Shown: in pieces, positions 1 through 64,000 of the stretch
How positions within the stretch are numbered: the stretch's first letter is position 1
How the letters are laid out: every line of letters starts with the position of its first letter
IMG/VR virus record: IMGVR_UViG_3300037225_000351
Span: 1 to 64,000 of that record
Direction: 5' to 3' (one strand)
DNA length: 64,000 nt
From: a virus
Made by a program: the position numbers and the translations under genes
Notes under the pieces: generated by a model
What the model was told of the DNA's origin: nothing
The model's database searches: none
What the model saw: only the letters and a program-made list of their open reading frames with translations

Positions 1-1
1 T

Positions 2-463
2 GCGTCGTGCGGTTTTGATCCAAACGGGAAATTGTATGCTCTATGGGCTGTAAATAATATCAGCTATTCCAGTGTTTATTTGCAGGCAAATTTATCGGTA
101 ACGACTCCGGCACCCACCGGCGGCAACGGGGATACATTGATTGCATTGAATGATTCATCGTTAATTGATACAATTCGTGCTGATACTGCTACATTTAGTG
201 TTGCCCATGCATTCACAAAACCTATTCGTTGTAATTATGCACATTTTACTACAACTGATTCTATGACCATAAATAAACCAATTTTTGTCAGAGATTCTGT
301 TGTTTTTGAATCAACATCCAAAGTAGGTGCTTTATCGGGTTCTAAGTTGTTACCTTTTGCTTATCCTCCTTATAAATTAGTGATAAAGACCAATGGTAAA
401 CGTAATATACCACCTGTTCTTAAAAAGGGTCTAGGATATAATTCCTGGATATTATGGAAATAA
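2..463 (+). CDS. Hypothetical virion-type protein, 5' end outside window
   Basis: The frame is open from base 2 with no stop upstream, so the gene is cut by the window edge. The TTG at 32 is only the first possible start inside the window. About 153 codons are visible. The protein is rich in Ser, Thr, Asp and Val with alternating hydrophobic residues, as in beta-rich tail or fibre proteins, and it ends in WILWK. It is followed after 3 nt by another beta-rich gene on the same strand. A structural role is inferred from composition and neighbours only; I do not recognise a family. Confidence 0.5.
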   Translation, partial: ASCGFDPNGKLYALWAVNNISYSSVYLQANLSVTTPAPTGGNGDTLIALNDSSLIDTIRADTATFSVAHAFTKPIRCNYAHFTTTDSMTINKPIFVRDSVVFESTSKVGALSGSKLLPFAYPPYKLVIKTNGKRNIPPVLKKGLGYNSWILWK

Positions 464-466
464 ACA

Positions 467-937
467 ATGTCAACAATTCATTTACCCGAAATTTCTAATG
501 AGTCTGGTGATGTAATAGAACTAGGTTCAGGAAATACTTATATATTAGATGTTTATACTGATGGTGATTTTGACGGTACTCAGAATAAACATTCTTTGAT
601 AAAATCCGATACCTATGGTTCTACAGTAATTTTAGACCTGTCTGTTGTTGGTAATATAACGGTTAGATATTGTGACTTTTCTAATATAAACATAATTAAT
701 GGAACAGTTACATTTATTGGTGGAGATAATTATAATCAAAGTCTTCCTTCTGAATTTAATTACTTGACAGGAAGAGAAAATGTAAGTACCTATACTATTA
801 ATGGATATGCTTATGTTAGTGCTGTATCAGAGATTGCAACTTCTGCTATTCCTGAAAGTTATTTTACTTCTGGTACAAATTCAGGAATATCATCAGAACA
901 AAATTATTTATGGTTTCTAAGTGGATCTGCTAATTAA
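467..937 (+). CDS. Hypothetical beta-rich protein, probably virion-associated
   Basis: 156 residues, mostly short beta-prone stretches with many Ser, Thr, Asn and Gly and no cysteine pairs or membrane segment. It starts 3 nt after the previous gene and is probably co-transcribed with it. The composition resembles phage tail-fibre or head-decoration proteins. No family is recognised. Confidence 0.55.
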   Translation: MSTIHLPEISNESGDVIELGSGNTYILDVYTDGDFDGTQNKHSLIKSDTYGSTVILDLSVVGNITVRYCDFSNINIINGTVTFIGGDNYNQSLPSEFNYLTGRENVSTYTINGYAYVSAVSEIATSAIPESYFTSGTNSGISSEQNYLWFLSGSAN

Positions 938-955
938 ATGAAAGGTTTATGATTT

Positions 956-1483
956 ATGGATGAAATTGAATGTGATGAAAATAAAGGCTCAATGGAAAAA
1001 ATCTCTGATGTCTTGAATACTACCTTTGAGCAAGATGTAGAAATAGCAGATAAGCAGATAGAAACAATAAAGCAGAAAAAGCTCTTAGTTTCTAAAAAGG
1101 AAGCTGAGGGGCTTGTAGTTTTAGATGATCAGGAAGAAATCAAAAACGGTCTGAGATCTGTTATTAGCAACTTAGAGATGGTGATGGAGAAGCTACAACA
1201 GGATATCAAGATTGGAAGTAAAGTCTATAGTCATTTTGTTTATTCTCAATGTGCTAATACCCTAATAGAAAGCTATAAAGAACTTGCAGAAATTAACAGA
1301 ACGATATTTGATTGTAGGATGAAACTTTTACAACCAAAAAAAGGGAATGATGGTGCTGGAAGTAAATCAAACGAACCTCAGACTTTCTCTATGACTACAA
1401 CTCAACTTTCAGATATGCTAGAAAATGCAAGGAAAACTTCGAGTATAAATACAATAGATGCGAGCTTTAAGGTAGTGGAATAA
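956..1483 (+). CDS. Possible small terminase subunit (gp16-like)
   Basis: 175 residues. The middle third is helical and resembles the T4 gp16 layout: an acidic DDQEEIKNGLRSVI segment, then helices holding 'SKVYSHFVYSQCANTLIESY', then a Lys-rich linker and a polar tail. In T4-like phages gp16 recognises DNA for packaging together with gp17. The start has an AAAGG site 10 nt upstream. No gp17 follows: the next frame is only 16 codons (1484-1534), so the packaging context is incomplete. The call rests on pattern memory and could be wrong; the alternative is an unknown helical protein. Confidence 0.4.
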   Translation: MDEIECDENKGSMEKISDVLNTTFEQDVEIADKQIETIKQKKLLVSKKEAEGLVVLDDQEEIKNGLRSVISNLEMVMEKLQQDIKIGSKVYSHFVYSQCANTLIESYKELAEINRTIFDCRMKLLQPKKGNDGAGSKSNEPQTFSMTTTQLSDMLENARKTSSINTIDASFKVVE

Positions 1484-1609
1484 ATGGGTAATAGACTGCA
1501 TTTTATAAAGGAATTTCAGCGTAGAACCAATTAAAATGATCTTATGTGCATTATACTACCCTTTAATGATTATATAAGGTTTTAATCAATTTAAGTAAGG
1601 AGAATTACT

Positions 1610-1849
1610 ATGAGCGGAACAGACGTACAGAAAACAGGATTCTTTGAGGAAAAACCAGGAGTTAAGAGTTCTACAAGATTTATCTATATAATAGGGATGT
1701 TATGGATGCTTATGGCTTCAAGTTTCTTTGCTTATAGGGGTCAATCGCCAATGGAAGTTTCCGCATTTGTGGCTGCAGTAGCTGTTGTGTTTGGTGGATT
1801 AAAGATTGCTAATGGTGCGCTAAATGAAAACAAACCAGAACAGAAATAA
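1610..1849 (+). CDS. Small two-helix membrane protein, holin-like candidate
   Basis: 79 residues with two hydrophobic helices (about residues 22-40, 'FIYIIGMLWMLMASSFFAY', and 46-66, 'SAFVAAVAVVFGGLKI') and a charged C-terminus. A clear AAGGAG site precedes the ATG by 7-8 nt. Size and topology fit small phage holins, but no endolysin lies next to it in this window, so the lysis role is inference. It could be any small inner-membrane protein. Confidence 0.6.
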   Translation: MSGTDVQKTGFFEEKPGVKSSTRFIYIIGMLWMLMASSFFAYRGQSPMEVSAFVAAVAVVFGGLKIANGALNENKPEQK

Positions 1850-1850
1850 T

Positions 1851-2111
1851 ATGCCATTTAAGGACTTCTATTTATCAGAGATGCCACATGGATTAAAGGG
1901 AGTTGACTTTCAATTGGAGAAACCTAATTGGAATAAGATCATGATACAATTAATAAAAGATTCTAATAATGTTCCTATACTATTAGATCCTTTTTATAAA
2001 TTGGGATATAAAGTAATGTTACAGAAGAAATTCTCACAGCTCTCAAAGGAAGACAAATCAGAGCTTCTTTTAGTTCTTCCAAATGAATTCAAGAAAGATA
2101 TGAAACTATGA
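1851..2111 (+). CDS. Hypothetical protein
   Basis: 86 residues from the ATG at 1851, which follows the stop of the membrane-protein gene. An upstream in-frame ATG at 1824 would overlap that gene by 26 nt, so 1851 is preferred, although its SD is weak. The protein is Lys/Leu rich and soluble-looking ('VMLQKKFSQLSKEDKSELL'). Its stop overlaps the start of the next gene. No family recognised. Confidence 0.55.
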   Translation: MPFKDFYLSEMPHGLKGVDFQLEKPNWNKIMIQLIKDSNNVPILLDPFYKLGYKVMLQKKFSQLSKEDKSELLLVLPNEFKKDMKL

Positions 2112-2311
2112 ATACTTTAAGATCTATAATTTATGTGATTGCTTTCTTTTTATTTTCTCTGATACATTGTTCTCCGATTCAAATTTCTATCGCAGATACA
2201 ATTAAACCCTATATTACAAATGAGATAACAATTCTTCAAGTGGATACAATATCAAATTCTAGCTATGGAGATGGTGTGATGTATCGAATTCGTTATAGAT
2301 ATTCAAAATAA
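2108..2311 (+). CDS. Small exported protein with N-terminal signal
   Basis: 67 residues. The N-terminus has a short basic region, a long hydrophobic core ('SIIYVIAFFLFSLIH') and then Cys, so it is a signal peptide or membrane anchor. The residue before Cys is His, which does not fit a good lipobox. The ATG overlaps the stop of the preceding gene. An exported role is likely; lysis (spanin-like) is possible because it follows a holin-like gene, but nothing specific shows this. Confidence 0.5.
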   Translation: MNTLRSIIYVIAFFLFSLIHCSPIQISIADTIKPYITNEITILQVDTISNSSYGDGVMYRIRYRYSK

Positions 2312-2334
2312 TTTCATTCTACTAATACAAAAAT

Positions 2335-2342
2335 TATAAATA
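2335..2342 (+). promoter_or_regulatory. T4-type late promoter (TATAAATA)
   Basis: Exact TATAAATA followed by CT, the T4 late promoter core read by gp55 with gp33 and the clamp. With standard T4 spacing transcription would begin near 2348, exactly at the first base of the structured leader. It lies in the intergenic gap before the gene at 2443. Confidence 0.65.
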
Positions 2343-2347
2343 CTATA

Positions 2348-2413
2348 TGAGAGTGGAAGTAGAACTTTAGATTCTACTTCCGAGACAGGAATGAAATACT
2401 GTCTGTGCTCTCA
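2348..2413 (+). ncRNA. Structured late leader RNA, three-way junction
   Basis: Three perfect helices form a closed three-way junction. P1 pairs 2348-2353 (TGAGAG) with 2408-2413 (CTCTCA). P2 pairs 2355-2364 (GGAAGTAGAA) with 2372-2381 over a 7-nt loop. P3 pairs 2383-2388 (AGACAG) with 2399-2404 over a 10-nt loop. Junction strands are 1, 1 and 3 nt. The predicted late transcription start coincides with the 5' base of P1. I see no hammerhead core or tRNA features. The helices are direct observations; the role is unknown. Confidence 0.5.
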
Positions 2414-2442
2414 CGAAGTTATTTATAAACCTCAAAGAAAGA

Positions 2443-3486
2443 ATGAAACCTATGTGTGACGAATCAAATTGTTCTTCAAGTATCTCAGCTAATCCAGAAT
2501 TAAATCCTAAATTAACATGTAAGATTTGTGGGAAGATATGTAAAAATTATTTAGGAGTGTCTTCACATACCAGGCAAGCGCACAATATATCTTCTAAAGA
2601 GTATTATGATAAATTCTTTAAAAAAGATGAAGAAGGACTATGTAAAGAATGTGGAAAAGAAACATCATTTAAGGATATTAATATAGGATATAAAAGATTT
2701 TGTTCTATTCAATGTGGGGTGAAAAGTAAAGAAACTAAAATAAAGAAAATTAATACTAATTTATATAAACATGGTGTTAAAAATCCGATGCAGAATAAAG
2801 AAATTCAAGAAAAACACGCGACCGGTGTCTTTAAAAATTATGGTGTCTTAAATCCGAGACAAAATAAAGAAATTTGTAAAAAAGCGCAACAAACTTGTAT
2901 TGAAAAATTTGGAGCTACTAGTCCAAGTGGAAATAAAGAAATCAGAGAAAAACAAAAGCAAACCTGCATGGAAAATTACGGAGTATTAAATCCGAGTCAA
3001 AGTAATATTATTAAAGAAAGAAAAAAAGAAACATGCATGAAAAATTGGGGAGCTGAGTGTTTTTTTAGTAGTAAAGAATATAGAAAAAGAGGAGAGGAAT
3101 CTGGCAAATTTATTCCTTTAAATCAATTATCAGAATATCAATTATATAGAAGATTAGTTGATATAGAAACTCGCAAACATTTAAAAGAATTATATAATAA
3201 ATGGGACGGATTAGATTATTATACAGGAGAAAAGCTAATTACTAAAAAAGAATTAAAACAATTATATCCATATAATAAACCCAAAGACCATCCATTATGT
3301 GCTTCTCATGATCATAAATTATCAGTTCAATATTGTTTTCTTAATAATCTAAGTATTAAAGATTGTAGTTCTATCAATAATCTTTGTATATGTTCTTGGT
3401 ACAATAATGTATCTAAAAATTATAAAATAGATTCAGACTTTATTAAAGAATTAAATATTATAAATACTAATGAACAACATAATTAA
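2443..3486 (+). CDS. Homing-endonuclease-like protein with zinc finger and DNA-binding repeats
   Basis: 347 residues. The N-terminus has a C2H2-like finger ('CKICGKICKNYLGVSSHTRQ' then AH), followed by CKECG...CSIQC zinc-ribbon cysteines. The middle has four to five repeats of the type 'YGVLNPRQNKEI', about 25-28 residues apart, typical of free-standing phage homing nucleases. The C-terminus ('CASHDHKLSV' and 'CICSWYNN') probably holds the nuclease, of a type I cannot name with certainty. The gene is more A-rich than its neighbours and stands alone behind a late promoter and structured leader, consistent with a mobile gene. Confidence 0.65.
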   Translation: MKPMCDESNCSSSISANPELNPKLTCKICGKICKNYLGVSSHTRQAHNISSKEYYDKFFKKDEEGLCKECGKETSFKDINIGYKRFCSIQCGVKSKETKIKKINTNLYKHGVKNPMQNKEIQEKHATGVFKNYGVLNPRQNKEICKKAQQTCIEKFGATSPSGNKEIREKQKQTCMENYGVLNPSQSNIIKERKKETCMKNWGAECFFSSKEYRKRGEESGKFIPLNQLSEYQLYRRLVDIETRKHLKELYNKWDGLDYYTGEKLITKKELKQLYPYNKPKDHPLCASHDHKLSVQYCFLNNLSIKDCSSINNLCICSWYNNVSKNYKIDSDFIKELNIINTNEQHN

Positions 3487-3495
3487 AGGAATTGT

Positions 3496-3825
3496 ATGTC
3501 TCTGATTGATAAATTAATTTTAGGACATCTCAGAAGAACTCATATCTCTCAGAATTATTTAATGACAGAATCTATAGAAGTTATTCAACAAGACAAATTA
3601 TATAAAATAAATGATACGGCGAGGATTTCCTTTGAGAATGTGATTGAAGATGTCTGGAAGTTCGCATTGATTACTACAGAAAATACAAGAGAACTTGGAC
3701 GTGTATATAAGGTCTCTGAGAATGATTATGTAGCAAGATCTAATACAGCACCTAACATAGAAAAATCTGGAAAGTCAATGGTAGATGCAGCTCTCGAATT
3801 ATGTGCTTTCCTCGGCGAAATTTAA
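3496..3825 (+). CDS. Hypothetical protein
   Basis: 109 residues. A good SD (TAAAGGAATTGT) precedes the ATG, and it starts 9 nt after the homing-type gene. Mixed alpha/beta composition, no cysteine clusters or membrane helix. It is the last gene of the left plus-strand block; its stop codon overlaps the stop of the convergent minus-strand gene. No family recognised. Confidence 0.55.
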   Translation: MSLIDKLILGHLRRTHISQNYLMTESIEVIQQDKLYKINDTARISFENVIEDVWKFALITTENTRELGRVYKVSENDYVARSNTAPNIEKSGKSMVDAALELCAFLGEI

Positions 3826-3995
3826 AGTTCTTCTAGTTTCTGATATTCCTCTTCTGTCATTTCTAAAATTTCATATTCCATTTTATCACCTGTTATTGCA
3901 TTATCCAAAAACATTTTAAATTCTTCAAGTACATCAGTATAGATATTATAGCAAGTAGGAAGACCACCATGACTTGTAGATTTATAGACTTTCAT
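3822..3995 (-). CDS. Small acidic hypothetical protein
   Basis: 57 residues, starting 'MKVYKSTSHGGLPTCYNIYT' and ending in an acidic helix ('MTEEEYQKLEEL'). A GGAG site lies about 8 nt before the ATG. It is the last gene of the minus-strand block, and its TAA overlaps the TAA of the plus-strand gene, so the two blocks meet tail to tail with no spare DNA. No family recognised. Confidence 0.55.
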   Translation of the reverse strand: MKVYKSTSHGGLPTCYNIYTDVLEEFKMFLDNAITGDKMEYEILEMTEEEYQKLEEL

Positions 3996-4004
3996 TTGAA
4001 TCTC

Positions 4005-4457
4005 CTATTTGATTTTTACGAGTTCTTTAAATTTTTTATTTGCCATCCTATAACGTCTACCTCTAAGATCCGACCATTCAATTTCTCCCCATTCAAGAAT
4101 CATTACAATTAATTGCTTTACTACTCCTGGTAATCCCATCTTATTTGCTTTACTCATAGCCCAGATGTGCGCATAAAACTCATTATCAACTTTTGAATTA
4201 TTACATATAATTGCATGGCCTATTTCATGTAATATGATTGCTTTGAGGAAATTAGAATCTTTTTTAACTCCAAAGTATTTCCTATTTAAAGAAAGCTGAC
4301 AGACTCTTACATTTGTATCGTCTTTAGTCTGTGAGATTTTATTAGCACAAGGAACTCTACCGTCCATTTTTTCATATTTGACGAAAGGCAAGATTTCTAA
4401 GGTCTCATCTTGAATGATGTCCCATAAGAAATCTATTACCTGTCTTTTATGAAACAT
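4005..4457 (-). CDS. Putative zinc metallopeptidase (HEIGH motif)
   Basis: 150 residues. 'AIILHEIGHAIICNN' at about residues 80-94 is a canonical HExxH zinc-protease motif, and downstream acidic and His residues ('NEFYAHIW') could give the third ligand. Small phage proteins of this type resemble SprT- or M78-like domains. There is no signal peptide, so it would act in the cytoplasm. Its ATG abuts the stop of the gene at 4458. The substrate is unknown. Confidence 0.6.
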   Translation of the reverse strand: MFHKRQVIDFLWDIIQDETLEILPFVKYEKMDGRVPCANKISQTKDDTNVRVCQLSLNRKYFGVKKDSNFLKAIILHEIGHAIICNNSKVDNEFYAHIWAMSKANKMGLPGVVKQLIVMILEWGEIEWSDLRGRRYRMANKKFKELVKIK

Positions 4458-4859
4458 CTATGTAGCTTTCTTTGATTTTATAGGTTTATTTCTTTTAATA
4501 TTAATATAACCAAGTTCTTTTGCATGTTTCTCGCACAGAGTCTTATACCATCCAAATCCTTCAGTAACTTTGGGCTTTCCTTTCTTCCCACATATCTCGC
4601 AGGTTATTGCAGAAAGCTGTTCGTATTTATCTATAATCGCATAAATTTTATCAGTACATCCATTAGAATAAAATCGGCCAGACCCATATTTTTCTTTTAA
4701 TTGAACAAATCTTACTTCTCTATTTTTATCAGTCAATGCAATCTCCTCGCACATTTTTTCAATTAAATCATCCCATCCAGTTTCAAATTCAAATCCTGGA
4801 AGTTTCATATACGAAAATCGTTCTCTTATTAAATCTTCTTTTATTTTTTTAGTGCTCAT
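4458..4859 (-). CDS. Hypothetical zinc-binding protein
   Basis: 133 residues with a C-terminal CEICGKKG ... CEKHA cluster (Cys-Cys-Cys-His), suggesting a zinc ribbon or treble clef; the tail is Lys-rich. The ATG has no visible SD, and a long hairpin (4873-4932) lies in the leader just upstream. No function is recognised. Confidence 0.55.
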   Translation of the reverse strand: MSTKKIKEDLIRERFSYMKLPGFEFETGWDDLIEKMCEEIALTDKNREVRFVQLKEKYGSGRFYSNGCTDKIYAIIDKYEQLSAITCEICGKKGKPKVTEGFGWYKTLCEKHAKELGYINIKRNKPIKSKKAT

Positions 4860-4872
4860 AATTTAAATTAAA

Positions 4873-4932
4873 GGCCACAAGAATCATAGAATTTCAAAGG
4901 AGTTAAAAACATTCTATTGATATGGTGTGGCC
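4873..4932 (-). other. Long hairpin in leader or terminator position
   Basis: Outer stem GGCCACA/TGTGGCC (4873-4879 with 4926-4932) and inner stem ATAGAAT/ATTCTAT (4886-4892 with 4911-4917). On the minus strand it follows the HTH gene and precedes an ATG without SD. It could terminate transcription, since CTTTAATTT follows the stem, or control the next gene. The stems are visible; the role is inferred. Confidence 0.4.
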
Positions 4933-4953
4933 TTGTTTCCTTACAGATAAATG

Positions 4954-5103
4954 TTAGTAAAGAATTCGACCGATCTGAGATTTTGAAAGATTAACTTTCT
5001 TTGCGAGACTGCGATGGCTGTACTTGCCTGTCTCGTAAAGATTCCTGATCTTGTCATTCCTCTTACACATCTGATCAAAACTCAATTTCTTCGCTTTACT
5101 CAT
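4954..5103 (-). CDS. Small helix-turn-helix DNA-binding protein
   Basis: 49 residues, Lys/Arg rich. The C-terminal half reads like a resolvase or sigma-region-4 type helix-turn-helix: 'YSHRSLAKKVNLSKSQIGRI', with the usual small residue before the recognition helix. A regulatory role is likely but the target is unknown. Isolated between the deaminase gene and the 4873-4932 hairpin. Confidence 0.6.
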   Translation of the reverse strand: MSKAKKLSFDQMCKRNDKIRNLYETGKYSHRSLAKKVNLSKSQIGRILY

Positions 5104-5138
5104 AAACTAAACCTCTTCTGTTAATTGTTAAAGGACGC

Positions 5139-5456
5139 TTACATTTCCAGAGTAGAATAAATTTTTACATTTAACTCTCTGGCTTTTTCTCGACAGACTT
5201 TGCATGGATCAATTTTTAAAAGTTTTCCATGAGCATTAACGCGACATATTAAAATTGATTTAAGATTCTTTCCACAAGATTTCATGATTTCCATTTCTGC
5301 ATGAAGCCCACCCCCACGCCAATTAAATCGATGCTTATTAAATGTGGTCTTTAAGATTCTACCATCACTTGAAATTCCTATTGCGCCAACCCGATATCTA
5401 CAAATGGATTTCAAAGCTTTCTTCTTTACTGTCTCTATTATATTATCTTTAAACAT
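5139..5456 (-). CDS. Cytidine/dCMP deaminase-family protein
   Basis: 105 residues with the deaminase zinc signature: LHAEMEIM (His-Ala-Glu) at about 51-58 and DPCKVCREK at about 84-92. In this family His and two Cys bind zinc and Glu shuttles the proton. Short for a T4 dCMP deaminase (about 190 aa), closer in length to cytidine deaminases. It would feed pyrimidine nucleotide supply beside the phage's reductase and dNMP kinase. The substrate cannot be read from sequence. Confidence 0.7.
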   Translation of the reverse strand: MFKDNIIETVKKKALKSICRYRVGAIGISSDGRILKTTFNKHRFNWRGGGLHAEMEIMKSCGKNLKSILICRVNAHGKLLKIDPCKVCREKARELNVKIYSTLEM

Positions 5457-5616
5457 CTTTAAGAACTTTCAGAACTTCTTCTTTTCCAAGTAACTTAAAG
5501 AATTTTTGAAGATCGAAATCACCATGAAAATAAGAGTTGAGCATTTCTTTAATATCATAATTATTACAATCTGGTCTATAACAAACAAAGTCTCCATTTT
5601 CATCATACAATCTCAT
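5449..5616 (-). CDS. Hypothetical protein
   Basis: 55 residues, 'MRLYDENGDFVCYRPDCNNY' then a helical C-terminus ending in KVLKDV. A GGAG site precedes the ATG. The end overlaps the deaminase start (ATGTTTAA), which suggests translational coupling. No family recognised. Confidence 0.5.
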   Translation of the reverse strand: MRLYDENGDFVCYRPDCNNYDIKEMLNSYFHGDFDLQKFFKLLGKEEVLKVLKDV

Positions 5617-5617
5617 A

Positions 5618-5896
5618 TTAATTTCTCCTCAAATGTCTTGTAAAAATAGATAGAACATACTCCCAGATTTTAATATTCTTTTGTCTTAGTGTGGTGTCAG
5701 TATTTTTATTGGATTTTTCTTTGTCTATATTTCCTTGGATGATATTGAGAGTGCTCTTTAAATTAATTTTCCCCATCATCATCAAAGAAATAATATTATC
5801 TAATTGTTTCTTTTCTGGGCTAGCTGGCATACTTGCGAAAAACTGCAATAGTTCTGTGAGAAGAATTTTAAACTGATTATTTTTGTTGCTGGCCAT
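5618..5896 (-). CDS. Hypothetical helical protein
   Basis: 92 residues, helical, with several Met and Leu clusters ('LDNIISLMMMGKINLKSTL') and a basic C-terminus (RHLRRN). No membrane helix long enough to call. It overlaps the preceding 48-residue gene by 20 nt. No family recognised. Confidence 0.5.
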   Translation of the reverse strand: MASNKNNQFKILLTELLQFFASMPASPEKKQLDNIISLMMMGKINLKSTLNIIQGNIDKEKSNKNTDTTLRQKNIKIWEYVLSIFTRHLRRN

Positions 5897-6023
5897 GATC
5901 TTCTATTTTGCTTTCTTTGAATCTGGAATTAGCTATTTTCTTTCTAATTTGTTCTCTCTTATCTTGGAAATCTTCCTCTGATTCTATAAGATTTTCTATA
6001 TCTGCAATGTTTAACTTCGGCAT
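5877..6023 (-). CDS. Small charged hypothetical protein
   Basis: 48 residues, strongly charged and helical ('MPKLNIADIENLIESEEDFQ'). It is the first gene downstream of the sigma70 promoter at 6041-6069; its ATG lies about 10 nt from the predicted transcript start, with no clear SD. No family recognised. Confidence 0.45.
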   Translation of the reverse strand: MPKLNIADIENLIESEEDFQDKREQIRKKIANSRFKESKIEDHGQQQK

Positions 6024-6040
6024 CTAATTCCTTCTAATAA

Positions 6041-6069
6041 AGTATAATGTTTTTTTGGAGTAATGTCAA
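6041..6069 (-). promoter_or_regulatory. Sigma70 promoter TTGACA-17-TATACT
   Basis: Minus strand: -35 TTGACA at 6069-6064, 17-bp spacer with a poly-A tract, -10 TATACT at 6046-6041. One of ten closely related promoters in the minus block. It reads into the 48-residue gene and on to the deaminase group. Confidence 0.85.
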
Positions 6070-6086
6070 GATATTTCTTTTATTTA

Positions 6087-6332
6087 TTAAAGTAATTCTG
6101 AAGAGTGATCAGAAGAAGTAACTGGTTTTGTATTGGTTTTTCCATAGTCATTGCAATAAAATCCAGCACCTATGAAATTTAACCTTACATTTTTATTTAA
6201 AGAAAATTGAGGTTCCATCTTACCTTTTTGGCATTTGGGGCAGACATTAGGAACTTTCATAGCTGTTGGGGCAGAAAGTCCCACCATGTATTCATCTATA
6301 AATCCACACATAGAACACTTGTAGTCAATCAT
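6087..6332 (-). CDS. FmdB-type zinc ribbon protein
   Basis: 81 residues. CSMCG near the N-terminus and CPKC at about 31-34 form a two-knuckle zinc ribbon, followed by 'GKMEPQFSLNKNVRLNFIGA' and 'GFYCNDYGK'. This is the layout of FmdB-like small regulatory zinc ribbons, common in phages. The precise role is unknown. Its start overlaps the stop of the coiled-coil gene upstream. Confidence 0.6.
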   Translation of the reverse strand: MIDYKCSMCGFIDEYMVGLSAPTAMKVPNVCPKCQKGKMEPQFSLNKNVRLNFIGAGFYCNDYGKTNTKPVTSSDHSSELL

Positions 6333-6685
6333 TTTTCTACTTTCAATTGTACTTTAAGTTTTTTAATAGTTTCTTCAATGTCTTTGAATTCTTTGAGAAC
6401 TCCGGCTTTGATGAATTTGGAGGTTGCTTGCAGTTCTTTAACAGATCCTTTAAGACTCTCTACTTCACCTTTTACTGAGCTACTTGTCTGGGCTGCCTTT
6501 GATAGAATTCCTGCACTCTCTGCAAGTTTTTTATTATTAACTTCGATCTTCTCGTAGATTTTTTGACATAAATCCACAAATTTTAAAATCAATTCCTCAA
6601 AGGCAATACGATTCCGTCGAAGGGCTAATAGTTCTATTGTAAGCCATATGAGAATGATAGATTGTGCTATTAGTAAGATTGTCAT
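6329..6685 (-). CDS. Membrane-anchored coiled-coil protein
   Basis: 118 residues: an N-terminal hydrophobic helix ('LIAQSIILIWLTIELLAL') followed by a long Lys/Glu-rich coiled coil. It overlaps both neighbours by a few bases (ATGA-type coupling) and sits next to another N-terminally anchored protein. A membrane-associated pair is likely; function unknown. Confidence 0.55.
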   Translation of the reverse strand: MTILLIAQSIILIWLTIELLALRRNRIAFEELILKFVDLCQKIYEKIEVNNKKLAESAGILSKAAQTSSSVKGEVESLKGSVKELQATSKFIKAGVLKEFKDIEETIKKLKVQLKVEK

Positions 6686-7071
6686 TTATCTTCTTTCTTT
6701 GAGTTTTCTTTGAGGAAGGTTCCAAATTTATCGTTCCACTCCTGCATTTTTTCTTTATCTGAGAAAAATTGAAAAACATTTTGATCAATTTCGGTTCTTA
6801 AATTCTCGTAGGTTCCTATTAGCATCGATGAACCGCCCTCAACCCATATCTTATATAATCCCATTTGCACCATGAAAAATCCTTGGTTTAATCCCATTTT
6901 AAAAGAAGGTAGGTCGATATTTGAGGTTTGTGTGTCGGCATCTGATAGGTCATTTTCTGGTGTATATGGGTTATTTAATGGTAAGACAACTATTTTTAGA
7001 AAGACATATAAGAAGACTAAGGCAATCAATCCTAGAACTAACATTCCTGCAATAACCATCAATGTTTGCAT
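6682..7071 (-). CDS. Membrane-anchored hypothetical protein
   Basis: 129 residues with one strong N-terminal transmembrane helix ('LMVIAGMLVLGLIALVFLYV') and a soluble C-terminal part of about 95 residues ending in Lys/Glu repeats. Coupled by overlap to the next membrane-anchored coiled-coil gene, so the two probably work together. No family recognised. Confidence 0.55.
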   Translation of the reverse strand: MQTLMVIAGMLVLGLIALVFLYVFLKIVVLPLNNPYTPENDLSDADTQTSNIDLPSFKMGLNQGFFMVQMGLYKIWVEGGSSMLIGTYENLRTEIDQNVFQFFSDKEKMQEWNDKFGTFLKENSKKEDK

Positions 7072-7096
7072 AATGACAATCTACCTCTTTAAATAA

Positions 7097-7375
7097 TTAG
7101 ATATTTTCGATACCTAAAAGAATTCTAAAAGATTTAATTGATCCCTCAAAAATCGGATTGGTCTGCAAGGTTCTAATCAAATTACTCTTAGAAATCGCGT
7201 CTGTTGCTTTCATGTTTTTCATTAATTCATCTTCAATCTCAACTTTTTTAGCGTCAGAAAGATCACTAAATTTAATAATCACTACAAGGTCCTCTTCTAT
7301 AGGAGCATCTCCAACATTACTATCTACAGGAACATCGGCTTCTATAATCTTTGAAATGTCTTCAAGGTGCGTCAT
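7097..7375 (-). CDS. Acidic hypothetical protein
   Basis: 92 residues, acidic N-terminal half ('DVPVDSNVGDAPIEEDLVVI'), helical C-terminal half. No cysteines or membrane helix. It lies 2 nt after the next upstream gene in a run of small unknown genes. No family recognised. Confidence 0.5.
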   Translation of the reverse strand: MTHLEDISKIIEADVPVDSNVGDAPIEEDLVVIIKFSDLSDAKKVEIEDELMKNMKATDAISKSNLIRTLQTNPIFEGSIKSFRILLGIENI

Positions 7376-7377
7376 GA

Positions 7378-7680
7378 TTAATCCTTTTTCTTAATTAAAT
7401 AATCTTCCATTTTTTTAGAATTTGATTCTACTGGAACTTCTTCTTTAACTGATACCATAGCTACAAGTACTGTAATTTCCTTGCACGCATCTCCGAGAAC
7501 TGCTTTGAGTTTGTTGAGTTGTGAGAGAACATTAATATTACCTGTCTCAATAACACTATCTAATTCCTGAAATTTAGCAACGTCCTGCAAGCTTCCTTCG
7601 ATATCTTTACAGAGTTTCTCGAATTTTCCTGCAAGCTGTTTTGTTTCAGATTCACATAATAGATAATTACTTAATCCCAT
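7378..7680 (-). CDS. Helical hypothetical protein
   Basis: 100 residues, predicted mostly helical ('LAGKFEKLCKDIEGSLQDVA') with a charged tail ending in IKKKD. It overlaps the upstream gene by 10 nt. No family recognised. Confidence 0.5.
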   Translation of the reverse strand: MGLSNYLLCESETKQLAGKFEKLCKDIEGSLQDVAKFQELDSVIETGNINVLSQLNKLKAVLGDACKEITVLVAMVSVKEEVPVESNSKKMEDYLIKKKD

Positions 7681-8021
7681 AATATTTCTCCTATTGCATT
7701 AGATTGTTTATTGGTTGTATCTATTTTAAAATTTTCTTGTATTGTCTTAAAGGAATTCTCATCATCAAAGTAAATTATAGAATCTTCATTATCTGATTCT
7801 TCTTTGAATTTATTGAGAAGAATTATATAACTTCCTTCTATTAAGTATTTATAACCATAGCCCCAATCATTCTTATATTCCTCTATCTCGATAATATATT
7901 TATAATCCTTAGAGAATTCTTCTACAAGACTATCAAATTGGGATTCTTTGATTTTAATATAACCAGATTTCCCTTTAATAGGAGATGTTGGTTTATTAAA
8001 ATAGAATCCAAGGAAATTCAT
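7671..8021 (-). CDS. Hypothetical protein
   Basis: 116 residues, alpha/beta, rich in Tyr, Asp and Glu ('YKNDWGYGYKYLIEGSYIIL'). It starts 1 nt after the GroES-like gene ends, so the two are probably co-transcribed. No family recognised. Confidence 0.5.
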   Translation of the reverse strand: MNFLGFYFNKPTSPIKGKSGYIKIKESQFDSLVEEFSKDYKYIIEIEEYKNDWGYGYKYLIEGSYIILLNKFKEESDNEDSIIYFDDENSFKTIQENFKIDTTNKQSNAIGEILWD

Positions 8022-8022
8022 A

Positions 8023-8445
8023 TTACTCTTTCTTTTGATCGCGGTCCTTATAGAGAGCTACAATATCATTCTCTGAGAAAATCACAAACGAGTCACCGGG
8101 AACTGCTTTACCATCTATAATTTCATCTTTCTCTTTAAGCTCATACCATTTACCATTAAAGACAAGACAAATATCTCCCGGATGCACTTCATTAGGAACT
8201 ATACCATTATGACTCATTGTTCCTCTACCTACTCGAATTGCAGTCACAGTAATATAAGGATCTTTACCTCCAAGAATATCATTTGGAAGAATCAAACCAC
8301 TTTTAAGTATCTTCTCTTTCCTTGGATCATTAATAATCTTTCCTATGATCCTGTTGCCTGTAGGAATATAAGATGTAATTCCTTCGATTGTCTGTTTATC
8401 ATCTGCAAAAATAATAGAATCTCCACTTGGATCTGAAACTGACAT
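8023..8445 (-). CDS. GroES-like co-chaperonin (gp31-type)
   Basis: 140 residues. The core reads as a GroES beta-barrel: 'YIPTGNRIIGKIIND', then a mobile-loop-like 'LKSGLILPNDILGGKDPY', 'ITVTAIRVGRGTMSHNGI', and a C-terminal 'DSFVIFSENDIVALY'. T4 gp31 replaces host GroES so that GroEL can fold the major capsid protein; the same role is likely. It has a strong AGGAG site and its own late-type promoter at 8464-8471, which fits expression with the capsid genes. Longer than host GroES (about 97 aa), as is gp31. Confidence 0.75.
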   Translation of the reverse strand: MSVSDPSGDSIIFADDKQTIEGITSYIPTGNRIIGKIINDPRKEKILKSGLILPNDILGGKDPYITVTAIRVGRGTMSHNGIVPNEVHPGDICLVFNGKWYELKEKDEIIDGKAVPGDSFVIFSENDIVALYKDRDQKKE

Positions 8446-8463
8446 GATAGTCTCCTATGTTAG

Positions 8464-8471
8464 TATTTATA
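8464..8471 (-). promoter_or_regulatory. T4-type late promoter (TATAAATA)
   Basis: Minus-strand TATAAATACTA, 18 nt before the ATG of the GroES-like gene, with its AGGAG site between. It would give that gene a separate late transcript inside the early block. Confidence 0.65.
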
Positions 8472-9147
8472 ATTTTTCTATGTCTTTAATGATTGAATGA
8501 ACAGATTGTCTGAGTAATTCTAAATCTCCATCATTCTGTACAATATAATCAAACCACTCATAGTTATCTAATGCGGTTTCTGATAGATGATTTGATTTCT
8601 CTTTTGTTATTCTTTCCATTTTAACTGATATAACTGTGCGGTCTTCTACAAGTTTCTGAGGAAGATCAATTTCATTTGGGAACCTTACATCAGTTACTAT
8701 GACAAATTTCTCTGAGTAATCTTTGAGTTTTTTGAGGAATTCTTTGATCCAGAAATTGTCATCAACATACTTCCTAAAAAGATTGGTTCCTACTACTTGT
8801 AAAATTAAACGAGTTATATCATTCTTATCCTCAAACCAATTCTCATCTTTAGTATGTATCTTATTGACAACTTTATTGATTTTCCTTTTCACAGTATCAA
8901 ATCTTACATCATCATAGATAGGCACATTTGCTTTGACTTCTTCTGCAAAATGATTTAAATAATCTGTGAGAACTATGAATTCCTTAGAGCAGATTTCTTT
9001 GAGAACTGCGGCGAATGCATCTAACTTGACAGAATATCCTTTTATATCACATTCCCTTTGAAACATCTCAGCGAATGTATTCTTCCCTGTCCTCATCTTT
9101 CCTGCAACTAAAATCAAATATTTCTTATCCATTGGTTGTTGTCTCAT
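8467..9147 (-). CDS. 1: Deoxynucleoside monophosphate kinase (T4 gp1-like)
   Basis: 226 residues. P-loop 'ILVAGKMRTGKNTFAEMFQR' near the N-terminus, the GKxRxGKNT form typical of phage dNMP kinases; 'FVIVTDVRFPNEID' is a Walker-B-like strand with the conserved DVRFPNE; the C-terminus 'HLSETALDNYEWFDYIV' matches the same family. T4 gp1 (about 241 aa) phosphorylates dNMPs for DNA synthesis. An internal ATG at 9132 is an alternative start; neither has a clear SD. Confidence 0.85.
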   Translation of the reverse strand: MRQQPMDKKYLILVAGKMRTGKNTFAEMFQRECDIKGYSVKLDAFAAVLKEICSKEFIVLTDYLNHFAEEVKANVPIYDDVRFDTVKRKINKVVNKIHTKDENWFEDKNDITRLILQVVGTNLFRKYVDDNFWIKEFLKKLKDYSEKFVIVTDVRFPNEIDLPQKLVEDRTVISVKMERITKEKSNHLSETALDNYEWFDYIVQNDGDLELLRQSVHSIIKDIEKL

Positions 9148-9310
9148 TTAAAAGAACAGGAGAAACATCTGTATAATCAGTTCCCAAAACTCCTCTTACA
9201 TGGCCTTCTACGATGATTACTTTTTCACATTTGCAGTGATTTGTAGTGCCCTCAAATACTGTTATAATTTCGCCGCAATGCAAACATTTAATCTTTTTTT
9301 GAATATTCAT
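9125..9310 (-). CDS. Small zinc ribbon protein
   Basis: 61 residues with two cysteine knuckles, CLHCGE (9-14) and HCKCEK (26-31). SD AAAAGGAAATCA precedes the ATG. It overlaps the dNMP kinase gene by 23 nt if that gene starts at 9147. Role unknown. Confidence 0.55.
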   Translation of the reverse strand: MNIQKKIKCLHCGEIITVFEGTTNHCKCEKVIIVEGHVRGVLGTDYTDVSPVLLNETTTNG

Positions 9311-9413
9311 TTGATTTCCTTTTTAGATATAATTGTTCATTTTCTACTTTTTTAGTCTTTGAAAACATATCATCTTTAAGTTTTTTAGGCTTACGACCGA
9401 AGTTATTCTGCAT
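9288..9413 (-). CDS. Small basic hypothetical protein
   Basis: 41 residues, Lys-rich, 'MQNNFGRKPKKLKDDMFSKT'. A GGGAG site lies 8 nt before the ATG, inside the 3' end of the gp62 gene. It overlaps the zinc ribbon gene start by 23 nt. Real but unassigned, or a short chance frame; moderate support. Confidence 0.35.
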   Translation of the reverse strand: MQNNFGRKPKKLKDDMFSKTKKVENEQLYLKRKSNEYSKKD

Positions 9414-9804
9414 ATGAGTAACTCCCATCTTGGTCTTTGTAGATGTTTAAGATTTCCTTACATTCTTTCTCATCCATCATACTTATATATTCGTCTATTT
9501 TCCTCAAATTAATACCAAAATGCTTTGCGAGTATCTTCTTCTCCTCAAAATTAAAGTCCTTTTCTTTTTTGATATACTTAAAGAATATATTTTGTTGGGG
9601 GAGAATAGACTTATAGTAATTATAATGTTGTTCCTTGGGAATCTCATAGAAATTTATTTGAGCACATATCAGTAAGAATACATCAACCATTGAAATAAAT
9701 CTGTTGATCATAAAAGTATCATAGGCTTTTAGAACTTCAGGATCTAAGAAATCAAGATCTTTCTTTGGATCTGTTATTGCTTTAAGGCAATCAAATAAGG
9801 TCAT
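9403..9804 (-). CDS. 62: Clamp-loader small subunit (gp62, clamp loader A type)
   Basis: 133 residues that follow the phage clamp-loader A pattern: 'LFDCLKAITDPKKDLDFLD' at the N-terminus, 'AYDTFMINRFISMVDVFLLI' in the middle, 'HYNYYKSILPQQNIFFKYIK', then a C-terminal helix pair. With gp44 it forms the ATPase that loads the gp45 clamp. Unlike T4 it is not next to gene 44 but two to three kb away, behind the glycosyltransferase and small genes. Confidence 0.8.
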   Translation of the reverse strand: MTLFDCLKAITDPKKDLDFLDPEVLKAYDTFMINRFISMVDVFLLICAQINFYEIPKEQHYNYYKSILPQQNIFFKYIKKEKDFNFEEKKILAKHFGINLRKIDEYISMMDEKECKEILNIYKDQDGSYSYAE

Positions 9805-9805
9805 A

Positions 9806-9967
9806 TTATTTCTTTATAGCTTGCCAACAATGAAATCTTTTACACCAATCCAATCTGTCTTTGGTCTTTTTCAATATCTTACATTTTCCTGTATCTTTAC
9901 CTTTATATTCTTTAAAGAACATACAAAAATCACAAAGAGGATCTCTACAATTAGGACATTTAACCAT
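9806..9967 (-). CDS. Small cysteine-rich protein
   Basis: 53 residues. Seven cysteines, with CPNC, CDFC and 'WCKRFHCW' arranged for one or two zinc sites, and a Lys-rich middle. It lies 1 nt before gene 62 and is probably coupled to it. No family recognised. Confidence 0.5.
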   Translation of the reverse strand: MVKCPNCRDPLCDFCMFFKEYKGKDTGKCKILKKTKDRLDWCKRFHCWQAIKK

Positions 9968-9968
9968 C

Positions 9969-10304
9969 TTACTCCTCGATCACCTTAAGTAAATCATTCA
10001 AATTTTTAATCTTTTTAAATCTTTTCCAGGTACTTGCCTTTGCTGCCATTCCTTTTTCTCCCATTCCGTCTTCATAACAATACCAAGAAAGCCACGATTC
10101 AACATCCTCTGCATCTTTATCTCCTGCTAAAATTACTGCGATTGCTTTAGTATAAACTTCAAACATCTTATACGAAGCATCAAAGATATCGCTCTCACAT
10201 ATATCACATCCCAAAGCAGCAGCCAAAGCATCATATGATACATCTAAGTTCTTATATGCTACGGCCCACTCTGTTAGTAATGCGATTTTTTCTTTCTTTT
10301 CCAT
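9969..10304 (-). CDS. Hypothetical helical protein
   Basis: 111 residues, Ala-rich and helical with aromatic clusters ('SWLSWYCYEDGMGEKGMAAK'). Starts 4 nt after the next upstream gene. No family recognised. Confidence 0.5.
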   Translation of the reverse strand: MEKKEKIALLTEWAVAYKNLDVSYDALAAALGCDICESDIFDASYKMFEVYTKAIAVILAGDKDAEDVESWLSWYCYEDGMGEKGMAAKASTWKRFKKIKNLNDLLKVIEE

Positions 10305-10308
10305 TTAA

Positions 10309-10515
10309 TTACTTTACCTCTCGGATTAATAGATTAAGGAAATTTTTAGCTGCTTGATTAGAGATTTCATGTAATTTCTTTCTTGAATCTCTACTTTTCT
10401 GTCTATAGGCTTCATCTTGAAAAGCTACCGCAATATTAGCTTGATAAGAATAATAGTATCCTTGATCTTCTCTCAGTGCCTTACATAATGTTTCTGCTGC
10501 TTTTTGAATTTTCAT
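10309..10515 (-). CDS. Hypothetical helical protein
   Basis: 68 residues, helical and basic. A strong AAAGGAG site 9 nt before the ATG supports the start, although it overlaps the upstream gene by 35 nt. No family recognised. Confidence 0.5.
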   Translation of the reverse strand: MKIQKAAETLCKALREDQGYYYSYQANIAVAFQDEAYRQKSRDSRKKLHEISNQAAKNFLNLLIREVK

Positions 10516-10843
10516 TTGTTAGATCTCCTTTAATATTGTTTGGTTTTAAAATGATAACAGAAGTCAATAAATTTCCCGTGCTTTCTTCATAATCTTTTGC
10601 TGCCCTAATCCATTCACTCGGAGCATTATCATACAATTCTCCAAGATTAAATTCTAAATAACCATCGCTACATTTATCTTCATTTATAATATCTTGACAA
10701 ACATCACAAAGATAAGTTCTAAACCAAGTTCCACTGTCAACTACTTCATTTCTATGCGCTCTTGATCCTTTTGGAATAATACCAGCACATCCAAAACACT
10801 GATGATTTTTCTTTGTCTTTACTGTTTTAAACCAATTATTCAT
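10481..10843 (-). CDS. Hypothetical zinc-binding protein
   Basis: 120 residues. CFGCAG (about 16-21) and CDVCQD (about 46-51) with a His between could bind zinc in a treble-clef fold; 'LEFNLGELYDNAPSEW' follows. The ATG overlaps the last base of the glycosyltransferase gene. Role unknown. Confidence 0.5.
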   Translation of the reverse strand: MNNWFKTVKTKKNHQCFGCAGIIPKGSRAHRNEVVDSGTWFRTYLCDVCQDIINEDKCSDGYLEFNLGELYDNAPSEWIRAAKDYEESTGNLLTSVIILKPNNIKGDLTNENSKSSRNIM

Positions 10844-11661
10844 TATATTTCAATTTCTATTATTTCTGATTGTTTATTTATATCGGGAGTTATTACATTA
10901 TTCTTTTCTCTCCAAGCTTTAATGCTCTCATAAGTCACAGGAAATTCGATTCCTTTATTTTTCCACTTAGCAATAAACTTATCCCTCTCTGTCTTCCATT
11001 CTTCATTCTCGTTGCTCTTACCCTCAGATTTATGATAGACAAGGATATCAGCTACTCCTATCTTAAATCCCTTTGTTAAAAAACTCATACATAAATCTAA
11101 GTCATAAAAGTGGTTTCCTACGTATGTCTGTGTGTCAATTTCAATTCCTCCTGCTCTCAGATATTTTCCGAGAGTAATCAAGCACATGCCATCAACTGCT
11201 ACGAGATCATCGAAATATCCAACTAATCCTTTAATTAAATGAAACCCATCTCCTGGGGATTTATCTTTAGAGCCTTGGATTAGATGTCCTCGTAGATTAT
11301 TTGAGGAATTTTCCCACCAACAAGCAGATTCTTTAAGTTCTTTAGTTCCTACAAATCCTAAAAGGGCTATATCTTTCTCTGAGAATACTAACTCTACTTT
11401 TTCTCGGAAATGATTATCTAAGAAGTTTGTGTCATTGTGTGAGAGAATTATTATATCGTCGTCTTTTAATTCGTTATTTTTAAGTGCTTTGATTCCTCTT
11501 GCATACTTATGAGATATTGTATTTGGTTCAGTAACATCATCAACACAATTAAATACTCTCACAGGAAATTTTAGAGAATTAATACCATGTAATACTATAT
11601 TATTAAAAATTGGTTCGTCGCCAGAAACTCTTGGTATTATTATTTTCCAATCTCTATTCAT
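10843..11661 (-). CDS. GT-A glycosyltransferase (StrF/GT2-like)
   Basis: 272 residues. The fold is read from 'WKIIIPRVSGDEPIFNNIVL' at the start, 'IIILSHNDTNFLDNHF' (a strand ending at His-Asn-Asp), 'LVAVDGMCLITLGKYL', and 'YDLDLCMSFLTKGFKIGVAD', which matches the Asp-rich acceptor/metal region of StrF-type family-2 transferases. It would move a sugar from a nucleotide sugar to DNA, protein or a small molecule; the acceptor is not visible. It sits between small zinc genes and an HNH-AP2 homing gene. Confidence 0.65.
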   Translation of the reverse strand: MNRDWKIIIPRVSGDEPIFNNIVLHGINSLKFPVRVFNCVDDVTEPNTISHKYARGIKALKNNELKDDDIIILSHNDTNFLDNHFREKVELVFSEKDIALLGFVGTKELKESACWWENSSNNLRGHLIQGSKDKSPGDGFHLIKGLVGYFDDLVAVDGMCLITLGKYLRAGGIEIDTQTYVGNHFYDLDLCMSFLTKGFKIGVADILVYHKSEGKSNENEEWKTERDKFIAKWKNKGIEFPVTYESIKAWREKNNVITPDINKQSEIIEIEI

Positions 11662-11662
11662 T

Positions 11663-12178
11663 TTATTTTCCTATTTGTTCTTCGGGAAAATTAAGACATG
11701 CAAATTTCCCAAAATACTGTTTAGATGCTTTATCGTATGCTCTAGCTGCTTCTTCTGAGGATAAATAATATCCTATCGAAACTCGTTTTCCATTATAAGT
11801 GTACCTTGCTTGAAATTTATTATTGTGTTTTGTTACGCCCTTATATCTACTTAAATTGTCTTTACGAATTTTTTGATTCATGTGATTGTGTATTTTATCT
11901 GTTATTCTCAAATTTTCTCTTGTATTATTTAATCCATTATGGTCCCTATGATCTACATTTTCTCCTTTAAAAGTATCTGATTTCATAATAAAAACATGCA
12001 TATATAGATTTTTCCACTTTCCACTTTCTACTTTTATAGTTCTTTTACTATAAAAATTTTCGGAGCGAGGATTATAAGTAACGCTCCATTTCCATTGTAT
12101 TACTCTATCATAATCTTCATCATCTAATAATACTATCTTTCTGCCATGTGTCTTAGAATCTATTATCAGTTCTTTCAT
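11663..12178 (-). CDS. HNH homing endonuclease with AP2 domain
   Basis: 171 residues. HNH core 'NVDHRDHNGLNNTRENLRI' at about 75-93 and a C-terminal AP2 DNA-binding domain with 'SRYKGVTKHNNKFQARY', 'SSEEAARAYDKASKQYFG' and LNFP. This pair is the standard free-standing HNH-AP2 homing nuclease of phages. It lies directly after gene 44 (1-2 nt), where T4 relatives usually keep gene 62, which suggests that its arrival separated 44 from 62. Confidence 0.85.
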   Translation of the reverse strand: MKELIIDSKTHGRKIVLLDDEDYDRVIQWKWSVTYNPRSENFYSKRTIKVESGKWKNLYMHVFIMKSDTFKGENVDHRDHNGLNNTRENLRITDKIHNHMNQKIRKDNLSRYKGVTKHNNKFQARYTYNGKRVSIGYYLSSEEAARAYDKASKQYFGKFACLNFPEEQIGK

Positions 12179-12179
12179 A

Positions 12180-13124
12180 TTATTTATTCCTTAGTATCAT
12201 TAACTCATAAAGAGCGGCTGCAAGTTGTAATTCTTTATCTATTGCTTTATCCGAGCGATAACTATAATGGGCAAGAGTAATGGTTGCCTCTGGTTGTTTC
12301 GACTTATCAAAAGTTGGGATTAACTTCTTATAAAAAAAAGTATACCATTCATTATAGTTAATATTACTGTTAATTATAAATTCCCTCGCAAGATTGAATT
12401 TGTTGGTAGTTATTAAATTAATTATCTCATCATTAATTTCAACTGCTTTAAGAACACCAGAGTCAATCAAACCATGTTCTTTAAAATAATTTTGGCAGAC
12501 ACTCAACATTTTCCTAACAGAAGGATAGTGCTTGATAATCAAAGGTACTATAACTGATTCATCATAATTTACTTTCTCATTCTTAAGATAAAGATTAATT
12601 CTCTTTTCTATCTTTGGTACCATTTCCTCTTTGTTTTTAGAATATAATTCTCCAAAGTTAACAAGATGAAACCTGTCCATCACGGGTTGTTGTATTTGTG
12701 CTATTGAATTACAGGTCACGACAAACCTACAAAGGTCTTGGAAGTCCTCTACGCACCCTCTCAAAGCGGTTTGAAACGCAGTAGATAAGCCCTCGCACTC
12801 GTCTAACAATATAATCTTCTTTGTTCCCTCTTCAAAGGTCGCACAGGAAGCAAACGACACAATTTTATCTCTTAGAATATCAATCCCGTTCTCTAAGGAA
12901 GCATTTATAACAAGATTATCACATCCTATATCATTAATCAAACACTTTGCTAAACTACTCTTTCCTGTTCCTGGACTTAGAGAATACAGAATAAGATTAG
13001 GTATTTCTCTTTCTGTGATCATCTTTGAGAAATAGGTCTTAGTTGTCTTTGGCAGAATTATTTCGCTCATTGTATTCGGACGATATTTCTCGGTCCAGAT
13101 CGAATATGCAAGTCTTTTATCCAT
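12180..13124 (-). CDS. 44: Clamp-loader large subunit (gp44, AAA+ ATPase)
   Basis: 314 residues, close to T4 gp44 (319). Walker A 'LYSLSPGTGKSSLAK' at about 47-61, Walker B 'KIILLDECEGLS' at about 103-114, and the arginine-finger strand ending 'PVMDRFHLVNF'; 'IWTEKYRPNTMSEIILP' is the RFC-family N-terminal box. The ATPase opens and loads the gp45 clamp on primed DNA. The start overlaps the upstream gene by 8 nt. Confidence 0.92.
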   Translation of the reverse strand: MDKRLAYSIWTEKYRPNTMSEIILPKTTKTYFSKMITEREIPNLILYSLSPGTGKSSLAKCLINDIGCDNLVINASLENGIDILRDKIVSFASCATFEEGTKKIILLDECEGLSTAFQTALRGCVEDFQDLCRFVVTCNSIAQIQQPVMDRFHLVNFGELYSKNKEEMVPKIEKRINLYLKNEKVNYDESVIVPLIIKHYPSVRKMLSVCQNYFKEHGLIDSGVLKAVEINDEIINLITTNKFNLAREFIINSNINYNEWYTFFYKKLIPTFDKSKQPEATITLAHYSYRSDKAIDKELQLAAALYELMILRNK

Positions 13125-13731
13125 TATTAACTACTTCCGCTAACTTATTAGATTCTTCTATACGTGTCTCCGGCATTATAGGACTTGCAGACAATCCAAT
13201 TCCTGCAACTTCTTTGCCATTCTTTAACAATTCCAACATTTTATTATGTATGAGTTTTGTCTTTGTTCGTTTCTCCCATTTATTAAAATTTTTCAATGCG
13301 TAAACATTCTGAAGATTCCTCTCAAATTTCTTTCCTTCTTCTTTTCGATCATTCTCTGTTTGGGGAATTGACATACATCTACAAGGAATCCAAGCTTGCG
13401 TAGTAGTATTAAATCCAGTATATCCTCTACCATAGCATTTGCCGCATCCAGATCTCGGTTCCTTATATTTTGTATTAGTACTCTCGAAAAATGCCTTAAT
13501 CTGAAGAAGCGGAGAAACATCCTTCTTATCAATAACAGTACCTTTATGAACATCTATAAACTTCTCGTCTTTTGCAGGAGCTACATATTTCTCTCCTACA
13601 AGACTATCACCTTCCTCAAAGTTCTCATCAGCATATAATTCCTCTTCATCGGGAACAATAGCAGGAGTTACAGCTTCAAACTTTTTAAGATCATCTGCAT
13701 TAATATTAGGATCTACATTTTCTTCTGTCAT
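13117..13731 (-). CDS. Hypothetical protein with zinc-like CxxCxGxG
   Basis: 204 residues between genes 45 and 44. An acidic N-terminal third, then 'SGCGKCYGRGYTGFN' and CRC, giving a CxxC...CxC zinc site similar to one DnaJ repeat, then a basic helical C-terminus. Its place between clamp and clamp-loader genes, with overlaps of a few bases, suggests a replication-related role. I do not recognise the family. Confidence 0.55.
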   Translation of the reverse strand: MTEENVDPNINADDLKKFEAVTPAIVPDEEELYADENFEEGDSLVGEKYVAPAKDEKFIDVHKGTVIDKKDVSPLLQIKAFFESTNTKYKEPRSGCGKCYGRGYTGFNTTTQAWIPCRCMSIPQTENDRKEEGKKFERNLQNVYALKNFNKWEKRTKTKLIHNKMLELLKNGKEVAGIGLSASPIMPETRIEESNKLAEVVNNG

Positions 13732-13733
13732 GA

Positions 13734-14474
13734 TTAATTCTCCTCTTTAATCTTACCTGTAAAAAGATCAACAGTTATAGGATCATCTTTGAAGGATGCT
13801 TTGATTTGTCCTATTGTCTTGATTTCAAATAAATAATCTCTCTTAGGAATGTTTAGAAGGAAGTCTGCATTGATTGTAAAGTTAAATTCCTTTGAGAACC
13901 CTGTGAGATTTTGTATTGTGAATGATTTGCTGTAAGTCTTGTCATATGCTTTCTGCTTCGGATTAATGTTCATATTTACAAGATCTATATTCACAACAGT
14001 AGCATTTCCATATACACGAGCTTTGCGTTTCTTATCAGAGGAAATCAAAGAACTTGCCTTACCAAAAGACTCCAATTCCTTTGAGGTAAACATAAAAGAA
14101 AAATCAGATGATCCCCAATTAGCGTAAAGTTTTGTCATATCAATTATCTCAGAACATGCCCTAGGATCTTTGAGGTAATATTCTGTCTTTGATGATTTGT
14201 CACTTATCACAATCTTATTATCTACAATGTCTATTTCGGGATTATCAAAGAGCTTGACGAACTGATAGAATTCATCAAAGTTATAAAATGCCAGTTGCTC
14301 TTGGGGAAACTCAAAGGATTTGGCAGGTGCTGAGAGATTCATCCAAATAAAAGACTCTGCTTGTTTGTGTTTGATGAAAATCTGATCGTTTCCTTTTACC
14401 ATTACGATGGAGTTATTAATAGGGGAGAGACTCTTAACGACATCAAAGAGCTTGCGGTCATAGGAGAGAGACAT
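13734..14474 (-). CDS. 45: Sliding clamp (gp45)
   Basis: 246 residues (T4 gp45 is 228). N-terminus 'DRKLFDVVKSLSPINNSIVM', a repeated alpha/beta pattern and 'FNFTINADFLLNIPKRDYLF' fit the phage clamp fold. It forms a ring that tethers the polymerase and, in T4, also activates late transcription through gp33 and gp55. It is the first gene after the promoter at 14520-14548 and has an AAAGGA site. Synteny with gene 44 supports the call. Confidence 0.85.
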   Translation of the reverse strand: MSLSYDRKLFDVVKSLSPINNSIVMVKGNDQIFIKHKQAESFIWMNLSAPAKSFEFPQEQLAFYNFDEFYQFVKLFDNPEIDIVDNKIVISDKSSKTEYYLKDPRACSEIIDMTKLYANWGSSDFSFMFTSKELESFGKASSLISSDKKRKARVYGNATVVNIDLVNMNINPKQKAYDKTYSKSFTIQNLTGFSKEFNFTINADFLLNIPKRDYLFEIKTIGQIKASFKDDPITVDLFTGKIKEEN

Positions 14475-14519
14475 ACATTAGTTCCTTTCAATAGGAGTTA
14501 TATAAAATCTTACTAATAA

Positions 14520-14548
14520 AGTATAATGTTTTTTTGGAGTGATGTCAA
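14520..14548 (-). promoter_or_regulatory. Sigma70 promoter TTGACA-17-TATACT
   Basis: Minus strand: TTGACA at 14548-14543 and TATACT at 14525-14520 with a 17-bp spacer. Nearly identical to the promoters at 6041, 43528 and 44735. Drives gene 45 and the clamp-loader group. Confidence 0.88.
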
Positions 14549-14784
14549 GGTTTTTCTTTATTTATTTCTTTAGCGGACCAAACTACAATTCCACCATCTG
14601 ATTGCTCGAATTGTGCTGGTATAAGAGTGTTTTGATCAACTACAAAATCCAGGGTATCTCCAGACTTATAAGATGGATGTATATAAAAAGATGTATTATT
14701 TTCTGAATCTACTGCTGCTCTTAAAGAAAAATCTATGATGTTGTTCTTATAGTTCTCAATTAAATATTCTTGTAAGTTTTTCAT
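14545..14784 (-). CDS. Hypothetical protein
   Basis: 79 residues, alpha/beta ('IDFSLRAAVDSENNTSFYIH'). Its 3' end runs a few bases into the clamp promoter at 14520-14548. The start is an ATGA overlap with the ribbon-helix-helix-like gene. No family recognised. Confidence 0.5.
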   Translation of the reverse strand: MKNLQEYLIENYKNNIIDFSLRAAVDSENNTSFYIHPSYKSGDTLDFVVDQNTLIPAQFEQSDGGIVVWSAKEINKEKP

Positions 14785-14945
14785 TTCTTATCCTTTCTAT
14801 TTTCACATTTTTTGATAAAGTCTTCAAGGTAGTTCTGACAAAGTTTATTGAAGGTAATGTCCTGTTTATGAGCTTCAATTGCTAACTTTAAAAACTCTGC
14901 ATCTGTGAGATCTACTGTGATTGTCTTGTAGGTGGGCTTTATCAT
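14781..14945 (-). CDS. Ribbon-helix-helix-like small protein
   Basis: 54 residues: 'MIKPTYKTITVDLTDAEFLK' gives a short beta strand followed by a helix starting LTDAEF, then a second helix 'TFNKLCQNYLEDFIKKC'. This is the Arc/MetJ pattern. Likely a DNA-binding regulator; target unknown. Overlaps both neighbours by 3-4 nt. Confidence 0.5.
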   Translation of the reverse strand: MIKPTYKTITVDLTDAEFLKLAIEAHKQDITFNKLCQNYLEDFIKKCENRKDKK

Positions 14946-15133
14946 ATTAAACTCCTATTGTCTGTTAATGAAATAAGTTTTTCTTTTAACTCTACTATTC
15001 TTTCACGACATTGTTTTCCTGCTTCTATTCTCTCTGATCGCCATCCATGTACATAAGCTAAACCTACGAGATCATCTATTTCTTCTCCGAGCATTTTAAT
15101 ATAATCTTCATAGGCTTTGATTAGATCATTCAT
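14942..15133 (-). CDS. Hypothetical protein
   Basis: 63 residues from the ATG at 15133. An upstream in-frame ATG at 15178 lies inside the preceding gene, and 15133 has its own AGGA site, so 15133 is preferred. Helical with charged clusters ('AGKQCRERIVELKEKLISL'). No family recognised. Confidence 0.5.
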   Translation of the reverse strand: MNDLIKAYEDYIKMLGEEIDDLVGLAYVHGWRSERIEAGKQCRERIVELKEKLISLTDNRSLI

Positions 15134-15134
15134 A

Positions 15135-15359
15135 TTAAGTTCCTGTTTTGTTGCTGTTGTTAAGAATTTCGAGTGCATTATAAGGATCTATTTGAGTAGG
15201 TGGATTAATTGCTTTTCTATAGCTACTTATTTTACAAACACCTATTGGATTTACTTCCTCAAAAGTTTTGTATATTACCTTTTTACCACTGCCAGCGGGT
15301 TCTTCAAATTCCCAACTACCATCTTTTAATTCCCGTAAATTTGATGGTTGACTTTTCAT
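15135..15359 (-). CDS. Hypothetical protein
   Basis: 74 residues, 'LRELKDGSWEFEEPAGSGKK' in the first half. ATGA overlap with the upstream 44-residue gene. No family recognised. Confidence 0.5.
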   Translation of the reverse strand: MKSQPSNLRELKDGSWEFEEPAGSGKKVIYKTFEEVNPIGVCKISSYRKAINPPTQIDPYNALEILNNSNKTGT

Positions 15360-15490
15360 TGTTTTGTTTCCTTATCTATTTCTTTAATAATATCAGTTAC
15401 TAACAAACCAGTATCTTCATCAAAATAATGAATTATAAAAACAAATGTTATTCTTCCGTTTGGATAGTGCCTTTCTTCTATTGCCATCAT
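15356..15490 (-). CDS. Small hypothetical protein
   Basis: 44 residues, 'MMAIEERHYPNGRITFVFII' then acidic; beta-strand-rich start. Overlaps both neighbours by 4 nt, typical of a coupled operon. No family recognised. Confidence 0.45.
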   Translation of the reverse strand: MMAIEERHYPNGRITFVFIIHYFDEDTGLLVTDIIKEIDKETKQ

Positions 15491-15612
15491 TCTTCATCCC
15501 ACCATTTTGAGTTTGCAATTTTCTCACATATATAATAGCATCTATGATTAAGGATATGGTCATCAATCCAATCTAATATTAGAACTGTGAGATGTTGCAG
15601 AAAATTAATCAT
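15487..15612 (-). CDS. Small hypothetical protein
   Basis: 41 residues, 'MINFLQHLTVLILDWIDDHI' and a Trp-rich end (KWWDEE). It sits directly behind the ribonucleotide reductase gene and overlaps the next gene by 4 nt. No family recognised. Confidence 0.45.
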   Translation of the reverse strand: MINFLQHLTVLILDWIDDHILNHRCYYICEKIANSKWWDEE

Positions 15613-17595
15613 CTATTTTTTGGTTCCTAACATACAAGAATCACCATCACAAAACTTCTCTGTCTCTGCTTGTTCATTTTTAATATGTTTGAAATTTACT
15701 TTCTTAATATTTTTATCTAATTTATTGAATTCTTCTTCTGTAATTTTTTCATATGGTGCTTGTTCGTATACTTTTTTATCTTTTTTAGGAAGAAATGATA
15801 TACTTTTTAATTGATACTGAAAGTAATTTAATGCTGATAGTAATTGATCTTCTTCATCTTTTTTAAATGTAACAGTACAAGAAACTTGATTGTCAGACCA
15901 ATATTTTTGTAGGAATGCAGCTAAAGATAATTGCTCCCATATAGTAATATCATCTGTAGTTTTTAGATTTTTTTCTTCAAATTTAACAGGAATTTCTACG
16001 ACTAATGTATTTTCTTTTTCATCTTTACAAACTTCTATTTTATATCCAGCTTTAGTTAATGGTTCAATTATTTTACTATTTTTACTTATTCTTACTCTTC
16101 TAATATAATATAATGATTCTGGAAAATGCATTCCCGGAGTTACCCCTGCAAGCAAAGAAATACTACCTGACGGTTTAACACTTGTCTTTTTTATACTTTT
16201 CGGTATAGCTAGCCATTCACTGTATTCCGTATCTAAATCATCAAGATACTTATATCCAGATTCACAATATTCTTTTAAAAGATGTATTCCTTTTTTTGCT
16301 ATAAATTGAGTTATACCTGTAAGCGAACACCCTATTCTTCTATTTCTTAACATGACTCTATTTGTAACAGGCCAATGTGTTTTACCAAGAGTAACTGTTT
16401 TTGCGTAAAGATACGCAAATTTTAATGTTCTTAAAAAATCATCTTTGTCAATACAATTAGTAGGAAATACTTCTACGAGGCAACAACACTCTCCACTTTC
16501 AAGACTTTGCTCGGCGCAGGGATTGCAACCAGTAATTCTAAAATCTTTATTATCAGCTCCATTATTCATTCTTGAATATTGTTTTGCATTTTCCAACCAC
16601 AAATACCCTGGTTCTCCATTGTTTTTTGTTCTTTCAATAATTTTTGAATAATCCATTCCTATCTCCGCAAAAACACTATTATTAGAAGTCCAACCATATT
16701 CTTCTCTATCAGGATTTACATTATAATTTTTAAGATCAAGATACTCTTCTGAAGAAGGATCACCAAAGACAATCTCTGCTGTCCTTCGCACATTTCCTGA
16801 AACGACGCACTCTCCAATCATATTCATAATGTCTACTAAATATCTTATAGAAATTGGTTCGCCAGTTGCTTTATTTAATGTTTTTCTTATATTTGTATGA
16901 AGTTTTTCTAAAGGTTTCGATCCAGAAGAAATACCACCAAACCCTTTAATTGATTCTCCTTCTTTTCTTATCTGTGAATAATCAAATTCTATATCTGCTA
17001 AATTATAAGAATATGCTTCTAATAAAATTTTTACAGAATCTACCCATCCTTCTCGCGTATCTGCTATAATATATTTTTCGGATTTTCTATCTTTGTTTAC
17101 TCCTTTGATAATTATTTTTTCCGCTCCTCTACAATCAAATCCAACTCCAACACCTAACATACTCATATCCATTAAAAAGCAAAAAGGCATTGAAAAGTCT
17201 TGATCAATTGTTTCTGTGCTTATGAATGAACAATTATTTAATGCTGCATAAAGATGTTTTTCTTCTGTTATAGGACTTCCCATTGCCCATAACCCACGAC
17301 CAGGAGGGAGAAATTTCATATTAAACATTCGATCATACATTTCTTGAGCGGATTTTTGAGCCTTCCAAGCATTCCATCCAAGCCCATGTTCATCTATCCA
17401 ATGTTTTTGCATTGTATATGTTCCATTGACAACTCGCTCACATGTTTCGTACCATTCTTCATTATTTCCATCTTCTTTAATTCTTGAATAAGTTCTTATA
17501 TAAACAATTTCTCCGAGACCATTAAATCCGAAAGGAGGCTTTTTGTTTTTATAAGTCTTTACAAATGTATCAGATAATTGAAATTTAGTATGCAT
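15613..17595 (-). CDS. nrdJ: Class II (B12-dependent) ribonucleotide reductase
   Basis: 660 residues, the size of monomeric adenosylcobalamin-dependent reductases. Visible elements: 'FLPPGRGLWAMGSPI' and 'LNNCSFIST' near the front (first active Cys), 'GNVRRTAEIVFGDPSSEEY', the active-site loop 'NPCAEQSLESGECCCLVE', 'KPSGSISLLAGVTPGMHFPE', and C-terminal shuttle cysteines (CDGDSCML). It turns ribonucleotides into deoxyribonucleotides using B12, without oxygen or a separate radical subunit, so it works aerobically or anaerobically. T4 itself uses class I and class III enzymes. No intein is present. Confidence 0.92.
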   Translation of the reverse strand: MHTKFQLSDTFVKTYKNKKPPFGFNGLGEIVYIRTYSRIKEDGNNEEWYETCERVVNGTYTMQKHWIDEHGLGWNAWKAQKSAQEMYDRMFNMKFLPPGRGLWAMGSPITEEKHLYAALNNCSFISTETIDQDFSMPFCFLMDMSMLGVGVGFDCRGAEKIIIKGVNKDRKSEKYIIADTREGWVDSVKILLEAYSYNLADIEFDYSQIRKEGESIKGFGGISSGSKPLEKLHTNIRKTLNKATGEPISIRYLVDIMNMIGECVVSGNVRRTAEIVFGDPSSEEYLDLKNYNVNPDREEYGWTSNNSVFAEIGMDYSKIIERTKNNGEPGYLWLENAKQYSRMNNGADNKDFRITGCNPCAEQSLESGECCCLVEVFPTNCIDKDDFLRTLKFAYLYAKTVTLGKTHWPVTNRVMLRNRRIGCSLTGITQFIAKKGIHLLKEYCESGYKYLDDLDTEYSEWLAIPKSIKKTSVKPSGSISLLAGVTPGMHFPESLYYIRRVRISKNSKIIEPLTKAGYKIEVCKDEKENTLVVEIPVKFEEKNLKTTDDITIWEQLSLAAFLQKYWSDNQVSCTVTFKKDEEDQLLSALNYFQYQLKSISFLPKKDKKVYEQAPYEKITEEEFNKLDKNIKKVNFKHIKNEQAETEKFCDGDSCMLGTKK

Positions 17596-17626
17596 TCTTT
17601 AATTCTCCTTGATATTAGCTATATTG

Positions 17627-18097
17627 TTACCATATTTTATCATCCATTATTATTTTCCATGTTATTCCATTTTCCCTACACCATTTTTCGGCGGCGGACC
17701 ACTTGTTAGAATTCACCGCGTATTGTTGTGCCTTAAACTGGAACTGACGGAGAGATTTTTGAGTTCTTCGCTTTGGCATTTGAGGGGCTATTGTATCGCT
17801 TTTTGATTTGATTTCAATTAAATACTTTCCTATTTTTCCATCATTTTCTTTAATCTCTACATACAGATCGGGCACATACTCATGTTTTTCGACGTGGTGA
17901 AGTTTCCAATTTAAAAATACAGGACGCAAATATGGAATTGTCATGCCCTCATATTCCCACCTTAATACATTTAAATTATTGTCGCAAAAATAGAAGACTC
18001 GTTGCTCTAAATTTGATTTATAAAAGATTCTTGTTTTCTTTTTATTAATATATTTTTCTGGCTTTTGAAGAACATACCAATCCTGCTTCCATGCCAT
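17627..18097 (-). CDS. 4: Head completion nuclease-like protein (gp4)
   Basis: 156 residues from ATG 18097; the longer frame to 18142 would overlap the RNase H gene. 'WYVLQKPEKYINKKKTRIFY' is the typical gp4 start, and 'YVPDLYVEI' plus 'YLIEIKSKS' form a PD-(D/E)xK nuclease core with D, E and K in place. T4 gp4 (150 aa) finishes filled heads. A head gene embedded among replication genes, here right after rnh, also occurs in T4 relatives. Confidence 0.82.
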   Translation of the reverse strand: MAWKQDWYVLQKPEKYINKKKTRIFYKSNLEQRVFYFCDNNLNVLRWEYEGMTIPYLRPVFLNWKLHHVEKHEYVPDLYVEIKENDGKIGKYLIEIKSKSDTIAPQMPKRRTQKSLRQFQFKAQQYAVNSNKWSAAEKWCRENGITWKIIMDDKIW

Positions 18098-18102
18098 AAT
18101 AC

Positions 18103-18993
18103 TTATCTCAGTTTCTTTATTTTTTCTCCAATTACCGCCCAATCATTCAATAATTTTCTGAGTTTGTGCTTGTTAAAAAACTTAAACAAAACAATTGTAT
18201 CAATGGGAGAAATCTTATAGTTCTTGAAATTATTTATAACATTAATACATATATTTTCTGGAATTTGAGTTAAGTCGATTAGCTTCTTATTCATCTCCCA
18301 ATTTTCTCTAAGTTTTTTATCTGTATCTAAAAAAGCTTCCAGACCAGATTCTAATATGGATGCCGCAGTCTTCGGACCAATTCGAGGTCTTACAGGAAGT
18401 ACAGAATCTCCTCCGTCTCCTGTAAGAATTTTGAGTTGTAAAGACTTGCTTGGATTAATACATTCAACATATTCTTTAACGACTGGTTTAAACTGTTTGA
18501 TTCTCTGAGATACTAAAAGTTGATGAAAATCTTTATCTGATGAAAGAATAACAATATTATCATCTTTAATCTCTCTGGATAAAATTGAAATAATATCGTC
18601 TGCTTCACACCTATCAACTTTGAGGGAGATAATATTTGTAAATGTACTCTTAATATCTACTAACATCTCATTTAATACTTCATACCATATGTCCCATTTA
18701 ATATCAGATTTTTTCCGCTTTAGCTTTCGCTCCCATTTATAATCTTTGTATATATCATAACGCCAATTATTAGATGAATCCTCTGCTAATATTACTTTCT
18801 GTGGCGAGAATCTTTCAATATTAGAAAAAATACATCCAAGAAATGCACTCTTCCATAAATCAAAGTGGCCGTTATCTGTTGGATTAGAGTAATGAACAGC
18901 GTGTAAAGTATTATGAGCAATATTACTCACATCCACGATCAAAGTTAATTCATCTTGCTTAAAGAAATCATCTAATTCTTCTTCTGATGACAT
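18103..18993 (-). CDS. rnh: RNase H / 5'-3' exonuclease (T4 rnh-like)
   Basis: 296 residues (T4 RNase H is 305). FEN-type metal ligands are seen in 'LTLIVDVSNIAHNTLHAV' (first Asp), 'VDRCEADDIISILS', 'NIVILSSDKDFHQLL' and 'ILTGDGGDSVLPVRPRIG', the last including the helix-hairpin-helix GPKTAA. It removes RNA primers from lagging strands. It overlaps the MazG-like gene by 1 nt. Confidence 0.88.
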   Translation of the reverse strand: MSSEEELDDFFKQDELTLIVDVSNIAHNTLHAVHYSNPTDNGHFDLWKSAFLGCIFSNIERFSPQKVILAEDSSNNWRYDIYKDYKWERKLKRKKSDIKWDIWYEVLNEMLVDIKSTFTNIISLKVDRCEADDIISILSREIKDDNIVILSSDKDFHQLLVSQRIKQFKPVVKEYVECINPSKSLQLKILTGDGGDSVLPVRPRIGPKTAASILESGLEAFLDTDKKLRENWEMNKKLIDLTQIPENICINVINNFKNYKISPIDTIVLFKFFNKHKLRKLLNDWAVIGEKIKKLR

Positions 18994-19355
18994 TATGATC
19001 TTTTGCCTCCGTGCCTTAAAGTTCTTGATTTATTATATTCGTGTTTTCTTTCAACTGCAGACTGTATATCAATTTTAAGTTTTCTACAATTATCCAAGAC
19101 TCTAATTATGATATCAGCAAATTCCTCTTCAGCACATGTTAATGGATCAATACGAGCGTCTACCATTTTCTCAGATTTATCGCAGAGACTATGAAGATTA
19201 TTATTTCTCCAAGCTTCATGTAACTCGCATACTTCATCGTGCAAATTATTACAAGCACGTTCTACAAATGCATCTTCTCCTTCTGACTCTGAATGCCAGC
19301 CTTTTTCCCATGCAAGACTATGGACAGCATCTGCAATTTCATTAAGAGTTTTCAT
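18993..19355 (-). CDS. MazG-like nucleotide pyrophosphohydrolase
   Basis: 120 residues. 'NNLHDEVCELHEAWRN' and 'AEEEFADIIIRVLDNCRK' are the EExxE/ExxD metal helices of all-alpha NTP pyrophosphohydrolases. Such enzymes clear unwanted nucleotides (dUTP, modified NTPs) or lower ppGpp in phage-infected cells. The ligand is unknown. Short MazG domains of this size are common in phages. Confidence 0.75.
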   Translation of the reverse strand: MKTLNEIADAVHSLAWEKGWHSESEGEDAFVERACNNLHDEVCELHEAWRNNNLHSLCDKSEKMVDARIDPLTCAEEEFADIIIRVLDNCRKLKIDIQSAVERKHEYNKSRTLRHGGKRS

Positions 19356-19490
19356 TTAATACCAATCCATCGGATAACTATCATCGTCAATTGGTTGTAT
19401 CTCATCTCCATTATCTATTTTTCCCTCTAATTTTTCTTTAACTAAGTTTTCCATATATTCTTCGTGATACCTTTTTTGAGAATTACTCAT
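19356..19490 (-). CDS. Small acidic hypothetical protein
   Basis: 44 residues, 'MSNSQKRYHEEYMENLVKEK' then an acidic end (PIDDDSYPMDWY). Lies immediately upstream of the MazG gene and overlaps the gene before it by 4 nt. No family recognised. Confidence 0.45.
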   Translation of the reverse strand: MSNSQKRYHEEYMENLVKEKLEGKIDNGDEIQPIDDDSYPMDWY

Positions 19491-19765
19491 ATTATGTCTT
19501 CCTCTCCACTGAATAATGTTTTAGTATAAGGACTAACTTGTACTGTATTACTATCATTATCTACATAAATTTCAATCTTAGAATAATCTATAGGAGTCAA
19601 ATACAATCCCATGCTCTCTAATTTCTTTGCTTCATTAATAAGATAGGATTTAATTTTATGTCTTGTATTTTCATTGTTGATAGAGTATAGAAAATTATCT
19701 TCTAGTTCTTTATGAATTCTTTCTAGTTCTATTTTTCTTAGTTCTTTTAATTCTTCTCTGTTCAA
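19487..19765 (-). CDS. Hypothetical protein
   Basis: 92 residues, helical charged N-terminus ('ELKELRKIELERIHKELEDN') and beta-like C-terminus. Overlaps its neighbours by 4 nt on each side. No family recognised. Confidence 0.5.
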   Translation of the reverse strand: MNREELKELRKIELERIHKELEDNFLYSINNENTRHKIKSYLINEAKKLESMGLYLTPIDYSKIEIYVDNDSNTVQVSPYTKTLFSGEEDII

Positions 19766-19920
19766 TTATTCTCCTTTATTAAAACAAATGAAATAACTCG
19801 GCTAATCATTACAATTTTATTTAGTTGATCCATATCATTAAAAGTAATTATATTTCTTGCATACAAAGGTATAGATACTCTTAAATTTTCAATAAATAGT
19901 TGATTTCTAAGATTTTTCAT
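19762..19920 (-). CDS. Small hypothetical protein
   Basis: 52 residues, 'MKNLRNQLFIENLRVSIPLY' and a hydrophobic end ('IVMISRVISFVLI'). The last codons contain AAGGAG, which serves as the SD of the next gene. No family recognised. Confidence 0.45.
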   Translation of the reverse strand: MKNLRNQLFIENLRVSIPLYARNIITFNDMDQLNKIVMISRVISFVLIKENN

Positions 19921-19923
19921 TTT

Positions 19924-20109
19924 TTACCTTTCATTTATCTTAGGCAATCTCATTTTCATTATAGATCCTGCATTTGTTCTTCCATCATAATCCTCATCTA
20001 CCACTACAGCTCCACAATCTTGACACCATCTTACAACAACAGAAGAATTATCATATCTTGAAGAAGCATTATAAATTTCAATTAGATTATGAATTCCTTT
20101 ACTACACAT
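19924..20109 (-). CDS. Small hypothetical protein with one CxxC
   Basis: 61 residues: 'MCSKGIHNLIEIYNASSRYD', 'VVVRWCQDCGAVVVDEDYDG'. The Cys near the start, His and WCQDCG could make a zinc knuckle. No family recognised. Confidence 0.5.
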   Translation of the reverse strand: MCSKGIHNLIEIYNASSRYDNSSVVVRWCQDCGAVVVDEDYDGRTNAGSIMKMRLPKINER

Positions 20110-20114
20110 TTTAC

Positions 20115-20351
20115 TTATCCTTTCCTAATAGATTCTGCAAAGTCTGGAACATTACCACAAGAGAAATATCCACCTTCATGATTCTTGCAGCCTTTATTAG
20201 AACAATATAAGTACCAGTCCCAATACTTATTATTAGGATCTTTGGTATCTCCACTCATTTCATCATTACAAAGACAAAATATCAAATTCCATCCACAATC
20301 TCTACAATAATAATTAGGTTCAATACTACTTTGATCTGGTTTATGATTCAT
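20115..20351 (-). CDS. Small zinc-binding hypothetical protein
   Basis: 78 residues with 'YYCRDCGWNLIFCLCND' and 'YCSNKGCKNHEGGYFSCG': eight cysteines, likely two zinc sites. ATGA overlap with the ThyX-like gene. Role unknown. Confidence 0.5.
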   Translation of the reverse strand: MNHKPDQSSIEPNYYCRDCGWNLIFCLCNDEMSGDTKDPNNKYWDWYLYCSNKGCKNHEGGYFSCGNVPDFAESIRKG

Positions 20352-20893
20352 TTCAATTCCTCCAATGTTCCTACAACTAATTCTTTATGCTCGATCTGTT
20401 CTAAAACTTGGTCAATAAAAGATCTCCAATGAGGAAGTATATGATTCTTTCTCTGTACTATGATATTCTGCAATGTTTTATACGACATGCACCATTCTCT
20501 TGTCTGCAAGAATCCTTCTGGGAGTTTCCTTTTAATTCTCTGAAAATCTTTGAGAACTATGAGACCATTTAGTTCTTTGAGATAGGATTCAGATATATCA
20601 TAATCCTCAAAGTTCTCAGATGTTAATTCTTTCTTTAAGATTGTATGAACTGTTGATTCGCTTTGCTTTGTAGAAATCCTAAAAGTATCTGCTTCAGCCC
20701 ACCAATATCGAGGAGCTTTAACTTCCAACCAAATAATCATATGCTCTAAGAATTTATTATGTCCTCCTGATTTATTGCAGAGTCTTTTAGCAACACCTCC
20801 CATTTTCTCTATTAGCTGATTCTTATTTAAAGACAATCCATATAGAGCAGAATTATAACCTGCTTCATCTAATTTCTTAACTGTTATTTGCAT
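20348..20893 (-). CDS. Conserved phage protein, possible divergent ThyX fold
   Basis: 181 residues. The order of elements recalls flavin-dependent thymidylate synthase: 'HNKFLEHMIIWLEVKAPRYW' (like the LEH helix), 'WAEADTFRISTKQSESTVHT' where ThyX has RHRxxSxNExSxRY, and 'KRKLPEGFLQTREWCMSYKT' (LPxxxxT). The catalytic RHR is absent, so a working ThyX is doubtful. I recall this family as common in phages and usually annotated hypothetical. Fold assignment is inference. Confidence 0.45.
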   Translation of the reverse strand: MQITVKKLDEAGYNSALYGLSLNKNQLIEKMGGVAKRLCNKSGGHNKFLEHMIIWLEVKAPRYWWAEADTFRISTKQSESTVHTILKKELTSENFEDYDISESYLKELNGLIVLKDFQRIKRKLPEGFLQTREWCMSYKTLQNIIVQRKNHILPHWRSFIDQVLEQIEHKELVVGTLEELK

Positions 20894-21075
20894 TAATTCT
20901 TTACTTCTTTCTCATTAACACAGCAAACTTTAATTCCTATAAGTTCTTTTGCAGTCATTCCAGATTTCACAAAACAAGTTAATTCTCCTCTTTCAAAATT
21001 CTTATTAATATAGTCTGCTTCAAAATCCGTATCAGGTACTATCAGCAATCCATCTTTAATAATTTCTACTTTCAT
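20893..21075 (-). CDS. Small hypothetical protein
   Basis: 60 residues, beta-rich ('MKVEIIKDGLLIVPDTDFEA'). First gene downstream of the promoter at 21103-21131; SD AAAGGAG. Overlaps the ThyX-like gene by 1 nt. No family recognised. Confidence 0.5.
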   Translation of the reverse strand: MKVEIIKDGLLIVPDTDFEADYINKNFERGELTCFVKSGMTAKELIGIKVCCVNEKEVKN

Positions 21076-21102
21076 AATTAATCTCCTTTATGATGTAAGT
21101 AA

Positions 21103-21131
21103 AGTATAATGTTTATTTGAGAAGAAGTCAA
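21103..21131 (-). promoter_or_regulatory. Sigma70 promoter TTGACT-17-TATACT
   Basis: Minus strand: -35 TTGACT at 21131-21126, 17-bp spacer, -10 TATACT at 21108-21103. Reads into the ThyX-like, MazG, RNase H and reductase run. Confidence 0.8.
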
Positions 21132-21138
21132 GAGGAAT

Positions 21139-21363
21139 CTACGAAATATTTCCTATATGAAGATCTAATTTTTTAGCCAGCCATATATTAAAACATGTGA
21201 GACTATGAAAGTGATTGTCATTTAATTTAACATATTCACCATCACATGCAATTTCAGAATACTCTCCGTTATCAGATGGACGAGTTACAATCATATGATC
21301 TTTATCTAAAATTTCAGTATTACAAGCATCACAGCTAATAATCGTTACATTCTTTATAGTCAT
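21139..21363 (-). CDS. Small zinc-binding hypothetical protein
   Basis: 74 residues: 'TIISCDACNTEILDKDH' near the start and 'HFHSLTCFNIWLAKKLDL' near the end form a CxxC...H..C arrangement like a treble clef. Starts 1-2 nt after RNA ligase 1. Role unknown. Confidence 0.5.
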   Translation of the reverse strand: MTIKNVTIISCDACNTEILDKDHMIVTRPSDNGEYSEIACDGEYVKLNDNHFHSLTCFNIWLAKKLDLHIGNIS

Positions 21364-21364
21364 T

Positions 21365-22450
21365 TCATTCTCCTTTAATTTTATAGAATAGAGTTTTATA
21401 AGCTTTCTCAGTCAATTCTCTTCCTGTGAGCATCTGAAATAAATATGTCTGCCATTCCTTATAATTCTTCTGGATCTCTAAGGCTTGGTCTTTCTTTGTT
21501 TTTAGTTCTTTCAGTTTCTCACAGATCTCAGATAGTTCTTTCAGTTTCTCACATGTCTTTATACCATTTTCTACGATGTCTTTTAAAGTATTCTTGCATG
21601 CCTCTGCTATCTCGTAATCGAAGGTCTCTACCATTTTATCATAGAACTCAGAGTATGTAGAAGGTTTTCCGAAAGAGAGCCAGACATCATAGACTTTATC
21701 GTAACTTCCAAGAAGAGATTTCATACGATGCAAACTAAGGTACCAAATTGATTTGAGCTTATGAAGAGTCTGGCCGTTATTAGTATATATCACAACACCT
21801 TCGATGCCCTTGGATGCCTTGATAGATTCTATGAGATCTGTGATTGTTTTAAACTTATATATCTCAGGTCGCTTCATTCCTATCTCTTTAGCATATACAT
21901 CTAATTCACTTTGAGTAAGTAAAGAATAATCTTCATGTTTTACTACTCCGACAAGATAAAAGTCAACCTCTGGATATTTTAGTATGATCTGGTTGCTTGG
22001 AGAAACCCATTCAATTAAAACAGAATAATTCCAGGTCTCTGAGTCATATGAGAATATTTTTGGATATCTTTCTTTGAGAAGATTTAATTCACTTCCATTC
22101 TCATGTATAAAGGCATCAAATGTTCCTCTTGTGCGTATGATTAACTGCCCTTTATACTTACTACAGATACACAAAGAACCGTCTAATTTAGCAGGAAGAA
22201 TAGCATTAGAGATATCAGTGGGAGGAGGTGAGAGTTCTGCTTGTTCTCCATAGTTGAAAAATTTGGGAAAACCTGCTGAGATAAGAGTTCCATCTTTGGT
22301 CCATACAGAAGATCGAAATATGAGATTGTCTTTATTCCAATGTGCTTCAAGTTCTGGTTGAATTAAAAGAACATCCTCTTCAGCAATTTTACCTTCGTGA
22401 ATTCTGAATTCTGATGCATCTATTAATTGTAAAAAGCTTGGAAGTTTCAT
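21365..22450 (-). CDS. rnlA: RNA ligase 1 family protein (T4 Rnl1-like)
   Basis: 361 residues (T4 Rnl1 is 374). Nucleotidyl-transfer motif I is 'ILPAKLDGSLCICSK' with the adenylated Lys; 'LIIRTRGTFDAF' is motif Ia/II-like, 'SVLIEWVSPSNQIILKY' motif III/IIIa, 'IEGVVIYTNNGQTLHKLKSI' motifs IV and V. Rnl1 reseals tRNA cut by host anticodon nucleases. Part of an RNA-repair set with the Rnl2-type ligase next door and the RlaP-type protein at 52542. The C-terminal helix carries a 30-bp tandem duplication (CEKLKEL twice). Confidence 0.85.
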   Translation of the reverse strand: MKLPSFLQLIDASEFRIHEGKIAEEDVLLIQPELEAHWNKDNLIFRSSVWTKDGTLISAGFPKFFNYGEQAELSPPPTDISNAILPAKLDGSLCICSKYKGQLIIRTRGTFDAFIHENGSELNLLKERYPKIFSYDSETWNYSVLIEWVSPSNQIILKYPEVDFYLVGVVKHEDYSLLTQSELDVYAKEIGMKRPEIYKFKTITDLIESIKASKGIEGVVIYTNNGQTLHKLKSIWYLSLHRMKSLLGSYDKVYDVWLSFGKPSTYSEFYDKMVETFDYEIAEACKNTLKDIVENGIKTCEKLKELSEICEKLKELKTKKDQALEIQKNYKEWQTYLFQMLTGRELTEKAYKTLFYKIKGE

Positions 22451-22860
22451 TTGATTTTTGTTAGATTCAAGTAAACATCATAACATCCATCACCACCCAT
22501 AGAACTAATAATAAAAGCTTTATCTGTATTTAATGTTTCTCCATATGATGTTTCGTCTAACCAAGCAATCCATCCATCATGATCGAGCTTTGCAGCAATA
22601 ACATAACAGGGATCAATAACTACAATTTTTCCAGATGTTACTTTAAGAGTTTCATTGTTGCCCTCACATACCTCTCCTCCAAATAATTCTGGCCACGTAT
22701 TAGGAATCTCATATTTAACCTTATATTTTCCATTAGGAACTTCGAAAACATCTCCTAACTTCAAAGCATTCAAATCATCTCTATCCTTTTTAAAATAAGA
22801 ATAATCACAAACAATGATCATTCCTGCATCTACTCCAATACATTTAGCTTTTAAAATCAT
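22447..22860 (-). CDS. Conserved phage hypothetical protein
   Basis: 137 residues, beta-rich. 'SGKIVVIDPCYVIAAKLD' and 'AFIISSMGGDGCYDVYLNL' are striking conserved-looking blocks seen in unassigned phage proteins. No metal motif or membrane segment. It overlaps RNA ligase 1 by 4 nt. Function unknown. Confidence 0.55.
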   Translation of the reverse strand: MILKAKCIGVDAGMIIVCDYSYFKKDRDDLNALKLGDVFEVPNGKYKVKYEIPNTWPELFGGEVCEGNNETLKVTSGKIVVIDPCYVIAAKLDHDGWIAWLDETSYGETLNTDKAFIISSMGGDGCYDVYLNLTKIK

Positions 22861-22871
22861 TTGAGACTCCT

Positions 22872-23177
22872 TTAATTTTTACACTCATAGACAATTACAG
22901 TTTTCTCTTTAGCTTCACATTCACATATTGTAGAAGAATCAAAAGGACAGCTATCTTCTGTTCCTTCATCACCAGTGCAGTCAGCGTCACAGAACCCGAT
23001 AAACATACCATTGACTTCTACAACAATCCAATAAATAATATACCATCTGTGTTTATCTCCTGAGTCTTTGTATACTTCTTTTGCATTTCGGATGGTTTCA
23101 ATAATATCTTCTTCTGTAATTCCTTAACCTTTACTTTCATTGTATTTCTTAACATGCTTAAAGACTCTTTCATTCAT
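22872..23177 (-). pseudogene. Cys-rich small gene broken by an in-frame TAA
   Basis: A strong AGGAG site and ATG at 23177 open a frame of 17 codons (MNERVFKHVKKYNESKG) that ends at TAA 23126-23124. The same frame then continues for 83 more codons ('GITEEDIIETIRNAKEVYKD' through a Cys-rich 'FCDADCTGDEGTEDSCPFDS' to KN) with no other stop and no good start. It looks like one 101-residue gene with a nonsense change, although recoding or a sequencing error are possible. TAA is the normal stop for many genes here, so recoding is unlikely. Confidence 0.5.
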
Positions 23178-23190
23178 AAGAAAACTCCTT

Positions 23191-23265
23191 TTATTTATGC
23201 AACATTCCTATAATAGAACCAATAATAAACATAATAGATCCTGCGATATAAAACCAATAACTCAT
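23191..23265 (-). CDS. Very small single-helix membrane peptide
   Basis: 24 residues, 'MSYWFYIAGSIMFIIGSIIG' then MLHK: one transmembrane helix. It starts 1-2 nt before the RNA ligase 2 stop and runs toward the broken gene. Plausible but short; chance cannot be excluded. Confidence 0.3.
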   Translation of the reverse strand: MSYWFYIAGSIMFIIGSIIGMLHK

Positions 23266-23266
23266 A

Positions 23267-25357
23267 TTAATAAACCAATTCATCCAAGTATTTCATCCAA
23301 AAAATCTTAGCCTTGGCAGATATCAAAGAACCAATCTTCTTCGGATCGATTTGATTTTTTATAATTGTATCTTTTTCCTCTTTCAAAATATCATTATATA
23401 GCCATCGTAAATATTCGCCTGTACTTTTTATGTCTAAAGGAATCTTCATCTCAATCATCTTATCAATTCCTTGTTTCATCCTATTTTCTGTTACTGCATA
23501 TTCAATAAACTCTTTTAATCCTGTAATCTCTTCAATATTAACAGAAGCCAATTTCTTTACTTTGGTACTACTATGCTTCTCGCCTTTCACCTTGAAGATA
23601 TATCTCTCTGATGGACCTAAGAGACATTCCCATACAATGCCTTCTCCCACCATTTTTTCTATTCCAAAATACTTTCCTACGGGGCATTCTGCTTCAACTT
23701 TCAATGTCATATCTACTAATTTATTCTGTGCTAATTCAGGACTATTGAAGTCTATCTCCATACTATAATGTTCGAACTGATAGATATTAAAGATTCTTTT
23801 ATCCTCCATCTTTAAATGAGAGAACTTTGAGAAATCATGATATATATCGTCAATCTTAATCCCAAACAATATCCACATTTTAGGAAGCTGAGATATTGCC
23901 ATACCCTTCTGTATCGATGAATTGTGAACTAAAATATTATTAGCAAAATAATTACTATTATCTTCTATTTGAATATCATATTTGAATTTTTTATATTCTT
24001 CTAATGGGATATACTTTTCTATATTTTCTATTTTTGCTTCAATTAAAGACTGATCATACTCATTTATATAATCATCCCACCATGATATTTTTTCGATTTT
24101 GTGAAAAATAGTTGGAAGTTTATAATTGAATTCTTTAAGAATATACGGAGATATTGTATAAAGAAAAGCGGAAGCTCCCTCAACTGTAAACCTTATTTCT
24201 GTTCCTAATTCTTTATCTTCATAAACTGTATAACAATAATACCCTTTTGAATTTAACCAAGATTCTATAAGTTTAACATTTTTTGTTCCAAACCCTTGGC
24301 AATGCAGTGAACATCTATCTTGTCTTCCTTCTTTATTATGGTGAATAATTGATCCATCATCCATATACCAAACCGCTAAAGCTAATGGACTTAATTTATT
24401 TAAATATGATATCGTAATGTGTTTTTTATTTTCTTTTTTATATAATTCTTTTCTTATATCTTTCATTTCTTCAAAAACTTTTATAGTAAATACTCTCATA
24501 TTACTGCCGTATCCGCTAATTCTTTTTTTTATCGATGTTATTATATTTTTAAAATTATCTTGAATAAAATCATTATAAAATTTTTGATTATCATCTGAAT
24601 GACTTATTCTAATTGATCCTGCATTATCTAAACACCCATCTCCTAATATTGTTCCCATTAAAAATTGTTTTACATTATAAGATAAAATTTTTCCTGGAAA
24701 TAAAAGTTTATCGTTAATTTTTAAATTATCTGCTTTTTTCTCTAATATTTTATTATTTTTTTTAATAAAAACACTATGTGTGGGTGTTACTATAAATCCA
24801 GTAAACCTTCCTCCTCTTTTTCTTCGTTGTACATTAATTTTTAACCATTCATTTGTTTTTCCATTTATATGGAAGTTTATTACTTTTTTGGGTTCTAATT
24901 TGTGTGTTGTTATATTATAAGATAAAATTTCAACCTTTAATTTTTTCCTAACAATTTTTCCAATTGGTAGTGTTGTTCCATTAGATAACAAAATAGGAGT
25001 ATTATACGGAAAACACCCGCAATATTCTCCATAGATCGCACAATAATCTTTAAATTCAATTCCTTCAAATAATTTCTTAACATCAATATTAGACATTGCA
25101 AGCATGAATCCATTGTTATCAGATCCCAATTCAAGAACTCTTTCACGACTTTGATATTCTATATGACCATCCTTATATAAAATTATTCCAGAATTCGTTC
25201 CATGTAATTTTATTGTTCCATTGAATGTAAGCTTGGGATAAGGCGAATCATGGCGATATATAGGTGCTTCTGTTTCATCCAGACCTTTATAGTCATGATG
25301 TACTTTTACCGATCTAATAGTATTACGAAATTGTCCTATATCAGTAAAAGTCTTCAT
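23267..25357 (-). CDS. RNA ligase 2 family protein (T4 Rnl2-like) with intein
   Basis: Start taken at ATG 25357 (AGGAG 6 nt upstream); the frame extends to 25423 but that part overlaps a promoter. The exteins total 331 residues, like T4 Rnl2 (334). Motif I is 'GTIKLHGTNSGIIL' (adenylated Lys), motif III 'YCAIYGEYCG', motif IV 'VGEGIVWECLL', motif V 'IFKVKGEKHSST'. It seals nicks in duplex RNA. An intein of 365 residues splits motif III from the next block (SSIQKGMAISQLP). Without splicing the enzyme would be dead. Confidence 0.9.
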   Translation of the reverse strand: MKTFTDIGQFRNTIRSVKVHHDYKGLDETEAPIYRHDSPYPKLTFNGTIKLHGTNSGIILYKDGHIEYQSRERVLELGSDNNGFMLAMSNIDVKKLFEGIEFKDYCAIYGEYCGCFPYNTPILLSNGTTLPIGKIVRKKLKVEILSYNITTHKLEPKKVINFHINGKTNEWLKINVQRRKRGGRFTGFIVTPTHSVFIKKNNKILEKKADNLKINDKLLFPGKILSYNVKQFLMGTILGDGCLDNAGSIRISHSDDNQKFYNDFIQDNFKNIITSIKKRISGYGSNMRVFTIKVFEEMKDIRKELYKKENKKHITISYLNKLSPLALAVWYMDDGSIIHHNKEGRQDRCSLHCQGFGTKNVKLIESWLNSKGYYCYTVYEDKELGTEIRFTVEGASAFLYTISPYILKEFNYKLPTIFHKIEKISWWDDYINEYDQSLIEAKIENIEKYIPLEEYKKFKYDIQIEDNSNYFANNILVHNSSIQKGMAISQLPKMWILFGIKIDDIYHDFSKFSHLKMEDKRIFNIYQFEHYSMEIDFNSPELAQNKLVDMTLKVEAECPVGKYFGIEKMVGEGIVWECLLGPSERYIFKVKGEKHSSTKVKKLASVNIEEITGLKEFIEYAVTENRMKQGIDKMIEMKIPLDIKSTGEYLRWLYNDILKEEKDTIIKNQIDPKKIGSLISAKAKIFWMKYLDELVY
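23921..25015 (-). mobile_element. LAGLIDADG intein in RNA ligase 2
   Basis: 365 residues from Cys ('CFPYNTPILLSNGTTLPIGK') to 'YFANNILVHN', followed by Ser +1. N-terminal splicing blocks include 'GFIVTPTHSVF' (block B, TxxH). Two LAGLIDADG helices, 'FLMGTILGDGC' and 'LALAVWYMDDG', make it an active-looking homing type. The C-terminal His-Asn plus Ser is canonical. It is inserted right after the conserved GEYCG of the ligase. Confidence 0.92.
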
Positions 25358-25372
25358 GTGCTCTCCTAATAC

Positions 25373-25401
25373 AATATAATATATGTGATTATTGAAGTCA
25401 A
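25373..25401 (-). promoter_or_regulatory. Sigma70 promoter TTGACT-17-TATATT
   Basis: Minus strand: -35 TTGACT at 25401-25396, 17-bp spacer, -10 TATATT at 25378-25373. The transcript would start about 10 nt before the RNA ligase 2 start codon, just upstream of or within its SD. The -35 overlaps the stop of the resolvase gene. Confidence 0.75.
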
Positions 25402-25916
25402 GATTTAATTTGCCTTCTGCCATATTCTGCTATGAGTAAGCTTTCGGCTCTACCATCTAACGCTCTTCCTCTTTTAGTCTCAAATTCACATTTAGGAAAT
25501 AACTCTTTAGCTTTTTGTACTGAAATTAATTTATCACTGCCAGCTCCGAAAACAACTTCCTTTTTCCATTTCTGAGGAGAGACCCAATTAATATCTACCT
25601 GAAAACAAGTCAAAAGCATCTCAATATTTCCAAGTCCTCTACCCATCGAAAACATAGAAGTGACCCCTTGAGCTGGCATGGCAGAAACCAATTCTACCCA
25701 GGCACTAACATTTTCTCTATCATCACAAATAGGATTATCTAAGATGTATTCCATTATATCTCGGAATGCTTCAATATCTATCATTGTTTTTATTTTTTTA
25801 TTTGATTTTTCTACTTTTATTGTAGGAATATCATAGACAGCATAAGGTCCATCTGTTTGTATAACTCCTATGCCTCCTTTCAACCCTGGGTCAAAGCCAA
25901 GAATTATTTTACTCAT
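25398..25916 (-). CDS. RuvC-like Holliday junction resolvase
   Basis: 172 residues from ATG 25916, which has a GGAG site; the frame to 25964 overlaps the preceding gene. 'IILGFDPGLKGGIGVIQ' carries the first RuvC Asp, 'AWVELVSAMPAQGVTSMFSM' the second acidic residue, and 'ALDGRAESLLIAEYG' the last Asp/Glu pair. Such enzymes cut branched DNA in phages lacking T4 endonuclease VII or alongside it. Sits between primase and RNA ligase genes. Confidence 0.8.
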   Translation of the reverse strand: MSKIILGFDPGLKGGIGVIQTDGPYAVYDIPTIKVEKSNKKIKTMIDIEAFRDIMEYILDNPICDDRENVSAWVELVSAMPAQGVTSMFSMGRGLGNIEMLLTCFQVDINWVSPQKWKKEVVFGAGSDKLISVQKAKELFPKCEFETKRGRALDGRAESLLIAEYGRRQIKS

Positions 25917-26046
25917 ATACTTTATCTCCAAATAATTTAAGAGCCAAATGTATATATTCTTCATCCTCTACGTACTTTGAATTAGAGACATCAAACCATT
26001 CTCTAATTAATAGGATTTCTTCCTCATTTAAAACTACGCTATTCAT
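25909..26046 (-). CDS. Small acidic hypothetical protein
   Basis: 45 residues, 'MNSVVLNEEEILLIREWFDV' and an acidic helix. Overlaps the primase stop and the resolvase start, so it is translationally linked to both. No family recognised. Confidence 0.45.
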   Translation of the reverse strand: MNSVVLNEEEILLIREWFDVSNSKYVEDEEYIHLALKLFGDKVYE

Positions 26047-27014
26047 ACAAATTCTCCTTTAAGATAAATGCTATTCGTAAAATATTTTTCAAGCTCTAAG
26101 AACGTCCACTTCTCTGATCTCTTTAATGACATGCATATACTATTAAGATCCCACTTTTCTTTTGGTTCTAATCCTATATCATCAGTAAATTTCTTCCAGC
26201 GAAATACATACTCTCCATGCTCTAATAATTGCACATTCTTCTTTTGAGCATCTGCATCAGAATCCAACAAATAATATCTCTTCTTAAACTCAAAGACCTT
26301 AGAATCAAACACCTTCCTCAAACCACTCACAGCTATGGAATTTTCTGCAAATAAAGAATCTATAACTCCCTCAAAGATTATTGCAGGACTTGTCTTATCT
26401 GCATTATAGTAATTATAGATCTTATTCCATTTATCACCAATCCGAGAATTATACTTAGGTTCCATGTCCTTATACAATCGTCTGGCCTGATAATTATAGA
26501 TCTTTCCCTCTGCATCTAAATAAGGAATAATTAATCGGTTCTTAAAAATTCCATCCGTAGCAACATACCATTTCTGCCAGATACTTGTAGGAATAAGTCT
26601 CTCAGTACTTAAATCAATTGCAGTCTTAAATAAATCAGAGTCTCCTTTTAGAATAGGTACAAAATATTGCAGGTCTTTCTTTTCATTGTAGATTCTTTGA
26701 GGAATATTAAGAGAAAGTGTTTGCGATTGGCTTTGTTTTTTGCAGCTTTGTGATAAATATTCCTTCCAGTACTCAGGGAAATATGTCTTTAGCCAGTGAG
26801 TAACTGTCATTGAAGCTTGGCAGTTCTGGCAGTAAAAAATCCACGGATTCCTATTCTTTAATATATATCCGCGTTTCTTAGATTTGCTTTTCTTAGAATC
26901 TCCGCATACATTACATCTAAAATTATATTTATCTCCTAAGATTCTATACTTTTCAAACTTTGCTGATAATACAGATCTGATCACATTATCCATTGCAAAG
27001 ATATTTATTTCCAT
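26043..27014 (-). CDS. 61: DNA primase (gp61, DnaG type)
   Basis: 323 residues (T4 gp61 is 342). Zinc-binding domain 'FRCNVCGDSKKSKSKKRGYI' and 'WIFYCQNCQASMTVTHWLK', then the toprim core: 'AIIFEGVIDSLFAENSIAVS' (catalytic Glu) and 'KRYYLLDSDADAQKKN' (DxD). It makes RNA primers for lagging-strand synthesis together with helicase gp41. Confidence 0.92.
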   Translation of the reverse strand: MEINIFAMDNVIRSVLSAKFEKYRILGDKYNFRCNVCGDSKKSKSKKRGYILKNRNPWIFYCQNCQASMTVTHWLKTYFPEYWKEYLSQSCKKQSQSQTLSLNIPQRIYNEKKDLQYFVPILKGDSDLFKTAIDLSTERLIPTSIWQKWYVATDGIFKNRLIIPYLDAEGKIYNYQARRLYKDMEPKYNSRIGDKWNKIYNYYNADKTSPAIIFEGVIDSLFAENSIAVSGLRKVFDSKVFEFKKRYYLLDSDADAQKKNVQLLEHGEYVFRWKKFTDDIGLEPKEKWDLNSICMSLKRSEKWTFLELEKYFTNSIYLKGEFV

Positions 27015-27015
27015 A

Positions 27016-27228
27016 TTACTTTTTATTTTTCTTTTTATGAAATTCTTTTATTCTTAGATTTTCTTCTTGAACTATTGCAGCTAATAAAGTTGATTGATCC
27101 ACCAAACAAGTATCCCAAACAAATACTCCTCCTCCAATTTCATCACTATAATATATTCTACCTCCTACTGTATTATCTTTCCAATAAAGAGCACATCCAT
27201 TTGGCAACATAATATAATTTTTAATCAT
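27016..27228 (-). CDS. Hypothetical protein
   Basis: 70 residues, beta-rich start ('YIMLPNGCALYWKDNTVGGR'), Lys-rich end. Starts as an ATGA overlap with the gene upstream and ends next to the primase start. No family recognised. Confidence 0.5.
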   Translation of the reverse strand: MIKNYIMLPNGCALYWKDNTVGGRIYYSDEIGGGVFVWDTCLVDQSTLLAAIVQEENLRIKEFHKKKNKK

Positions 27229-27482
27229 TTTAACGCTTTATATGCAATTTCAATATCTTCGCATGTAGCTATTTTTATTATAAGAGCATACATAGTTTCA
27301 CATTCTTTTTCTTTTTTGGCTTTTTCTTTTTTCTCTACAAGGTCATTCTTATATTTTGTTAACCAGTCCAAAAATAGGTCTTTTCTATACGTTTGAGGTA
27401 TTCTTGGAAAATCATTAGAAAGAGATTCTATTCTTCCAACAATTAGAGTATTCGTGTATTCTCCTTTGTAATTATAAAACAT
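27225..27482 (-). CDS. Hypothetical protein, start displaced near IscB
   Basis: 85 residues if the ATG at 27482 is used, but this ATG lies inside the 3' end of iscB and has no SD. A good AAAGGAG sits a few codons inside the frame with no ATG after it. The original 5' end may have been changed when the IscB unit arrived. The body is helical and Lys/Glu rich ('YKNDLVEKKEKAKKEKECET'). No family recognised. Confidence 0.5.
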   Translation of the reverse strand: MFYNYKGEYTNTLIVGRIESLSNDFPRIPQTYRKDLFLDWLTKYKNDLVEKKEKAKKEKECETMYALIIKIATCEDIEIAYKALK

Positions 27483-28677
27483 TTTTAAATATTGATTTTG
27501 TATGGTAAACTTTTTGGATTTTCTTAATTCCTATTTGCAATTTTTTAGATTTATCAAAATATCTTATTATGCTTCCAAAAGAAGTGCTCCCCCTGGAAAT
27601 ATATTTTTTATTTTTAATAGTTACTATATCCCCCGGTCGTATTAAATATCTTTTTCTTCTAATTAATGGTTTTGATCCTTTTCTATTACATTGTAAAACT
27701 CTGTTGTTTCTATGCTTTTGTTTTAAAGATATTGAATTGATTTTGGTTTGACTCTGTCCCTTAGCAATTACAAAAGCATCATTAAAATGAGTTTTCTCTA
27801 ATCTCAATATATTTCTATTAATAAATGTCTCAGTACCATAAACTAATCGAGCTTCAGGAAATACTTCTCGATATTTCCATCTAACTACTAACATAAAAGT
27901 AGCATCTTTATATTGTCTGTTTATCTTTAAAGAATCAAATAATTTCTTTTGATGTAGTTTATAGTGACATTTCTTATGTAGTAAAGCTAAATTCTTTTCT
28001 CTATCAGTTCCACCTTTAGACCTTGGTATGATATGATGTATATGTGAAGAATTACTTTTACTAAGTTTGTCGCCGCATAATTGGCATTTACTTTCTTCAC
28101 GAGATATCAAGAAAGACCTCATATTTTGATATTCGTACATTGATCCTTGTTGATATTGAATTCCTTTAATGTCAGGATTTTCAATCTTCTGAATATCAAA
28201 ATTTCCTACTTCAATAAACAAATTCTTTATAGGAAGAATTTCTTTGATTTTATTTATTAACTTTATATGAGTATCAAATTTTCTTTGTATTGAAGGCGTT
28301 AAAGATCCTTTTGGTTTTGTTCTATTATTAAATCTTGGTTTTCTATACCATAATTTTCTTCTTCTAAGTCTTCGATACATACTTCTTTCTTTTAATCTTT
28401 CCGAAGTACGCAAATCTAAATCTAATGTCCCACATAGTATTTCTTTCTTAGAATCAATCACTGAAAATCCTACGAACTTAGATCCTGAATCGATTCCTAA
28501 ATTCATTTTACTTACTGATTCTCCAGTAGCCTTTGTCAACTGAATAACGAAAAATGGATTTGTCTTTACTACTTTTGCTTCTCCCTTCTTTAAAAGTAAA
28601 CGAGCTTTTCTTGATGAACAGGGCATTATAGGCTTGCCCCGTTGATTAAGAACATAAGCTTTATCAGAGACTCTCAA
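27472..28677 (-). CDS. iscB: IscB RNA-guided nuclease (OMEGA system)
   Basis: 401 residues from TTG 28677, which follows GGGAGG by 7 nt. The frame is open to an ATG at 28845, but those 56 codons overlap the predicted omegaRNA. Domains: PLMP ('VLNQRGKPIMPCSSRKARLL'), RuvC-I ('NLGIDSGSKFVGFSVID'), Arg-rich bridge helix ('RSMYRRLRRRKLWYRKPRF'), RuvC-II ('NLFIEVGNFD'), HNH ('CQLCGDKLSKSNSSHIHHII' to KNLALL and KKCHYKLH), RuvC-III ('KTHFNDAFVIA') and a C-terminal TAM-binding-like region. All catalytic residues appear intact. No TnpA is present, so it is a lone, phage-borne copy. Confidence 0.92.
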   Translation of the reverse strand: MRVSDKAYVLNQRGKPIMPCSSRKARLLLKKGEAKVVKTNPFFVIQLTKATGESVSKMNLGIDSGSKFVGFSVIDSKKEILCGTLDLDLRTSERLKERSMYRRLRRRKLWYRKPRFNNRTKPKGSLTPSIQRKFDTHIKLINKIKEILPIKNLFIEVGNFDIQKIENPDIKGIQYQQGSMYEYQNMRSFLISREESKCQLCGDKLSKSNSSHIHHIIPRSKGGTDREKNLALLHKKCHYKLHQKKLFDSLKINRQYKDATFMLVVRWKYREVFPEARLVYGTETFINRNILRLEKTHFNDAFVIAKGQSQTKINSISLKQKHRNNRVLQCNRKGSKPLIRRKRYLIRPGDIVTIKNKKYISRGSTSFGSIIRYFDKSKKLQIGIKKIQKVYHTKSIFKNVL

Positions 28678-28922
28678 GCCCTGACCTCCCTTATGCTGGA
28701 GTAGATCCACATCGAGGTTGTTTAAAGCCAGTACTTTATTCTGTACACTGAGATTTTCATCTCTGTTTAATACAGAATTTTCAGAGCTACAGACTTGTGG
28801 AGCATCCGTAGGTGAGTTCTGGAACTTTACTTTAAACTTCTGCATATTAGTTATTACCTTTTACGCCCTCTAATCAACTCTTACGTTGTACTTCACAGTA
28901 CAAACTCATAGTTACCTATGAG
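28678..28922 (-). ncRNA. Probable omegaRNA (HEARO-like) of IscB
   Basis: Begins 2 nt after the gene 32 stop codon. Two perfect 7-bp hairpins with GNRA loops follow each other: CTCATAG-GTAA-CTATGAG (28922-28905) and TTGTACT-GTGA-AGTACAA (28903-28886). Further in are a GAGAT-GAAA-ATCTC hairpin (28763-28750) inside a long-range TCTGTA/TACAGA pair, and an ACCTC/GAGGT pair ending at the iscB SD. Position directly 5' of iscB and the density of tetraloop stems fit omegaRNA. Boundaries are estimated; the guide would lie further 5', in gene 32. Confidence 0.6.
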
Positions 28923-28924
28923 CA

Positions 28925-29809
28925 TTATGATTCATCTTTAATCTTGCTAAATATATCATCTGCATCTTCTGCGGAAGCAACCTCTAATGCATCAGGCGTA
29001 ACATCTTCATCAGCAGCATCTTCCGAAGGAGCTTGCTGTTGTGTGTTAGTTGCTCCATGAATTGTAGTAAACTTTGAAAACTTCTTTGCAATGTTATCAT
29101 AAGGCTCAAAGTTTGATTCTGCAATAAAAGGTTTCAACTTATAACACTTATTCATAATAGCTTCAATTGCTTCATCAGTAGCAGCAATAGGAGTCAATGA
29201 TTCTTCAAAGCTACAAGAAGAGTAATCATTTTGTGCTACTTTATCTGATTCAAGCTTAACTTTCTTAATACTAAGCTTAAAATTTGTACCTTTATAGTAA
29301 TCCCAATAATCTGCTTGTTTTGTAAGAGAGTCTGCTGGTGGGTTTGCTTTCTCCATCATTTTCTCATAGACTTTCTTTCCATAACGAAAGATAAAAACCT
29401 TTCCTTCGTTTTCAGGATGTACATGGTCTTTAAGAATGAGAACATTTGAATAATAATTAATCTTACGACAACGTTTCTGTTGGAGTTTCGTATATTCGTC
29501 CCAATGTTCTTTATTAGTTTCACAGACAGGACAAGGAAGACCAATCGATGTAGGGCAATTAACGTTCATCCATTTCTTATTTTCGGAAATGTTGTGATAG
29601 TAAACTGGTCCAACAAAGGGGAAATCTGCATCATTAAGCAATCCAGCAGCATCTCTTGATGGAGGAAGGAAGCGCATAAGTACATTAACTGTTCCTTGTT
29701 TGCTAAATTCCGGTGAGTAAATCCTTTCATCTTTCTTAAAACCGACATTTACTGGTGTTTCTGTCATTTTCTTCTTAGACTCTGACCAATCGAAATCAAA
29801 TTTTCGCAT
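28925..29809 (-). CDS. 32: Single-stranded DNA-binding protein (gp32)
   Basis: 294 residues (T4 gp32 is 301). The N-terminal basic segment, 'TVNVLMRFLPPS' of the OB fold, a zinc site 'CPTSIGLPCPVCETNKEH' (replacing T4 His-Cys-Cys-Cys spacing), aromatic 'DYWDYYKGTNFKLSIKKVKL', and an acidic tail ending 'EDADDIFSKIKDES'. It coats ssDNA and coordinates gp59, gp43 and UvsX. Promoter at 29881-29909 directly upstream. The IscB unit begins right after its stop. Confidence 0.92.
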   Translation of the reverse strand: MRKFDFDWSESKKKMTETPVNVGFKKDERIYSPEFSKQGTVNVLMRFLPPSRDAAGLLNDADFPFVGPVYYHNISENKKWMNVNCPTSIGLPCPVCETNKEHWDEYTKLQQKRCRKINYYSNVLILKDHVHPENEGKVFIFRYGKKVYEKMMEKANPPADSLTKQADYWDYYKGTNFKLSIKKVKLESDKVAQNDYSSCSFEESLTPIAATDEAIEAIMNKCYKLKPFIAESNFEPYDNIAKKFSKFTTIHGATNTQQQAPSEDAADEDVTPDALEVASAEDADDIFSKIKDES

Positions 29810-30356
29810 AAGAGACTCCTTGCAGGTAAGATATGAATTTTTTGAATAGGACGTGAAAGAAACTGTATTCTGTCTTAAATAGTATAACGTTTTTTTCTGC
29901 GATTGTCAAGACATTTTTATAATTTTTTAGAGCGTAGGCCATTGATATATGATTTGTCTTTAAGAGTTTATAAAGGATGCTCTCTCCATTGTCTCTTATC
30001 TCAAATAAATCATCTACGGGAACTCTATATTTTTGACATATTTTATTAACAATCTCTTCATCTTTAATTGCAAACCTTTCTGTTATCCTTCTTACTTTAA
30101 TGATATCTTTAACTTGAAATTGATAAATCCCTTTTTGTCCTTTAAGTAGCGCTGTTATGAATAGAAATTTTATGAATTGATCTGTTGTAAATTTGCTGCT
30201 ATTAATTTCCCTAGCTACATTCTTTGCTTTAGATAAAAATGCTTGTACTCCTTTGCGGCAATAAAAGTTTACTGGTTGTTCAAAAAACTTTACCTCTTGT
30301 CCATTAAGCATATCCAAGAAATTGTAAATGATTGCTATAATTTCAACTCTATCCAT
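29796..30356 (-). CDS. Candidate helicase loader (gp59-like)
   Basis: 186 residues directly upstream of gene 32, where T4 has gene 59 (217 aa). All-helical; 'IIAIIYNFLDMLNGQEVKFF' and 'GESILYKLLKTNHISMAYAL' recall matching T4 gp59 segments. gp59 loads gp41 helicase onto gp32-coated DNA. Its last 35 or so codons run through the gene 32 promoter and overlap the gene 32 start by 14 nt. The call rests on synteny plus weak pattern. Confidence 0.5.
   Translation of the reverse strand: MDRVEIIAIIYNFLDMLNGQEVKFFEQPVNFYCRKGVQAFLSKAKNVAREINSSKFTTDQFIKFLFITALLKGQKGIYQFQVKDIIKVRRITERFAIKDEEIVNKICQKYRVPVDDLFEIRDNGESILYKLLKTNHISMAYALKNYKNVLTIAEKNVILFKTEYSFFHVLFKKFISYLQGVSYAKI
29881..29909 (-). promoter_or_regulatory. 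Sigma70 promoter TTGACA-17-TATACT (gene 32)
   Basis: Minus strand: TTGACA at 29909-29904, 17-bp spacer, TATACT at 29886-29881. Lies within the 3' part of the gp59-like gene, about 75 nt before the gene 32 ATG. Confidence 0.85.
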
Positions 30357-30699
30357 TAAATAAATCCATCAAACTACATTCAGAAACTTTAATATGAAAT
30401 CTTTTCTTTGATTCTTCTTTTAGAATTGTCTTGCTCTTATTATCAAGCACTGTCATCACCTTTTTAAGATCGGCAACATTCTTATCTAAATACAGAAGCA
30501 TATCAAACATAGGAAATTTATTTACTTTATTTATGGTCTGTAAAATAGTATTGAATTCACATTTATCTATTGTTTGAAATTCTTCCTCATCAAAAAGAGT
30601 AGTAAGAATATCAACATTGTAACCTTTAGAGCCAAGAACTTTAAAGAATCTTTTCTGGCTTAAAGTGTCATAGATCATTTTTTCATTATTATAGATCAT
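30349..30699 (-). CDS. Candidate late transcription co-activator (gp33-like)
   Basis: 116 residues from ATG 30699 (AAGGA upstream); the frame to 30741 overlaps the previous gene further. T4 has gene 33 (112 aa) just before 59 and 32, the same order as here. The protein is helical and ends 'VSECSLMDLFNG', which looks like a clamp-binding C-terminus (T4 polymerase ends SLFDMFDF, gp33 ends LDFLL). gp33 bridges RNA polymerase to the clamp at late promoters. Sequence similarity beyond this is not evident. Confidence 0.4.
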   Translation of the reverse strand: MIYNNEKMIYDTLSQKRFFKVLGSKGYNVDILTTLFDEEEFQTIDKCEFNTILQTINKVNKFPMFDMLLYLDKNVADLKKVMTVLDNKSKTILKEESKKRFHIKVSECSLMDLFNG

Positions 30700-30988
30700 T
30701 TTCCTTCTGCTCCTCTTCTTTATAATCTTTTTGTAATTCATTCATAACATCATCCATATTAATTATTGGTTCTAACATGTCAGCAGCTTTATTTCTATTC
30801 TCTAAGTTCTCAACTCTATCTTCTAATGTTGGTTCTGTATTATATTTAACTTCTTCCCAATCTTCTAATAATTTCGCTGCATCCCGAACTAAAATAATAT
30901 GATATAACCAAAGAAAATGAGTTCTTAAAAACATCATCACTTTACCTTTAAATGTTTCGCGTCCACCAATCCAATTATCTGTATTCAT
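30689..30988 (-). CDS. Hypothetical protein
   Basis: 99 residues: N-terminal 'WIGGRETFKGKVMMFLRTHF' and aromatic helix, C-terminal acidic coiled coil. Starts 3 nt after gene 41 and overlaps the gp33-like gene by about 11 nt. No family recognised. Confidence 0.5.
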   Translation of the reverse strand: MNTDNWIGGRETFKGKVMMFLRTHFLWLYHIILVRDAAKLLEDWEEVKYNTEPTLEDRVENLENRNKAADMLEPIINMDDVMNELQKDYKEEEQKENDL

Positions 30989-30991
30989 ATT

Positions 30992-32362
30992 CTACTCCCA
31001 GTTAAATTGTTTAGCTTCTTTAGACTCTGTATCTTTCTGCAATGCTCTTCCTACCATGCCAATTGCAGAATCTGTTTTACTTACAGGAATTTCTTTTAGA
31101 TGTTTATTTGATTCTATATCATCTGTAACTCTTTGTTTTTTCTTATTTACATCCAGGATTATTTTCTGATGATCTTCGCCGTCTCTATTTTTTAGTACTT
31201 GTAAAACTGCTTTATTCATTTTCATATATTCTTCAGGAGATGTAAGAGCTAAAAGAACATCTGCTGTAAACAAAGGACCAATAGATTGCGACATGTCCTT
31301 TGTTTCGAGTTCTGGAGATCCTAATGCTGCTCTGTTTGTCTGAGTTCCTGAGAAAGCTGGCACTGCCTTTTCACCGGCCAGACCTCTCAGATCCTCAGAG
31401 ACTCTTTTAATTTCCTCAAATGAATTGCTGTTTTTGCTTATATGATTGGCTTTGAGAATCTCCAAGTAATCAACAAATATAATATCAGGAACAAATTTCT
31501 TTTTCAATTCAAGATTCTTTAATAGATTTCTTATATTATTCGTGTTTATAGATCTCGTAGGATATTCTTTAACAATCAATTTGCTTTTAGTTATCTTCTT
31601 CTTTTCCTCAAATAAATCTATCATCTCTTTTTTTGGAAGATTCTTTAAACCGTGAATTTCTATATCAAAAAGATTTCCTAATATCCTGGAACCATATTTA
31701 AACTCAGACATCTCCAAAGAAACTATGAGAACTTTCTTATTATTTAAGAGCATATTTGTTGCGAGAGAGGACATTACCATACTTTTACCTTTACCAGAAT
31801 TTGCCATAAGAAGAGTTAAAGTTTTCTCATATAATCCACCTTCAAGACAAAAATCTAATGTAGGCAATCCTGTTTCTATGTACATCTGTGGTGAATGCAA
31901 GTAATTATAAAACTTCTCACCATCTTCAAGAACATCAAATCCTATGTTTGTATCAAAGGAAAATGAAAGTGCTTCTCTAAGTTCATCGACGTGTGGGAAT
32001 AGTTCTCCTACTTTTCCTTCTGATAGCTTGTCCATAATACTAACATTGACATTATTAACAAGCTTTTCTTTAAAGAATTTTTCTATCCCCTCAAATAACT
32101 CTTCCTCTGTATACTCTGAGATATTTAATTCTATGAGTTCTTTAAATAATACTAGAGCTTCACCTTCTACTTTTAATTTGATATCTGAGAGAGTAGGAAA
32201 TTTATTATGTTTTTCATGGAAGTCTAAGATTTTTTTGATTAATTTTTTATGTTCTTCATTATCAAATAGAGTATCTTGGAGAAATGGGAGGACTTTGTTT
32301 CTAACTTTATCATTTACAAACAATAACTTAATGATGATCTTTTCAAAGAGAATTGGATTCAA
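30992..32362 (-). CDS. 41: Replicative DNA helicase (gp41, DnaB type)
   Basis: 456 residues (T4 gp41 is 475). RecA-type core: Walker A 'LLMANSGKGKSMVMSSLATN', 'KKVLIVSLEMSEFKYGSRIL', Walker B 'PDIIFVDYLEILKAN', 'VPAFSGTQTNRAALGSPE' and 'VLLALTSPEEYMKMNKAVLQ', ending in 'LKNRDGEDHQKIILDVNKKK' with the arginine-finger region. It unwinds the fork 5' to 3' and partners with primase gp61. Confidence 0.92.
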   Translation of the reverse strand: MNPILFEKIIIKLLFVNDKVRNKVLPFLQDTLFDNEEHKKLIKKILDFHEKHNKFPTLSDIKLKVEGEALVLFKELIELNISEYTEEELFEGIEKFFKEKLVNNVNVSIMDKLSEGKVGELFPHVDELREALSFSFDTNIGFDVLEDGEKFYNYLHSPQMYIETGLPTLDFCLEGGLYEKTLTLLMANSGKGKSMVMSSLATNMLLNNKKVLIVSLEMSEFKYGSRILGNLFDIEIHGLKNLPKKEMIDLFEEKKKITKSKLIVKEYPTRSINTNNIRNLLKNLELKKKFVPDIIFVDYLEILKANHISKNSNSFEEIKRVSEDLRGLAGEKAVPAFSGTQTNRAALGSPELETKDMSQSIGPLFTADVLLALTSPEEYMKMNKAVLQVLKNRDGEDHQKIILDVNKKKQRVTDDIESNKHLKEIPVSKTDSAIGMVGRALQKDTESKEAKQFNWE

Positions 32363-32365
32363 GGC

Positions 32366-32617
32366 TTAAATGTCTCCATTTTCTTGCATTGCTTCATCTT
32401 CTCTACGGTCAAGGTGTCTTCTACGGAATTCATCAGCACAGTGCATTGCAGCATATGTACAATTGTGAAGTTCTGTATATGTGGCTTTTTTATCTACCAT
32501 GTAAAGTTTCATTAAATATGTGATGCAATACTCTAATTCTCCTTTAGTCTTTATTTCAGGAAAATTATAGAGTGCTTTATCAAACGGAATTCTCTCTGAA
32601 GCTTTAATGTAGGGCAT
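32366..32617 (-). CDS. Hypothetical protein
   Basis: 83 residues. 'NCTYAAMHCADEFRRRHLDR' near the C-terminus and a helical core. First gene after the promoter at 32637-32665 (SD GGAAA). Its stop is 3 nt before gene 41. No family recognised. Confidence 0.5.
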   Translation of the reverse strand: MPYIKASERIPFDKALYNFPEIKTKGELEYCITYLMKLYMVDKKATYTELHNCTYAAMHCADEFRRRHLDRREDEAMQENGDI

Positions 32618-32636
32618 AATATTTCCTTTCTATAAT

Positions 32637-32665
32637 AGTATAATGTTTATTTGTCTTATTGTCAA
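32637..32665 (-). promoter_or_regulatory. Sigma70 promoter TTGACA-17-TATACT
   Basis: Minus strand: TTGACA at 32665-32660, 17-bp spacer, TATACT at 32642-32637. Drives the 83-residue gene and helicase gp41. Confidence 0.85.
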
Positions 32666-32668
32666 GTA

Positions 32669-32829
32669 CTATTTTGATTTATTTTTAGGAGAATCATCTT
32701 TAATAAACTTAAATGTAGATAACTTAGCTCCACAGAAAGGACACTTAGCAGAATTTCGAGCATAATTATAGAGAGATCTAAAATTATATATCGATGAGTC
32801 TTGCCTTTACATTCCCAAAAATTTTTCAT
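32669..32829 (-). pseudogene. Frameshifted small zinc-ribbon gene
   Basis: An ATG 3 nt after the deoxyribosyltransferase-like gene opens 'MKNFWECKGKTHRYII'. The continuation in another frame, 'RSLYNYARNSAKCPFCGAKL' to KNKSK, completes a CxxC zinc ribbon but has no start codon of its own. A single frameshift near 32780 would join them into a protein of about 53 residues. The A5T5 tract near the start is a candidate slippage site but lies too early. Probably a decayed gene or a sequence error. Confidence 0.35.
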
Positions 32830-32832
32830 AGA

Positions 32833-34401
32833 TCAATATAATGCTGTGTTAATTGACTTGAAGAAGATATTGAGAATTTTAGATTTACATAAAGATTCAA
32901 CATCAGGAAATATTGAACAAGCCATTCTTTGAATAAATGGATGTGTAATATATCTTTGTTCATCTGAAATAACTATAACTTGCTTCTTCATTTCATAGGC
33001 TATTCCTGTTTCTAAGATGGTATTTCCACACCATATAGCCTTTCCATTTCTTCTAACATATAAAGAATGATTAGGAACTTCACAACAATAAACTTTTTCA
33101 TGATATTCAACTGTATTTCTATTAGATCGTAAAATTTTATAAAAATGTGTTCGAGAAACATTTACATCATAATGATATCTGTCGCTTTTAATTAATCTGT
33201 TTTCTCTTTTAAGAATATTTCCTTCTCTTTTTCTTTTTCTTATATTACAAGTAAAACCCAATTTCAAAACAATCTCTTGAACATCGTCCATTAATTTTTT
33301 AGAACTAGAATAATATGAAACAAACTTATTATTATGTATGCAACCGTCTCCTAATACCATACTATTAAATAAAATATTTAATTGTCTTTTTGATACTTGC
33401 TTATACTCTTTTGGAATAAATTTATTATAACTATATTTTCCAAATGTTTTATCTAAATATAATGCAATTTGTTTATCAGAAATTACAAACGACCCACCAT
33501 TATAATATCCATGACATCCTATTTTTTCAATTGCCTCTTTAATTTTTATTAAATTGTCTTGTTTGGTTTGTGAAATGAAGATTCTGTATTCTTCATAATC
33601 ATAACCGTGTTTGTTTGTAGATGATTTTGATACGCACCCTTCTGATATATACCAACCCAAAAAGTTTAACCAATCGTCCATTAATATTTTTCTTTCGGAA
33701 ACTATAAGATTTTTCTCAATACACGAACAATAAGAAGGAATAGTAATGTACTTTGTTTCTTGCCCTTCCCAATTAGAGCTTTTAGGAACATAGATTTTTT
33801 TGGGTATAGAATCTGCTCTAATAAATTTTCTTTTTTCTAAAAATTTATCCATACACACAATATTATGATTTGGGGTTATCATTAAATCGATTTTTTGTGA
33901 TTTAAAATTATACATATAGCCATAAGAATTTTCACACTCATAAAATTTTGTGGGGTGTTGTAACTCAATCTGATTTGAATCCGATAATGTAAACACTTTT
34001 AAATTGTTATCTGCTTTTTGAACAAAGTCTTTAATATTCACCCAACCATTTTCTGTCAAAATATCAGTGTCGTTTGAATAGCAACCAATCGGGGGTCTTT
34101 TATTTTCATTTGTCTTATTAAATGTATTGAAATTGCTAATAATAATATCACAGTTTTTAATAGACAAGTAATCTTTATTAAATATCAAAGCATCACATAA
34201 ACGAACCTCTGGGGATTCTCCTATGAGAGGGTCAAAGAATTCAATACCATAATCTAATATTGTTCCTGATTGTGTATGATAATTCTGATAATAATCTCTA
34301 ATAAATTTACGCCATTCCATACATTCAGGGATTAGTTCTTTACCATGATTCTGAAATTCAATATAACCTGCGAGATATACTTTTAAAAAATTATTCTGCA
34401 C
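32833..34401 (-). CDS. Nucleoside 2-deoxyribosyltransferase-like protein with intein
   Basis: Start taken at GTG 34401 (AAAGGAG 7 nt upstream), giving 168 extein residues. 'FLKVYLAGYIEFQNHGKEL' opens the fold, 'CDIIISNFNTFNK' is the central strand, and after splicing 'PPIG' joins 'TILETGIAYEMKKQVIVISD', the GTxxE motif with the catalytic Glu. Such enzymes swap bases between deoxynucleosides or cleave dNMPs for salvage or for making modified nucleotides. The intein of 354 residues splits the catalytic loop, so activity needs splicing. Confidence 0.8.
   Translation of the reverse strand: MQNNFLKVYLAGYIEFQNHGKELIPECMEWRKFIRDYYQNYHTQSGTILDYGIEFFDPLIGESPEVRLCDALIFNKDYLSIKNCDIIISNFNTFNKTNENKRPPIGCYSNDTDILTENGWVNIKDFVQKADNNLKVFTLSDSNQIELQHPTKFYECENSYGYMYNFKSQKIDLMITPNHNIVCMDKFLEKRKFIRADSIPKKIYVPKSSNWEGQETKYITIPSYCSCIEKNLIVSERKILMDDWLNFLGWYISEGCVSKSSTNKHGYDYEEYRIFISQTKQDNLIKIKEAIEKIGCHGYYNGGSFVISDKQIALYLDKTFGKYSYNKFIPKEYKQVSKRQLNILFNSMVLGDGCIHNNKFVSYYSSSKKLMDDVQEIVLKLGFTCNIRKRKREGNILKRENRLIKSDRYHYDVNVSRTHFYKILRSNRNTVEYHEKVYCCEVPNHSLYVRRNGKAIWCGNTILETGIAYEMKKQVIVISDEQRYITHPFIQRMACSIFPDVESLCKSKILNIFFKSINTALY
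33022..34083 (-). mobile_element. LAGLIDADG intein in deoxyribosyltransferase-like gene
   Basis: 354 residues from Cys ('CYSNDTDILTENGWVNIKDF') to 'YVRRNGKAIWCGN', followed by Thr +1. Block B is 'LMITPNHNIVCMD'. Homing helices: 'WLNFLGWYISEGC' and 'LFNSMVLGDGC'. The penultimate residue is Gly rather than the usual His, the same pattern as the polymerase intein. The insertion site is between G and T of the catalytic GTILE. Confidence 0.88.
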
Positions 34402-34561
34402 TCTTATTCTCCTTTGCACTAATAGATTCTAAAAGTTCTTTCCTAAATTTACTTCTCAAAGATCTTGGAGTTTTATTCCATGTCCTCTTAAATTTTTTCT
34501 TAAAGTTCTTTGATTCACTTAGACATGCCTTCTTGATAATCTTAGCTACTTTTCCTCTCAT
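34391..34561 (-). CDS. Small basic hypothetical protein
   Basis: 56 residues, strongly basic ('ESKNFKKKFKRTWNKTPRSL'), possibly nucleic-acid binding. Its last codons contain the SD and GTG start of the next gene. No family recognised. Confidence 0.5.
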   Translation of the reverse strand: MRGKVAKIIKKACLSESKNFKKKFKRTWNKTPRSLRSKFRKELLESISAKENKSAE

Positions 34562-34562
34562 A

Positions 34563-34757
34563 TTAATTATCTCCCTTTACTTTAAATTCGCCACAGTAAT
34601 CATCATCGTCAACATCTTTAAACATATAAAACTGAAATTTCTTGTCTGTAATTAATTGGTCTGGTGGATAACGATGGCAAGATCCGCAGGTTACTACTTC
34701 TTTAGGATCATCTTTCGCCCACAATTCAAACCACTTACAGTTCTTACAGATATTCAT
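34563..34757 (-). CDS. Small zinc-binding phage protein
   Basis: 64 residues: 'MNICKNCKWFELWAKDD', CGSCHRYPP and YCGEFK. This CxxC...CxxC...C arrangement with PP is a frequent small phage zinc protein. Role unknown. Confidence 0.6.
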   Translation of the reverse strand: MNICKNCKWFELWAKDDPKEVVTCGSCHRYPPDQLITDKKFQFYMFKDVDDDDYCGEFKVKGDN

Positions 34758-34761
34758 ATAA

Positions 34762-35910
34762 TTATTTTCCTTTCTTTTTAGTTGTAGGTTTTTCTTCTTC
34801 TATTTTATCTTCAATTATTTTTTCTTCCTTAATAAACATTTCTTCAATATCAGTTTTAGAAATATCAAGATCATTATTAAACTTATATTTCTTTTCAATG
34901 TACTTAATAAAATCTGATTTCTGAAATATAGGAGTCCAAAATTCTTTATTATAAATTTCTTCTTCATCTACAGGTTTATCATTCTTTATACAATCACGAT
35001 ATACTTTACCTTTATCTTTAAGAACAAATCCTCCTTCGAGTGCATCTGGGAGGAGGCCGAAAAAACTATTTAATCCTTTCTTAGTAATCTGAACATCTAA
35101 GGCAGATCCTTCTTGACAATATCGAGATTTATTTGTGTGGCCAGTTACTATAAACGAAAGTATCTCTTTTGTTTTTTCATCCTTTACTTTTGCTCTTTCA
35201 GAAAACATAATACAAGAATCTGAAAGAAAGAAGATTTTAGAAGCTCCTCCCACATTTAATCTCTCACCAAAGCCAGATGTATTACTGTAACTTTGGGTTA
35301 CGATAAGTCGAGTTGTTCCAGAAGCATTAAGAATGGATGCCAGTCTATTCCTTTGACGAGGCTCAGACATGTCAACAGTAAGAGTTTTCCCATCAATCGC
35401 TTTTATTGTAGCAGTAGTAGAAATAAGAGCAGTAAAAGAATCAATAACAAGAAATATTTTTTTACGTTCTGCTTTAGTCTTACCCTCTACTAATTTAACT
35501 ACAATAGTCTCACATGACTCAATAGAATCAGTTTCGAGTACGTTAAAGACTTTTGGATCTGTATTTATTCCAAAGGCTCTTGCTGTCTCGAAATTAAACG
35601 CGCCTCTACTTTCTGTATTGATATAAACAACTTCCAGTCCTTTCTTTTGTGCATCTTTACAATGAGCTAAACACATAAGAGACTTGCCGAAACGACTTGG
35701 ACTTGACATCTGAAGTTGCCCACCCATAATTATTGATTTATTTACTGTGCCGGTCGCTAGTATGTTGAATGGGATAATACCGCTAGACAAAAACATATCT
35801 TTATCTCTAACATCATCTTCCTCTATTCTTAGAAAATCACTCAAAGGAAGATTAAGAGTTCCTGCTTTTTCTGATCCTTTATCTTTCATTATAATATCTC
35901 TGATGCTCAT
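34762..35910 (-). CDS. uvsX: UvsX recombinase (RecA-like)
   Basis: 382 residues (T4 UvsX is 391). Walker A 'LQMSSPSRFGKSLMCLAHCK', 'LEVVYINTESRGAFNFETAR', Walker B 'KKIFLVIDSFTALIST', and the L2-adjacent 'RLIVTQSYSNTSGFGERLN'. Acidic and Lys-rich C-tail. Drives strand exchange in recombination-dependent replication together with UvsY (54019). Note MSSPSRFGKS instead of T4 GPSKSFKS. Confidence 0.88.
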   Translation of the reverse strand: MSIRDIIMKDKGSEKAGTLNLPLSDFLRIEEDDVRDKDMFLSSGIIPFNILATGTVNKSIIMGGQLQMSSPSRFGKSLMCLAHCKDAQKKGLEVVYINTESRGAFNFETARAFGINTDPKVFNVLETDSIESCETIVVKLVEGKTKAERKKIFLVIDSFTALISTTATIKAIDGKTLTVDMSEPRQRNRLASILNASGTTRLIVTQSYSNTSGFGERLNVGGASKIFFLSDSCIMFSERAKVKDEKTKEILSFIVTGHTNKSRYCQEGSALDVQITKKGLNSFFGLLPDALEGGFVLKDKGKVYRDCIKNDKPVDEEEIYNKEFWTPIFQKSDFIKYIEKKYKFNNDLDISKTDIEEMFIKEEKIIEDKIEEEKPTTKKKGK

Positions 35911-35915
35911 ATGTA

Positions 35916-36170
35916 TTAAGACCTTTCTGGTTGTTTCTGATATTCTTCTTTTATTGTTAGATATACCTTTGATGGTTCTTCAATTCTTATAAGTTTAAAA
36001 TGATCCATAATAAGTTTTTGATTTTCTTTTATTTCTTTTATCAGATTATTAATTTTTCCTAATATTGAATAATTAGTAGGATACATATAACTACCTTCAT
36101 CATATCCTATTAACTCTCTTTTAAGTTCTCGAAACTCCTTTAAAATTGGTCTTAGTTCTTTATCTCTCAT
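35916..36170 (-). CDS. Hypothetical protein
   Basis: 84 residues, helical, Lys/Glu/Ile rich ('YSILGKINNLIKEIKENQKL'). Starts 1-2 nt after the next upstream gene and ends 5 nt before uvsX. No family recognised. Confidence 0.5.
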   Translation of the reverse strand: MRDKELRPILKEFRELKRELIGYDEGSYMYPTNYSILGKINNLIKEIKENQKLIMDHFKLIRIEEPSKVYLTIKEEYQKQPERS

Positions 36171-36171
36171 T

Positions 36172-36504
36172 TTACTTTCCTTCTTTTATAAATGGAACTG
36201 AAATATCTGGCTTTTGATCTTTCATCCAATCATTCAAATCTACCCAAGTCCTGCGATCACAATGATGACCTAATGGATCTTCCTTATAAATTCCATCTTT
36301 AATTCCTCTATCAGCACTATCAATCTCATACTCCAAGTCTCTCTTCAAACAAAATCTGCAATTATCTGAAAGTTTCTCCCATTGTCTTTTAATATATTCT
36401 GCTACAAGACTAACTGCATAACTCCTACGTCCAATTGCATATCTCATAGCAGCAATCACAATAAACTCAAAGTCAACATCTACATTTACTGTCTTTGATT
36501 TCAT
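36172..36504 (-). CDS. Hypothetical protein
   Basis: 110 residues; 'FIVIAAMRYAIGRRSYAVSL' and 'LGHHCDRRTWVDLNDWM' are distinctive, with Cys and His that might bind metal. I recall similar unassigned phage proteins. ATGA overlap with the gene upstream. Confidence 0.5.
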   Translation of the reverse strand: MKSKTVNVDVDFEFIVIAAMRYAIGRRSYAVSLVAEYIKRQWEKLSDNCRFCLKRDLEYEIDSADRGIKDGIYKEDPLGHHCDRRTWVDLNDWMKDQKPDISVPFIKEGK

Positions 36505-36638
36505 TTTATATCCTTGGATTTCTTTAATGGTTTTTTCTGAAATAATTCAAATTGCTCCAATAAAGTATTAATCTTATCTAAACAATCCTTATAGTCAATT
36601 GCATCCTTCTTACATTTCTTTACTATTTTTTTCTTCAT
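36501..36638 (-). CDS. Small basic hypothetical protein
   Basis: 45 residues, Lys-rich and helical ('MKKKIVKKCKKDAIDYKDCL'). Overlaps the next gene by 4 nt. No family recognised. Confidence 0.45.
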   Translation of the reverse strand: MKKKIVKKCKKDAIDYKDCLDKINTLLEQFELFQKKPLKKSKDIK

Positions 36639-36642
36639 TTAT

Positions 36643-36870
36643 TTACTCCAAGGAAATATTGTGATCCGAGATAATCTGATAAACTTCTTCTCTGATTTTT
36701 TCTATTGCTTCTTCTATGCTCTTAAAGGGATGATCATATTTCTCATATTTTCTAAGCAATTCATTAATCTCAGAAATAACAGCACTCATTTCATTGGCTT
36801 GTGTTGCGATCTTAAATTCTTCTCTTTCCTCATAAGAATCAAATTCCTGAGTATATATGATTTTTGGCAT
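36643..36870 (-). CDS. Hypothetical helical protein
   Basis: 75 residues, Glu-rich and helical ('QEFDSYEEREEFKIATQANE'), coiled-coil-like. Starts right after the phosphoesterase gene. No family recognised. Confidence 0.5.
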   Translation of the reverse strand: MPKIIYTQEFDSYEEREEFKIATQANEMSAVISEINELLRKYEKYDHPFKSIEEAIEKIREEVYQIISDHNISLE

Positions 36871-36871
36871 A

Positions 36872-38188
36872 TTAGTAAAGCTCCTTATTATATCTTGCTG
36901 GTTTCTTTTCCGTTTCTCTCCAATTTTTATCTCTAAGAACTATAGGCATACTCCAAGATTTTCCATGAGTAGGATGAACACCAAAGAGAAGCTGAGAAGG
37001 CTCGTTATACATTGAAAGATCATGGTAAGCGTATTCATCTGTTGCAGGAAATGCTCCATTAATAATCAATTCTCCTGCTGGTTGTTTCATAGAACTCTGC
37101 GAATGAAAATGGCCACATATCTGATAATGAGGAACCATACCATCAATAGCTCCAAGTGCTGCAAGTCTATAAGATCTCCTCTGCAAAGCATAAAAGGGAA
37201 GTCCGAGACTATTAGATGTTCTTGTATCTCCATGACTCAAATTAAAATTAAAATTATAAATCTTAATCATCGCAGACCAACTATCAGGTATAGCAAATTC
37301 AACTCTTCCAGTATCAATCAAAGCCTGACATTTTGTTTTTGCATATGTATTAACCAAGAAGTCAAAATTGAGCAACGAACCCCGAAAGTCCTTCTTATGA
37401 ATATCTAATCTAGGATGATTTCCACTTATTCCGATGTATACAATCTTTTTGAAATAACCAGATAAATCCATAATCATTTTAGCAATCACAGAACCACAAG
37501 CAAGACTATTCTTAAATACATTCTGAGTCTCTGTATGTTGTTGGGCGTTATGAATTAGTCCTGCAATATTATCTCCCAATGAAAATATATACAATGTCTC
37601 AAATGAATAACCTTGAAGATTTTGTGTGAGATGTTTAATGGTAGTTTCTACAAGGTTCTCTGCTCTATGACAAAATGCATTGAAATTATAGTCTTCAAGA
37701 TTGTTTACTCGCTCTGCTTTAATTAACTGATCACTATGCAAATCTGAGAGAACAAGGCAAGCACTTTCTATAATCTTTCCTTTTGATTCTGATAATTTTA
37801 ATTCTGGTATGTAATTATAAGGAGGAACATTATTGATGACTTCTACAATTTCTTTAAAAAGACTGCTACTCCTGATAGAATCCTTTAATTGATTCTTAAG
37901 ATTTGTATTTTCGTCTGATAGTCTAAGAATCTTTTCATCTGTTGTTAATCCTACTATATTGATTTTATTATCCTTAGATACATTAGATGTCATTTTAGTT
38001 TTATCAATAATCCATCCTTTGTATTCCTTTTTATCTCTGCAAGCTTTTCTCATATTATCATAGGTGAGCTTTTGAGAATCATCTTTCTGTTCTGCATTAT
38101 ATTTTTTGCAGAATTCTTGGAGACTTACTACGTTTTCCCATGACTCACCATACGGATCAAAAATATTATAGACAAAATCATTACTCAT
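36872..38188 (-). CDS. Metallophosphoesterase (calcineurin-like) with N-terminal DNA-binding-like region
   Basis: 438 residues. The C-terminal two thirds carry all phosphoesterase metal motifs in order: 'CLVLSDLHSDQ' (DxH), 'IFSLGDNIAG' (GDN), 'IGISGNHPRLD' (GNH), 'NLSHGDTRTS', 'YQICGHFHSQ' (GHxH). The N-terminal third ('SLQEFCKKYNAEQKDDSQKL') has a helix-turn-helix-like and a coiled-coil stretch. Similar proteins occur in phages and may act as nucleases or ligand phosphatases. The substrate is unknown. Confidence 0.75.
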   Translation of the reverse strand: MSNDFVYNIFDPYGESWENVVSLQEFCKKYNAEQKDDSQKLTYDNMRKACRDKKEYKGWIIDKTKMTSNVSKDNKINIVGLTTDEKILRLSDENTNLKNQLKDSIRSSSLFKEIVEVINNVPPYNYIPELKLSESKGKIIESACLVLSDLHSDQLIKAERVNNLEDYNFNAFCHRAENLVETTIKHLTQNLQGYSFETLYIFSLGDNIAGLIHNAQQHTETQNVFKNSLACGSVIAKMIMDLSGYFKKIVYIGISGNHPRLDIHKKDFRGSLLNFDFLVNTYAKTKCQALIDTGRVEFAIPDSWSAMIKIYNFNFNLSHGDTRTSNSLGLPFYALQRRSYRLAALGAIDGMVPHYQICGHFHSQSSMKQPAGELIINGAFPATDEYAYHDLSMYNEPSQLLFGVHPTHGKSWSMPIVLRDKNWRETEKKPARYNKELY

Positions 38189-38217
38189 ATATTTCCTTTC
38201 GAGAAAGTTGATAATTA

Positions 38218-38246
38218 AGTATAATGTTTATTTCTTTGATTGTCAA
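38218..38246 (-). promoter_or_regulatory. Sigma70 promoter TTGACA-17-TATACT
   Basis: Minus strand: TTGACA at 38246-38241, 17-bp spacer, TATACT at 38223-38218. The -35 overlaps the last codons of the methyltransferase gene; the phosphoesterase gene follows with an AAAGGA site. Confidence 0.85.
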
Positions 38247-39301
38247 GTAGTTTCTTTAAAATAATCTTCAAGACTGCAAGAATCTTCTATAGGATTATGT
38301 ATAACCCTTGGAGCTTCTATTATATCTTTCATTTTCTCACCTGCCATTATAGCAAGTCCTAATTGTTCTACTATTTGAGGAACTACTGCATTTCCAAGTG
38401 CTTTTAGTCTTTTAGCTCTGTCCATCCTTGGGGGAAACCCATCAGATACTCGACAAAGTTCGGCTGCAACTTCAGGCCAAGGTCTGTTCCAATTAGTACA
38501 CATGGAAGATCCCGTTGATGATCCTTTATTTGTTTCAATGCTTGTTCTTGTGTTAGATTCATATTCTTGTAATCTCTGGCCGATGGGGTTGGAAGTCTCT
38601 TTATCGCATCCTTCAAATCCGCTCTGTATGATCCTGGAAGATTTGGATTCCTGTTTCCATCCTTCTTCAATCTTGGTATTCTCCCTTGTCCCATACTGTC
38701 TATTGCTTGTGGAGTCGGAAGCATTGCTATTCTGGATGTTAGACTCGATGGTCCACATCTCCCCGGAGCTGTCCTTTCCAATATATGTGCTTTGCTGTTC
38801 AGAATTTCTAATGCTCTTGGAGTGGGCAATAATCCAGATTCTGTCTCTTCTATGTGGGGCGTTGAGGCCGCAAGCTGGAATAATGAATGGTTGAAGTTCG
38901 TATCCAATTTCTTCCAATTCAGAAAGCAACTTGTCGAAAACCAATCCGTGTTCAAGAGTAAGTAAGCCACGGACGTTCTCAAACAAACACCATGTGGGCT
39001 TGACATTTCGTACAATTCTAAAAGTTTCTCCCCAGAGCCAACGGTCATCTCCTGTGCCTTTTCGCTTCCCGGCTTGACTTGCTGGCTGACAGGGAGGGCT
39101 TGCCCAGATGACATCAATTCTTCCAAACTCATCTCCTTTGACTCCATATATATCTCCCATTCTCTTTACTTTAGGCCAATGTTTCTCTAAAACTTTTTGG
39201 CAGAATTTATCGATTTCAACTTGCCCTCCACATTTTAGGCCCGCCATTTCCAACCCGTAATCTGCTCCACCAATACCAGAAAATAAACTTAGAAATCTCA
39301 T
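38243..39301 (-). CDS. DNA cytosine-5 methyltransferase
   Basis: 352 residues. Motif I 'FLSLFSGIGGADYGL', motif IV 'WASPPCQPASQAGKR' with the catalytic Cys, motif VI 'CLFENVRGLL', motif VIII 'HRRDRIWIIAHS', motif X 'KALGNAVVPQIVEQL'. The target-recognition part is short and of low complexity (Ser, Asn, Glu, Thr rich). It methylates C in DNA, probably to avoid restriction. Its middle is overlapped by a 247-codon frame (38404-39147), and local base composition is less AT-rich than around it. Overlaps gene 43 start region by 4 nt. Confidence 0.9.
   Translation of the reverse strand: MRFLSLFSGIGGADYGLEMAGLKCGGQVEIDKFCQKVLEKHWPKVKRMGDIYGVKGDEFGRIDVIWASPPCQPASQAGKRKGTGDDRWLWGETFRIVRNVKPTWCLFENVRGLLTLEHGLVFDKLLSELEEIGYELQPFIIPACGLNAPHRRDRIWIIAHSKSIRNSEQQSTYIGKDSSGEMWTIESNIQNSNASDSTSNRQYGTRENTKIEEGWKQESKSSRIIQSGFEGCDKETSNPIGQRLQEYESNTRTSIETNKGSSTGSSMCTNWNRPWPEVAAELCRVSDGFPPRMDRAKRLKALGNAVVPQIVEQLGLAIMAGEKMKDIIEAPRVIHNPIEDSCSLEDYFKETT
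38404..39147 (-). CDS. Nested second-frame protein of the LPTP repeat family
   Basis: 247 codons entirely inside the methyltransferase gene, same strand, +1 frame. It is not random-looking: 'SGLLPTPRALEI', 'AMLPTPQAID', 'RLPTPSARDYKN' repeat an LPTPxA(x)D motif, 'FLNWKKLDTNFNHSLFQLAA' precedes them, and the end is 'LQPNFVEYLMGFPQGWTELK'. I recall proteins with exactly these features as common phage proteins next to or overlapping Dcm genes. SD-like GGGAG precedes ATG 39147, and AAAGGAG precedes an in-frame TTG. Function unknown. Confidence 0.5.
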   Translation of the reverse strand: MESKEMSLEELMSSGQALPVSQQVKPGSEKAQEMTVGSGEKLLELYEMSSPHGVCLRTSVAYLLLNTDWFSTSCFLNWKKLDTNFNHSLFQLAASTPHIEETESGLLPTPRALEILNSKAHILERTAPGRCGPSSLTSRIAMLPTPQAIDSMGQGRIPRLKKDGNRNPNLPGSYRADLKDAIKRLPTPSARDYKNMNLTQEQALKQIKDHQRDLPCVLIGTDLGLKLQPNFVEYLMGFPQGWTELKD

Positions 39302-42300
39302 GCAAACATTTCCTCTAATGAATTAGTTTCCAAAGTTATTTTTCCCCATCCAAGGGAATGGAAAAATCTTCCTATTACATCCTCAAATGTTATTTCCCAT
39401 TGTTTTTCATAATTCACATTAAAAAGTTCATTAAATTTATCTGGCCATTTACTAATCATTGCTATTACTTCCTGGTTAATAAAATTATTATCATAAACAT
39501 AAACAAACTTAATTTTCTCTCTATCATCTATATATTTTAATGGTAGTTTATAAAAGCCAACAACATAATTATAGTTAATGCTTGCTTTGTTGCGTTGTGG
39601 TGTGCCTTTATCATAACTCAAACCAGTATTTAAATATTCTTGTATTGATTTGGAATATTTCTGATATTCTTTTATTCCAGATGGTTTTGCTATTTCATCT
39701 GGAGAGCACTTAAAGAACTCCAATTTAATTTTCCTAATATAATCTATAACTTTACTTTTATCCTCTGTATCAAATATCATCTTTACAACTTCTTTAATTT
39801 TTTCCCTACAGAAGCGCGGGGTATCAGTCCTAACAATTTCTATACCTGTGATTGCTAATTTAGGAATATCAAATCTCTGACCTTTCTTTTCTATAATCTC
39901 ATCGACGTATTTCTTCATCGCTATTATAAGTTTTTTAGTAATAATCTTTTCTGCTTTGAATTTAAATATCTGCTTAATCCCATATCTCTCAGCATACAGA
40001 TTAAGAATCCTATCATAGAACGGATTAAAGAGTCTATCATTTATCTTATGAGTAAACTCTAAAAATTCTTTATTATCTTTAAATTCTAATCCAATAGTGT
40101 CTAACATTTCCTGAAAGCATATATGTCCAGAATCAGTATCAATCAAACATACTACTTCTTTTTTTAATGGAACTACATCTTTAACTCTAACATATTCTGG
40201 AATAATTTTCTGAGCTATCAAATGCCAATTCTCTAAGAGATATGTATTAGTCTTATTAGTTAAGTATTTTATCAGATCCCTTCCACATGCTGTTACCGTC
40301 CTTGAAATATCAATATTATAAAGACAAAAATATGGTGATCCTGTTGCGCCATATATACTTTGGCCCGCCCACATAAACTTACCATTCCGCCCAACATAAA
40401 CAGTATGATTATCCTTAACTGTTAAATTATATACTTTATCCTTATAATATTCTTTTTTTATTTGATATTGTTTTATTGTAAAATCTGTTTTAATAATCCA
40501 TATTCTATAACAACCACTATCAATACTATAATGAGGCATGAATCCTAATAGTAAACATAGTTGCATATAATCATTAAATAATTTTTTATATTTTAAAGAA
40601 ATATTATATCTAAATGAATTACGTGTTTTATTTCCATCTCCTAAATACATATATTCAAATAGTAAATTATAGTCAATAACATTATCAAATTTATTATTTA
40701 AAATGTGTTTATCGTATTTTTTCCCAAAATTGTCCTTAACTATTTGATATAATAAATCGGAACATATACATTGGTTTTTTTTGTCTCTAATTTTTCCCAT
40801 CTTATCATCTGTTATATTATTAAAAAGATCGTTGATTTTTTCATATATAATAGGATGGACTTTTTTTGATTGAGTTATTGTGATTTTTTTTGTTAAGCCT
40901 CTTACATTTCCATTACTATAATTTTTTTTCACATTTTCATATAAACTACCTTCGGCTAAATATATGCCAATAAATTTAGAAAATTCTTTAATATTTATTT
41001 TTAATAACTGTAAAGAACATCTTTTATTTCTTTTGTGTCTAGCATATATTATAAAGCCAAAATCATAACAGTTTCTTATTTGTTCGTTTGAAGGAATATC
41101 TTTAATTAGAGCCATTTTTAATCTGCACTCAGATTGGATCTGTTCAAGATTTAAAAAAACGCCTTTATTATTTAATTCTGTTCTAACTAATCTAAGATCG
41201 TGATTATTAGGATAAGATATTAAATATTCATATTCATCTTTATTATCTATATATTCATTTAAATATATAAATTCCTCTTTGTATTCTTTAATTATTTTAT
41301 TATGAATTGGAAATTTTTTTCTGCCTTTAAATTCTAAAAGTTCCTTGGCTTTTATTGTTTGTATTATTCTTTTTTTAAATTTTGTTTCTAAAAGATTATG
41401 TTCTGGTGTAACTTTTAAATCTATTTTTTTAGATTTTAAACAGACTAGCTCCCCAACATAATCATATTCATAGGTTTTTTCAACCGGCTTAATTTCTAAA
41501 TTATGATTTTCTTTATTAATAGAATAGACTAAATCTCCTACCTTGACATCTTTAATAAATTTTTCACCATCTACAGTCATTATTTTTGTATCTTTATGGA
41601 AACAATTCATATAAATTTTCTTTACATATTGATTCCGATCATAATACTTTGCAGTTCCTTTTTCTTCTTCTATTTGTGCTTTAAGATAAGGAATCTGTGC
41701 TAACTCTATTTTATACCTCTTAGAAATTTCTTTATCATCTAATCCTTCATCTACTCCAATGCAAACATTATACTTAGTAACATTCTCTACACGTCTATCA
41801 AATATATTTTTTATGATCTCTGGTAGTATTCCTAATTGTTTCTTATAGTAAATTCCTTCAATTGGTGTTTTAATAAGATCTGAATTATCTAATGGATCGT
41901 GTACTAATGTCTCCGGGGAAAGGTTAAAAGCCATCTGGACGTGGGGGTACATCGAAACAATATCAAAGTTCTCACACCATTTGTAATAACCTTCCATTGC
42001 CATCACATGAGCACCTTCAAAATCTCTATGACCTTCTGATTTCTGTCTGTCTGGAATTACTATATTTTTTCTGTGACAATATTTGAGAACTTGTCCTGTA
42101 ATTAAATTGACGGAACTAAAAATCTTTTCAAGAGGGATCAAAGAATCGTGGCACATACTAATAGCAAGCTCAAATAATCTAAGCTTATCATCGAGTTTCT
42201 TTACGAGTAGAACATCTTGGATATTATACTCTACAAATTTATTCCAATCAGTTTTCCATATATCATTAATTGTTCCTTCAAAAGTTATCTTGCCTTCTTT

Positions 42301-43116
42301 AATTTCCTCTAAGCATATCGCATCAAGACTATATTTCTCTCTTTTTGTACGAGTAAAGTTCTTATATAAATCCAAGTAATCAAGTGTTGCGAGTCCTGCA
42401 AGAGAGTAACCACCACCTTCGACATGATATCCGTCCTGATGTGAGTTCTCTCTATGAATGTTTAAAGGGGATAATGAAAGATCCAATTGCAGAATCTCGC
42501 ATCGTTTGATAATATAAGGAATATCGAAGACCTTACAAAACCAACCACTCAACACGGACAACCTACATTTTCTAAAAAACTCTATAAATTTTGTAAGAAG
42601 AACAGTCTCATCGGCGCAATAGATATAATTTTTTACAGATTCATCATTCCCTGTATATTCCTGAGTTCCGAATGTATAAACTTGATCTTTTTTACTTAAC
42701 CATAGAGATATAAGATTGATTGGACAGTTAGGATTTTCTGGTTTTGACCACGATCCATCACTACGAACTTCTATATCTATTATTCCAATATTAAATTGTT
42801 TGATGTCTGATTTTATTATTTGATTACCGTAAGTCTTTTGTAGGAATTTGATTTCTTGGGAGATCTTAGCTTCACAAGTTTTAATGCCACACTCTAAAAG
42901 GGATTTCACACCATCGTAAGACTCTGAAATTTCTTTTAGAACTGGCAGACCATAGATATCTTTGATTGCTGATTTGTTTTCTTTATCATAGATGTAGTAG
43001 TCAAATTCTGCCTCTACTTCATCATGTCTATCCTTTCCTGCATCGTCTATATAGTAATGATGAAGCTTGGAGTGGTACATATCATAGTAGACGTTCTTAA
43101 ATGCAATTGGAGACAT
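39298..43116 (-). CDS. 43: Family B DNA polymerase (gp43) with intein
   Basis: Start at ATG 43116, which overlaps the TAA of the upstream gene; the frame extends to 43200 inside that gene. Exteins total 857 residues (T4 gp43 is 898). Exonuclease motifs 'IGIIDIEVRSDGSW', 'LSGWFCKVFDIPYIIKR' and 'YNIQDVLLVKKLD'; polymerase motif A 'FDIVSMYPHVQMAFNLSPET', motif B 'YVKKIYMN' + 'SIYGATGSPYF' joined after splicing, motif C 'VVCLIDTDSGHI'. The C-terminus 'NSLEEMFA' resembles a clamp-binding peptide. The 415-residue intein sits in motif B. Confidence 0.95.
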   Translation of the reverse strand: MSPIAFKNVYYDMYHSKLHHYYIDDAGKDRHDEVEAEFDYYIYDKENKSAIKDIYGLPVLKEISESYDGVKSLLECGIKTCEAKISQEIKFLQKTYGNQIIKSDIKQFNIGIIDIEVRSDGSWSKPENPNCPINLISLWLSKKDQVYTFGTQEYTGNDESVKNYIYCADETVLLTKFIEFFRKCRLSVLSGWFCKVFDIPYIIKRCEILQLDLSLSPLNIHRENSHQDGYHVEGGGYSLAGLATLDYLDLYKNFTRTKREKYSLDAICLEEIKEGKITFEGTINDIWKTDWNKFVEYNIQDVLLVKKLDDKLRLFELAISMCHDSLIPLEKIFSSVNLITGQVLKYCHRKNIVIPDRQKSEGHRDFEGAHVMAMEGYYKWCENFDIVSMYPHVQMAFNLSPETLVHDPLDNSDLIKTPIEGIYYKKQLGILPEIIKNIFDRRVENVTKYNVCIGVDEGLDDKEISKRYKIELAQIPYLKAQIEEEKGTAKYYDRNQYVKKIYMNCFHKDTKIMTVDGEKFIKDVKVGDLVYSINKENHNLEIKPVEKTYEYDYVGELVCLKSKKIDLKVTPEHNLLETKFKKRIIQTIKAKELLEFKGRKKFPIHNKIIKEYKEEFIYLNEYIDNKDEYEYLISYPNNHDLRLVRTELNNKGVFLNLEQIQSECRLKMALIKDIPSNEQIRNCYDFGFIIYARHKRNKRCSLQLLKINIKEFSKFIGIYLAEGSLYENVKKNYSNGNVRGLTKKITITQSKKVHPIIYEKINDLFNNITDDKMGKIRDKKNQCICSDLLYQIVKDNFGKKYDKHILNNKFDNVIDYNLLFEYMYLGDGNKTRNSFRYNISLKYKKLFNDYMQLCLLLGFMPHYSIDSGCYRIWIIKTDFTIKQYQIKKEYYKDKVYNLTVKDNHTVYVGRNGKFMWAGQSIYGATGSPYFCLYNIDISRTVTACGRDLIKYLTNKTNTYLLENWHLIAQKIIPEYVRVKDVVPLKKEVVCLIDTDSGHICFQEMLDTIGLEFKDNKEFLEFTHKINDRLFNPFYDRILNLYAERYGIKQIFKFKAEKIITKKLIIAMKKYVDEIIEKKGQRFDIPKLAITGIEIVRTDTPRFCREKIKEVVKMIFDTEDKSKVIDYIRKIKLEFFKCSPDEIAKPSGIKEYQKYSKSIQEYLNTGLSYDKGTPQRNKASINYNYVVGFYKLPLKYIDDREKIKFVYVYDNNFINQEVIAMISKWPDKFNELFNVNYEKQWEITFEDVIGRFFHSLGWGKITLETNSLEEMFA
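40360..41604 (-). mobile_element. LAGLIDADG intein in DNA polymerase motif B
   Basis: 415 residues from Cys ('CFHKDTKIMTVDGEKFIKDV') to 'YVGRNGKFMWAGQ', followed by Ser +1 of SIYG. Block B 'DLKVTPEHNLLETK'. Homing helices 'FSKFIGIYLAEGS' and 'LFEYMYLGDGN'. The insertion point is the KxxMN/SxYG site used by inteins in many B-family polymerases. The C-terminal residues are Gly-Gln instead of His-Asn; the shared NG-W-G ending links it to the intein at 33022. Confidence 0.92.
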
Positions 43117-43496
43117 TAGGTAGGTATTTCCTTTTTTAATTTTTTTCTTTGATAATTTTTCTTGTTGTATGCTTTTCTTTCTTCTATGGTCATACTCCAA
43201 TATCTTTTTTTGTCTCGTTCTCTATAATATTTTCTTGATTCTTCTATGTTTTCGTGGTAGCGTTTTCTTTGATATTCTCTTTGATAATTGTCTACTTTAT
43301 CTTTATTTTTAGGATAATAATCGGTTAAAAAATATGTATAATGCTTTTCGTTTACTGATTTTTTATTTTTCTGATACCATGCTTTAAAGTATTTGTTATT
43401 AACTGCTGTATAATAATTATTTGCATAAGCATTTGTTCTGCCATTCTCTTGAGTTTCCCATGCTTTAACACTTTCAACATATGAAGTTGCTTTCAT
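43116..43496 (-). CDS. Basic Tyr/Lys-rich protein, possible homing-gene remnant
   Basis: 126 residues from ATG 43496 (AAAGGA upstream). Extremely rich in Lys, Tyr, Asn and Arg ('KYFKAWYQKNKKSVNEKHYT'), with the spaced helices seen in the N-terminal DNA-binding part of HNH proteins such as the one at 59172, but without an HNH core. Its TAA overlaps the gene 43 ATG, so it is coupled to the polymerase. It may be a truncated homing gene or a translational regulator. Confidence 0.5.
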   Translation of the reverse strand: MKATSYVESVKAWETQENGRTNAYANNYYTAVNNKYFKAWYQKNKKSVNEKHYTYFLTDYYPKNKDKVDNYQREYQRKRYHENIEESRKYYRERDKKRYWSMTIEERKAYNKKNYQRKKLKKEIPT

Positions 43497-43527
43497 TAGA
43501 TTCCTTTGAAAAAATTCTAACAAATAA

Positions 43528-43556
43528 AGTATAATGTTTTTTTGGAGAGATGTCAA
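43528..43556 (-). promoter_or_regulatory. Sigma70 promoter TTGACA-17-TATACT
   Basis: Minus strand: TTGACA at 43556-43551, 17-bp spacer with A-tract, TATACT at 43533-43528. Drives the basic gene and DNA polymerase gp43. Confidence 0.88.
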
Positions 43557-43570
43557 GAAGTTTCTTTTGT

Positions 43571-44728
43571 TTATAGCATCTTTAGAAATTTAGACATCCA
43601 CTTTGGTCTAAGATAAAATTTGTTGTATGCTTGTTCTTTAAGTTCATTTATTCTATCAGCAGTAAAATTATTATGCTTAAAACAGAGATTATATCCTGTC
43701 ATGTTTTCATATTTTTCTGTTAATTCTACTTGTGATGAAAGTTTGGTTCCAGGATATGGAGTTGAAACAAAAAATTCTGCGATGTTTGGATTGAGATATA
43801 TAGAAAGATTAATTGTTTCTTTGATTGTTTCTTCTGTATCTTTAGGAAATCCAAGTATAAAAAAGCATGTTGTTTTAATTCCAATTATCTCACAATAATC
43901 TATGATAGCTTTGATTGTATTATTAGATGGTTTAGTCCGATTAACTGACTTTAAAACTTCTTCATTGCCGCATTCAATTCCAAAATGTATAGCCTTACAT
44001 CCAGACTTTTTCATTTCATATAATAATTCTAAGGTCACAGTCTCAATTCGAGTCTCACAAGCAAATTCTAAATTATATTTCTTTAATTCATTTATAATTT
44101 TAATGGTTCTATCATTATCTGCTGTAAATAAAGGATCTCTAAAAATTATTCCCTTCACATCATATTTTTTTACATTATTTTCTATTTCTGCTATAACATC
44201 ATTTAAAGGTCTTGGATTCCATTCTCCATAATAAGAACAATAAGGACAATACGAGCATTTATATTTACATCCATAAGCTGTTACCATTGGCACTACAGGA
44301 CTCTTTTTTAGAGATGGAAAATATTTGAATGCTTTATAATCAAATAGTTCCCACATTGGAAAAACATTATTATCAACTTCGATGTATTTTTTAATTCTTT
44401 CAAGATTATATTTTGCGGTTGCTCCAAAAAATGTGACATCTTTAAGTTCTTTTGAGACATTCAATTCATGTTCAAATCCGTTAAGAGATGAATGAATATA
44501 ATAAGCATCTGCAATTCCTGGTTCGTTTGCTACTGTCACGTTGTGTCCTGCCATTTTTAATTTAGATGCTATAAGTGCAGTTTGGAGATCTGGTATATTG
44601 ACACTTTTACTTTTAGCCCATCCTATCATTTTTGGAATAATAGAATGTCCTAAATCAAAGCCAAGCCCAAAACTCCCCATGCAGTCTTTATTTACTTTTG
44701 ATTTTAATGAAAGAACTTGGATTTGCAT
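43571..44728 (-). CDS. Radical SAM protein with B12-binding-like N-terminus
   Basis: 385 residues. The N-terminal 120 residues resemble a cobalamin-binding domain ('TALIASKLKMAGHNVTVANE'). The radical-SAM cluster is 'YGCKYKCSYCPYCSYYG' (CxxxCxxC), followed by 'AIHFGIECGNEEVLKSVNRT' and 'TCFFILGFPKDTEETIKETI', standard TIM-barrel features. Such enzymes do methyl transfers or ring rearrangements; the substrate is unknown. The ATG lies 6-7 nt from the -10 element, so the mRNA may be leaderless. Together with the two glycosyltransferases it may modify a nucleotide, sugar or protein. Confidence 0.8.
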   Translation of the reverse strand: MQIQVLSLKSKVNKDCMGSFGLGFDLGHSIIPKMIGWAKSKSVNIPDLQTALIASKLKMAGHNVTVANEPGIADAYYIHSSLNGFEHELNVSKELKDVTFFGATAKYNLERIKKYIEVDNNVFPMWELFDYKAFKYFPSLKKSPVVPMVTAYGCKYKCSYCPYCSYYGEWNPRPLNDVIAEIENNVKKYDVKGIIFRDPLFTADNDRTIKIINELKKYNLEFACETRIETVTLELLYEMKKSGCKAIHFGIECGNEEVLKSVNRTKPSNNTIKAIIDYCEIIGIKTTCFFILGFPKDTEETIKETINLSIYLNPNIAEFFVSTPYPGTKLSSQVELTEKYENMTGYNLCFKHNNFTADRINELKEQAYNKFYLRPKWMSKFLKML

Positions 44729-44734
44729 TAAGAA

Positions 44735-44763
44735 AGTATAATGTTTTTTTGGGGTGATGTCAA
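44735..44763 (-). promoter_or_regulatory. Sigma70 promoter TTGACA-17-TATACT (leaderless gene)
   Basis: Minus strand: TTGACA at 44763-44758, 17-bp spacer with A-tract, TATACT at 44740-44735. The expected start near 44728 coincides with the ATG of the radical SAM gene. Confidence 0.88.
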
Positions 44764-44771
44764 GAACTATT

Positions 44772-45977
44772 TTAAAGAATTGATGTCCACCTCTGAATAT
44801 TCTTTGCAGATTCTAAGTAACGACCTTCTTTTTTCATCCATTCATATTGTTCCTTGAGGACTCTGTTATACTCTTCTGGCTCACTATAATGATCTATAAT
44901 ATTTTCTATATCACTTACAGAACAATTGTGAGATATGGAAGTTAAAATTTTTTGATATGGAGATGGAAGTTTTGGATTAGTAAAAGAACTTCCGATGAAA
45001 AGATTTCCACTTGCGCTGGCTTCAACCATCTTTATATCACTTTTCGATGCGTTAAAAAAGTTTTCCTGTAAAGGTGCGACCATGAAGTCTGTTTTACATT
45101 TGAGAACAGCAGAGGAATGTTGATAACTATTTACCCATTCAAGAACTGTTATTCTGTCTCTAAGATTTTCTAAGAACCAGGGACACCCTCCCATTATTGT
45201 CAAGGAAATTTTATTTTCTCGAACTCCTTTAATTAAAAATTCACTCCATGCTCCTTGAAAATCTCCTGCAAGTTTTTTTTGATTACTGTAATGGCAAGGA
45301 CTGCTCGCAACGAGAATCTTAGGAATTTTTATTTTTTCAGTAATTGGCTTTTTTCTTTGATTTCCCCACGAATATTGAGCAGCACAATTTGGGAGGTAGA
45401 AAGTAGGAACATTAATTTTTAAAGTGTTGATAATGTAGGAAAGAAGGAATTCGCTCGGACTAGTTATGAGGTCGCACAATTTCATGCTTTCAATGCAACA
45501 ATTTCTTACTGCTTCTGTGATTGTTGCTCCTCCATTATTATATTCTGGAATACATTCTCCTATGTCTTCTCCAGCGAAAATGAAATCGTCTAATTCATAT
45601 ATAAGTTTGTATCCGTACTTTTTTTGAAGTTCTTTGAGCTGACGGATTTCTTGAAGATGCGGACCTGACATTAATCTTTGAAGAAAAAATGATTTTGTTT
45701 TCATTAAAATATTATGTTGGAATATAATAGGATTACTTAATATTACTTCAAGATTTCCTTCCTTGGAGAATAAATTATTGATGTAATTTAATGGCTGTGA
45801 GACCCTATAAAATGCGCAGCCGGCTCTATCAGATGAACTCGCAATAACTAAGTTCTTCTGAAGTTTTTGTAAAGATGGCAACGTTTCTGAGAGTTTTTGG
45901 CCTATATTTGGTTGCATTAGTTGTTGTTTGAAGACAGCAAGATCACTAGTTGGAAGCGAAACAATATTATTCGACAT
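44772..45977 (-). CDS. GT-B glycosyltransferase (group 1-like)
   Basis: 401 residues. 'RAGCAFYRVSQPLNYINN' is the opening seen in phage group-1 transferases, 'GYKLIYELDDFIFA' and 'CDLITSPSEFLLSYI' belong to the first Rossmann domain, and 'FMVAPLQENFFNASKSDIKM' with 'VEASASGNLFIGSS' to the donor-binding domain (Glu-rich EASA motif). It would transfer a sugar from a nucleotide sugar; acceptor unknown. Overlaps the preceding gene by 11 nt. Confidence 0.75.
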   Translation of the reverse strand: MSNNIVSLPTSDLAVFKQQLMQPNIGQKLSETLPSLQKLQKNLVIASSSDRAGCAFYRVSQPLNYINNLFSKEGNLEVILSNPIIFQHNILMKTKSFFLQRLMSGPHLQEIRQLKELQKKYGYKLIYELDDFIFAGEDIGECIPEYNNGGATITEAVRNCCIESMKLCDLITSPSEFLLSYIINTLKINVPTFYLPNCAAQYSWGNQRKKPITEKIKIPKILVASSPCHYSNQKKLAGDFQGAWSEFLIKGVRENKISLTIMGGCPWFLENLRDRITVLEWVNSYQHSSAVLKCKTDFMVAPLQENFFNASKSDIKMVEASASGNLFIGSSFTNPKLPSPYQKILTSISHNCSVSDIENIIDHYSEPEEYNRVLKEQYEWMKKEGRYLESAKNIQRWTSIL

Positions 45978-46665
45978 TCAATTCTCCTTCATCACAATCA
46001 AAGTTCTCTGATGTTCCTTCTGCCATTTCCTTTTCAATATCCTCTTTATTTTTCCAAACACGATAGCCAATACAGTTACTCTCACAATCAGAGCAAATAT
46101 TAGGAACAATTATCTCCTCTGAATCCATAATATTAATTACCCCGAAACCATCTATGTACAAATATATCGCATCAATCATAGTCTCAAAGTCTACAAATTC
46201 TCCTACAATAAATTGATGATGATCTTTTACATTTTTTCCATAGTGAATTGCAACCATCACATAATAAATAATTTCTTTATCAACATCACCATAACGAGAA
46301 AATGAAGCGGTAGGTTTTTCTAATAGCGGAGGAGGAGCGTCATGAGGATGTATGCAATCTTTTTTAGGAAGACTATTGACCCATAAATCTCTATAAGCAT
46401 TTAATTTCTTAGGATCAAAATCCATTTTATGTTCTCTGATGAAATCTCCGAAAGCATGAGAATTTACTGCAACTAAAATAGATCCTTCGGTGTTCGCTTG
46501 GAGATCTACTACTTCGCTACAATAATCCCCATAATTCTCAGATGTCATTTCAGGAGCCATTGCCTGCCACGATTTCCAGTCAGGATACATCAAAAAAGGA
46601 ATCCTAAGCTTTGGTTTTGCAATGTGCTTTTTCTTTGTGGTTCTTTTCTTAGTAATTGTCGCCAT
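45967..46665 (-). CDS. Hypothetical protein
   Basis: 232 residues: a very basic N-terminus ('TKKRTTKKKHIAKPKLRIPF'), an alpha/beta body, and a C-terminal 'CSDCESNCIGYRVWKNKEDI' with an acidic tail. The basic start suggests nucleic acid contact. Located between gp47 and the glycosyltransferase. No family recognised. Confidence 0.5.
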   Translation of the reverse strand: MATITKKRTTKKKHIAKPKLRIPFLMYPDWKSWQAMAPEMTSENYGDYCSEVVDLQANTEGSILVAVNSHAFGDFIREHKMDFDPKKLNAYRDLWVNSLPKKDCIHPHDAPPPLLEKPTASFSRYGDVDKEIIYYVMVAIHYGKNVKDHHQFIVGEFVDFETMIDAIYLYIDGFGVINIMDSEEIIVPNICSDCESNCIGYRVWKNKEDIEKEMAEGTSENFDCDEGELNVE

Positions 46666-46674
46666 AAAATTCTC

Positions 46675-47700
46675 CTATTCTCTTAGAGATTCCTCATAAA
46701 TTGTTTTCAGTAGATCTTTAATTTCTTCTTTGTTTTCTATACTCTCTTGGAGGTCCGTAAATTCATTTATAAGTTCACACAATGACTGCCCTTTCTCTGA
46801 TATCTCAACCGTACTGTCAAGATCCTCAGATTTAATTATTACATTACTCAGAGAAGCAGGATTACATTCGTTTACTTGCTTTATGTATTCCTCTAACTTT
46901 TCCTCGTTCTCTGTATCTTTCTCTTGTATAAAAACCTTGACATAATTCTTTGAGATCTCAGATGGAATGATAGGATCGCCATATGAGAGTTTAATATGTT
47001 TGGCTGATTGTATGTTTTCAATAAAAGAATACTCTAAGGTATCTATGTCTAAAATGTAAAAGCCTCTCTTTTGTCCTACATCCCCCCAATTATTTTGGAT
47101 AATACTTCCACAATATATAATTTCAGTATTTTCAAGTTTCATTGTCTGTTGCTGGTGAAAATGTCCTGAGAATACTTTTTTGAATTTCTTAAATGTTTCT
47201 GGATATAAAGAAGATTCAGAATTTTTCCCACCCATCGAAAAGCTATTAATATCAAAATGCCCCGCTACAACCTTTGAATTATATCCTTTTATGTCTTCAA
47301 TAAATTTCTCATTATCAAAAATCCAAGGTACTAAAAGCATTGAAGTATCAAATATATTAACTTCTTGCATCGATTCTATTACTCTTACATTTTGGAATTT
47401 CTTTAAGAACTTTAAGGAATTTATATCTGTTGTCGTGTTGGTATAGCAGTCATGATTCCCCACAAGAACAGTAAAGTGAAATTCATTATCAAAGAGCTTA
47501 TAGACTTCATTTTGAATTTTAGTTTGGACGCTCACGCGATTTTCAAAGCAATCTCCGAGAACTAATACTTCATTTATATTATTGTCTTTTAAGTATGAAT
47601 AAAATTGATTATTAAAGAATCTTTTTTGAGACTCTAAGACAATATCAGAATTTTTAGATGCGCCGAAGTGCCAGTCTCCACAAATTGCAATCTTACTCAT
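46675..47700 (-). CDS. 47: Recombination nuclease subunit gp47 (SbcD/Mre11-like)
   Basis: 341 residues (T4 gp47 is 339). Metal motifs: 'IAICGDWHFGASKNSDIV' (DxH), 'VLVLGDCFENR' (GD), 'TVLVGNHDCYTNTTTDINSL' (GNHD), 'VVAGHFDINSF' and 'KVFSGHFHQQQTMK' (GHxH). With gp46 it resects DNA ends to start recombination-dependent replication and breaks down host DNA. Confidence 0.92.
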   Translation of the reverse strand: MSKIAICGDWHFGASKNSDIVLESQKRFFNNQFYSYLKDNNINEVLVLGDCFENRVSVQTKIQNEVYKLFDNEFHFTVLVGNHDCYTNTTTDINSLKFLKKFQNVRVIESMQEVNIFDTSMLLVPWIFDNEKFIEDIKGYNSKVVAGHFDINSFSMGGKNSESSLYPETFKKFKKVFSGHFHQQQTMKLENTEIIYCGSIIQNNWGDVGQKRGFYILDIDTLEYSFIENIQSAKHIKLSYGDPIIPSEISKNYVKVFIQEKDTENEEKLEEYIKQVNECNPASLSNVIIKSEDLDSTVEISEKGQSLCELINEFTDLQESIENKEEIKDLLKTIYEESLRE

Positions 47701-47715
47701 TATTATTCTTCCTTA

Positions 47716-48132
47716 CTAACTTTCTATCTGTAAATTTAAATATATTTTGTTATCTTTTTCTTCCGTAATAATAGCACTTAATACAAGATCTCCAATATCA
47801 TGACCCCAAATTCCATACTTTCCATCTGTTGTATTTCTATTGTATAATACTTTCCTTTGATTACCTGGGATTATTTTAATTTTTGTAGATTCCTTTTCTT
47901 CCTTGTAAATTTTATGATATGCTTTACTAATACATCTAACAATATCTCTTTTAGTAAATCCTTCTTTTTTATTTGCTTTGATGATGACTTCTGTAGGATT
48001 TGTTAGAGGATATGTTATTTTTATTATTGCTTCTTTGAATGGTATAAGTATGTCATGATCATCTAATCTATCTAATTCGGGCGATGCAATACTAACATAA
48101 TCATACTCATATTCAATTTCGATTGTACTCAT
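47716..48132 (-). CDS. Hypothetical protein
   Basis: 138 residues. Middle segment 'GFTKRDIVRCISKAYHKIYK' and C-terminal 'KYGIWGHDIGDLVLSAI' are the most distinctive parts; alpha/beta. Lies between gp55 and gp47. No family recognised. Confidence 0.5.
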   Translation of the reverse strand: MSTIEIEYEYDYVSIASPELDRLDDHDILIPFKEAIIKITYPLTNPTEVIIKANKKEGFTKRDIVRCISKAYHKIYKEEKESTKIKIIPGNQRKVLYNRNTTDGKYGIWGHDIGDLVLSAIITEEKDNKIYLNLQIES

Positions 48133-48158
48133 AAAATTTCTCCTATAGGTTGGATTGT

Positions 48159-48551
48159 TTATTCTTCTTCAGAACAATAATCTACAGTATCACTAGCATA
48201 TATTGCGTCCCTGCTCGTAAGATAATCAAGCGAAGTGAATAAAGTATCTCTTTTTTTATTTGATATAATACACTGGAGCACAGAATTCCAAACGATCTGG
48301 CTGAAATACGAAAATGGGTTTCGATATTTGACGTCGTAATTTTTAAGATAGCGGACACAATAATAACAACTCAAGCTAACAAATTCTGATTTTCTGTCAT
48401 CTGTATATTTTATAAAAGAGAGTTTTTGTAGCATGTGTTCTGAAATGCTTATAAAAATTTTTCCGAGTTCATTGTAGTCTTTTCTATTGCCCGTATTTTT
48501 ATAACTCACAAGCAAATCATAAAATCGCTGGTTGTCTACGTAATTAGGCAT
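48159..48551 (-). CDS. 55: Late sigma factor (gp55-like)
   Basis: 130 residues (T4 gp55 is 185, so this one is short). Sigma region-2 style core: 'NYVDNQRFYDLLVSYKNTGN' at the front, 'EFVSLSCYYCVRYLKNYDVK' and 'RNPFSYFSQIVWNSVLQCI', which parallels gp55 '[20 protein letters not shown]'. gp55 directs RNA polymerase to TATAAATA late promoters; at least six such sites are in this window. Position between 46 and 47 fits T4-like synteny. Its ATG overlaps the end of the GIY-YIG gene. Confidence 0.82.
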   Translation of the reverse strand: MPNYVDNQRFYDLLVSYKNTGNRKDYNELGKIFISISEHMLQKLSFIKYTDDRKSEFVSLSCYYCVRYLKNYDVKYRNPFSYFSQIVWNSVLQCIISNKKRDTLFTSLDYLTSRDAIYASDTVDYCSEEE

Positions 48552-49482
48552 TTCTTATATTTTCCTTTTCTATTTTTGGAAGCAATTCCCTTTTTATTAT
48601 AATTCCTTTATATGTAGTAATGTTTGATTTTGTACTTTTAAATCGCATCCATATTGTTTTTCTTTGTGATATATTAAAAATGGTATAATAATTTTCATTG
48701 TTACTTAACGTATATTTAAATTTTTTTGGTCTTTTCCCTTTAATTCTTTCTATAAATTTTTTTATATTTTCTTCGGATATTCCGTTTTTCTTTTTTGTTT
48801 CGCTTATTTTTCTTTTGGTTTCACTAGAACACACAACCCCTTTATTCCAAGGAATGTGTCCTTTCTTTGCAATACTCATTTTTAATCTTGCTTCAACAGA
48901 TAATTTTTTCCCTCTATTACGATTTCCAATTTTGATTTTTGTGGCAAGTGTATGGGTTCTGTTTTTGCCTATTATTCTCAATTTTCTTTTATGTTTATCT
49001 GTGTGTTTAAATCCTGCACTTCCTTTTCCTCCTTTGGCAATATTATATCCTATTTTTGGATCAGTAGCACTAAGAGCAGCAATCCAATACGTTTCTCTAT
49101 CATCAATATTAGCAGAAGTATTATATTCAATAGTTTCTCTATAAAAGTTTTCATATCCATATTTTTTAATTGCTAATTTTATTTTTATTCCACTTCCTAA
49201 ATAAGTTTTAAAATCTTTAGTTAATATTTTCTTTTGACCTACGTAAATCTTCTTATTGATCTTACAAATAGTCACATAAGTAATATAAGTCATAGGAATA
49301 ATTGTCTCAATATAGACTCCAGAAACAGTAAAATCTATATCTGCGCTTAAAGAAGGAATATCAACAGCAGAAACATAATAGGAATAAGTAGGAGCAGATA
49401 CTCCAGATACATTTAAATTTTCCATAAGATTTGAACCTTTCATAAATAAGAGATAAGAGGACAGCAACCGGAAACCTTTCAC
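48544..49482 (-). CDS. GIY-YIG homing endonuclease with extra N-terminal segment
   Basis: The frame opens with GTG at 49482; ATG 49443 or 49425 (AAAGG upstream) are more likely starts. The GIY-YIG domain begins near residue 69: 'YVTICKINKKIYVGQKK', then 'IKKYGYENFYRETIEY' and the catalytic Glu in 'DDRETYWIAALSAT', then NUMOD3-like repeats ('GFKHTDKHKRKLR', 'GKKLSVEARLKMSIAKKGH') and a helix-turn-helix end. Residues 20-63 are a Ser/Val-rich beta segment foreign to such nucleases, perhaps captured from an invaded gene. A late promoter lies upstream. Confidence 0.82.
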   Translation of the reverse strand: MKGFRLLSSYLLFMKGSNLMENLNVSGVSAPTYSYYVSAVDIPSLSADIDFTVSGVYIETIIPMTYITYVTICKINKKIYVGQKKILTKDFKTYLGSGIKIKLAIKKYGYENFYRETIEYNTSANIDDRETYWIAALSATDPKIGYNIAKGGKGSAGFKHTDKHKRKLRIIGKNRTHTLATKIKIGNRNRGKKLSVEARLKMSIAKKGHIPWNKGVVCSSETKRKISETKKKNGISEENIKKFIERIKGKRPKKFKYTLSNNENYYTIFNISQRKTIWMRFKSTKSNITTYKGIIIKRELLPKIEKENIRNA

Positions 49483-49489
49483 GATTGTT

Positions 49490-49512
49490 GGGTAGGTACT
49501 ACATACTTACCC
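49490..49512 (-). other. Hairpin at start of a late transcript
   Basis: Nine-pair stem (GGGTAAGTA with TACCTACCC, one G-U) and 5-nt loop. On the minus strand it begins about 2 nt after the expected start of the late transcript from 49520-49527. May protect the mRNA 5' end or hide early translation sites. Confidence 0.45.
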
Positions 49513-49519
49513 TCACTCT

Positions 49520-49527
49520 TATTTATA
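49520..49527 (-). promoter_or_regulatory. T4-type late promoter (TATAAATA)
   Basis: Minus-strand TATAAATAAGAG in the gap before the GIY-YIG gene. It would give late expression of that gene and possibly gp55. Confidence 0.6.
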
Positions 49528-49540
49528 ATTTTAGTATCAA

Positions 49541-49774
49541 TCATTTTATCCTTTTCAATTTACCAAGTGCTTTAATACTTTTATCTAAATCTTTTGTATC
49601 AATCATAAATCGAAAATGTTTGTGTTCCTTCGAGTCTGCAATAGCTACAATAGGAAAATCTAAGACACATTCAAAAACGTCTTCTTCAGCTTTTATAATG
49701 AATAATTTTGATAAATCCAATTCGTAATTATCTGGAATTTCTTTAAGCCATCTTTTTAAACTTTTTACTTTCAT
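49541..49774 (-). CDS. Hypothetical protein
   Basis: 77 residues, alpha/beta: 'VKSLKRWLKEIPDNYELDLS' resembles a motif in small unassigned phage proteins; C-terminus 'DTKDLDKSIKALGKLKRIK'. Overlaps the exported protein gene by 4 nt. Role unknown. Confidence 0.55.
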   Translation of the reverse strand: MKVKSLKRWLKEIPDNYELDLSKLFIIKAEEDVFECVLDFPIVAIADSKEHKHFRFMIDTKDLDKSIKALGKLKRIK

Positions 49775-50043
49775 TTGATTTTCCTTTTCTTTTCAAATGT
49801 TATCACCCAATTCTTATTTCCTTTTTGATATGTAATAATAGGTTTTTGTGTCGAAACAATTCTAACACTGTTAAGGTTTTTTATATAATAATTTGCGTCT
49901 TGTATAGTTAAAAGTGGAGGAATAATAGAAAATGTACTATCAATCAAACGACAAACAGATATACTAGAATCAATAGAATTTGTGCTATCATTTATTCCAG
50001 CATAAAGAAGTGATACAAATGCAATAATTAAAAGTGATTTCAT
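49771..50043 (-). CDS. Small exported protein
   Basis: 90 residues with an N-terminal signal peptide ('MKSLLIIAFVSLLYAGINDS', likely cut after Ala) and a Ser/Ile-rich mature part ending in basic residues. SD AGGAG. Destination is the periplasm or cell surface; function unknown. Confidence 0.5.
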   Translation of the reverse strand: MKSLLIIAFVSLLYAGINDSTNSIDSSISVCRLIDSTFSIIPPLLTIQDANYYIKNLNSVRIVSTQKPIITYQKGNKNWVITFEKKRKIK

Positions 50044-50059
50044 TTCTTCTCCTTAAATA

Positions 50060-50320
50060 TTAGTTTTGATTTTCTGCATCTCTATGAGCCTTTTCAATGT
50101 TATGTATAAGACGGTCATTTCGTTTGAGAATTTTCTTTTGTCTGGCTGTTAGATCTTTATTCAAAACAGCACTTAAAGAATCTGTCATAATATTTACAGG
50201 ATTTATTTTCTTTTGTCTCTTTATCTTTTCCTTTTTATCACATTTCGTACATATAGGCCGATCATCAAATAAATAATATCCTTGTTGCTTTGGACATTGT
50301 TTATTCTTAGGACATCTCAT
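50060..50320 (-). CDS. Small zinc-binding hypothetical protein
   Basis: 86 residues: 'MRCPKNKQCPKQQGYYLFDD' and CTKCDKK give a four-Cys site; the rest is a basic helix ('RQKKILKRNDRLIHNIEKAH'). Lies 3 nt after gene 46. Role unknown. Confidence 0.5.
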   Translation of the reverse strand: MRCPKNKQCPKQQGYYLFDDRPICTKCDKKEKIKRQKKINPVNIMTDSLSAVLNKDLTARQKKILKRNDRLIHNIEKAHRDAENQN

Positions 50321-50323
50321 AAT

Positions 50324-52096
50324 TTATTTCTCCTCTGTTATTTCTGAAAATCCATTTATATTCTTTGAGACAAGCATATGTTTATTAAATGTTGAACTAA
50401 AATTATTATTGATTTTATGCGATATGATATATATATTCAGACCTTTTTCATCAGATATTTTTTTCATAATTTCTAACATTTTATCGAGGCATTCATCATC
50501 TGCAGCAGAATCCAAAAGTTCATCAATAATTAAAAGATCAGAAAACCAGGAAGAAATTATTTTCATCGTATCTAATAACGCAAACATAATACTGAACGAA
50601 ATTCTTTTCTTCTCTCCTTCTGAAAAACTCCAATAATTTACCTCTTGTCGATAATGTTCAATATCAATTATTTTTTCATCCATATTTTTATTAAATGAAA
50701 TTTTTATAGGAAGCTCAAAATACTCCAAGTACTCAAAAATCTTATGATTAATAATAGGAATCATTTTCTCCACCACATATGACTTTACTCCACTATCAGA
50801 AAGAATTCTATCAGCAATAGCATAATTTTTAATTTTTATAGTTTCTTCTAAGAGTTTACTTTTATTTTCTGCTAAATCTGATATTTTAATTTTTACTTCT
50901 TCTTTTACTTTTTCTACATCAATCGTATTCTTTGAGTTCTGTAATTCTATAATTTGACTTTCAAGATTTCTAATATCTTTCTGATGATCTCTAATGTCTA
51001 TTTCAATTTCTCTAAGGTCTATAAGTTGCTTAGATAAATTTGATTCTTTCTTTTCTATAAATTCAATATTGTCTGATACTTGTTTTATTTTCTCTATACT
51101 GTCTAATAATAATTTCTCTGATTGTTCTTTGGATGAAGTCTTCTGTGATATCTCTGCCTGTCTCAAATTTTCATCAAATTGTTTTTTACAAATAGGACAA
51201 AATTTCTCTGTTGTAAGTTTATTAATTTGAGTTGTCAGAGATCTCACATTCCATTCGTGCTCCGATCTCTCTTTTTCTAATTTTGATTTTCCTATAAGAT
51301 ATTTTGATTTATTGTGATCTTTAATTTCTGCTTGAAGTTTTTCTATGATTATCTTGTAGGGCGATGCTTCTTTTATAGACGATTCTAAAAGAGTTTTTTC
51401 TGATTCTAATTGGTTGTTGCATTTTTCTATTTTTTCTTTTTGTAATCTATCGAAGTTTCTATTCTGTTCTTCAAGATCGAGAATTTGTCCTTGAAGAATT
51501 CTAATAGTACCTTCGATGTTTGTGATATTATTTTCTAAAAGATCATGTAATTTATTGGATACCTTGGATTTTTCTTGTAGGACTTTATTCATTTTTCCGA
51601 ATTCAGATAATCCAAACATTTGCTCTACAGTTTTTCTTTTATCCTTGGAATCTAATTCGAGAAATGGTTTGTTGTAGCTGATAGAAATGCTGATTACTTG
51701 TTTAAAGATCTCGTAGTTTATTCCTAAGAGACGATCTATTTCAAACTGATTTAATTTCTTAGAGGATAAAAGTTCTAAGGTGTTTCCGTTTTTTATAATC
51801 TCTAATTTATCTGGTTCTTTATTTCTTGTGAGTGTGTATTCGTCAGAGCCAATAGAGAACATGCAAGAAGTTTTGAGATTTCCTTTGTTCTTTCGATTTA
51901 GAATTTCATCAATCTTAATTTTCCTATACGGCCTTCCATAAAGACAAAATGAAAGAGTATCAAGAAGAGCAGATGATTTTCCCGAGCCGTTTTTTCCAGA
52001 CCATAAATTTAATCCGGAAGTAAATTCAATTGTAGTGGGTAAAGCTCCAAATGATAATATGTTTGAAAATGTAATTGATTTGAATTTTAATTGCAT
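50324..52096 (-). CDS. 46: Recombination ATPase subunit gp46 (SbcC/Rad50-like)
   Basis: 590 residues (T4 gp46 is 560). Walker A 'LNLWSGKNGSGKSSALLDTL', long coiled coils around a zinc hook 'EKFCPICKKQFDENL' at mid-protein, ABC signature 'WSFSEGEKKRISFSIMFALL', Walker B 'DLLIIDELLDSAADD', and 'NIYIISHKINNNF'. Partner of gp47. Promoter at 52140-52168 upstream. Confidence 0.92.
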   Translation of the reverse strand: MQLKFKSITFSNILSFGALPTTIEFTSGLNLWSGKNGSGKSSALLDTLSFCLYGRPYRKIKIDEILNRKNKGNLKTSCMFSIGSDEYTLTRNKEPDKLEIIKNGNTLELLSSKKLNQFEIDRLLGINYEIFKQVISISISYNKPFLELDSKDKRKTVEQMFGLSEFGKMNKVLQEKSKVSNKLHDLLENNITNIEGTIRILQGQILDLEEQNRNFDRLQKEKIEKCNNQLESEKTLLESSIKEASPYKIIIEKLQAEIKDHNKSKYLIGKSKLEKERSEHEWNVRSLTTQINKLTTEKFCPICKKQFDENLRQAEISQKTSSKEQSEKLLLDSIEKIKQVSDNIEFIEKKESNLSKQLIDLREIEIDIRDHQKDIRNLESQIIELQNSKNTIDVEKVKEEVKIKISDLAENKSKLLEETIKIKNYAIADRILSDSGVKSYVVEKMIPIINHKIFEYLEYFELPIKISFNKNMDEKIIDIEHYRQEVNYWSFSEGEKKRISFSIMFALLDTMKIISSWFSDLLIIDELLDSAADDECLDKMLEIMKKISDEKGLNIYIISHKINNNFSSTFNKHMLVSKNINGFSEITEEK

Positions 52097-52139
52097 TTAC
52101 ATATGTCTCTCTTTCAGTCAATTTATATAGGACAATAAT

Positions 52140-52168
52140 AGTATAATGTTTATTTATTATGATGTCAA
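52140..52168 (-). promoter_or_regulatory. Sigma70 promoter TTGACA-17-TATACT
   Basis: Minus strand: TTGACA at 52168-52163, 17-bp spacer, TATACT at 52145-52140. First promoter of the minus block; drives gene 46. Divergent to the late promoter at 52206. Confidence 0.85.
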
Positions 52169-52205
52169 GAACTATTTTGCCTTTTTGTAAATTTATTTTT
52201 AAGAT

Positions 52206-52213
52206 TATAAATA
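52206..52213 (+). promoter_or_regulatory. T4-type late promoter (TATAAATA)
   Basis: TATAAATACTTGCAAG, 25 nt before the ATG at 52238 with an AGGAG between. A small CTTG/CAAG palindrome lies at the expected start. Confidence 0.65.
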
Positions 52214-52237
52214 CTTGCAAGAACTAGGAGATATCCA

Positions 52238-52444
52238 ATGAAATTGCTTTTATTTTTATTATCTTTCGTATGTATACCTTTGGCAAATGATAGCATTGTT
52301 GCAAGTCAGTATTGGAACTGTAACAGATGCAATGACACAATTATTGAAAAAGTAGTCCAAAGAAAAAAATATGTTGAAGTCTATTATCAAGTGAATAAAT
52401 TTCGATTGCCTACCGAACATTTCTGCAAGGTCTATAAGAAATAA
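52238..52444 (+). CDS. Small exported Cys-containing protein
   Basis: 68 residues; signal peptide 'MKLLLFLLSFVCIPLANDS', then a small domain with 'YWNCNRCNDTII' and a late Cys (CKVYKK). AGGAG site and late promoter directly upstream, so it acts late, in the envelope or periplasm. A lysis-related role is possible but not shown. Confidence 0.55.
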   Translation: MKLLLFLLSFVCIPLANDSIVASQYWNCNRCNDTIIEKVVQRKKYVEVYYQVNKFRLPTEHFCKVYKK

Positions 52445-52491
52445 TCTCAAATTTCCTGATTAAGAAAATCTAAGATAATAGGAAAATTATA

Positions 52492-52520
52492 TTGACTTAT
52501 ATATCTGCGAGAATTATATT
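52492..52520 (+). promoter_or_regulatory. Sigma70 promoter TTGACT-17-TATATT
   Basis: Plus strand: TTGACT 52492-52497, 17-bp spacer, TATATT 52515-52520. Start about 15 nt before the ATG at 52542, with an AAAGGAG site (SD) between. Confidence 0.78.
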
Positions 52521-52541
52521 AGATTTAAAAGGAGCAATAAA

Positions 52542-53489
52542 ATGAATTACACCCAATGGTACGTCCAAAACGGAAAATTCCAGAAGCACGAGACTTGGAT
52601 TTTGGACAATCTCATGTTAGAATCTTTGATGGGATCTCATGTTTATGGATGCTCAAAAGAAGACTCAGATTATGATATCATGGGAATTGTCATGCCTAAA
52701 CCAGAACATCTCATGCCTCAGAACTATGGATTTATTTTAGATTTTGATCAACTTCCAAGATTTGAGCGTAAAGAATTAAAAGGAAAATTCAAAAGAGTAG
52801 AGATAGGTAAGCAATCAGTCGAAGCAGAATGGATATCTCTCATAGAATTCTTTGTCATGGCTGGCCTAAAAGGATCTCCTAACCTCATAGAAATCTTATT
52901 CACAAAACCAAATTTCATAACAGTTGGAACGAAGATTGGGCATTATTTAAGAGATCAAAGAAGAAAATTTCTCTCCATGAAAACATACCATAGCTTTCGT
53001 GGATATTCCGCCTCCCAAATGCACAGAGTCAGACAGAGAAATCCAGAGACTCTTGAAAGAAAAGAAATGGTAGAAAAGTACGGTTATGATCTGAAGATGG
53101 TTTACCACATTTTTCGACTGTTGGATAATCTTGACCAACTTCTGACAATTAATGATATCGACCTCATGAGAAACAAAGAAGAATCCAAGATTATAAGAGC
53201 AGGAGAATTCGGTCCAATGGAATATGTGGAATCAGAATATCAAAGAAGAATGGCAAAATTAGATGATCTTGTTGTCAAATGCAATCTTTTCCAACTTCCA
53301 AATCAACCAGAACTCAAAATGCTCTTATCCGAAATATTGGAAGAGCACTTTGGATCTTTGAGTAATTTCAGTAATAATGCCAGTAAAGTCGGATCTGAGT
53401 TCATCTCTTGCTCCGATGTCATGGCAGAACTGAAAGACCTCAAAGAAGAAGTATCTAAAATTCCCAAAAGTGAGAAAGTGCTGAAATAA
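52542..53489 (+). CDS. RlaP-type nucleotidyltransferase (pol beta superfamily)
   Basis: 315 residues. The nucleotidyltransferase signature is 'ESLMGSHVYGCSKEDSDYDI' followed by MGIVM, i.e. GSxxYG...SDxD with two catalytic Asp; a third acidic residue is in 'VEAEWISLIEFFVMAG'. This is the pattern of RlaP, a family linked to RNA ligases and thought to take part in RNA repair or end modification. Two RNA ligases in the window support that. It has its own sigma70 promoter on the plus strand. Confidence 0.75.
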   Translation: MNYTQWYVQNGKFQKHETWILDNLMLESLMGSHVYGCSKEDSDYDIMGIVMPKPEHLMPQNYGFILDFDQLPRFERKELKGKFKRVEIGKQSVEAEWISLIEFFVMAGLKGSPNLIEILFTKPNFITVGTKIGHYLRDQRRKFLSMKTYHSFRGYSASQMHRVRQRNPETLERKEMVEKYGYDLKMVYHIFRLLDNLDQLLTINDIDLMRNKEESKIIRAGEFGPMEYVESEYQRRMAKLDDLVVKCNLFQLPNQPELKMLLSEILEEHFGSLSNFSNNASKVGSEFISCSDVMAELKDLKEEVSKIPKSEKVLK

Positions 53490-54018
53490 CGCAAATTTAA
53501 AAGAACTGCTATTTATAAGGCTTTTAGAGCCTACAATCGTCTCAAATGGTCTCAGAGTACTTTGGTATAGGTAGGACTGCGATCTGCCTTTAGGCTTCGT
53601 TTATTCTATTGTTTTGTTCTATCCCTGGAGAAAATCTGAGTGCTTTGATCGGACTAAAAGACCTTGGATTTTGGGTTTAAGAGCTTCGACAGTTAAATAA
53701 AATTTCAAATCTTGGAGAACTAATATAGATTATATATTAAGATATTAAGATTATATAAGAATTAAATAAGTAAAGAAATAAAATAGGGGAAATTCTTATT
53801 TGTCAAGGAATTCATAGTTTACTAAGTTTATAAACTATGATCTACTTAACGAGTTTTAACGCTACGCTTGTGGTCTTCGGTAGTAACCTCGACTTCTTTG
53901 TTTTTTTAAATTCCTTTTGTTGATGTTGTGAATTAATTCTCTATCCTATCTTATCAAAATACCAGACTTATATATATATATATATTAGGTAACCAATAAT
54001 TTTAATGAAAGGTTGTTT
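53490..54018 (+). other. 529-nt gene-free region with hairpins and AT tracts
   Basis: No frame of useful length on either strand. Seen: AGGCT/AGCCT hairpin (53518-53532) after the RlaP gene; a GC-richer stretch to about 53690; an AT-rich stretch 53710-53790; a perfect 10-bp inverted repeat TCATAGTTTA/TAAACTATGA (53812-53821 with 53831-53840); T7 tract near 53903; TA repeats (about 53970-53984) before uvsY. Not a tRNA or recognisable group I intron. Could be a replication origin or an uncharacterised RNA; undecided. Confidence 0.5.
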
Positions 54019-54432
54019 ATGTCTTCAATTGCGGATTTAGAAAAAGAACTTATTCCCGACCTCGAAATCAATGAAGAAAATATGCAGCAAAAATCACTTA
54101 TGTTAGGCAAGCTTTATTACAAATACCTAAAAATCCTCACAACAGAGAAACTCAAACAAGATAAAAGAGAACAGAGCAGATTAGATCAATACAAAATTCT
54201 TTATCATAATTTGCGGAGTAAAGGCTTTCAGGGATTTGAGGTTTCTAAGACTAAGAACGAAATTGAAACCTATATGTGCATGGATGAAAAATATAGAGAA
54301 ATAGAAAAAGAAATATCACAAAATCAACATATCATAGATTATCTCGAAGATGTGTTAGATCAAATAAATAGAGTTTCTTTCAACATAAAAAATTGGATAG
54401 ATATTCAACGACTAAAACTAGGTCTTGTCTAA
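54019..54432 (+). CDS. uvsY: Recombination mediator UvsY
   Basis: 137 residues from ATG 54019 (GAAAGG 6 nt upstream); T4 UvsY is 137. All-helical, with acidic N-terminus 'MSSIADLEKELIPDLEINEE', central 'SLMLGKLYYKYLKILTTEKL' and C-terminal 'INRVSFNIKNWIDIQRLKLG', matching the UvsY layout. It loads UvsX onto gp32-coated ssDNA. Adjacent uvsW matches T4 order. Confidence 0.82.
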   Translation: MSSIADLEKELIPDLEINEENMQQKSLMLGKLYYKYLKILTTEKLKQDKREQSRLDQYKILYHNLRSKGFQGFEVSKTKNEIETYMCMDEKYREIEKEISQNQHIIDYLEDVLDQINRVSFNIKNWIDIQRLKLGLV

Positions 54433-55941
54433 ATGGCAGATGTAATAATAAATAAATTAAACGAAGTATTTCTACAATTGGAAGTATCTAATGATATTGC
54501 TATGGAGATTCATTCTGCGTTTTCTGTTATGGTTCCGGGCTTTCGCTTTATGCCCCTATACAAAGCACATCTCTGGTCTGGTTCTACTTCATTCTTTGAG
54601 TTTAATTCCTTCAAGATTGGCATTGGATTCTTGCCTAAACTTTTACAATTCTGCCAATCTTTCAACTACACATATGAATTAAAATTTGATGAATCTTCTT
54701 TAAAAAATAAAATTACAGATGAAGAAATAACAGAATTCTTGAAGACAATATTACCTCCTGAAAGTAAATATAAATTGCGAGATTATCAAGAAAAAGCTCT
54801 AAGAGAAATGTTAAAAAGCAAAAAATGCCTCGTTGAAATGCCAACTGGTTCAGGTAAAAGTCTTTTAATATATTGCATTGTTAAATATTTACAGATGATA
54901 GGATTTAAAGAAAAATTTGTAATAATAACTTCTTCAATAGGATTAATTTTACAGCTTCGTCAGGATTTTATTGACTATGGATTTTTGGACTTTGATGATT
55001 ATTTTGGAACAATTTATTTTGATTCAACTAATAAAGATTTTTCAAAACAATTTCTTATATCAACATGGCAGACATTACATAAAATGCCACAAAATTATTT
55101 AAGTCTATTTGGTGCATTTTTAATTGATGAAGTTCACGAATCGACATTTAAGAGCAAAGTTCTGGTGGATGTGTTAGCTAAATTAAATAGGGCTTCTTGG
55201 AGAATAGGAACAACAGGCACACTTCCAAGATCAGTACAAATTAATATGATGTCTTTGATCGGATACATAGGAAGAATAGTTTCAACTGTCACATCATCTG
55301 AGCTTATTAAAAAAGGAGTTCTTGCAAAAGTTCAAGTAGTAAATGTTATATTGAAGTATCCTGAAAGTTTAATTGAAAAGTCAGGAATTTATAATGATGA
55401 GGTTGAAAAAATTATTCATTATCCAGATCGTAACAAGATATTCAAATACATTGTTGATCGTGTTGGAGAAAAAAAGAACATTCTAATTCTTGTACAACGC
55501 ATAGAACATCTTAGAAACATTAGAGAATATCTTCAGAGAGAATTTTCTACTAAGAATATTTATGAGATCTACAATAAAATAGAAGGAGATGAGAGAGAAC
55601 GAATAAGAAAAATAGTAAATGTAAATCAAGGATCTATTATTGTAGCTACTTTTAAAACATGTTCCGTAGGCATAAATATTCCAAATCTCAGCGTAGTTAT
55701 TTTCGGCAGTTCTTATAAAAGCTCACAGGTCGTAATTCAGGCGATTGGACGCGGAATTAGAAAGACAGAAATAAAAAACAACATGACACTCTTTGACATT
55801 GTAGATAGTTTGTGTTGGGAAAAGCGTGGGGGGGCAATAGGAACTAATTATTTATATGATCATTTTTTAGAACGTCTTAAAATATATAGAACACAAGGAT
55901 TTCCATATAAGAACATCCAATTGAATATTTCTGATTTATAA
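54433..55941 (+). CDS. uvsW: ATP-dependent helicase UvsW
   Basis: 502 residues (T4 UvsW is 503). N-terminal double-stranded DNA-binding-like domain, then 'LRDYQEKALREMLKSKKCLV', motif I 'EMPTGSGKSLLIYCIV', motif II 'GAFLIDEVHESTF', motif III 'RIGTTGTLPR', motif VI 'VIQAIGRGIRKTEIKNN'. It unwinds R-loops and branched DNA and drives the switch from origin to recombination replication. Starts right at the uvsY stop. Confidence 0.92.
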   Translation: MADVIINKLNEVFLQLEVSNDIAMEIHSAFSVMVPGFRFMPLYKAHLWSGSTSFFEFNSFKIGIGFLPKLLQFCQSFNYTYELKFDESSLKNKITDEEITEFLKTILPPESKYKLRDYQEKALREMLKSKKCLVEMPTGSGKSLLIYCIVKYLQMIGFKEKFVIITSSIGLILQLRQDFIDYGFLDFDDYFGTIYFDSTNKDFSKQFLISTWQTLHKMPQNYLSLFGAFLIDEVHESTFKSKVLVDVLAKLNRASWRIGTTGTLPRSVQINMMSLIGYIGRIVSTVTSSELIKKGVLAKVQVVNVILKYPESLIEKSGIYNDEVEKIIHYPDRNKIFKYIVDRVGEKKNILILVQRIEHLRNIREYLQREFSTKNIYEIYNKIEGDERERIRKIVNVNQGSIIVATFKTCSVGINIPNLSVVIFGSSYKSSQVVIQAIGRGIRKTEIKNNMTLFDIVDSLCWEKRGGAIGTNYLYDHFLERLKIYRTQGFPYKNIQLNISDL

Positions 55942-55954
55942 CAGTTACTAAAAT

Positions 55955-55962
55955 TATAAATA
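55955..55962 (+). promoter_or_regulatory. T4-type late promoter (TATAAATA)
   Basis: TATAAATACTAATAG in the gap after uvsW, about 45 nt before the ATG at 56009. Starts the late structural operon. Confidence 0.65.
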
Positions 55963-56008
55963 CTAATAGAAGAGCTATCTAAGAACATTAATGAAAGGAA
56001 TTATAGAT

Positions 56009-56527
56009 ATGAAAAGTCTTAAAGAAAAAGAAGAAATCGGATTGTCCTCAAAGATGGATACTGAAATAAATTCTCAAACTGCAATGGCTACAAAAGAGAA
56101 GACTCCGGAGATTGCTGCGATGGATACAAGTAAGGCTCCTCTTTTGGATATTTACGCATCCGGAAAGACCTTTGAGATCTCTGATAATTCAAAAATCTAC
56201 ATGGCCGTAAAGCTAGTCAAAGACATAATCGACAGGCAATTCTTCAACCAACAGAAAACTACATTGTCCTTTCAGTTTTCTATAGATGTCAAAAAACACC
56301 AAGTTGCCTTTGATATCTCAGTCAACAACAACCAGCTTGAAGATGATCCTTTGATTCAATTGGAAAAACTCGCAGACATTCTGACAAATCGAATTAATCT
56401 TTATTTTGATGACTCAGTTGATGTTGCGAGGGAAATTAAACCAATACTTACAACCGATGACACGACAATGGATAATTATGGAAGAACTCTTTTGAGGATC
56501 ACAGTTACAGAAAAGACCAAAGTATAG
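56009..56527 (+). CDS. Hypothetical late protein
   Basis: 172 residues from ATG 56009 (AAAGGA 9 nt upstream); an ATG at 55991 lacks an SD. Disordered N-terminus, then an alpha/beta part ('KIYMAVKLVKDIIDRQFFNQ', 'TLSFQFSIDVKKHQVAFDIS'). First gene of a late operon, so a virion or assembly role is likely. No family recognised. Confidence 0.5.
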   Translation: MKSLKEKEEIGLSSKMDTEINSQTAMATKEKTPEIAAMDTSKAPLLDIYASGKTFEISDNSKIYMAVKLVKDIIDRQFFNQQKTTLSFQFSIDVKKHQVAFDISVNNNQLEDDPLIQLEKLADILTNRINLYFDDSVDVAREIKPILTTDDTTMDNYGRTLLRITVTEKTKV

Positions 56528-56536
56528 GAGAAGAAT

Positions 56537-56887
56537 ATGCCAGAATCTTCAGGACATATTTTCACTAAAAGATTTTGGAACAAGGGAAGAATTGTGTGGG
56601 GGTTTATAATTGGACTCTGTACGATTATTCCAGTCACATGTGGATCATTTTATACATTATCAAGATGGGCAGATGAACAAATTATATCTCCTTATGTTAA
56701 ATGTAAAGTAGATTCCACTTGTATTAAATTGACGGACCCTTTGAAAGAAGATATAAAAACCATGATCATAGACGTAAAGTTTACAAGAAAATGTTTAGAG
56801 GAAATTACACCGGTTCCAATTAAAGACAAAGTAAGGAGTCAAATGTTTGTTGATTCTTTGCTAGATAATAAATATCACACCCGATAA
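56537..56887 (+). CDS. Membrane-anchored hypothetical protein
   Basis: 116 residues with one transmembrane helix near the N-terminus ('GRIVWGFIIGLCTIIPVTCG') and a soluble C-terminal part with paired Cys ('CKVDSTCIKL'), suggesting a periplasmic disulfide. AGGAG site. Topology would fit an antiholin or spanin-like partner, but no lysis gene is beside it. Confidence 0.5.
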   Translation: MPESSGHIFTKRFWNKGRIVWGFIIGLCTIIPVTCGSFYTLSRWADEQIISPYVKCKVDSTCIKLTDPLKEDIKTMIIDVKFTRKCLEEITPVPIKDKVRSQMFVDSLLDNKYHTR

Positions 56888-56912
56888 AAACCTTAAAGAA
56901 AGTAGGATTAAT

Positions 56913-57335
56913 ATGGCAGAAGAAGTTAAAGAATCAAAACTCGATGTTCTCAAACAAGCAATAACAGATTTCGTAAATGCTGATGTTAATGATTTACGGG
57001 ATACTACAAAGAAATCTGAGTTCTTGGATGCATTCAAAACAATTCTCAAGTCTGAAGATTCTGGTGTTTATTCATGGTTAGAGAAAGTTCTGCCAGCAAT
57101 GAAAACAGAAGCAGATAAACTCGGAATTACTGTTGATGCTAAGGAAGAGTTTGAACCTGAGTCTGAGGAAGCAACTGAAACTCCGACTGCAGAAGAAACT
57201 CCAGAGGAAACTCCCGAAGAGACGACTGAAGAAGTTCCTGCTGAAGAGAATACAGAACCAGAAGTAAAGACAGAATCCGTACAAATGACTCGTGGTGAAT
57301 TTCTTGTAGAGGTAGCAAATAACTTTATAGATTAA
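56913..57335 (+). CDS. Hypothetical protein with acidic Glu/Thr/Pro repeat tail
   Basis: 140 residues: a helical N-terminal half ('LDVLKQAITDFVNADVNDLR') and a low-complexity acidic stretch ('EETPEETPEETTEEVPAEE') before a short conserved-looking end (MTRGEFLVEVANNFID). Acidic, Pro-containing late proteins are often head-core or scaffold components; this is inference only. A long hairpin follows. Confidence 0.5.
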   Translation: MAEEVKESKLDVLKQAITDFVNADVNDLRDTTKKSEFLDAFKTILKSEDSGVYSWLEKVLPAMKTEADKLGITVDAKEEFEPESEEATETPTAEETPEETPEETTEEVPAEENTEPEVKTESVQMTRGEFLVEVANNFID

Positions 57336-57406
57336 TAGTACACCTTATCAACCTTACATCAAAACACGGCATGTAATTAACTGGATAAGATACTGTACTA
57401 TTTTTT
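57334..57406 (+). terminator. Long nested hairpin, likely terminator
   Basis: Three nested stems: AATAGTACA/TGTACTATT (57334-57342 with 57394-57402), CTTATC/GATAAG (57344-57349 with 57384-57389), TTACAT/ATGTAA (57354-57359 with 57371-57376), followed by a T run to 57406. It begins at the stop codon of the acidic gene. Could also be a structured mRNA end. Confidence 0.6.
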
Positions 57407-57428
57407 ACATTGAAGAAGGAGTTCTGTT

Positions 57429-58145
57429 ATGGTCTCAAAGTCATTTTTAGAGTTCTTAGATGCTCATGAGAAGAAGCTTGAAGATTTTATTAGAGAAGAA
57501 GAATCTGAGGTCCTTGAAGAAGAAATTGTTGTAGAACCTGTCAGAGTTATTAAAAAGACATTTCCTACAAAAGTTATTCAAAAACCTCAGATGAAGACTC
57601 CTCCTATTAAAGAATCTTCTAATGCTCCATTTTCTTTTTGTACTTCATGCGGAAAAAAGATTCCTGATAATATAATGGGCAAATTTTGTTGCTATTGCGG
57701 AAAAGAAACTGTAATGAGAACTGATAGTAAAAATAAGATTGCTGTGAAGTCTAATAGTATCTCTGAGAATGTAAATTATGCTGCAAATATTTTAGATGAA
57801 GAGAATCCAATGACTGAGAGTAGATTGATAACGTACTTAGAGAAAAATCCTGTGAAGAATCCTATTTCTGAAATGTTGAAAGCAAATAGAAGTAAAGGGC
57901 AAGAATCACAGACAGTAATATCGGAAAATGCTGATAGAGCCAGTGAGCTTTTAGACGGAACTTCTGATGTTGGAGGAGTAAAATTATTAGAGATGCCAGA
58001 TTTTTCTAAGTTCATGCCTCCGAAAGAAACTGTAAAAGTAATTCAAGAAGCAGAAGTAATACAGAATCTTCCTATGGCTCCTTCAAATACTCAGATTAAT
58101 GATCCTAATGTAGAAGCACAACTCAGATCACTTGGATTGATTTAA
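57429..58145 (+). CDS. Hypothetical late protein with zinc ribbon
   Basis: 238 residues. Acidic N-terminus, then a four-Cys zinc ribbon 'FCTSCGKKIPDNIMGKFCCY' with CG, then a long polar region probably disordered, with two similar segments (ENVNYAANILDEENP and ENADRASELLDGTSD). Late operon position suggests virion or assembly. No family recognised. Confidence 0.5.
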   Translation: MVSKSFLEFLDAHEKKLEDFIREEESEVLEEEIVVEPVRVIKKTFPTKVIQKPQMKTPPIKESSNAPFSFCTSCGKKIPDNIMGKFCCYCGKETVMRTDSKNKIAVKSNSISENVNYAANILDEENPMTESRLITYLEKNPVKNPISEMLKANRSKGQESQTVISENADRASELLDGTSDVGGVKLLEMPDFSKFMPPKETVKVIQEAEVIQNLPMAPSNTQINDPNVEAQLRSLGLI

Positions 58146-58166
58146 TTTACTTATAGGAGAAGATAG

Positions 58167-58457
58167 ATGGATTTACAAACATTAAGTGGAAGTGTTGTTA
58201 ATGGGGATGGTTCTTATTGTTCTAATGTTGTTATAATTGCAGAACCATCGGAACCAGGAGCAATTGTAAGTGGTAGTGAACTTTCTAATATGAAATTTAC
58301 TACTATTACTACATCAGCAGGAACATTCTCATTTAGTCTAATAAAAGGTGCAGAATTCAAAATATCAGAGCAATATAATGGAAAAACATTCTTCGTTAAA
58401 AATATTATAGTCTCTGATGATGCTGCAAGAAATATTAGCGACTATGAGGATGCTTAG
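58167..58457 (+). CDS. Carboxypeptidase-regulatory/Ig-like small structural protein
   Basis: 96 residues: 'LQTLSGSVVNGDGSYCSNVV' and 'TTITTSAGTFSFSLIKGAEF' give the beta-sandwich pattern of CarboxypepD-regulatory-like domains, often used as decorations on phage virions. AGGAG site. It abuts the gp14-like gene. Virion role inferred. Confidence 0.5.
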   Translation: MDLQTLSGSVVNGDGSYCSNVVIIAEPSEPGAIVSGSELSNMKFTTITTSAGTFSFSLIKGAEFKISEQYNGKTFFVKNIIVSDDAARNISDYEDA

Positions 58458-59159
58458 ATGATTCCAAGTTACTTAGATTATTCGAGCGTACCAAATAATT
58501 TCTTTGTAAAATCTAAGAGAGCAGATGGGAGTGACCCTTACGCAAATGAGAGAAATTTGTTTAGTTCTTTGATTTGTGAAAGTTATAATAAATTTGGAGT
58601 CACAATGACTTATTATGTGGTCTCTTTTAATTTATCTGCGGATCGTTTGAACGGAGAAGATAATGATAGAAGTATTATTCGTAAATTTGACTTTATGGCA
58701 TATTATCAACTTCCAAAAGAAGATAGACTGTTTAGTAAGTTTGGGATCGAGGGGCTAGATCAGTTTAGTGTTTTTGTAAGTAAGCTTCATTTTAATACTG
58801 CGAGTAAGTTCGATTTCTCTAAGGAAAATCCTGAAGCAAATGATGCATACATGCCCAAAATTGGAGATATAATTTTAGCACAATATAATAATTCTTTGCT
58901 AGAGATAACAGATGTAAAAGAAGAGACTGGAATGTTCCTATTGTCAAAACAGCACATATTTGAATTCATTTGTCGCCCATATCGGGATGAGCATCTTAAT
59001 TTATTGGCTTCTACTTCTGCGGATATGGTAGCAATATCTCCTTTTGTTGATAAAGAAGACCCGTTCGATATTAAAAATTTTATATTGAGTGCAGCACCAA
59101 ATATTGAGTATGTCCCTCCGAGTACAGAAAAACCTTCAGATGAATTTTGGAATACATAG
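58458..59159 (+). CDS. Neck protein (gp14-like)
   Basis: 233 residues (T4 gp14 is 256). The neck pattern is seen: 'SLICESYNKFGVTMTYYVVS' (N-terminal helix plus strand), 'KFDFMAYYQLPKEDRLFSKF' with GIEGLDQFSVFVSKLHF, 'MPKIGDIILAQYNNSLLEIT' and 'FLLSKQHIFEFICRPYRDEH'. gp14 joins gp13 to close the head and bind the tail. gp13 and gp15 are not recognised next to it. Confidence 0.62.
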   Translation: MIPSYLDYSSVPNNFFVKSKRADGSDPYANERNLFSSLICESYNKFGVTMTYYVVSFNLSADRLNGEDNDRSIIRKFDFMAYYQLPKEDRLFSKFGIEGLDQFSVFVSKLHFNTASKFDFSKENPEANDAYMPKIGDIILAQYNNSLLEITDVKEETGMFLLSKQHIFEFICRPYRDEHLNLLASTSADMVAISPFVDKEDPFDIKNFILSAAPNIEYVPPSTEKPSDEFWNT

Positions 59160-59171
59160 GAAAATAATATT

Positions 59172-60341
59172 ATGAAAATTTGCAGTAAATGTAAGAGGGA
59201 ATTAGACGAGAGTAACTTTTACAAAAATAAAAATAAAAAAGATGGACTGTGCGCTGAATGTAAAGATTGTACAAAAGAATATGGTAAAAAATATTTCCAA
59301 ACATATAGAAAACACGGAAAGAAGGTCAGTGATAATCTTATAGAATCAACTTTCAGAATTTGTAAAAAATGCGGCGCAGAAAAAAATATAGAAGAGTTTG
59401 TGTTGAATAAAAATTGTAGTTTTGGAAGAGAATACACATGCAAGTGTTGTCGCAAAGAAAAATTCAAAAATTATGGAAAAGAATATAGAAAAAATAATAA
59501 AGAAAAAATAAAAATATATTATGATAAACATTATAAAGAAAACAACGAAGAAATAAAGAAAAGAAGCAGAGAACAATATGATGAAAAAATAAAAAATCCA
59601 GTAACAAGAGCAAAATATAGAAATCATAAAAAAGAATACAGATTAAAAAATCCGGGGTATAATAAAAATTATTACTTAAATAACAAAGAAAAAATAGAGG
59701 AAACAAATAAAAAATATTTACACGCACATAGAAAAGAATGCAACGCTAGACAATTAAAATATATAAAAGCAAGAAATAAAACAGATGCTTCTTTTAGAAT
59801 AAAAGGATTGTTAAGAAGTAGAATATTAAAGGTAATTAAAGGGCATTCAAAATCAGCACATACTATGGAATTAATTGGGTGTACTATAGAATTTTTAATG
59901 AACTATCTGCAACAAACAGCAATAAACAATGGTTATGGTGATTTTGATATAAACGATTTTAATAGTAAAATTTTTAATATAGATCATATTATTCCTTGTT
60001 CTTTATTTCATTTGGACAAACAGACACATCAATTTCTCTGTTTTAATTGGAGCAATCTTCAGATATTGACTGCCTTAGAGAACGATTCCAAAAAAGCAAA
60101 ATTAGACTTTAGACTGCTCAAAGAGTTCTCTAATGATTCTCCAAGTCTCCAAATCTCTCAAGGTTTTCCATTTCATAATTTAAAGGACACTAAAATGCAA
60201 AATCCAATTGACTTTAAGGTTGATCAAATCACAGCAGAGAATGAAAAGTTTATTAAAGAAGAAATAAATAGAATTAACAAAGAAATTAAATCCTCTAAGG
60301 AACATCTTGGAGAAATAGAACAAATCAAGTTAGCAGCATAA
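59172..60341 (+). CDS. HNH homing endonuclease with zinc fingers
   Basis: 389 residues. Two N-terminal zinc knuckle pairs ('CSKCKRELDESNFYKNKNKK' with CAECKDC; 'CKKCGAEKNIEEFVLNK' with CKCC), a long Lys/Tyr/Asn helix region, then an HNH core 'IFNIDHIIPCSLFHLD' and 'CFNWSNLQILTALENDSKKA'. Very A-rich, unlike its neighbours, and wedged between the neck gene and a late promoter: a free-standing homing gene. The last 48 codons follow an in-frame ATG (60195) with its own AAAGGA and may be a separate gene. Confidence 0.8.
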   Translation: MKICSKCKRELDESNFYKNKNKKDGLCAECKDCTKEYGKKYFQTYRKHGKKVSDNLIESTFRICKKCGAEKNIEEFVLNKNCSFGREYTCKCCRKEKFKNYGKEYRKNNKEKIKIYYDKHYKENNEEIKKRSREQYDEKIKNPVTRAKYRNHKKEYRLKNPGYNKNYYLNNKEKIEETNKKYLHAHRKECNARQLKYIKARNKTDASFRIKGLLRSRILKVIKGHSKSAHTMELIGCTIEFLMNYLQQTAINNGYGDFDINDFNSKIFNIDHIIPCSLFHLDKQTHQFLCFNWSNLQILTALENDSKKAKLDFRLLKEFSNDSPSLQISQGFPFHNLKDTKMQNPIDFKVDQITAENEKFIKEEINRINKEIKSSKEHLGEIEQIKLAA

Positions 60342-60349
60342 TGTTAAGT

Positions 60350-60357
60350 TATAAATA
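60350..60357 (+). promoter_or_regulatory. T4-type late promoter (TATAAATA)
   Basis: TATAAATATAAG, 28 nt before the ATG at 60385, with AGGAG between. Lies just behind the HNH gene, so the portal-side genes have their own late start. Confidence 0.6.
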
Positions 60358-60384
60358 TAAGTAACAAATAGGAGAAATTTAATT

Positions 60385-60561
60385 ATGAATATCAGTGCTT
60401 TGAATTCTGCAGGAGAGAGCGTAAATATTGTAAGTATAGTTCCGAATGGCTGTCAGATTTATGTAAGTTACTTGGATTCATCTAATAATCTTAAAGTTGA
60501 TAGATTATTTTTGTCAGGTAATAATGATATAATCGCTACAAGTGCTTCAATAGTCGCATAA
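60385..60561 (+). CDS. Small beta-rich hypothetical protein
   Basis: 58 residues, 'MNISALNSAGESVNIVSIVP' and 'YVSYLDSSNNLKVDRLFLSG', all strand-like. AGGAG site and late promoter. Probably a minor virion component; no family recognised. Confidence 0.5.
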   Translation: MNISALNSAGESVNIVSIVPNGCQIYVSYLDSSNNLKVDRLFLSGNNDIIATSASIVA

Positions 60562-60574
60562 GAAAAGGGCAAAA

Positions 60575-61015
60575 GTGGACAGAGTAAAAGACAATAGCAA
60601 CCTTGACGCAATTATTACTTGGATCTTCCTCAAAAAGATGTGTTCTCCTATTGTCAAGACACCAGCATATCTTTTAGGAATTGTGAATGCGAGTGGCAAA
60701 AAAATAAAAAATCCAAGTACAGAAGAAGAAAAAATAGCTTATACGACACTTGATGAAATAATTTATTGGATCAAGAGAAACCTAGGTGGAAAAATATCGG
60801 TGCTTAATCAATTTCTCTATACAATTACTTCAGGGAATTCATTTTACAATAAGTTGCTGGCTGTAGGAAACGTAGAAACTCGTGCGGAAATTATAAGAAT
60901 CAAAAAAGATATCTCACGTCTCTCAGAATCTTTAGGATATACTACAGAGGGACTTTTAAAAATGATGATTGCAGACGAAGTAGAAATATTAAACGAATCA
61001 AAAGTAAAGGACTAA
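60575..61015 (+). CDS. Conserved T4-like late protein, unknown role
   Basis: 146 residues from GTG 60575 (AAAGGG upstream). 'SPIVKTPAYLLGIVNASGKK' followed by 'STEEEKIAYTTLDEIIYWIK' is a block I recall from unassigned T4-like phage proteins encoded near the portal; the rest is helical. Two genes upstream of gene 20. Confidence 0.55.
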   Translation: MDRVKDNSNLDAIITWIFLKKMCSPIVKTPAYLLGIVNASGKKIKNPSTEEEKIAYTTLDEIIYWIKRNLGGKISVLNQFLYTITSGNSFYNKLLAVGNVETRAEIIRIKKDISRLSESLGYTTEGLLKMMIADEVEILNESKVKD

Positions 61016-61019
61016 CACA

Positions 61020-61457
61020 ATGCCATCAGAAACTATTATAAAGCTCGGCCAGTTATCAAAGAAATCTCCTCAGTCTGTAGAGCAAACATATAATTCTCTA
61101 ATGGATCAGATGAAAAAATCCAATTCAATCTACAAGAGATACGAACAACAAAAAGACCCTCTTCAAAAAAATAAATTGTACGGGGAATTTATGGCATCTT
61201 TTATGCTTGAATTAAAAAAGAAACTTGGAATACAAAAAGATCTGCAAGTAGAAGATGTCGGAGGAATAAATACAGGCAATATGGGATCAGCAACAACGGC
61301 AACAGGAGAGAAAGCACCTTATGGAAGTTCTGCAATTTATGCATCAAAGATGGGAATGGTGAGCAGAGCAGGAAGTATTAAAAAGAATAAGAAGAAAAAG
61401 AAACATATAAGAGAATCAGAAGAATATATAAACAATCTCTTGATGAAAGGTAATTAA
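61020..61457 (+). CDS. Hypothetical late protein
   Basis: 145 residues. Helical N-terminal half ('SVEQTYNSLMDQMKKSNSIY'), a Gly/Ala/Thr-rich linker, and a very basic end ('SIKKNKKKKKHIRESEEYI'). Directly precedes the portal gene with 4 nt between. Possibly a head-assembly factor; not recognised. Confidence 0.5.
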   Translation: MPSETIIKLGQLSKKSPQSVEQTYNSLMDQMKKSNSIYKRYEQQKDPLQKNKLYGEFMASFMLELKKKLGIQKDLQVEDVGGINTGNMGSATTATGEKAPYGSSAIYASKMGMVSRAGSIKKNKKKKKHIRESEEYINNLLMKGN

Positions 61458-61461
61458 TCCA

Positions 61462-64000
61462 ATGTCATCTTTTTCATTAGCATCATTGTTCTCTAAGAAT
61501 CGTTTCTCTCAGTTCTTCTCAAAAGGAAGAGAACACGAGGATATACAGAAGCAACAAATCCTCAAAAATGCACAAGGCGTAGATCAGTCTGAGTTGGATA
61601 GGTCCTCTTTCTTCTCCAATGATTATATGTCAGATCCTCAGAGTACTATCACATATCTTGGAACTTCCTTTGAGCAATATCTTGGTAATAAAGTTTCTCG
61701 TATACTGAAATACCGGGAAATGCAAAATTATCCTCTTATTGGCGAAAGCATTGAGAATATTTGTGATGAGGCAATTGTAGATAATCCAACTGGTGATGTG
61801 ATGTCTTTGCATATTACAGAGGAAATTCCCGAACACATTGATGAACAACTTAGAGAAGAATGGCATTATTTACTCCATGATGTGTTCCAAGTCAATGAGA
61901 GGTCATGGGACTTCTTTAAGAAATTTATGATTGATGGTGAACTTTATATTGAATTAATTTTAGATTCCACAGGCAAAAACATCATAGGAATTAAAATTCT
62001 GCCCTCTCATACTATGATGCCGGTCTTTGAAGCAGGGGAGATTGTTTCTTATATTCAAACTAAAAAAGGAATCAATAACAGCACTGGCATAAACTCCAAT
62101 AATGAACAAGAAGAAACTGTAACTGTATTTGATAAGAGCCAAGTAGTTTATATTAATTATGGAAATGTTGGAGACAATGCCCTTGATGTTAGAGGATACT
62201 TGGATTCTGCTATTAGAGTCTATAATCAACTTAAAATTTTGGAAGATTCTTTAGTTGTGTATAGACTTTGTTTAGATAGTGAATCTCGTGTAAGAACATC
62301 TAATGGTTACAAATATATTAAAGATATTGAAATTGGAGAAATTGTTTATACCTATTCGACTGATGGTAAAACTGAAAGAACAGAAGTCACTAATAAATGG
62401 AACAATGGAAAAAAGCAAACAGTTAAAATACGTTCAAGACACAATGAAATTATATGCACTCTTGACCATCCTATTTTAGTAAAAGATGTTGAGACAGGTA
62501 AGATTGATTATGTAGAAGCTGGAGAATTAGAAGTAAAGAAACACCAACTTGTTAATGCATCAAAGAACATTGTAGAAGATGAAGTAAAGGTTAAAATTCC
62601 TCGGATAATTGGAGAAGAAGTTGCGTGTCTTTCTGAAGAAGGAAAAAAACAATTTAAAAACATAAAAATTAAACGGACGGATTATTTTAAAGCAGGTGGA
62701 GGCAAAAAAGAAATATTAAAGGAAATATATAACGAATTAATAAAAAATCGAAATTATAAAGGAAGTTATAGAAATATAAAGAATTTCTTTTATAATAAAA
62801 AATATTATTTATCTATTGATCTTGCTGAAATTTGTTGTGAGAAGATGGGATTGGATAAATCTGTTTTATATAAAAAAAATAAATATGAATTTAATTCTGA
62901 AAGAATTAATCTTCCAGAATATATTGATGAAGATTTTGCCCGACTTTTTGGATTTCTTTTGGGAGATGGATGTATAGGAAAACATTCAGTACAGTTTGCT
63001 GAAGGTGAACACGAAGATGTTAATAAAAGATATTCTGAATTATTAACTAAATATTTTGGAAGATGCACAAGACAAAACCACAAAAACAAAAAATATACTG
63101 GTTATATAGTTAATTCAATATTTGCTGCTGATTTATTTAAAAATTTAGGATATATTAAGGGATGTAAAAAGAAGAGAATTCCTGAATGGGCATTTTCTGC
63201 AAGTAAAAGTATTCGTCAAGCTCTTGTAGAAGGATTTTCTGATGCTGATGGATGTGAAAGAAAAACAAAAGCAGGAAATTGGTATTCTGTAATAAGTATA
63301 GTAAATAAAAAACTAATTGAGGATATTAAAGAGTTGTGGTCATCTATTGGTTTGTCAAGTGGTAAAATAGTCCACAGATTTTTAAAAGAATATTATTGTA
63401 AAAGTATAGGGGCAACTTTTTGTGCTTCTGAATGTTGGTATCTTGAAATCTCTAAATTTCCTCTTGATGATTATGAAAATGTTATAGAAATTGAACAAAT
63501 TGGAGAAAGAGAAGTTTTTGATATTGAAGTAAAATCTAATAATCAAAATTTCATAGTTAATAATACCATAGTACACAACTGTCGAGCGCCCATGCGTAGG
63601 ATATGGAACATCTTTACAAATAATATGCCACAAGGAAAAGCAATTGAATATATCAAGGGTCTCCAGCAAAAATACAAGAAGAAAATAGTTTACAATTCAG
63701 AAACAGGGGCAACGGACTCCACAGCAAATATCATGGCATTGACAGAAGATTATTGGTTCAGCACCAACGGAGAAGGGCAGGGGTCTACTGTTACAACATT
63801 AGAAGGCACATCAACATTCCTCCAAGACTTAGATGACTTGAAGTGGATCAGAGAAAGCCTATACAAAGCATTAAAGATTCCAAATTCTCGCTGGAGTGAT
63901 CCTACAAGTCAAACATATAATGTCGGCCATTCCTCAGAGATCACAAGAGAAGAAGTTAAGTTTACTAAGTTTGTTGAGAGACTTCAAAGACGATTCAAGT
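61462..64000 (+). CDS. 20: Portal protein (gp20) with intein, 3' end outside window
   Basis: 846 codons visible, open at the right edge. N-extein features: 'KYREMQNYPLIGESIENICD', 'SWDFFKKFMIDGELYIELIL', 'NALDVRGYLDSAIRVYNQLK' and 'ILEDSLVVYRL'; C-extein 'CRAPMRRIWNIFTNNMPQGK', 'ALTEDYWFSTNGEGQGS' and 'LKIPNSRWSDPTS'. These match T4 gp20 (YRLTRAPERR; MTEDYW; LNVPxSR). The portal is the DNA gate and starts head assembly. An intein of 437 residues interrupts the YRL-CRAP site. Confidence 0.92.
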   Translation, partial: MSSFSLASLFSKNRFSQFFSKGREHEDIQKQQILKNAQGVDQSELDRSSFFSNDYMSDPQSTITYLGTSFEQYLGNKVSRILKYREMQNYPLIGESIENICDEAIVDNPTGDVMSLHITEEIPEHIDEQLREEWHYLLHDVFQVNERSWDFFKKFMIDGELYIELILDSTGKNIIGIKILPSHTMMPVFEAGEIVSYIQTKKGINNSTGINSNNEQEETVTVFDKSQVVYINYGNVGDNALDVRGYLDSAIRVYNQLKILEDSLVVYRLCLDSESRVRTSNGYKYIKDIEIGEIVYTYSTDGKTERTEVTNKWNNGKKQTVKIRSRHNEIICTLDHPILVKDVETGKIDYVEAGELEVKKHQLVNASKNIVEDEVKVKIPRIIGEEVACLSEEGKKQFKNIKIKRTDYFKAGGGKKEILKEIYNELIKNRNYKGSYRNIKNFFYNKKYYLSIDLAEICCEKMGLDKSVLYKKNKYEFNSERINLPEYIDEDFARLFGFLLGDGCIGKHSVQFAEGEHEDVNKRYSELLTKYFGRCTRQNHKNKKYTGYIVNSIFAADLFKNLGYIKGCKKKRIPEWAFSASKSIRQALVEGFSDADGCERKTKAGNWYSVISIVNKKLIEDIKELWSSIGLSSGKIVHRFLKEYYCKSIGATFCASECWYLEISKFPLDDYENVIEIEQIGEREVFDIEVKSNNQNFIVNNTIVHNCRAPMRRIWNIFTNNMPQGKAIEYIKGLQQKYKKKIVYNSETGATDSTANIMALTEDYWFSTNGEGQGSTVTTLEGTSTFLQDLDDLKWIRESLYKALKIPNSRWSDPTSQTYNVGHSSEITREEVKFTKFVERLQRRFK
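62269..63579 (+). mobile_element. LAGLIDADG intein in portal gene
   Basis: 437 residues from Cys ('CLDSESRVRTSNGYKYIKDI') to 'NFIVNNTIVHN', followed by Cys +1. Block B 'EIICTLDHPILVKD'. Homing helices 'FARLFGFLLGDGC' and 'IRQALVEGFSDADGC'. Canonical His-Asn-Cys end. Insertion lies between YRL and RAP of the gp20 signature. Confidence 0.93.

What the first reader, a model, noticed from the sequence alone, without database searches (positions are those of the whole stretch)
27472..28922. Complete IscB RNA-guided nuclease with probable omegaRNA inside a T4-like replication cluster
The protein has PLMP, split RuvC, bridge helix and HNH with all catalytic residues in place, and a run of GNRA-capped hairpins lies directly 5' of it. 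IscB is known mainly from bacterial IS200/IS605-type elements; here there is no TnpA and the unit sits between gene 32 and the primase gene of a lytic-type phage. It may be a domesticated or homing RNA-guided nuclease.
Basis: partly seen in the sequence, partly recalled or inferred. Interest (0 to 1): 0.9.

Follow-up and report, generated by a model that had tools for sequence, protein, structure and literature searches.

The report
Phage RNA-guided homing nuclease beside gene 32
A virus of bacteria carries a complete RNA-guided DNA-cutting enzyme (IscB, a relative of the ancestor of Cas9) directly after an essential gene, and comparison with related phages with and without such units suggests that it is a selfish gene that cuts uninvaded phage genomes and copies itself in, with no transposase and with its target sequence supplied by wherever it has landed.

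Summary
The minus-strand ORF is a full IscB (NCBIfam guided_IscB, 297.6 bits against a cut-off of 175), with a full-length HEARO/omegaRNA hit at 28931-28701 (92.7 bits, cut-off 83). The omegaRNA begins inside the end of gp32, so the guide is the 3' end of the gp32 gene; it overlaps the IscB reading frame and is not simply 5' of it. No TnpA is in the 68-kb record. IscB falls in a supported clade of 30 (28 viral); none of its viral records tested has a TnpA above cut-off, and DNA similarity between its closest members is confined to the omegaRNA+IscB unit. A relative of this phage (L001, 74% DNA identity) has the locus empty. Cultured Staphylococcus phages carry a distant IscB lineage at four sites, with 91-99.8% identical empty alleles; there the guide matches the empty target, followed by NNRR (the OgeuIscB TAM), and insertion separates the two. 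Best reading: a transposase-free, RNA-guided homing element, working like T4 segG (also next to gene 32, targeting gene 32) but with a flank-derived guide. Viral HEARO nucleases were already known; the homing evidence is the new part. Cutting and biased inheritance are untested.

The parts
28925..29809 (-). gene 32-like single-stranded DNA-binding protein; its last codon and stop (TCA TAA) lie in the 5' strand of the omegaRNA; its 3' end supplies the guide
   Evidence: PF08804 7.5e-29, phrog_224 9.6e-57; relative L001 ends ...KIKDED* with no IscB behind it
28932..28951 (-). presumed guide, TTTAGCAAGATTAAAGATGA (the 16-20 nt 5' of the omegaRNA scaffold), coding for the conserved gp32 C-terminus
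   Evidence: position relative to the HEARO start; 17/20 identical in the empty allele of L001, followed there by AAGA in the -1 register
28701..28931 (-). omegaRNA scaffold (HEARO), with GNRA hairpins at 28922-28905 and 28903-28886
   Evidence: RF02033 full length, 92.7 bits; in 20 aligned clade members 34 of 46 consensus pairs show a compensatory change
28678..28845 (-). reading frame kept open from a conserved ATG through the omegaRNA into IscB (56-codon N-terminal extension)
   Evidence: in-frame opening of at least 165 nt in 26 of 30 clade members, against 1 and 0 in the other two frames; indels behind the ATG are all multiples of 3
27472..28677 (-). IscB core: PLMP, RuvC, bridge helix, HNH and C-terminal region
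   Evidence: NF040563 297.6 bits; alignment of six phage IscBs; dN/dS mostly 0.05-0.39, dS saturated
28144..28656 (-). RRXRR region (RuvC-I, bridge helix, RuvC-II)
   Evidence: PF14239 3e-56, residues 64-234
27949..28086 (-). HNH nuclease domain
   Evidence: PF01844 7.3e-14, residues 254-299
27778..27789 (-). RuvC-III catalytic H..D (KTHFNDA)
   Evidence: aligned with solved IscB chains; invariant
27225..27482 (-). downstream 85-aa ORF; its start overlaps the IscB stop; the same gene follows gp32 directly in the empty allele
   Evidence: 44% identical to the ORF behind gp32 in L001; L001 order gp32 - hairpin spacer - this ORF - a 150-aa ORF - primase

Best explanation
It is a transposase-free, RNA-guided homing element: a unit of about 1.46 kb made of an omegaRNA and IscB, parked directly behind gp32. 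Transcription from gp32 would give an RNA whose 5' part is the gp32 3' end (guide) and whose next 230 nt are the scaffold. IscB bound to it would cut phage genomes in which the gp32 3' end is followed by a TAM, i.e. genomes without the element, during co-infection. Repair from the element-bearing genome would copy the element in, as for T4 free-standing homing endonucleases. The carrier is spared because insertion separates the guide sequence from the TAM. Since the guide is flanking DNA and not part of the element, each new insertion is automatically targeted to its own empty site. Shown: intact protein and RNA, lack of TnpA, scattered sites, empty alleles, guide-target match and separation of the motif in relatives. 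Inferred: RNA processing, cleavage, biased inheritance, and how new sites are reached.
For: Intact IscB and HEARO. dN/dS well below 1, though dS is saturated, and compensatory pairs in the RNA, i.e. both parts are under selection. 47 of 49 viral records with IscB carry HEARO; a Y1 TnpA above cut-off is in 8 of 49, none in this record or in the viral records tested of its 30-row clade, and none in the staphylococcal phages tested. Blastn similarity between window and close relatives covers only the omegaRNA+IscB. Upstream genes differ: gp32, baseplate hub, tail-type protein, primase. Empty allele of this locus in L001 and of L005's locus in L111. Cultured phages: units 91.8% identical at unrelated sites in JDF86 and Golestan, a third site in VL10/CIFT phages (46), a fourth, decayed copy in RSM-J51Sa (71, 88). 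At these four sites the guide is 19-20/20 identical to the empty alleles. The next four bases are NNRR in 5 of 5 empty sites (GGAG, GGGG, GGAG, AAGG, AAGA) and in 0 of 5 occupied sites, in one of four registers looked at. In VL10 a 19-bp repeat rebuilds the target beside its motif, but that copy is changed (AGT to TCG, one AAA to AAG) with the protein unchanged. T4 segG lies between genes 32 and 59 and targets 32 (PMC2988022).
Against: No cleavage, RNA or inheritance data. For the window itself there is one empty allele only, at 74% DNA identity, with three guide mismatches and a different spacer, so neither the exact insertion event nor cleavage of that relative is shown (TAM-proximal mismatches abolish OgeuIscB cutting, PMC9640706). 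The clean empty sites belong to a distant IscB lineage (branch 2.74) whose HEARO score (32 bits) is under the cut-off. The NNRR register was chosen among four and the sites are purine-rich ribosome-binding sites. How an element reaches a new site without TnpA is unexplained. Homing has been argued before for TnpB/IscB as a way to keep a transposon in place.
Confidence: 0.7

Rival explanations
1. Non-autonomous IS200/IS605 passenger: the unit is moved by a TnpA acting in trans (host or prophage), and IscB only retains it at the donor site.
For: IscB is classically IS200/IS605 cargo; TnpA-linked relatives exist (8 of 49 viral records over the cut-off) and most bacterial genomes holding relatives have TnpA somewhere. 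It would explain jumps to new sites.
Against: No TnpA in the record or in the viral records tested of the clade. The bases left of the unit are not a shared tetranucleotide (ATGA, AGAA, TTGA, CAGC, TCTA). Little common sequence follows the IscB stop. Staphylococcal sites show 4-, 4-, 9- and 19-bp overlaps.
Confidence: 0.14
2. Domesticated weapon or regulator: the phage keeps IscB to cut competitors at gp32 (marker exclusion) or host DNA, or to control gp32, with mobility of no importance.
For: Cutting an uninvaded rival's gp32 would harm it; T4 SegG is reported to promote marker exclusion (title in the reference list of PMC2988022). Position behind an essential, abundantly expressed gene.
Against: The unit is not fixed at gp32: no other IscB-bearing viral record searched shows a gp32 of this type, relatives sit at unrelated genes, L001 lacks it, and one staphylococcal copy is decaying. 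A domesticated gene should be kept in place.
Confidence: 0.11
3. Inert relic or passenger: IscB and omegaRNA are no longer active.
For: No expression or activity data; one relative element is visibly decayed.
Against: Intact ORF with all catalytic residues, HEARO above cut-off, dN/dS mostly below 0.3, compensatory RNA changes.
Confidence: 0.05

Closest known systems
IscB/HEARO OMEGA nucleases (OgeuIscB; HEARO enzymes of PMC9755519)
   Same: PLMP, RuvC, bridge helix, HNH; HEARO omegaRNA with guide 5' of the scaffold; viral HEARO nucleases and their frequent lack of TnpA were already reported
   Different: located behind gp32 in a T4-like replication cluster; transposase-free viral clade; reading frame kept open through the omegaRNA; TAM of this enzyme not measured
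T4 segG (free-standing GIY-YIG homing endonuclease between genes 32 and 59)
   Same: free-standing endonuclease gene behind gene 32; target is gene 32; absent from related phages; promoter-less cassette read from upstream phage genes (PMC2988022)
   Different: SegG is a protein-guided GIY-YIG enzyme, and free-standing enzymes of its kind cut far from their own gene; here RNA-guided HNH/RuvC, with the target directly at the insertion border
TnpB/IscB-carrying IS200/IS605 transposons (Meers 2023, cited in PMC11870625; not readable here)
   Same: guide taken from flanking DNA; nuclease acts on the empty donor site, described as akin to homing endonucleases
   Different: no TnpA, no sign of a shared target tetranucleotide; carried by phages, where co-infection gives frequent meetings of full and empty alleles

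Membership tests
IscB (OMEGA nuclease) | protein matches the curated IscB model, with RuvC and HNH catalytic residues | tested here: met
   NF040563 297.6 bits against 175; catalytic motifs aligned with solved IscB chains
IscB (OMEGA nuclease) | HEARO/omegaRNA upstream, with the guide 5' of the scaffold | tested here: met
   RF02033 92.7 bits against 83, full length, 28931-28701; covariation in 20 relatives
IscB (OMEGA nuclease) | RNA-guided double-strand cleavage with a TAM | not testable with these tools
   NNRR follows the guide in 5/5 empty and 0/5 occupied alleles, suggestive only
IS200/IS605 transposon | Y1 transposase TnpA in the element | tested here: not met
   PF01797 absent from the 68-kb record
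IS200/IS605 transposon | insertion next to a fixed tetra- or pentanucleotide, conserved terminal sequences | tested here: inconclusive
   left-flank bases differ among relatives; little shared sequence behind the IscB stop; ends mapped exactly only in staphylococcal phages
free-standing phage homing endonuclease | endonuclease gene between conserved genes, absent from close relatives | tested here: met
   L001 lacks it at the same locus; staphylococcal empty alleles 91-99.8% identical
free-standing phage homing endonuclease | target in the flanking gene of uninvaded genomes; carrier allele resistant | tested here: inconclusive
   guide matches the empty allele and the motif is separated in the occupied allele; not tested by cutting
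free-standing phage homing endonuclease | biased inheritance in mixed infection | not tested
   needs an experiment

The most novel reading that the evidence does not exclude
Phages host a widespread class of transposase-free RNA-guided homing elements that retarget themselves at every landing, because the guide is simply the DNA to the left of the insertion. In one large clade the guide RNA scaffold is at the same time the leader of the nuclease reading frame, so guide maturation and nuclease translation compete on one transcript; and some carriers protect a rebuilt target by synonymous changes.
Probability: 0.45. Interest if true: 0.87.

Novelty: new variant of a known kind. Interest (0 to 1): 0.72.

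Why it matters
Protein homing endonucleases are stuck with the site they recognise and must evolve to use a new one. An element that takes its guide from flanking DNA would avoid that limit and show what OMEGA nucleases can do without any transposase, a plausible state between transposon cargo and stand-alone RNA-guided enzymes. The cultured Staphylococcus phages with and without the unit (JDF86 and phiSA_BS1; VL10 and Romulus) make the idea directly testable by co-infection, and the window gives an RNA-guided counterpart of segG at the same gene 32 hot spot.

Tried and rejected
Second scan of viral contigs with a two-sequence gp32 alignment: only L001 again. gp32 in the 49 IscB-bearing records: found only in L001. 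Empty sites for L002 and L004 through their upstream genes: none usable. Clostridioides phage pCD1602_4: relatives share only the left flank and a TnpA lies beside its IscB, so it was not used. Nodularia phage kac68v162: IscB lies next to a gene annotated transposase, so it is the ordinary transposon kind. Protein-level selection on the N-terminal extension: third codon positions are the least variable (entropy 0.59 against 0.72 and 0.80), so the amino acids are not what is conserved, only the open frame. P1 covariation alone is weak (2 of 6 pairs). Promoter and terminator scan: promoter-like hits no more than in shuffles. Structure prediction was not run because sequence matches to solved IscBs were decisive. 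Rejected: CRISPR or Cas9 (the Cas9d model scores 28.8 bits against 375) and chance RNA structure.

Full report
What was checked. The minus-strand ORF 28845-27472 is intact. It matches NCBIfam guided_IscB with 297.6 bits against a cut-off of 175, Pfam RRXRR and HNH, and solved IscB chains, with RuvC and HNH catalytic motifs aligned. Rfam HEARO matches 28931-28701 at 92.7 bits against a cut-off of 83, full length, the only Rfam hit in 9 kb and the only HEARO in the 68,122-base record.

Anatomy. gp32 ends GAT GAA TCA TAA at 28925 and HEARO position 1 is 28931, so the last codon and stop of gp32 lie in the omegaRNA's first strand, and the 16-20 nt 5' of it, the presumed guide, are gp32 coding sequence. 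Guide placement and length follow the OgeuIscB structure paper (PMC9640706: about 17-nt 5' guide, 16 nt sufficient, NNRR TAM, TAM-proximal mismatches 1-14 abolish cutting). Behind IscB comes an 85-aa ORF, then a 70-aa ORF, then primase.

The omegaRNA overlaps the reading frame. The ORF starts at an ATG inside the RNA. In the 30-row clade that holds the window, 26 members keep this frame open for at least 165 nt upstream of the IscB core, against 1 and 0 in the other two frames; many have a Shine-Dalgarno-like AAGG/AGGA before the ATG. All five indels behind the ATG are multiples of 3, against 11 of 46 before it (not fully independent). Third codon positions are the least variable, so the open frame, not the peptide, seems to be kept. 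The same stretch folds: 34 of 46 consensus pairs have compensatory changes. Sixteen of 40 IscBs outside the clade show it too, so it is not special to this clade, and I could not establish whether it has been described.

Mobility. 54 IscB loci came from IMG/VR. 47 of 49 records searched have HEARO. A Y1 transposase above cut-off is in 8 of 49 and in none of the viral records tested of the window's clade. Blastn between the window and its closest relatives matches only the omegaRNA plus IscB, not the flanks. Upstream genes differ: gp32 (window), a baseplate-hub-like protein (L002), a virion structural protein (L003), a baseplate protein (L004), primase (L028). L003 and L015, sisters in the tree, both sit behind homologues of one gene (55% identical), i.e. 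the same site in diverged phages.

Empty alleles of this locus and a relative's. L001 (74% DNA identity) has gp32, a hairpin spacer, the homologue of the 85-aa ORF (44% identity), a 150-aa ORF and primase, and no IscB. Its bases at the guide position match 17 of 20. L111 is an empty counterpart of L005: homologous upstream gene, then directly the gene that in L005 follows IscB and a small ORF (46% and 48% identical).

Clean empty alleles in cultured phages. tblastn found IscB in Staphylococcus Twortvirinae annotated as HNH or hypothetical proteins. Their HEARO scores are weak (32 bits), but one record's own annotation places HEARO exactly at the junction. JDF86 and Golestan carry units 91.8% identical at unrelated places; VL10 and six CIFT phages carry one near the RNR genes; RSM-J51Sa carries a decayed one. 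Relatives with 91-99.8% identical flanks lack them. At the four sites the guide is 19-20/20 identical between occupied and empty alleles. With the guide ending one base before the model start, the next four bases are NNRR in all five empty alleles including L001 (GGAG, GGGG, GGAG, AAGG, AAGA) and in none of the five occupied ones. Four registers were looked at and the sites are purine-rich, so this is suggestive, not proof.

A protected target. In VL10 the unit is flanked by a 19-bp repeat, so the target and its motif are rebuilt on the right; that copy reads TGACAAATTCGAAGAAAAAAGG in place of TGACAAATAGTAAAAAAAAAGG, encoding the same residues. L081 (CIFT) keeps AGT to TCG. This would spoil guide pairing. 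It fits a need to escape the element's own nuclease, but co-conversion from a donor phage is an alternative.

Mechanism and comparison. The pattern (free-standing nuclease gene between conserved genes, empty alleles, target at the flank, carrier resistant) is that of T4 free-standing homing endonucleases. T4 segG lies between genes 32 and 59 and targets gene 32, and several T4 endonuclease genes are promoter-less cassettes read from upstream promoters (PMC2988022). The difference is guidance by RNA taken from the flank. Homing-like retention by TnpB/IscB in transposons has been proposed (Meers 2023, cited in PMC11870625), and HEARO nucleases in viral genomes, few with TnpA, were reported in PMC9755519. 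So the protein and RNA are a known family; the transposase-free homing reading in phages is what this analysis adds.

Limits. No activity data; one distant empty allele for the window itself; the clean sites belong to a far-off IscB lineage; how new sites are reached without TnpA is unknown (short overlaps of 4-9 bp at ribosome-binding sites suggest microhomology, inference).

Noticed in passing
window 23267-25423 (-): RNA ligase-like gene interrupted by an intein with a LAGLIDADG endonuclease.
   Followed up: partly
window 32833-34419 (-): Nucleoside 2-deoxyribosyltransferase-like ORF with a probable intein and LAGLIDADG domain.
   Followed up: partly
window 39298-43200 (-): Family B DNA polymerase ORF of 1300 aa with a likely intein at residues 548-933; with the two others, three inteins plus IscB in one replication region.
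   Followed up: partly
window 48544-49482 (-): 312-aa ORF with a NUMOD3 motif, probably a further free-standing homing endonuclease.
   Followed up: no
window 38243-39301 (-): C-5 cytosine methyltransferase next to the DNA polymerase.
   Followed up: no
L074 5241-5270 and L081 2827-2860: Recoded start of the RusA-like gene behind the inserted IscB (Ser AGT to TCG), which breaks the match to the element's own guide.
   Followed up: partly
L084 2506-3189: Decayed IscB unit in phage RSM-J51Sa at a fourth staphylococcal site; phage PSU4 has a gene annotated HNH endonuclease at the neighbouring place (L113 306-1448).
   Followed up: partly
L041 record (G031) and L024 record (G016): Three and two HEARO copies in one viral record, i.e. 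several units per phage.
   Followed up: no
L073 8616-8848: Group I intron at the tail tube gene of phage JDF86, a second kind of mobile element a few kb from the IscB.
   Followed up: no
L001 9189-9641: In the empty relative a 150-aa ORF that looks macro-domain-like to the eye (not searched) stands where the window has a 70-aa ORF, so this intergenic stretch is generally variable.
   Followed up: no
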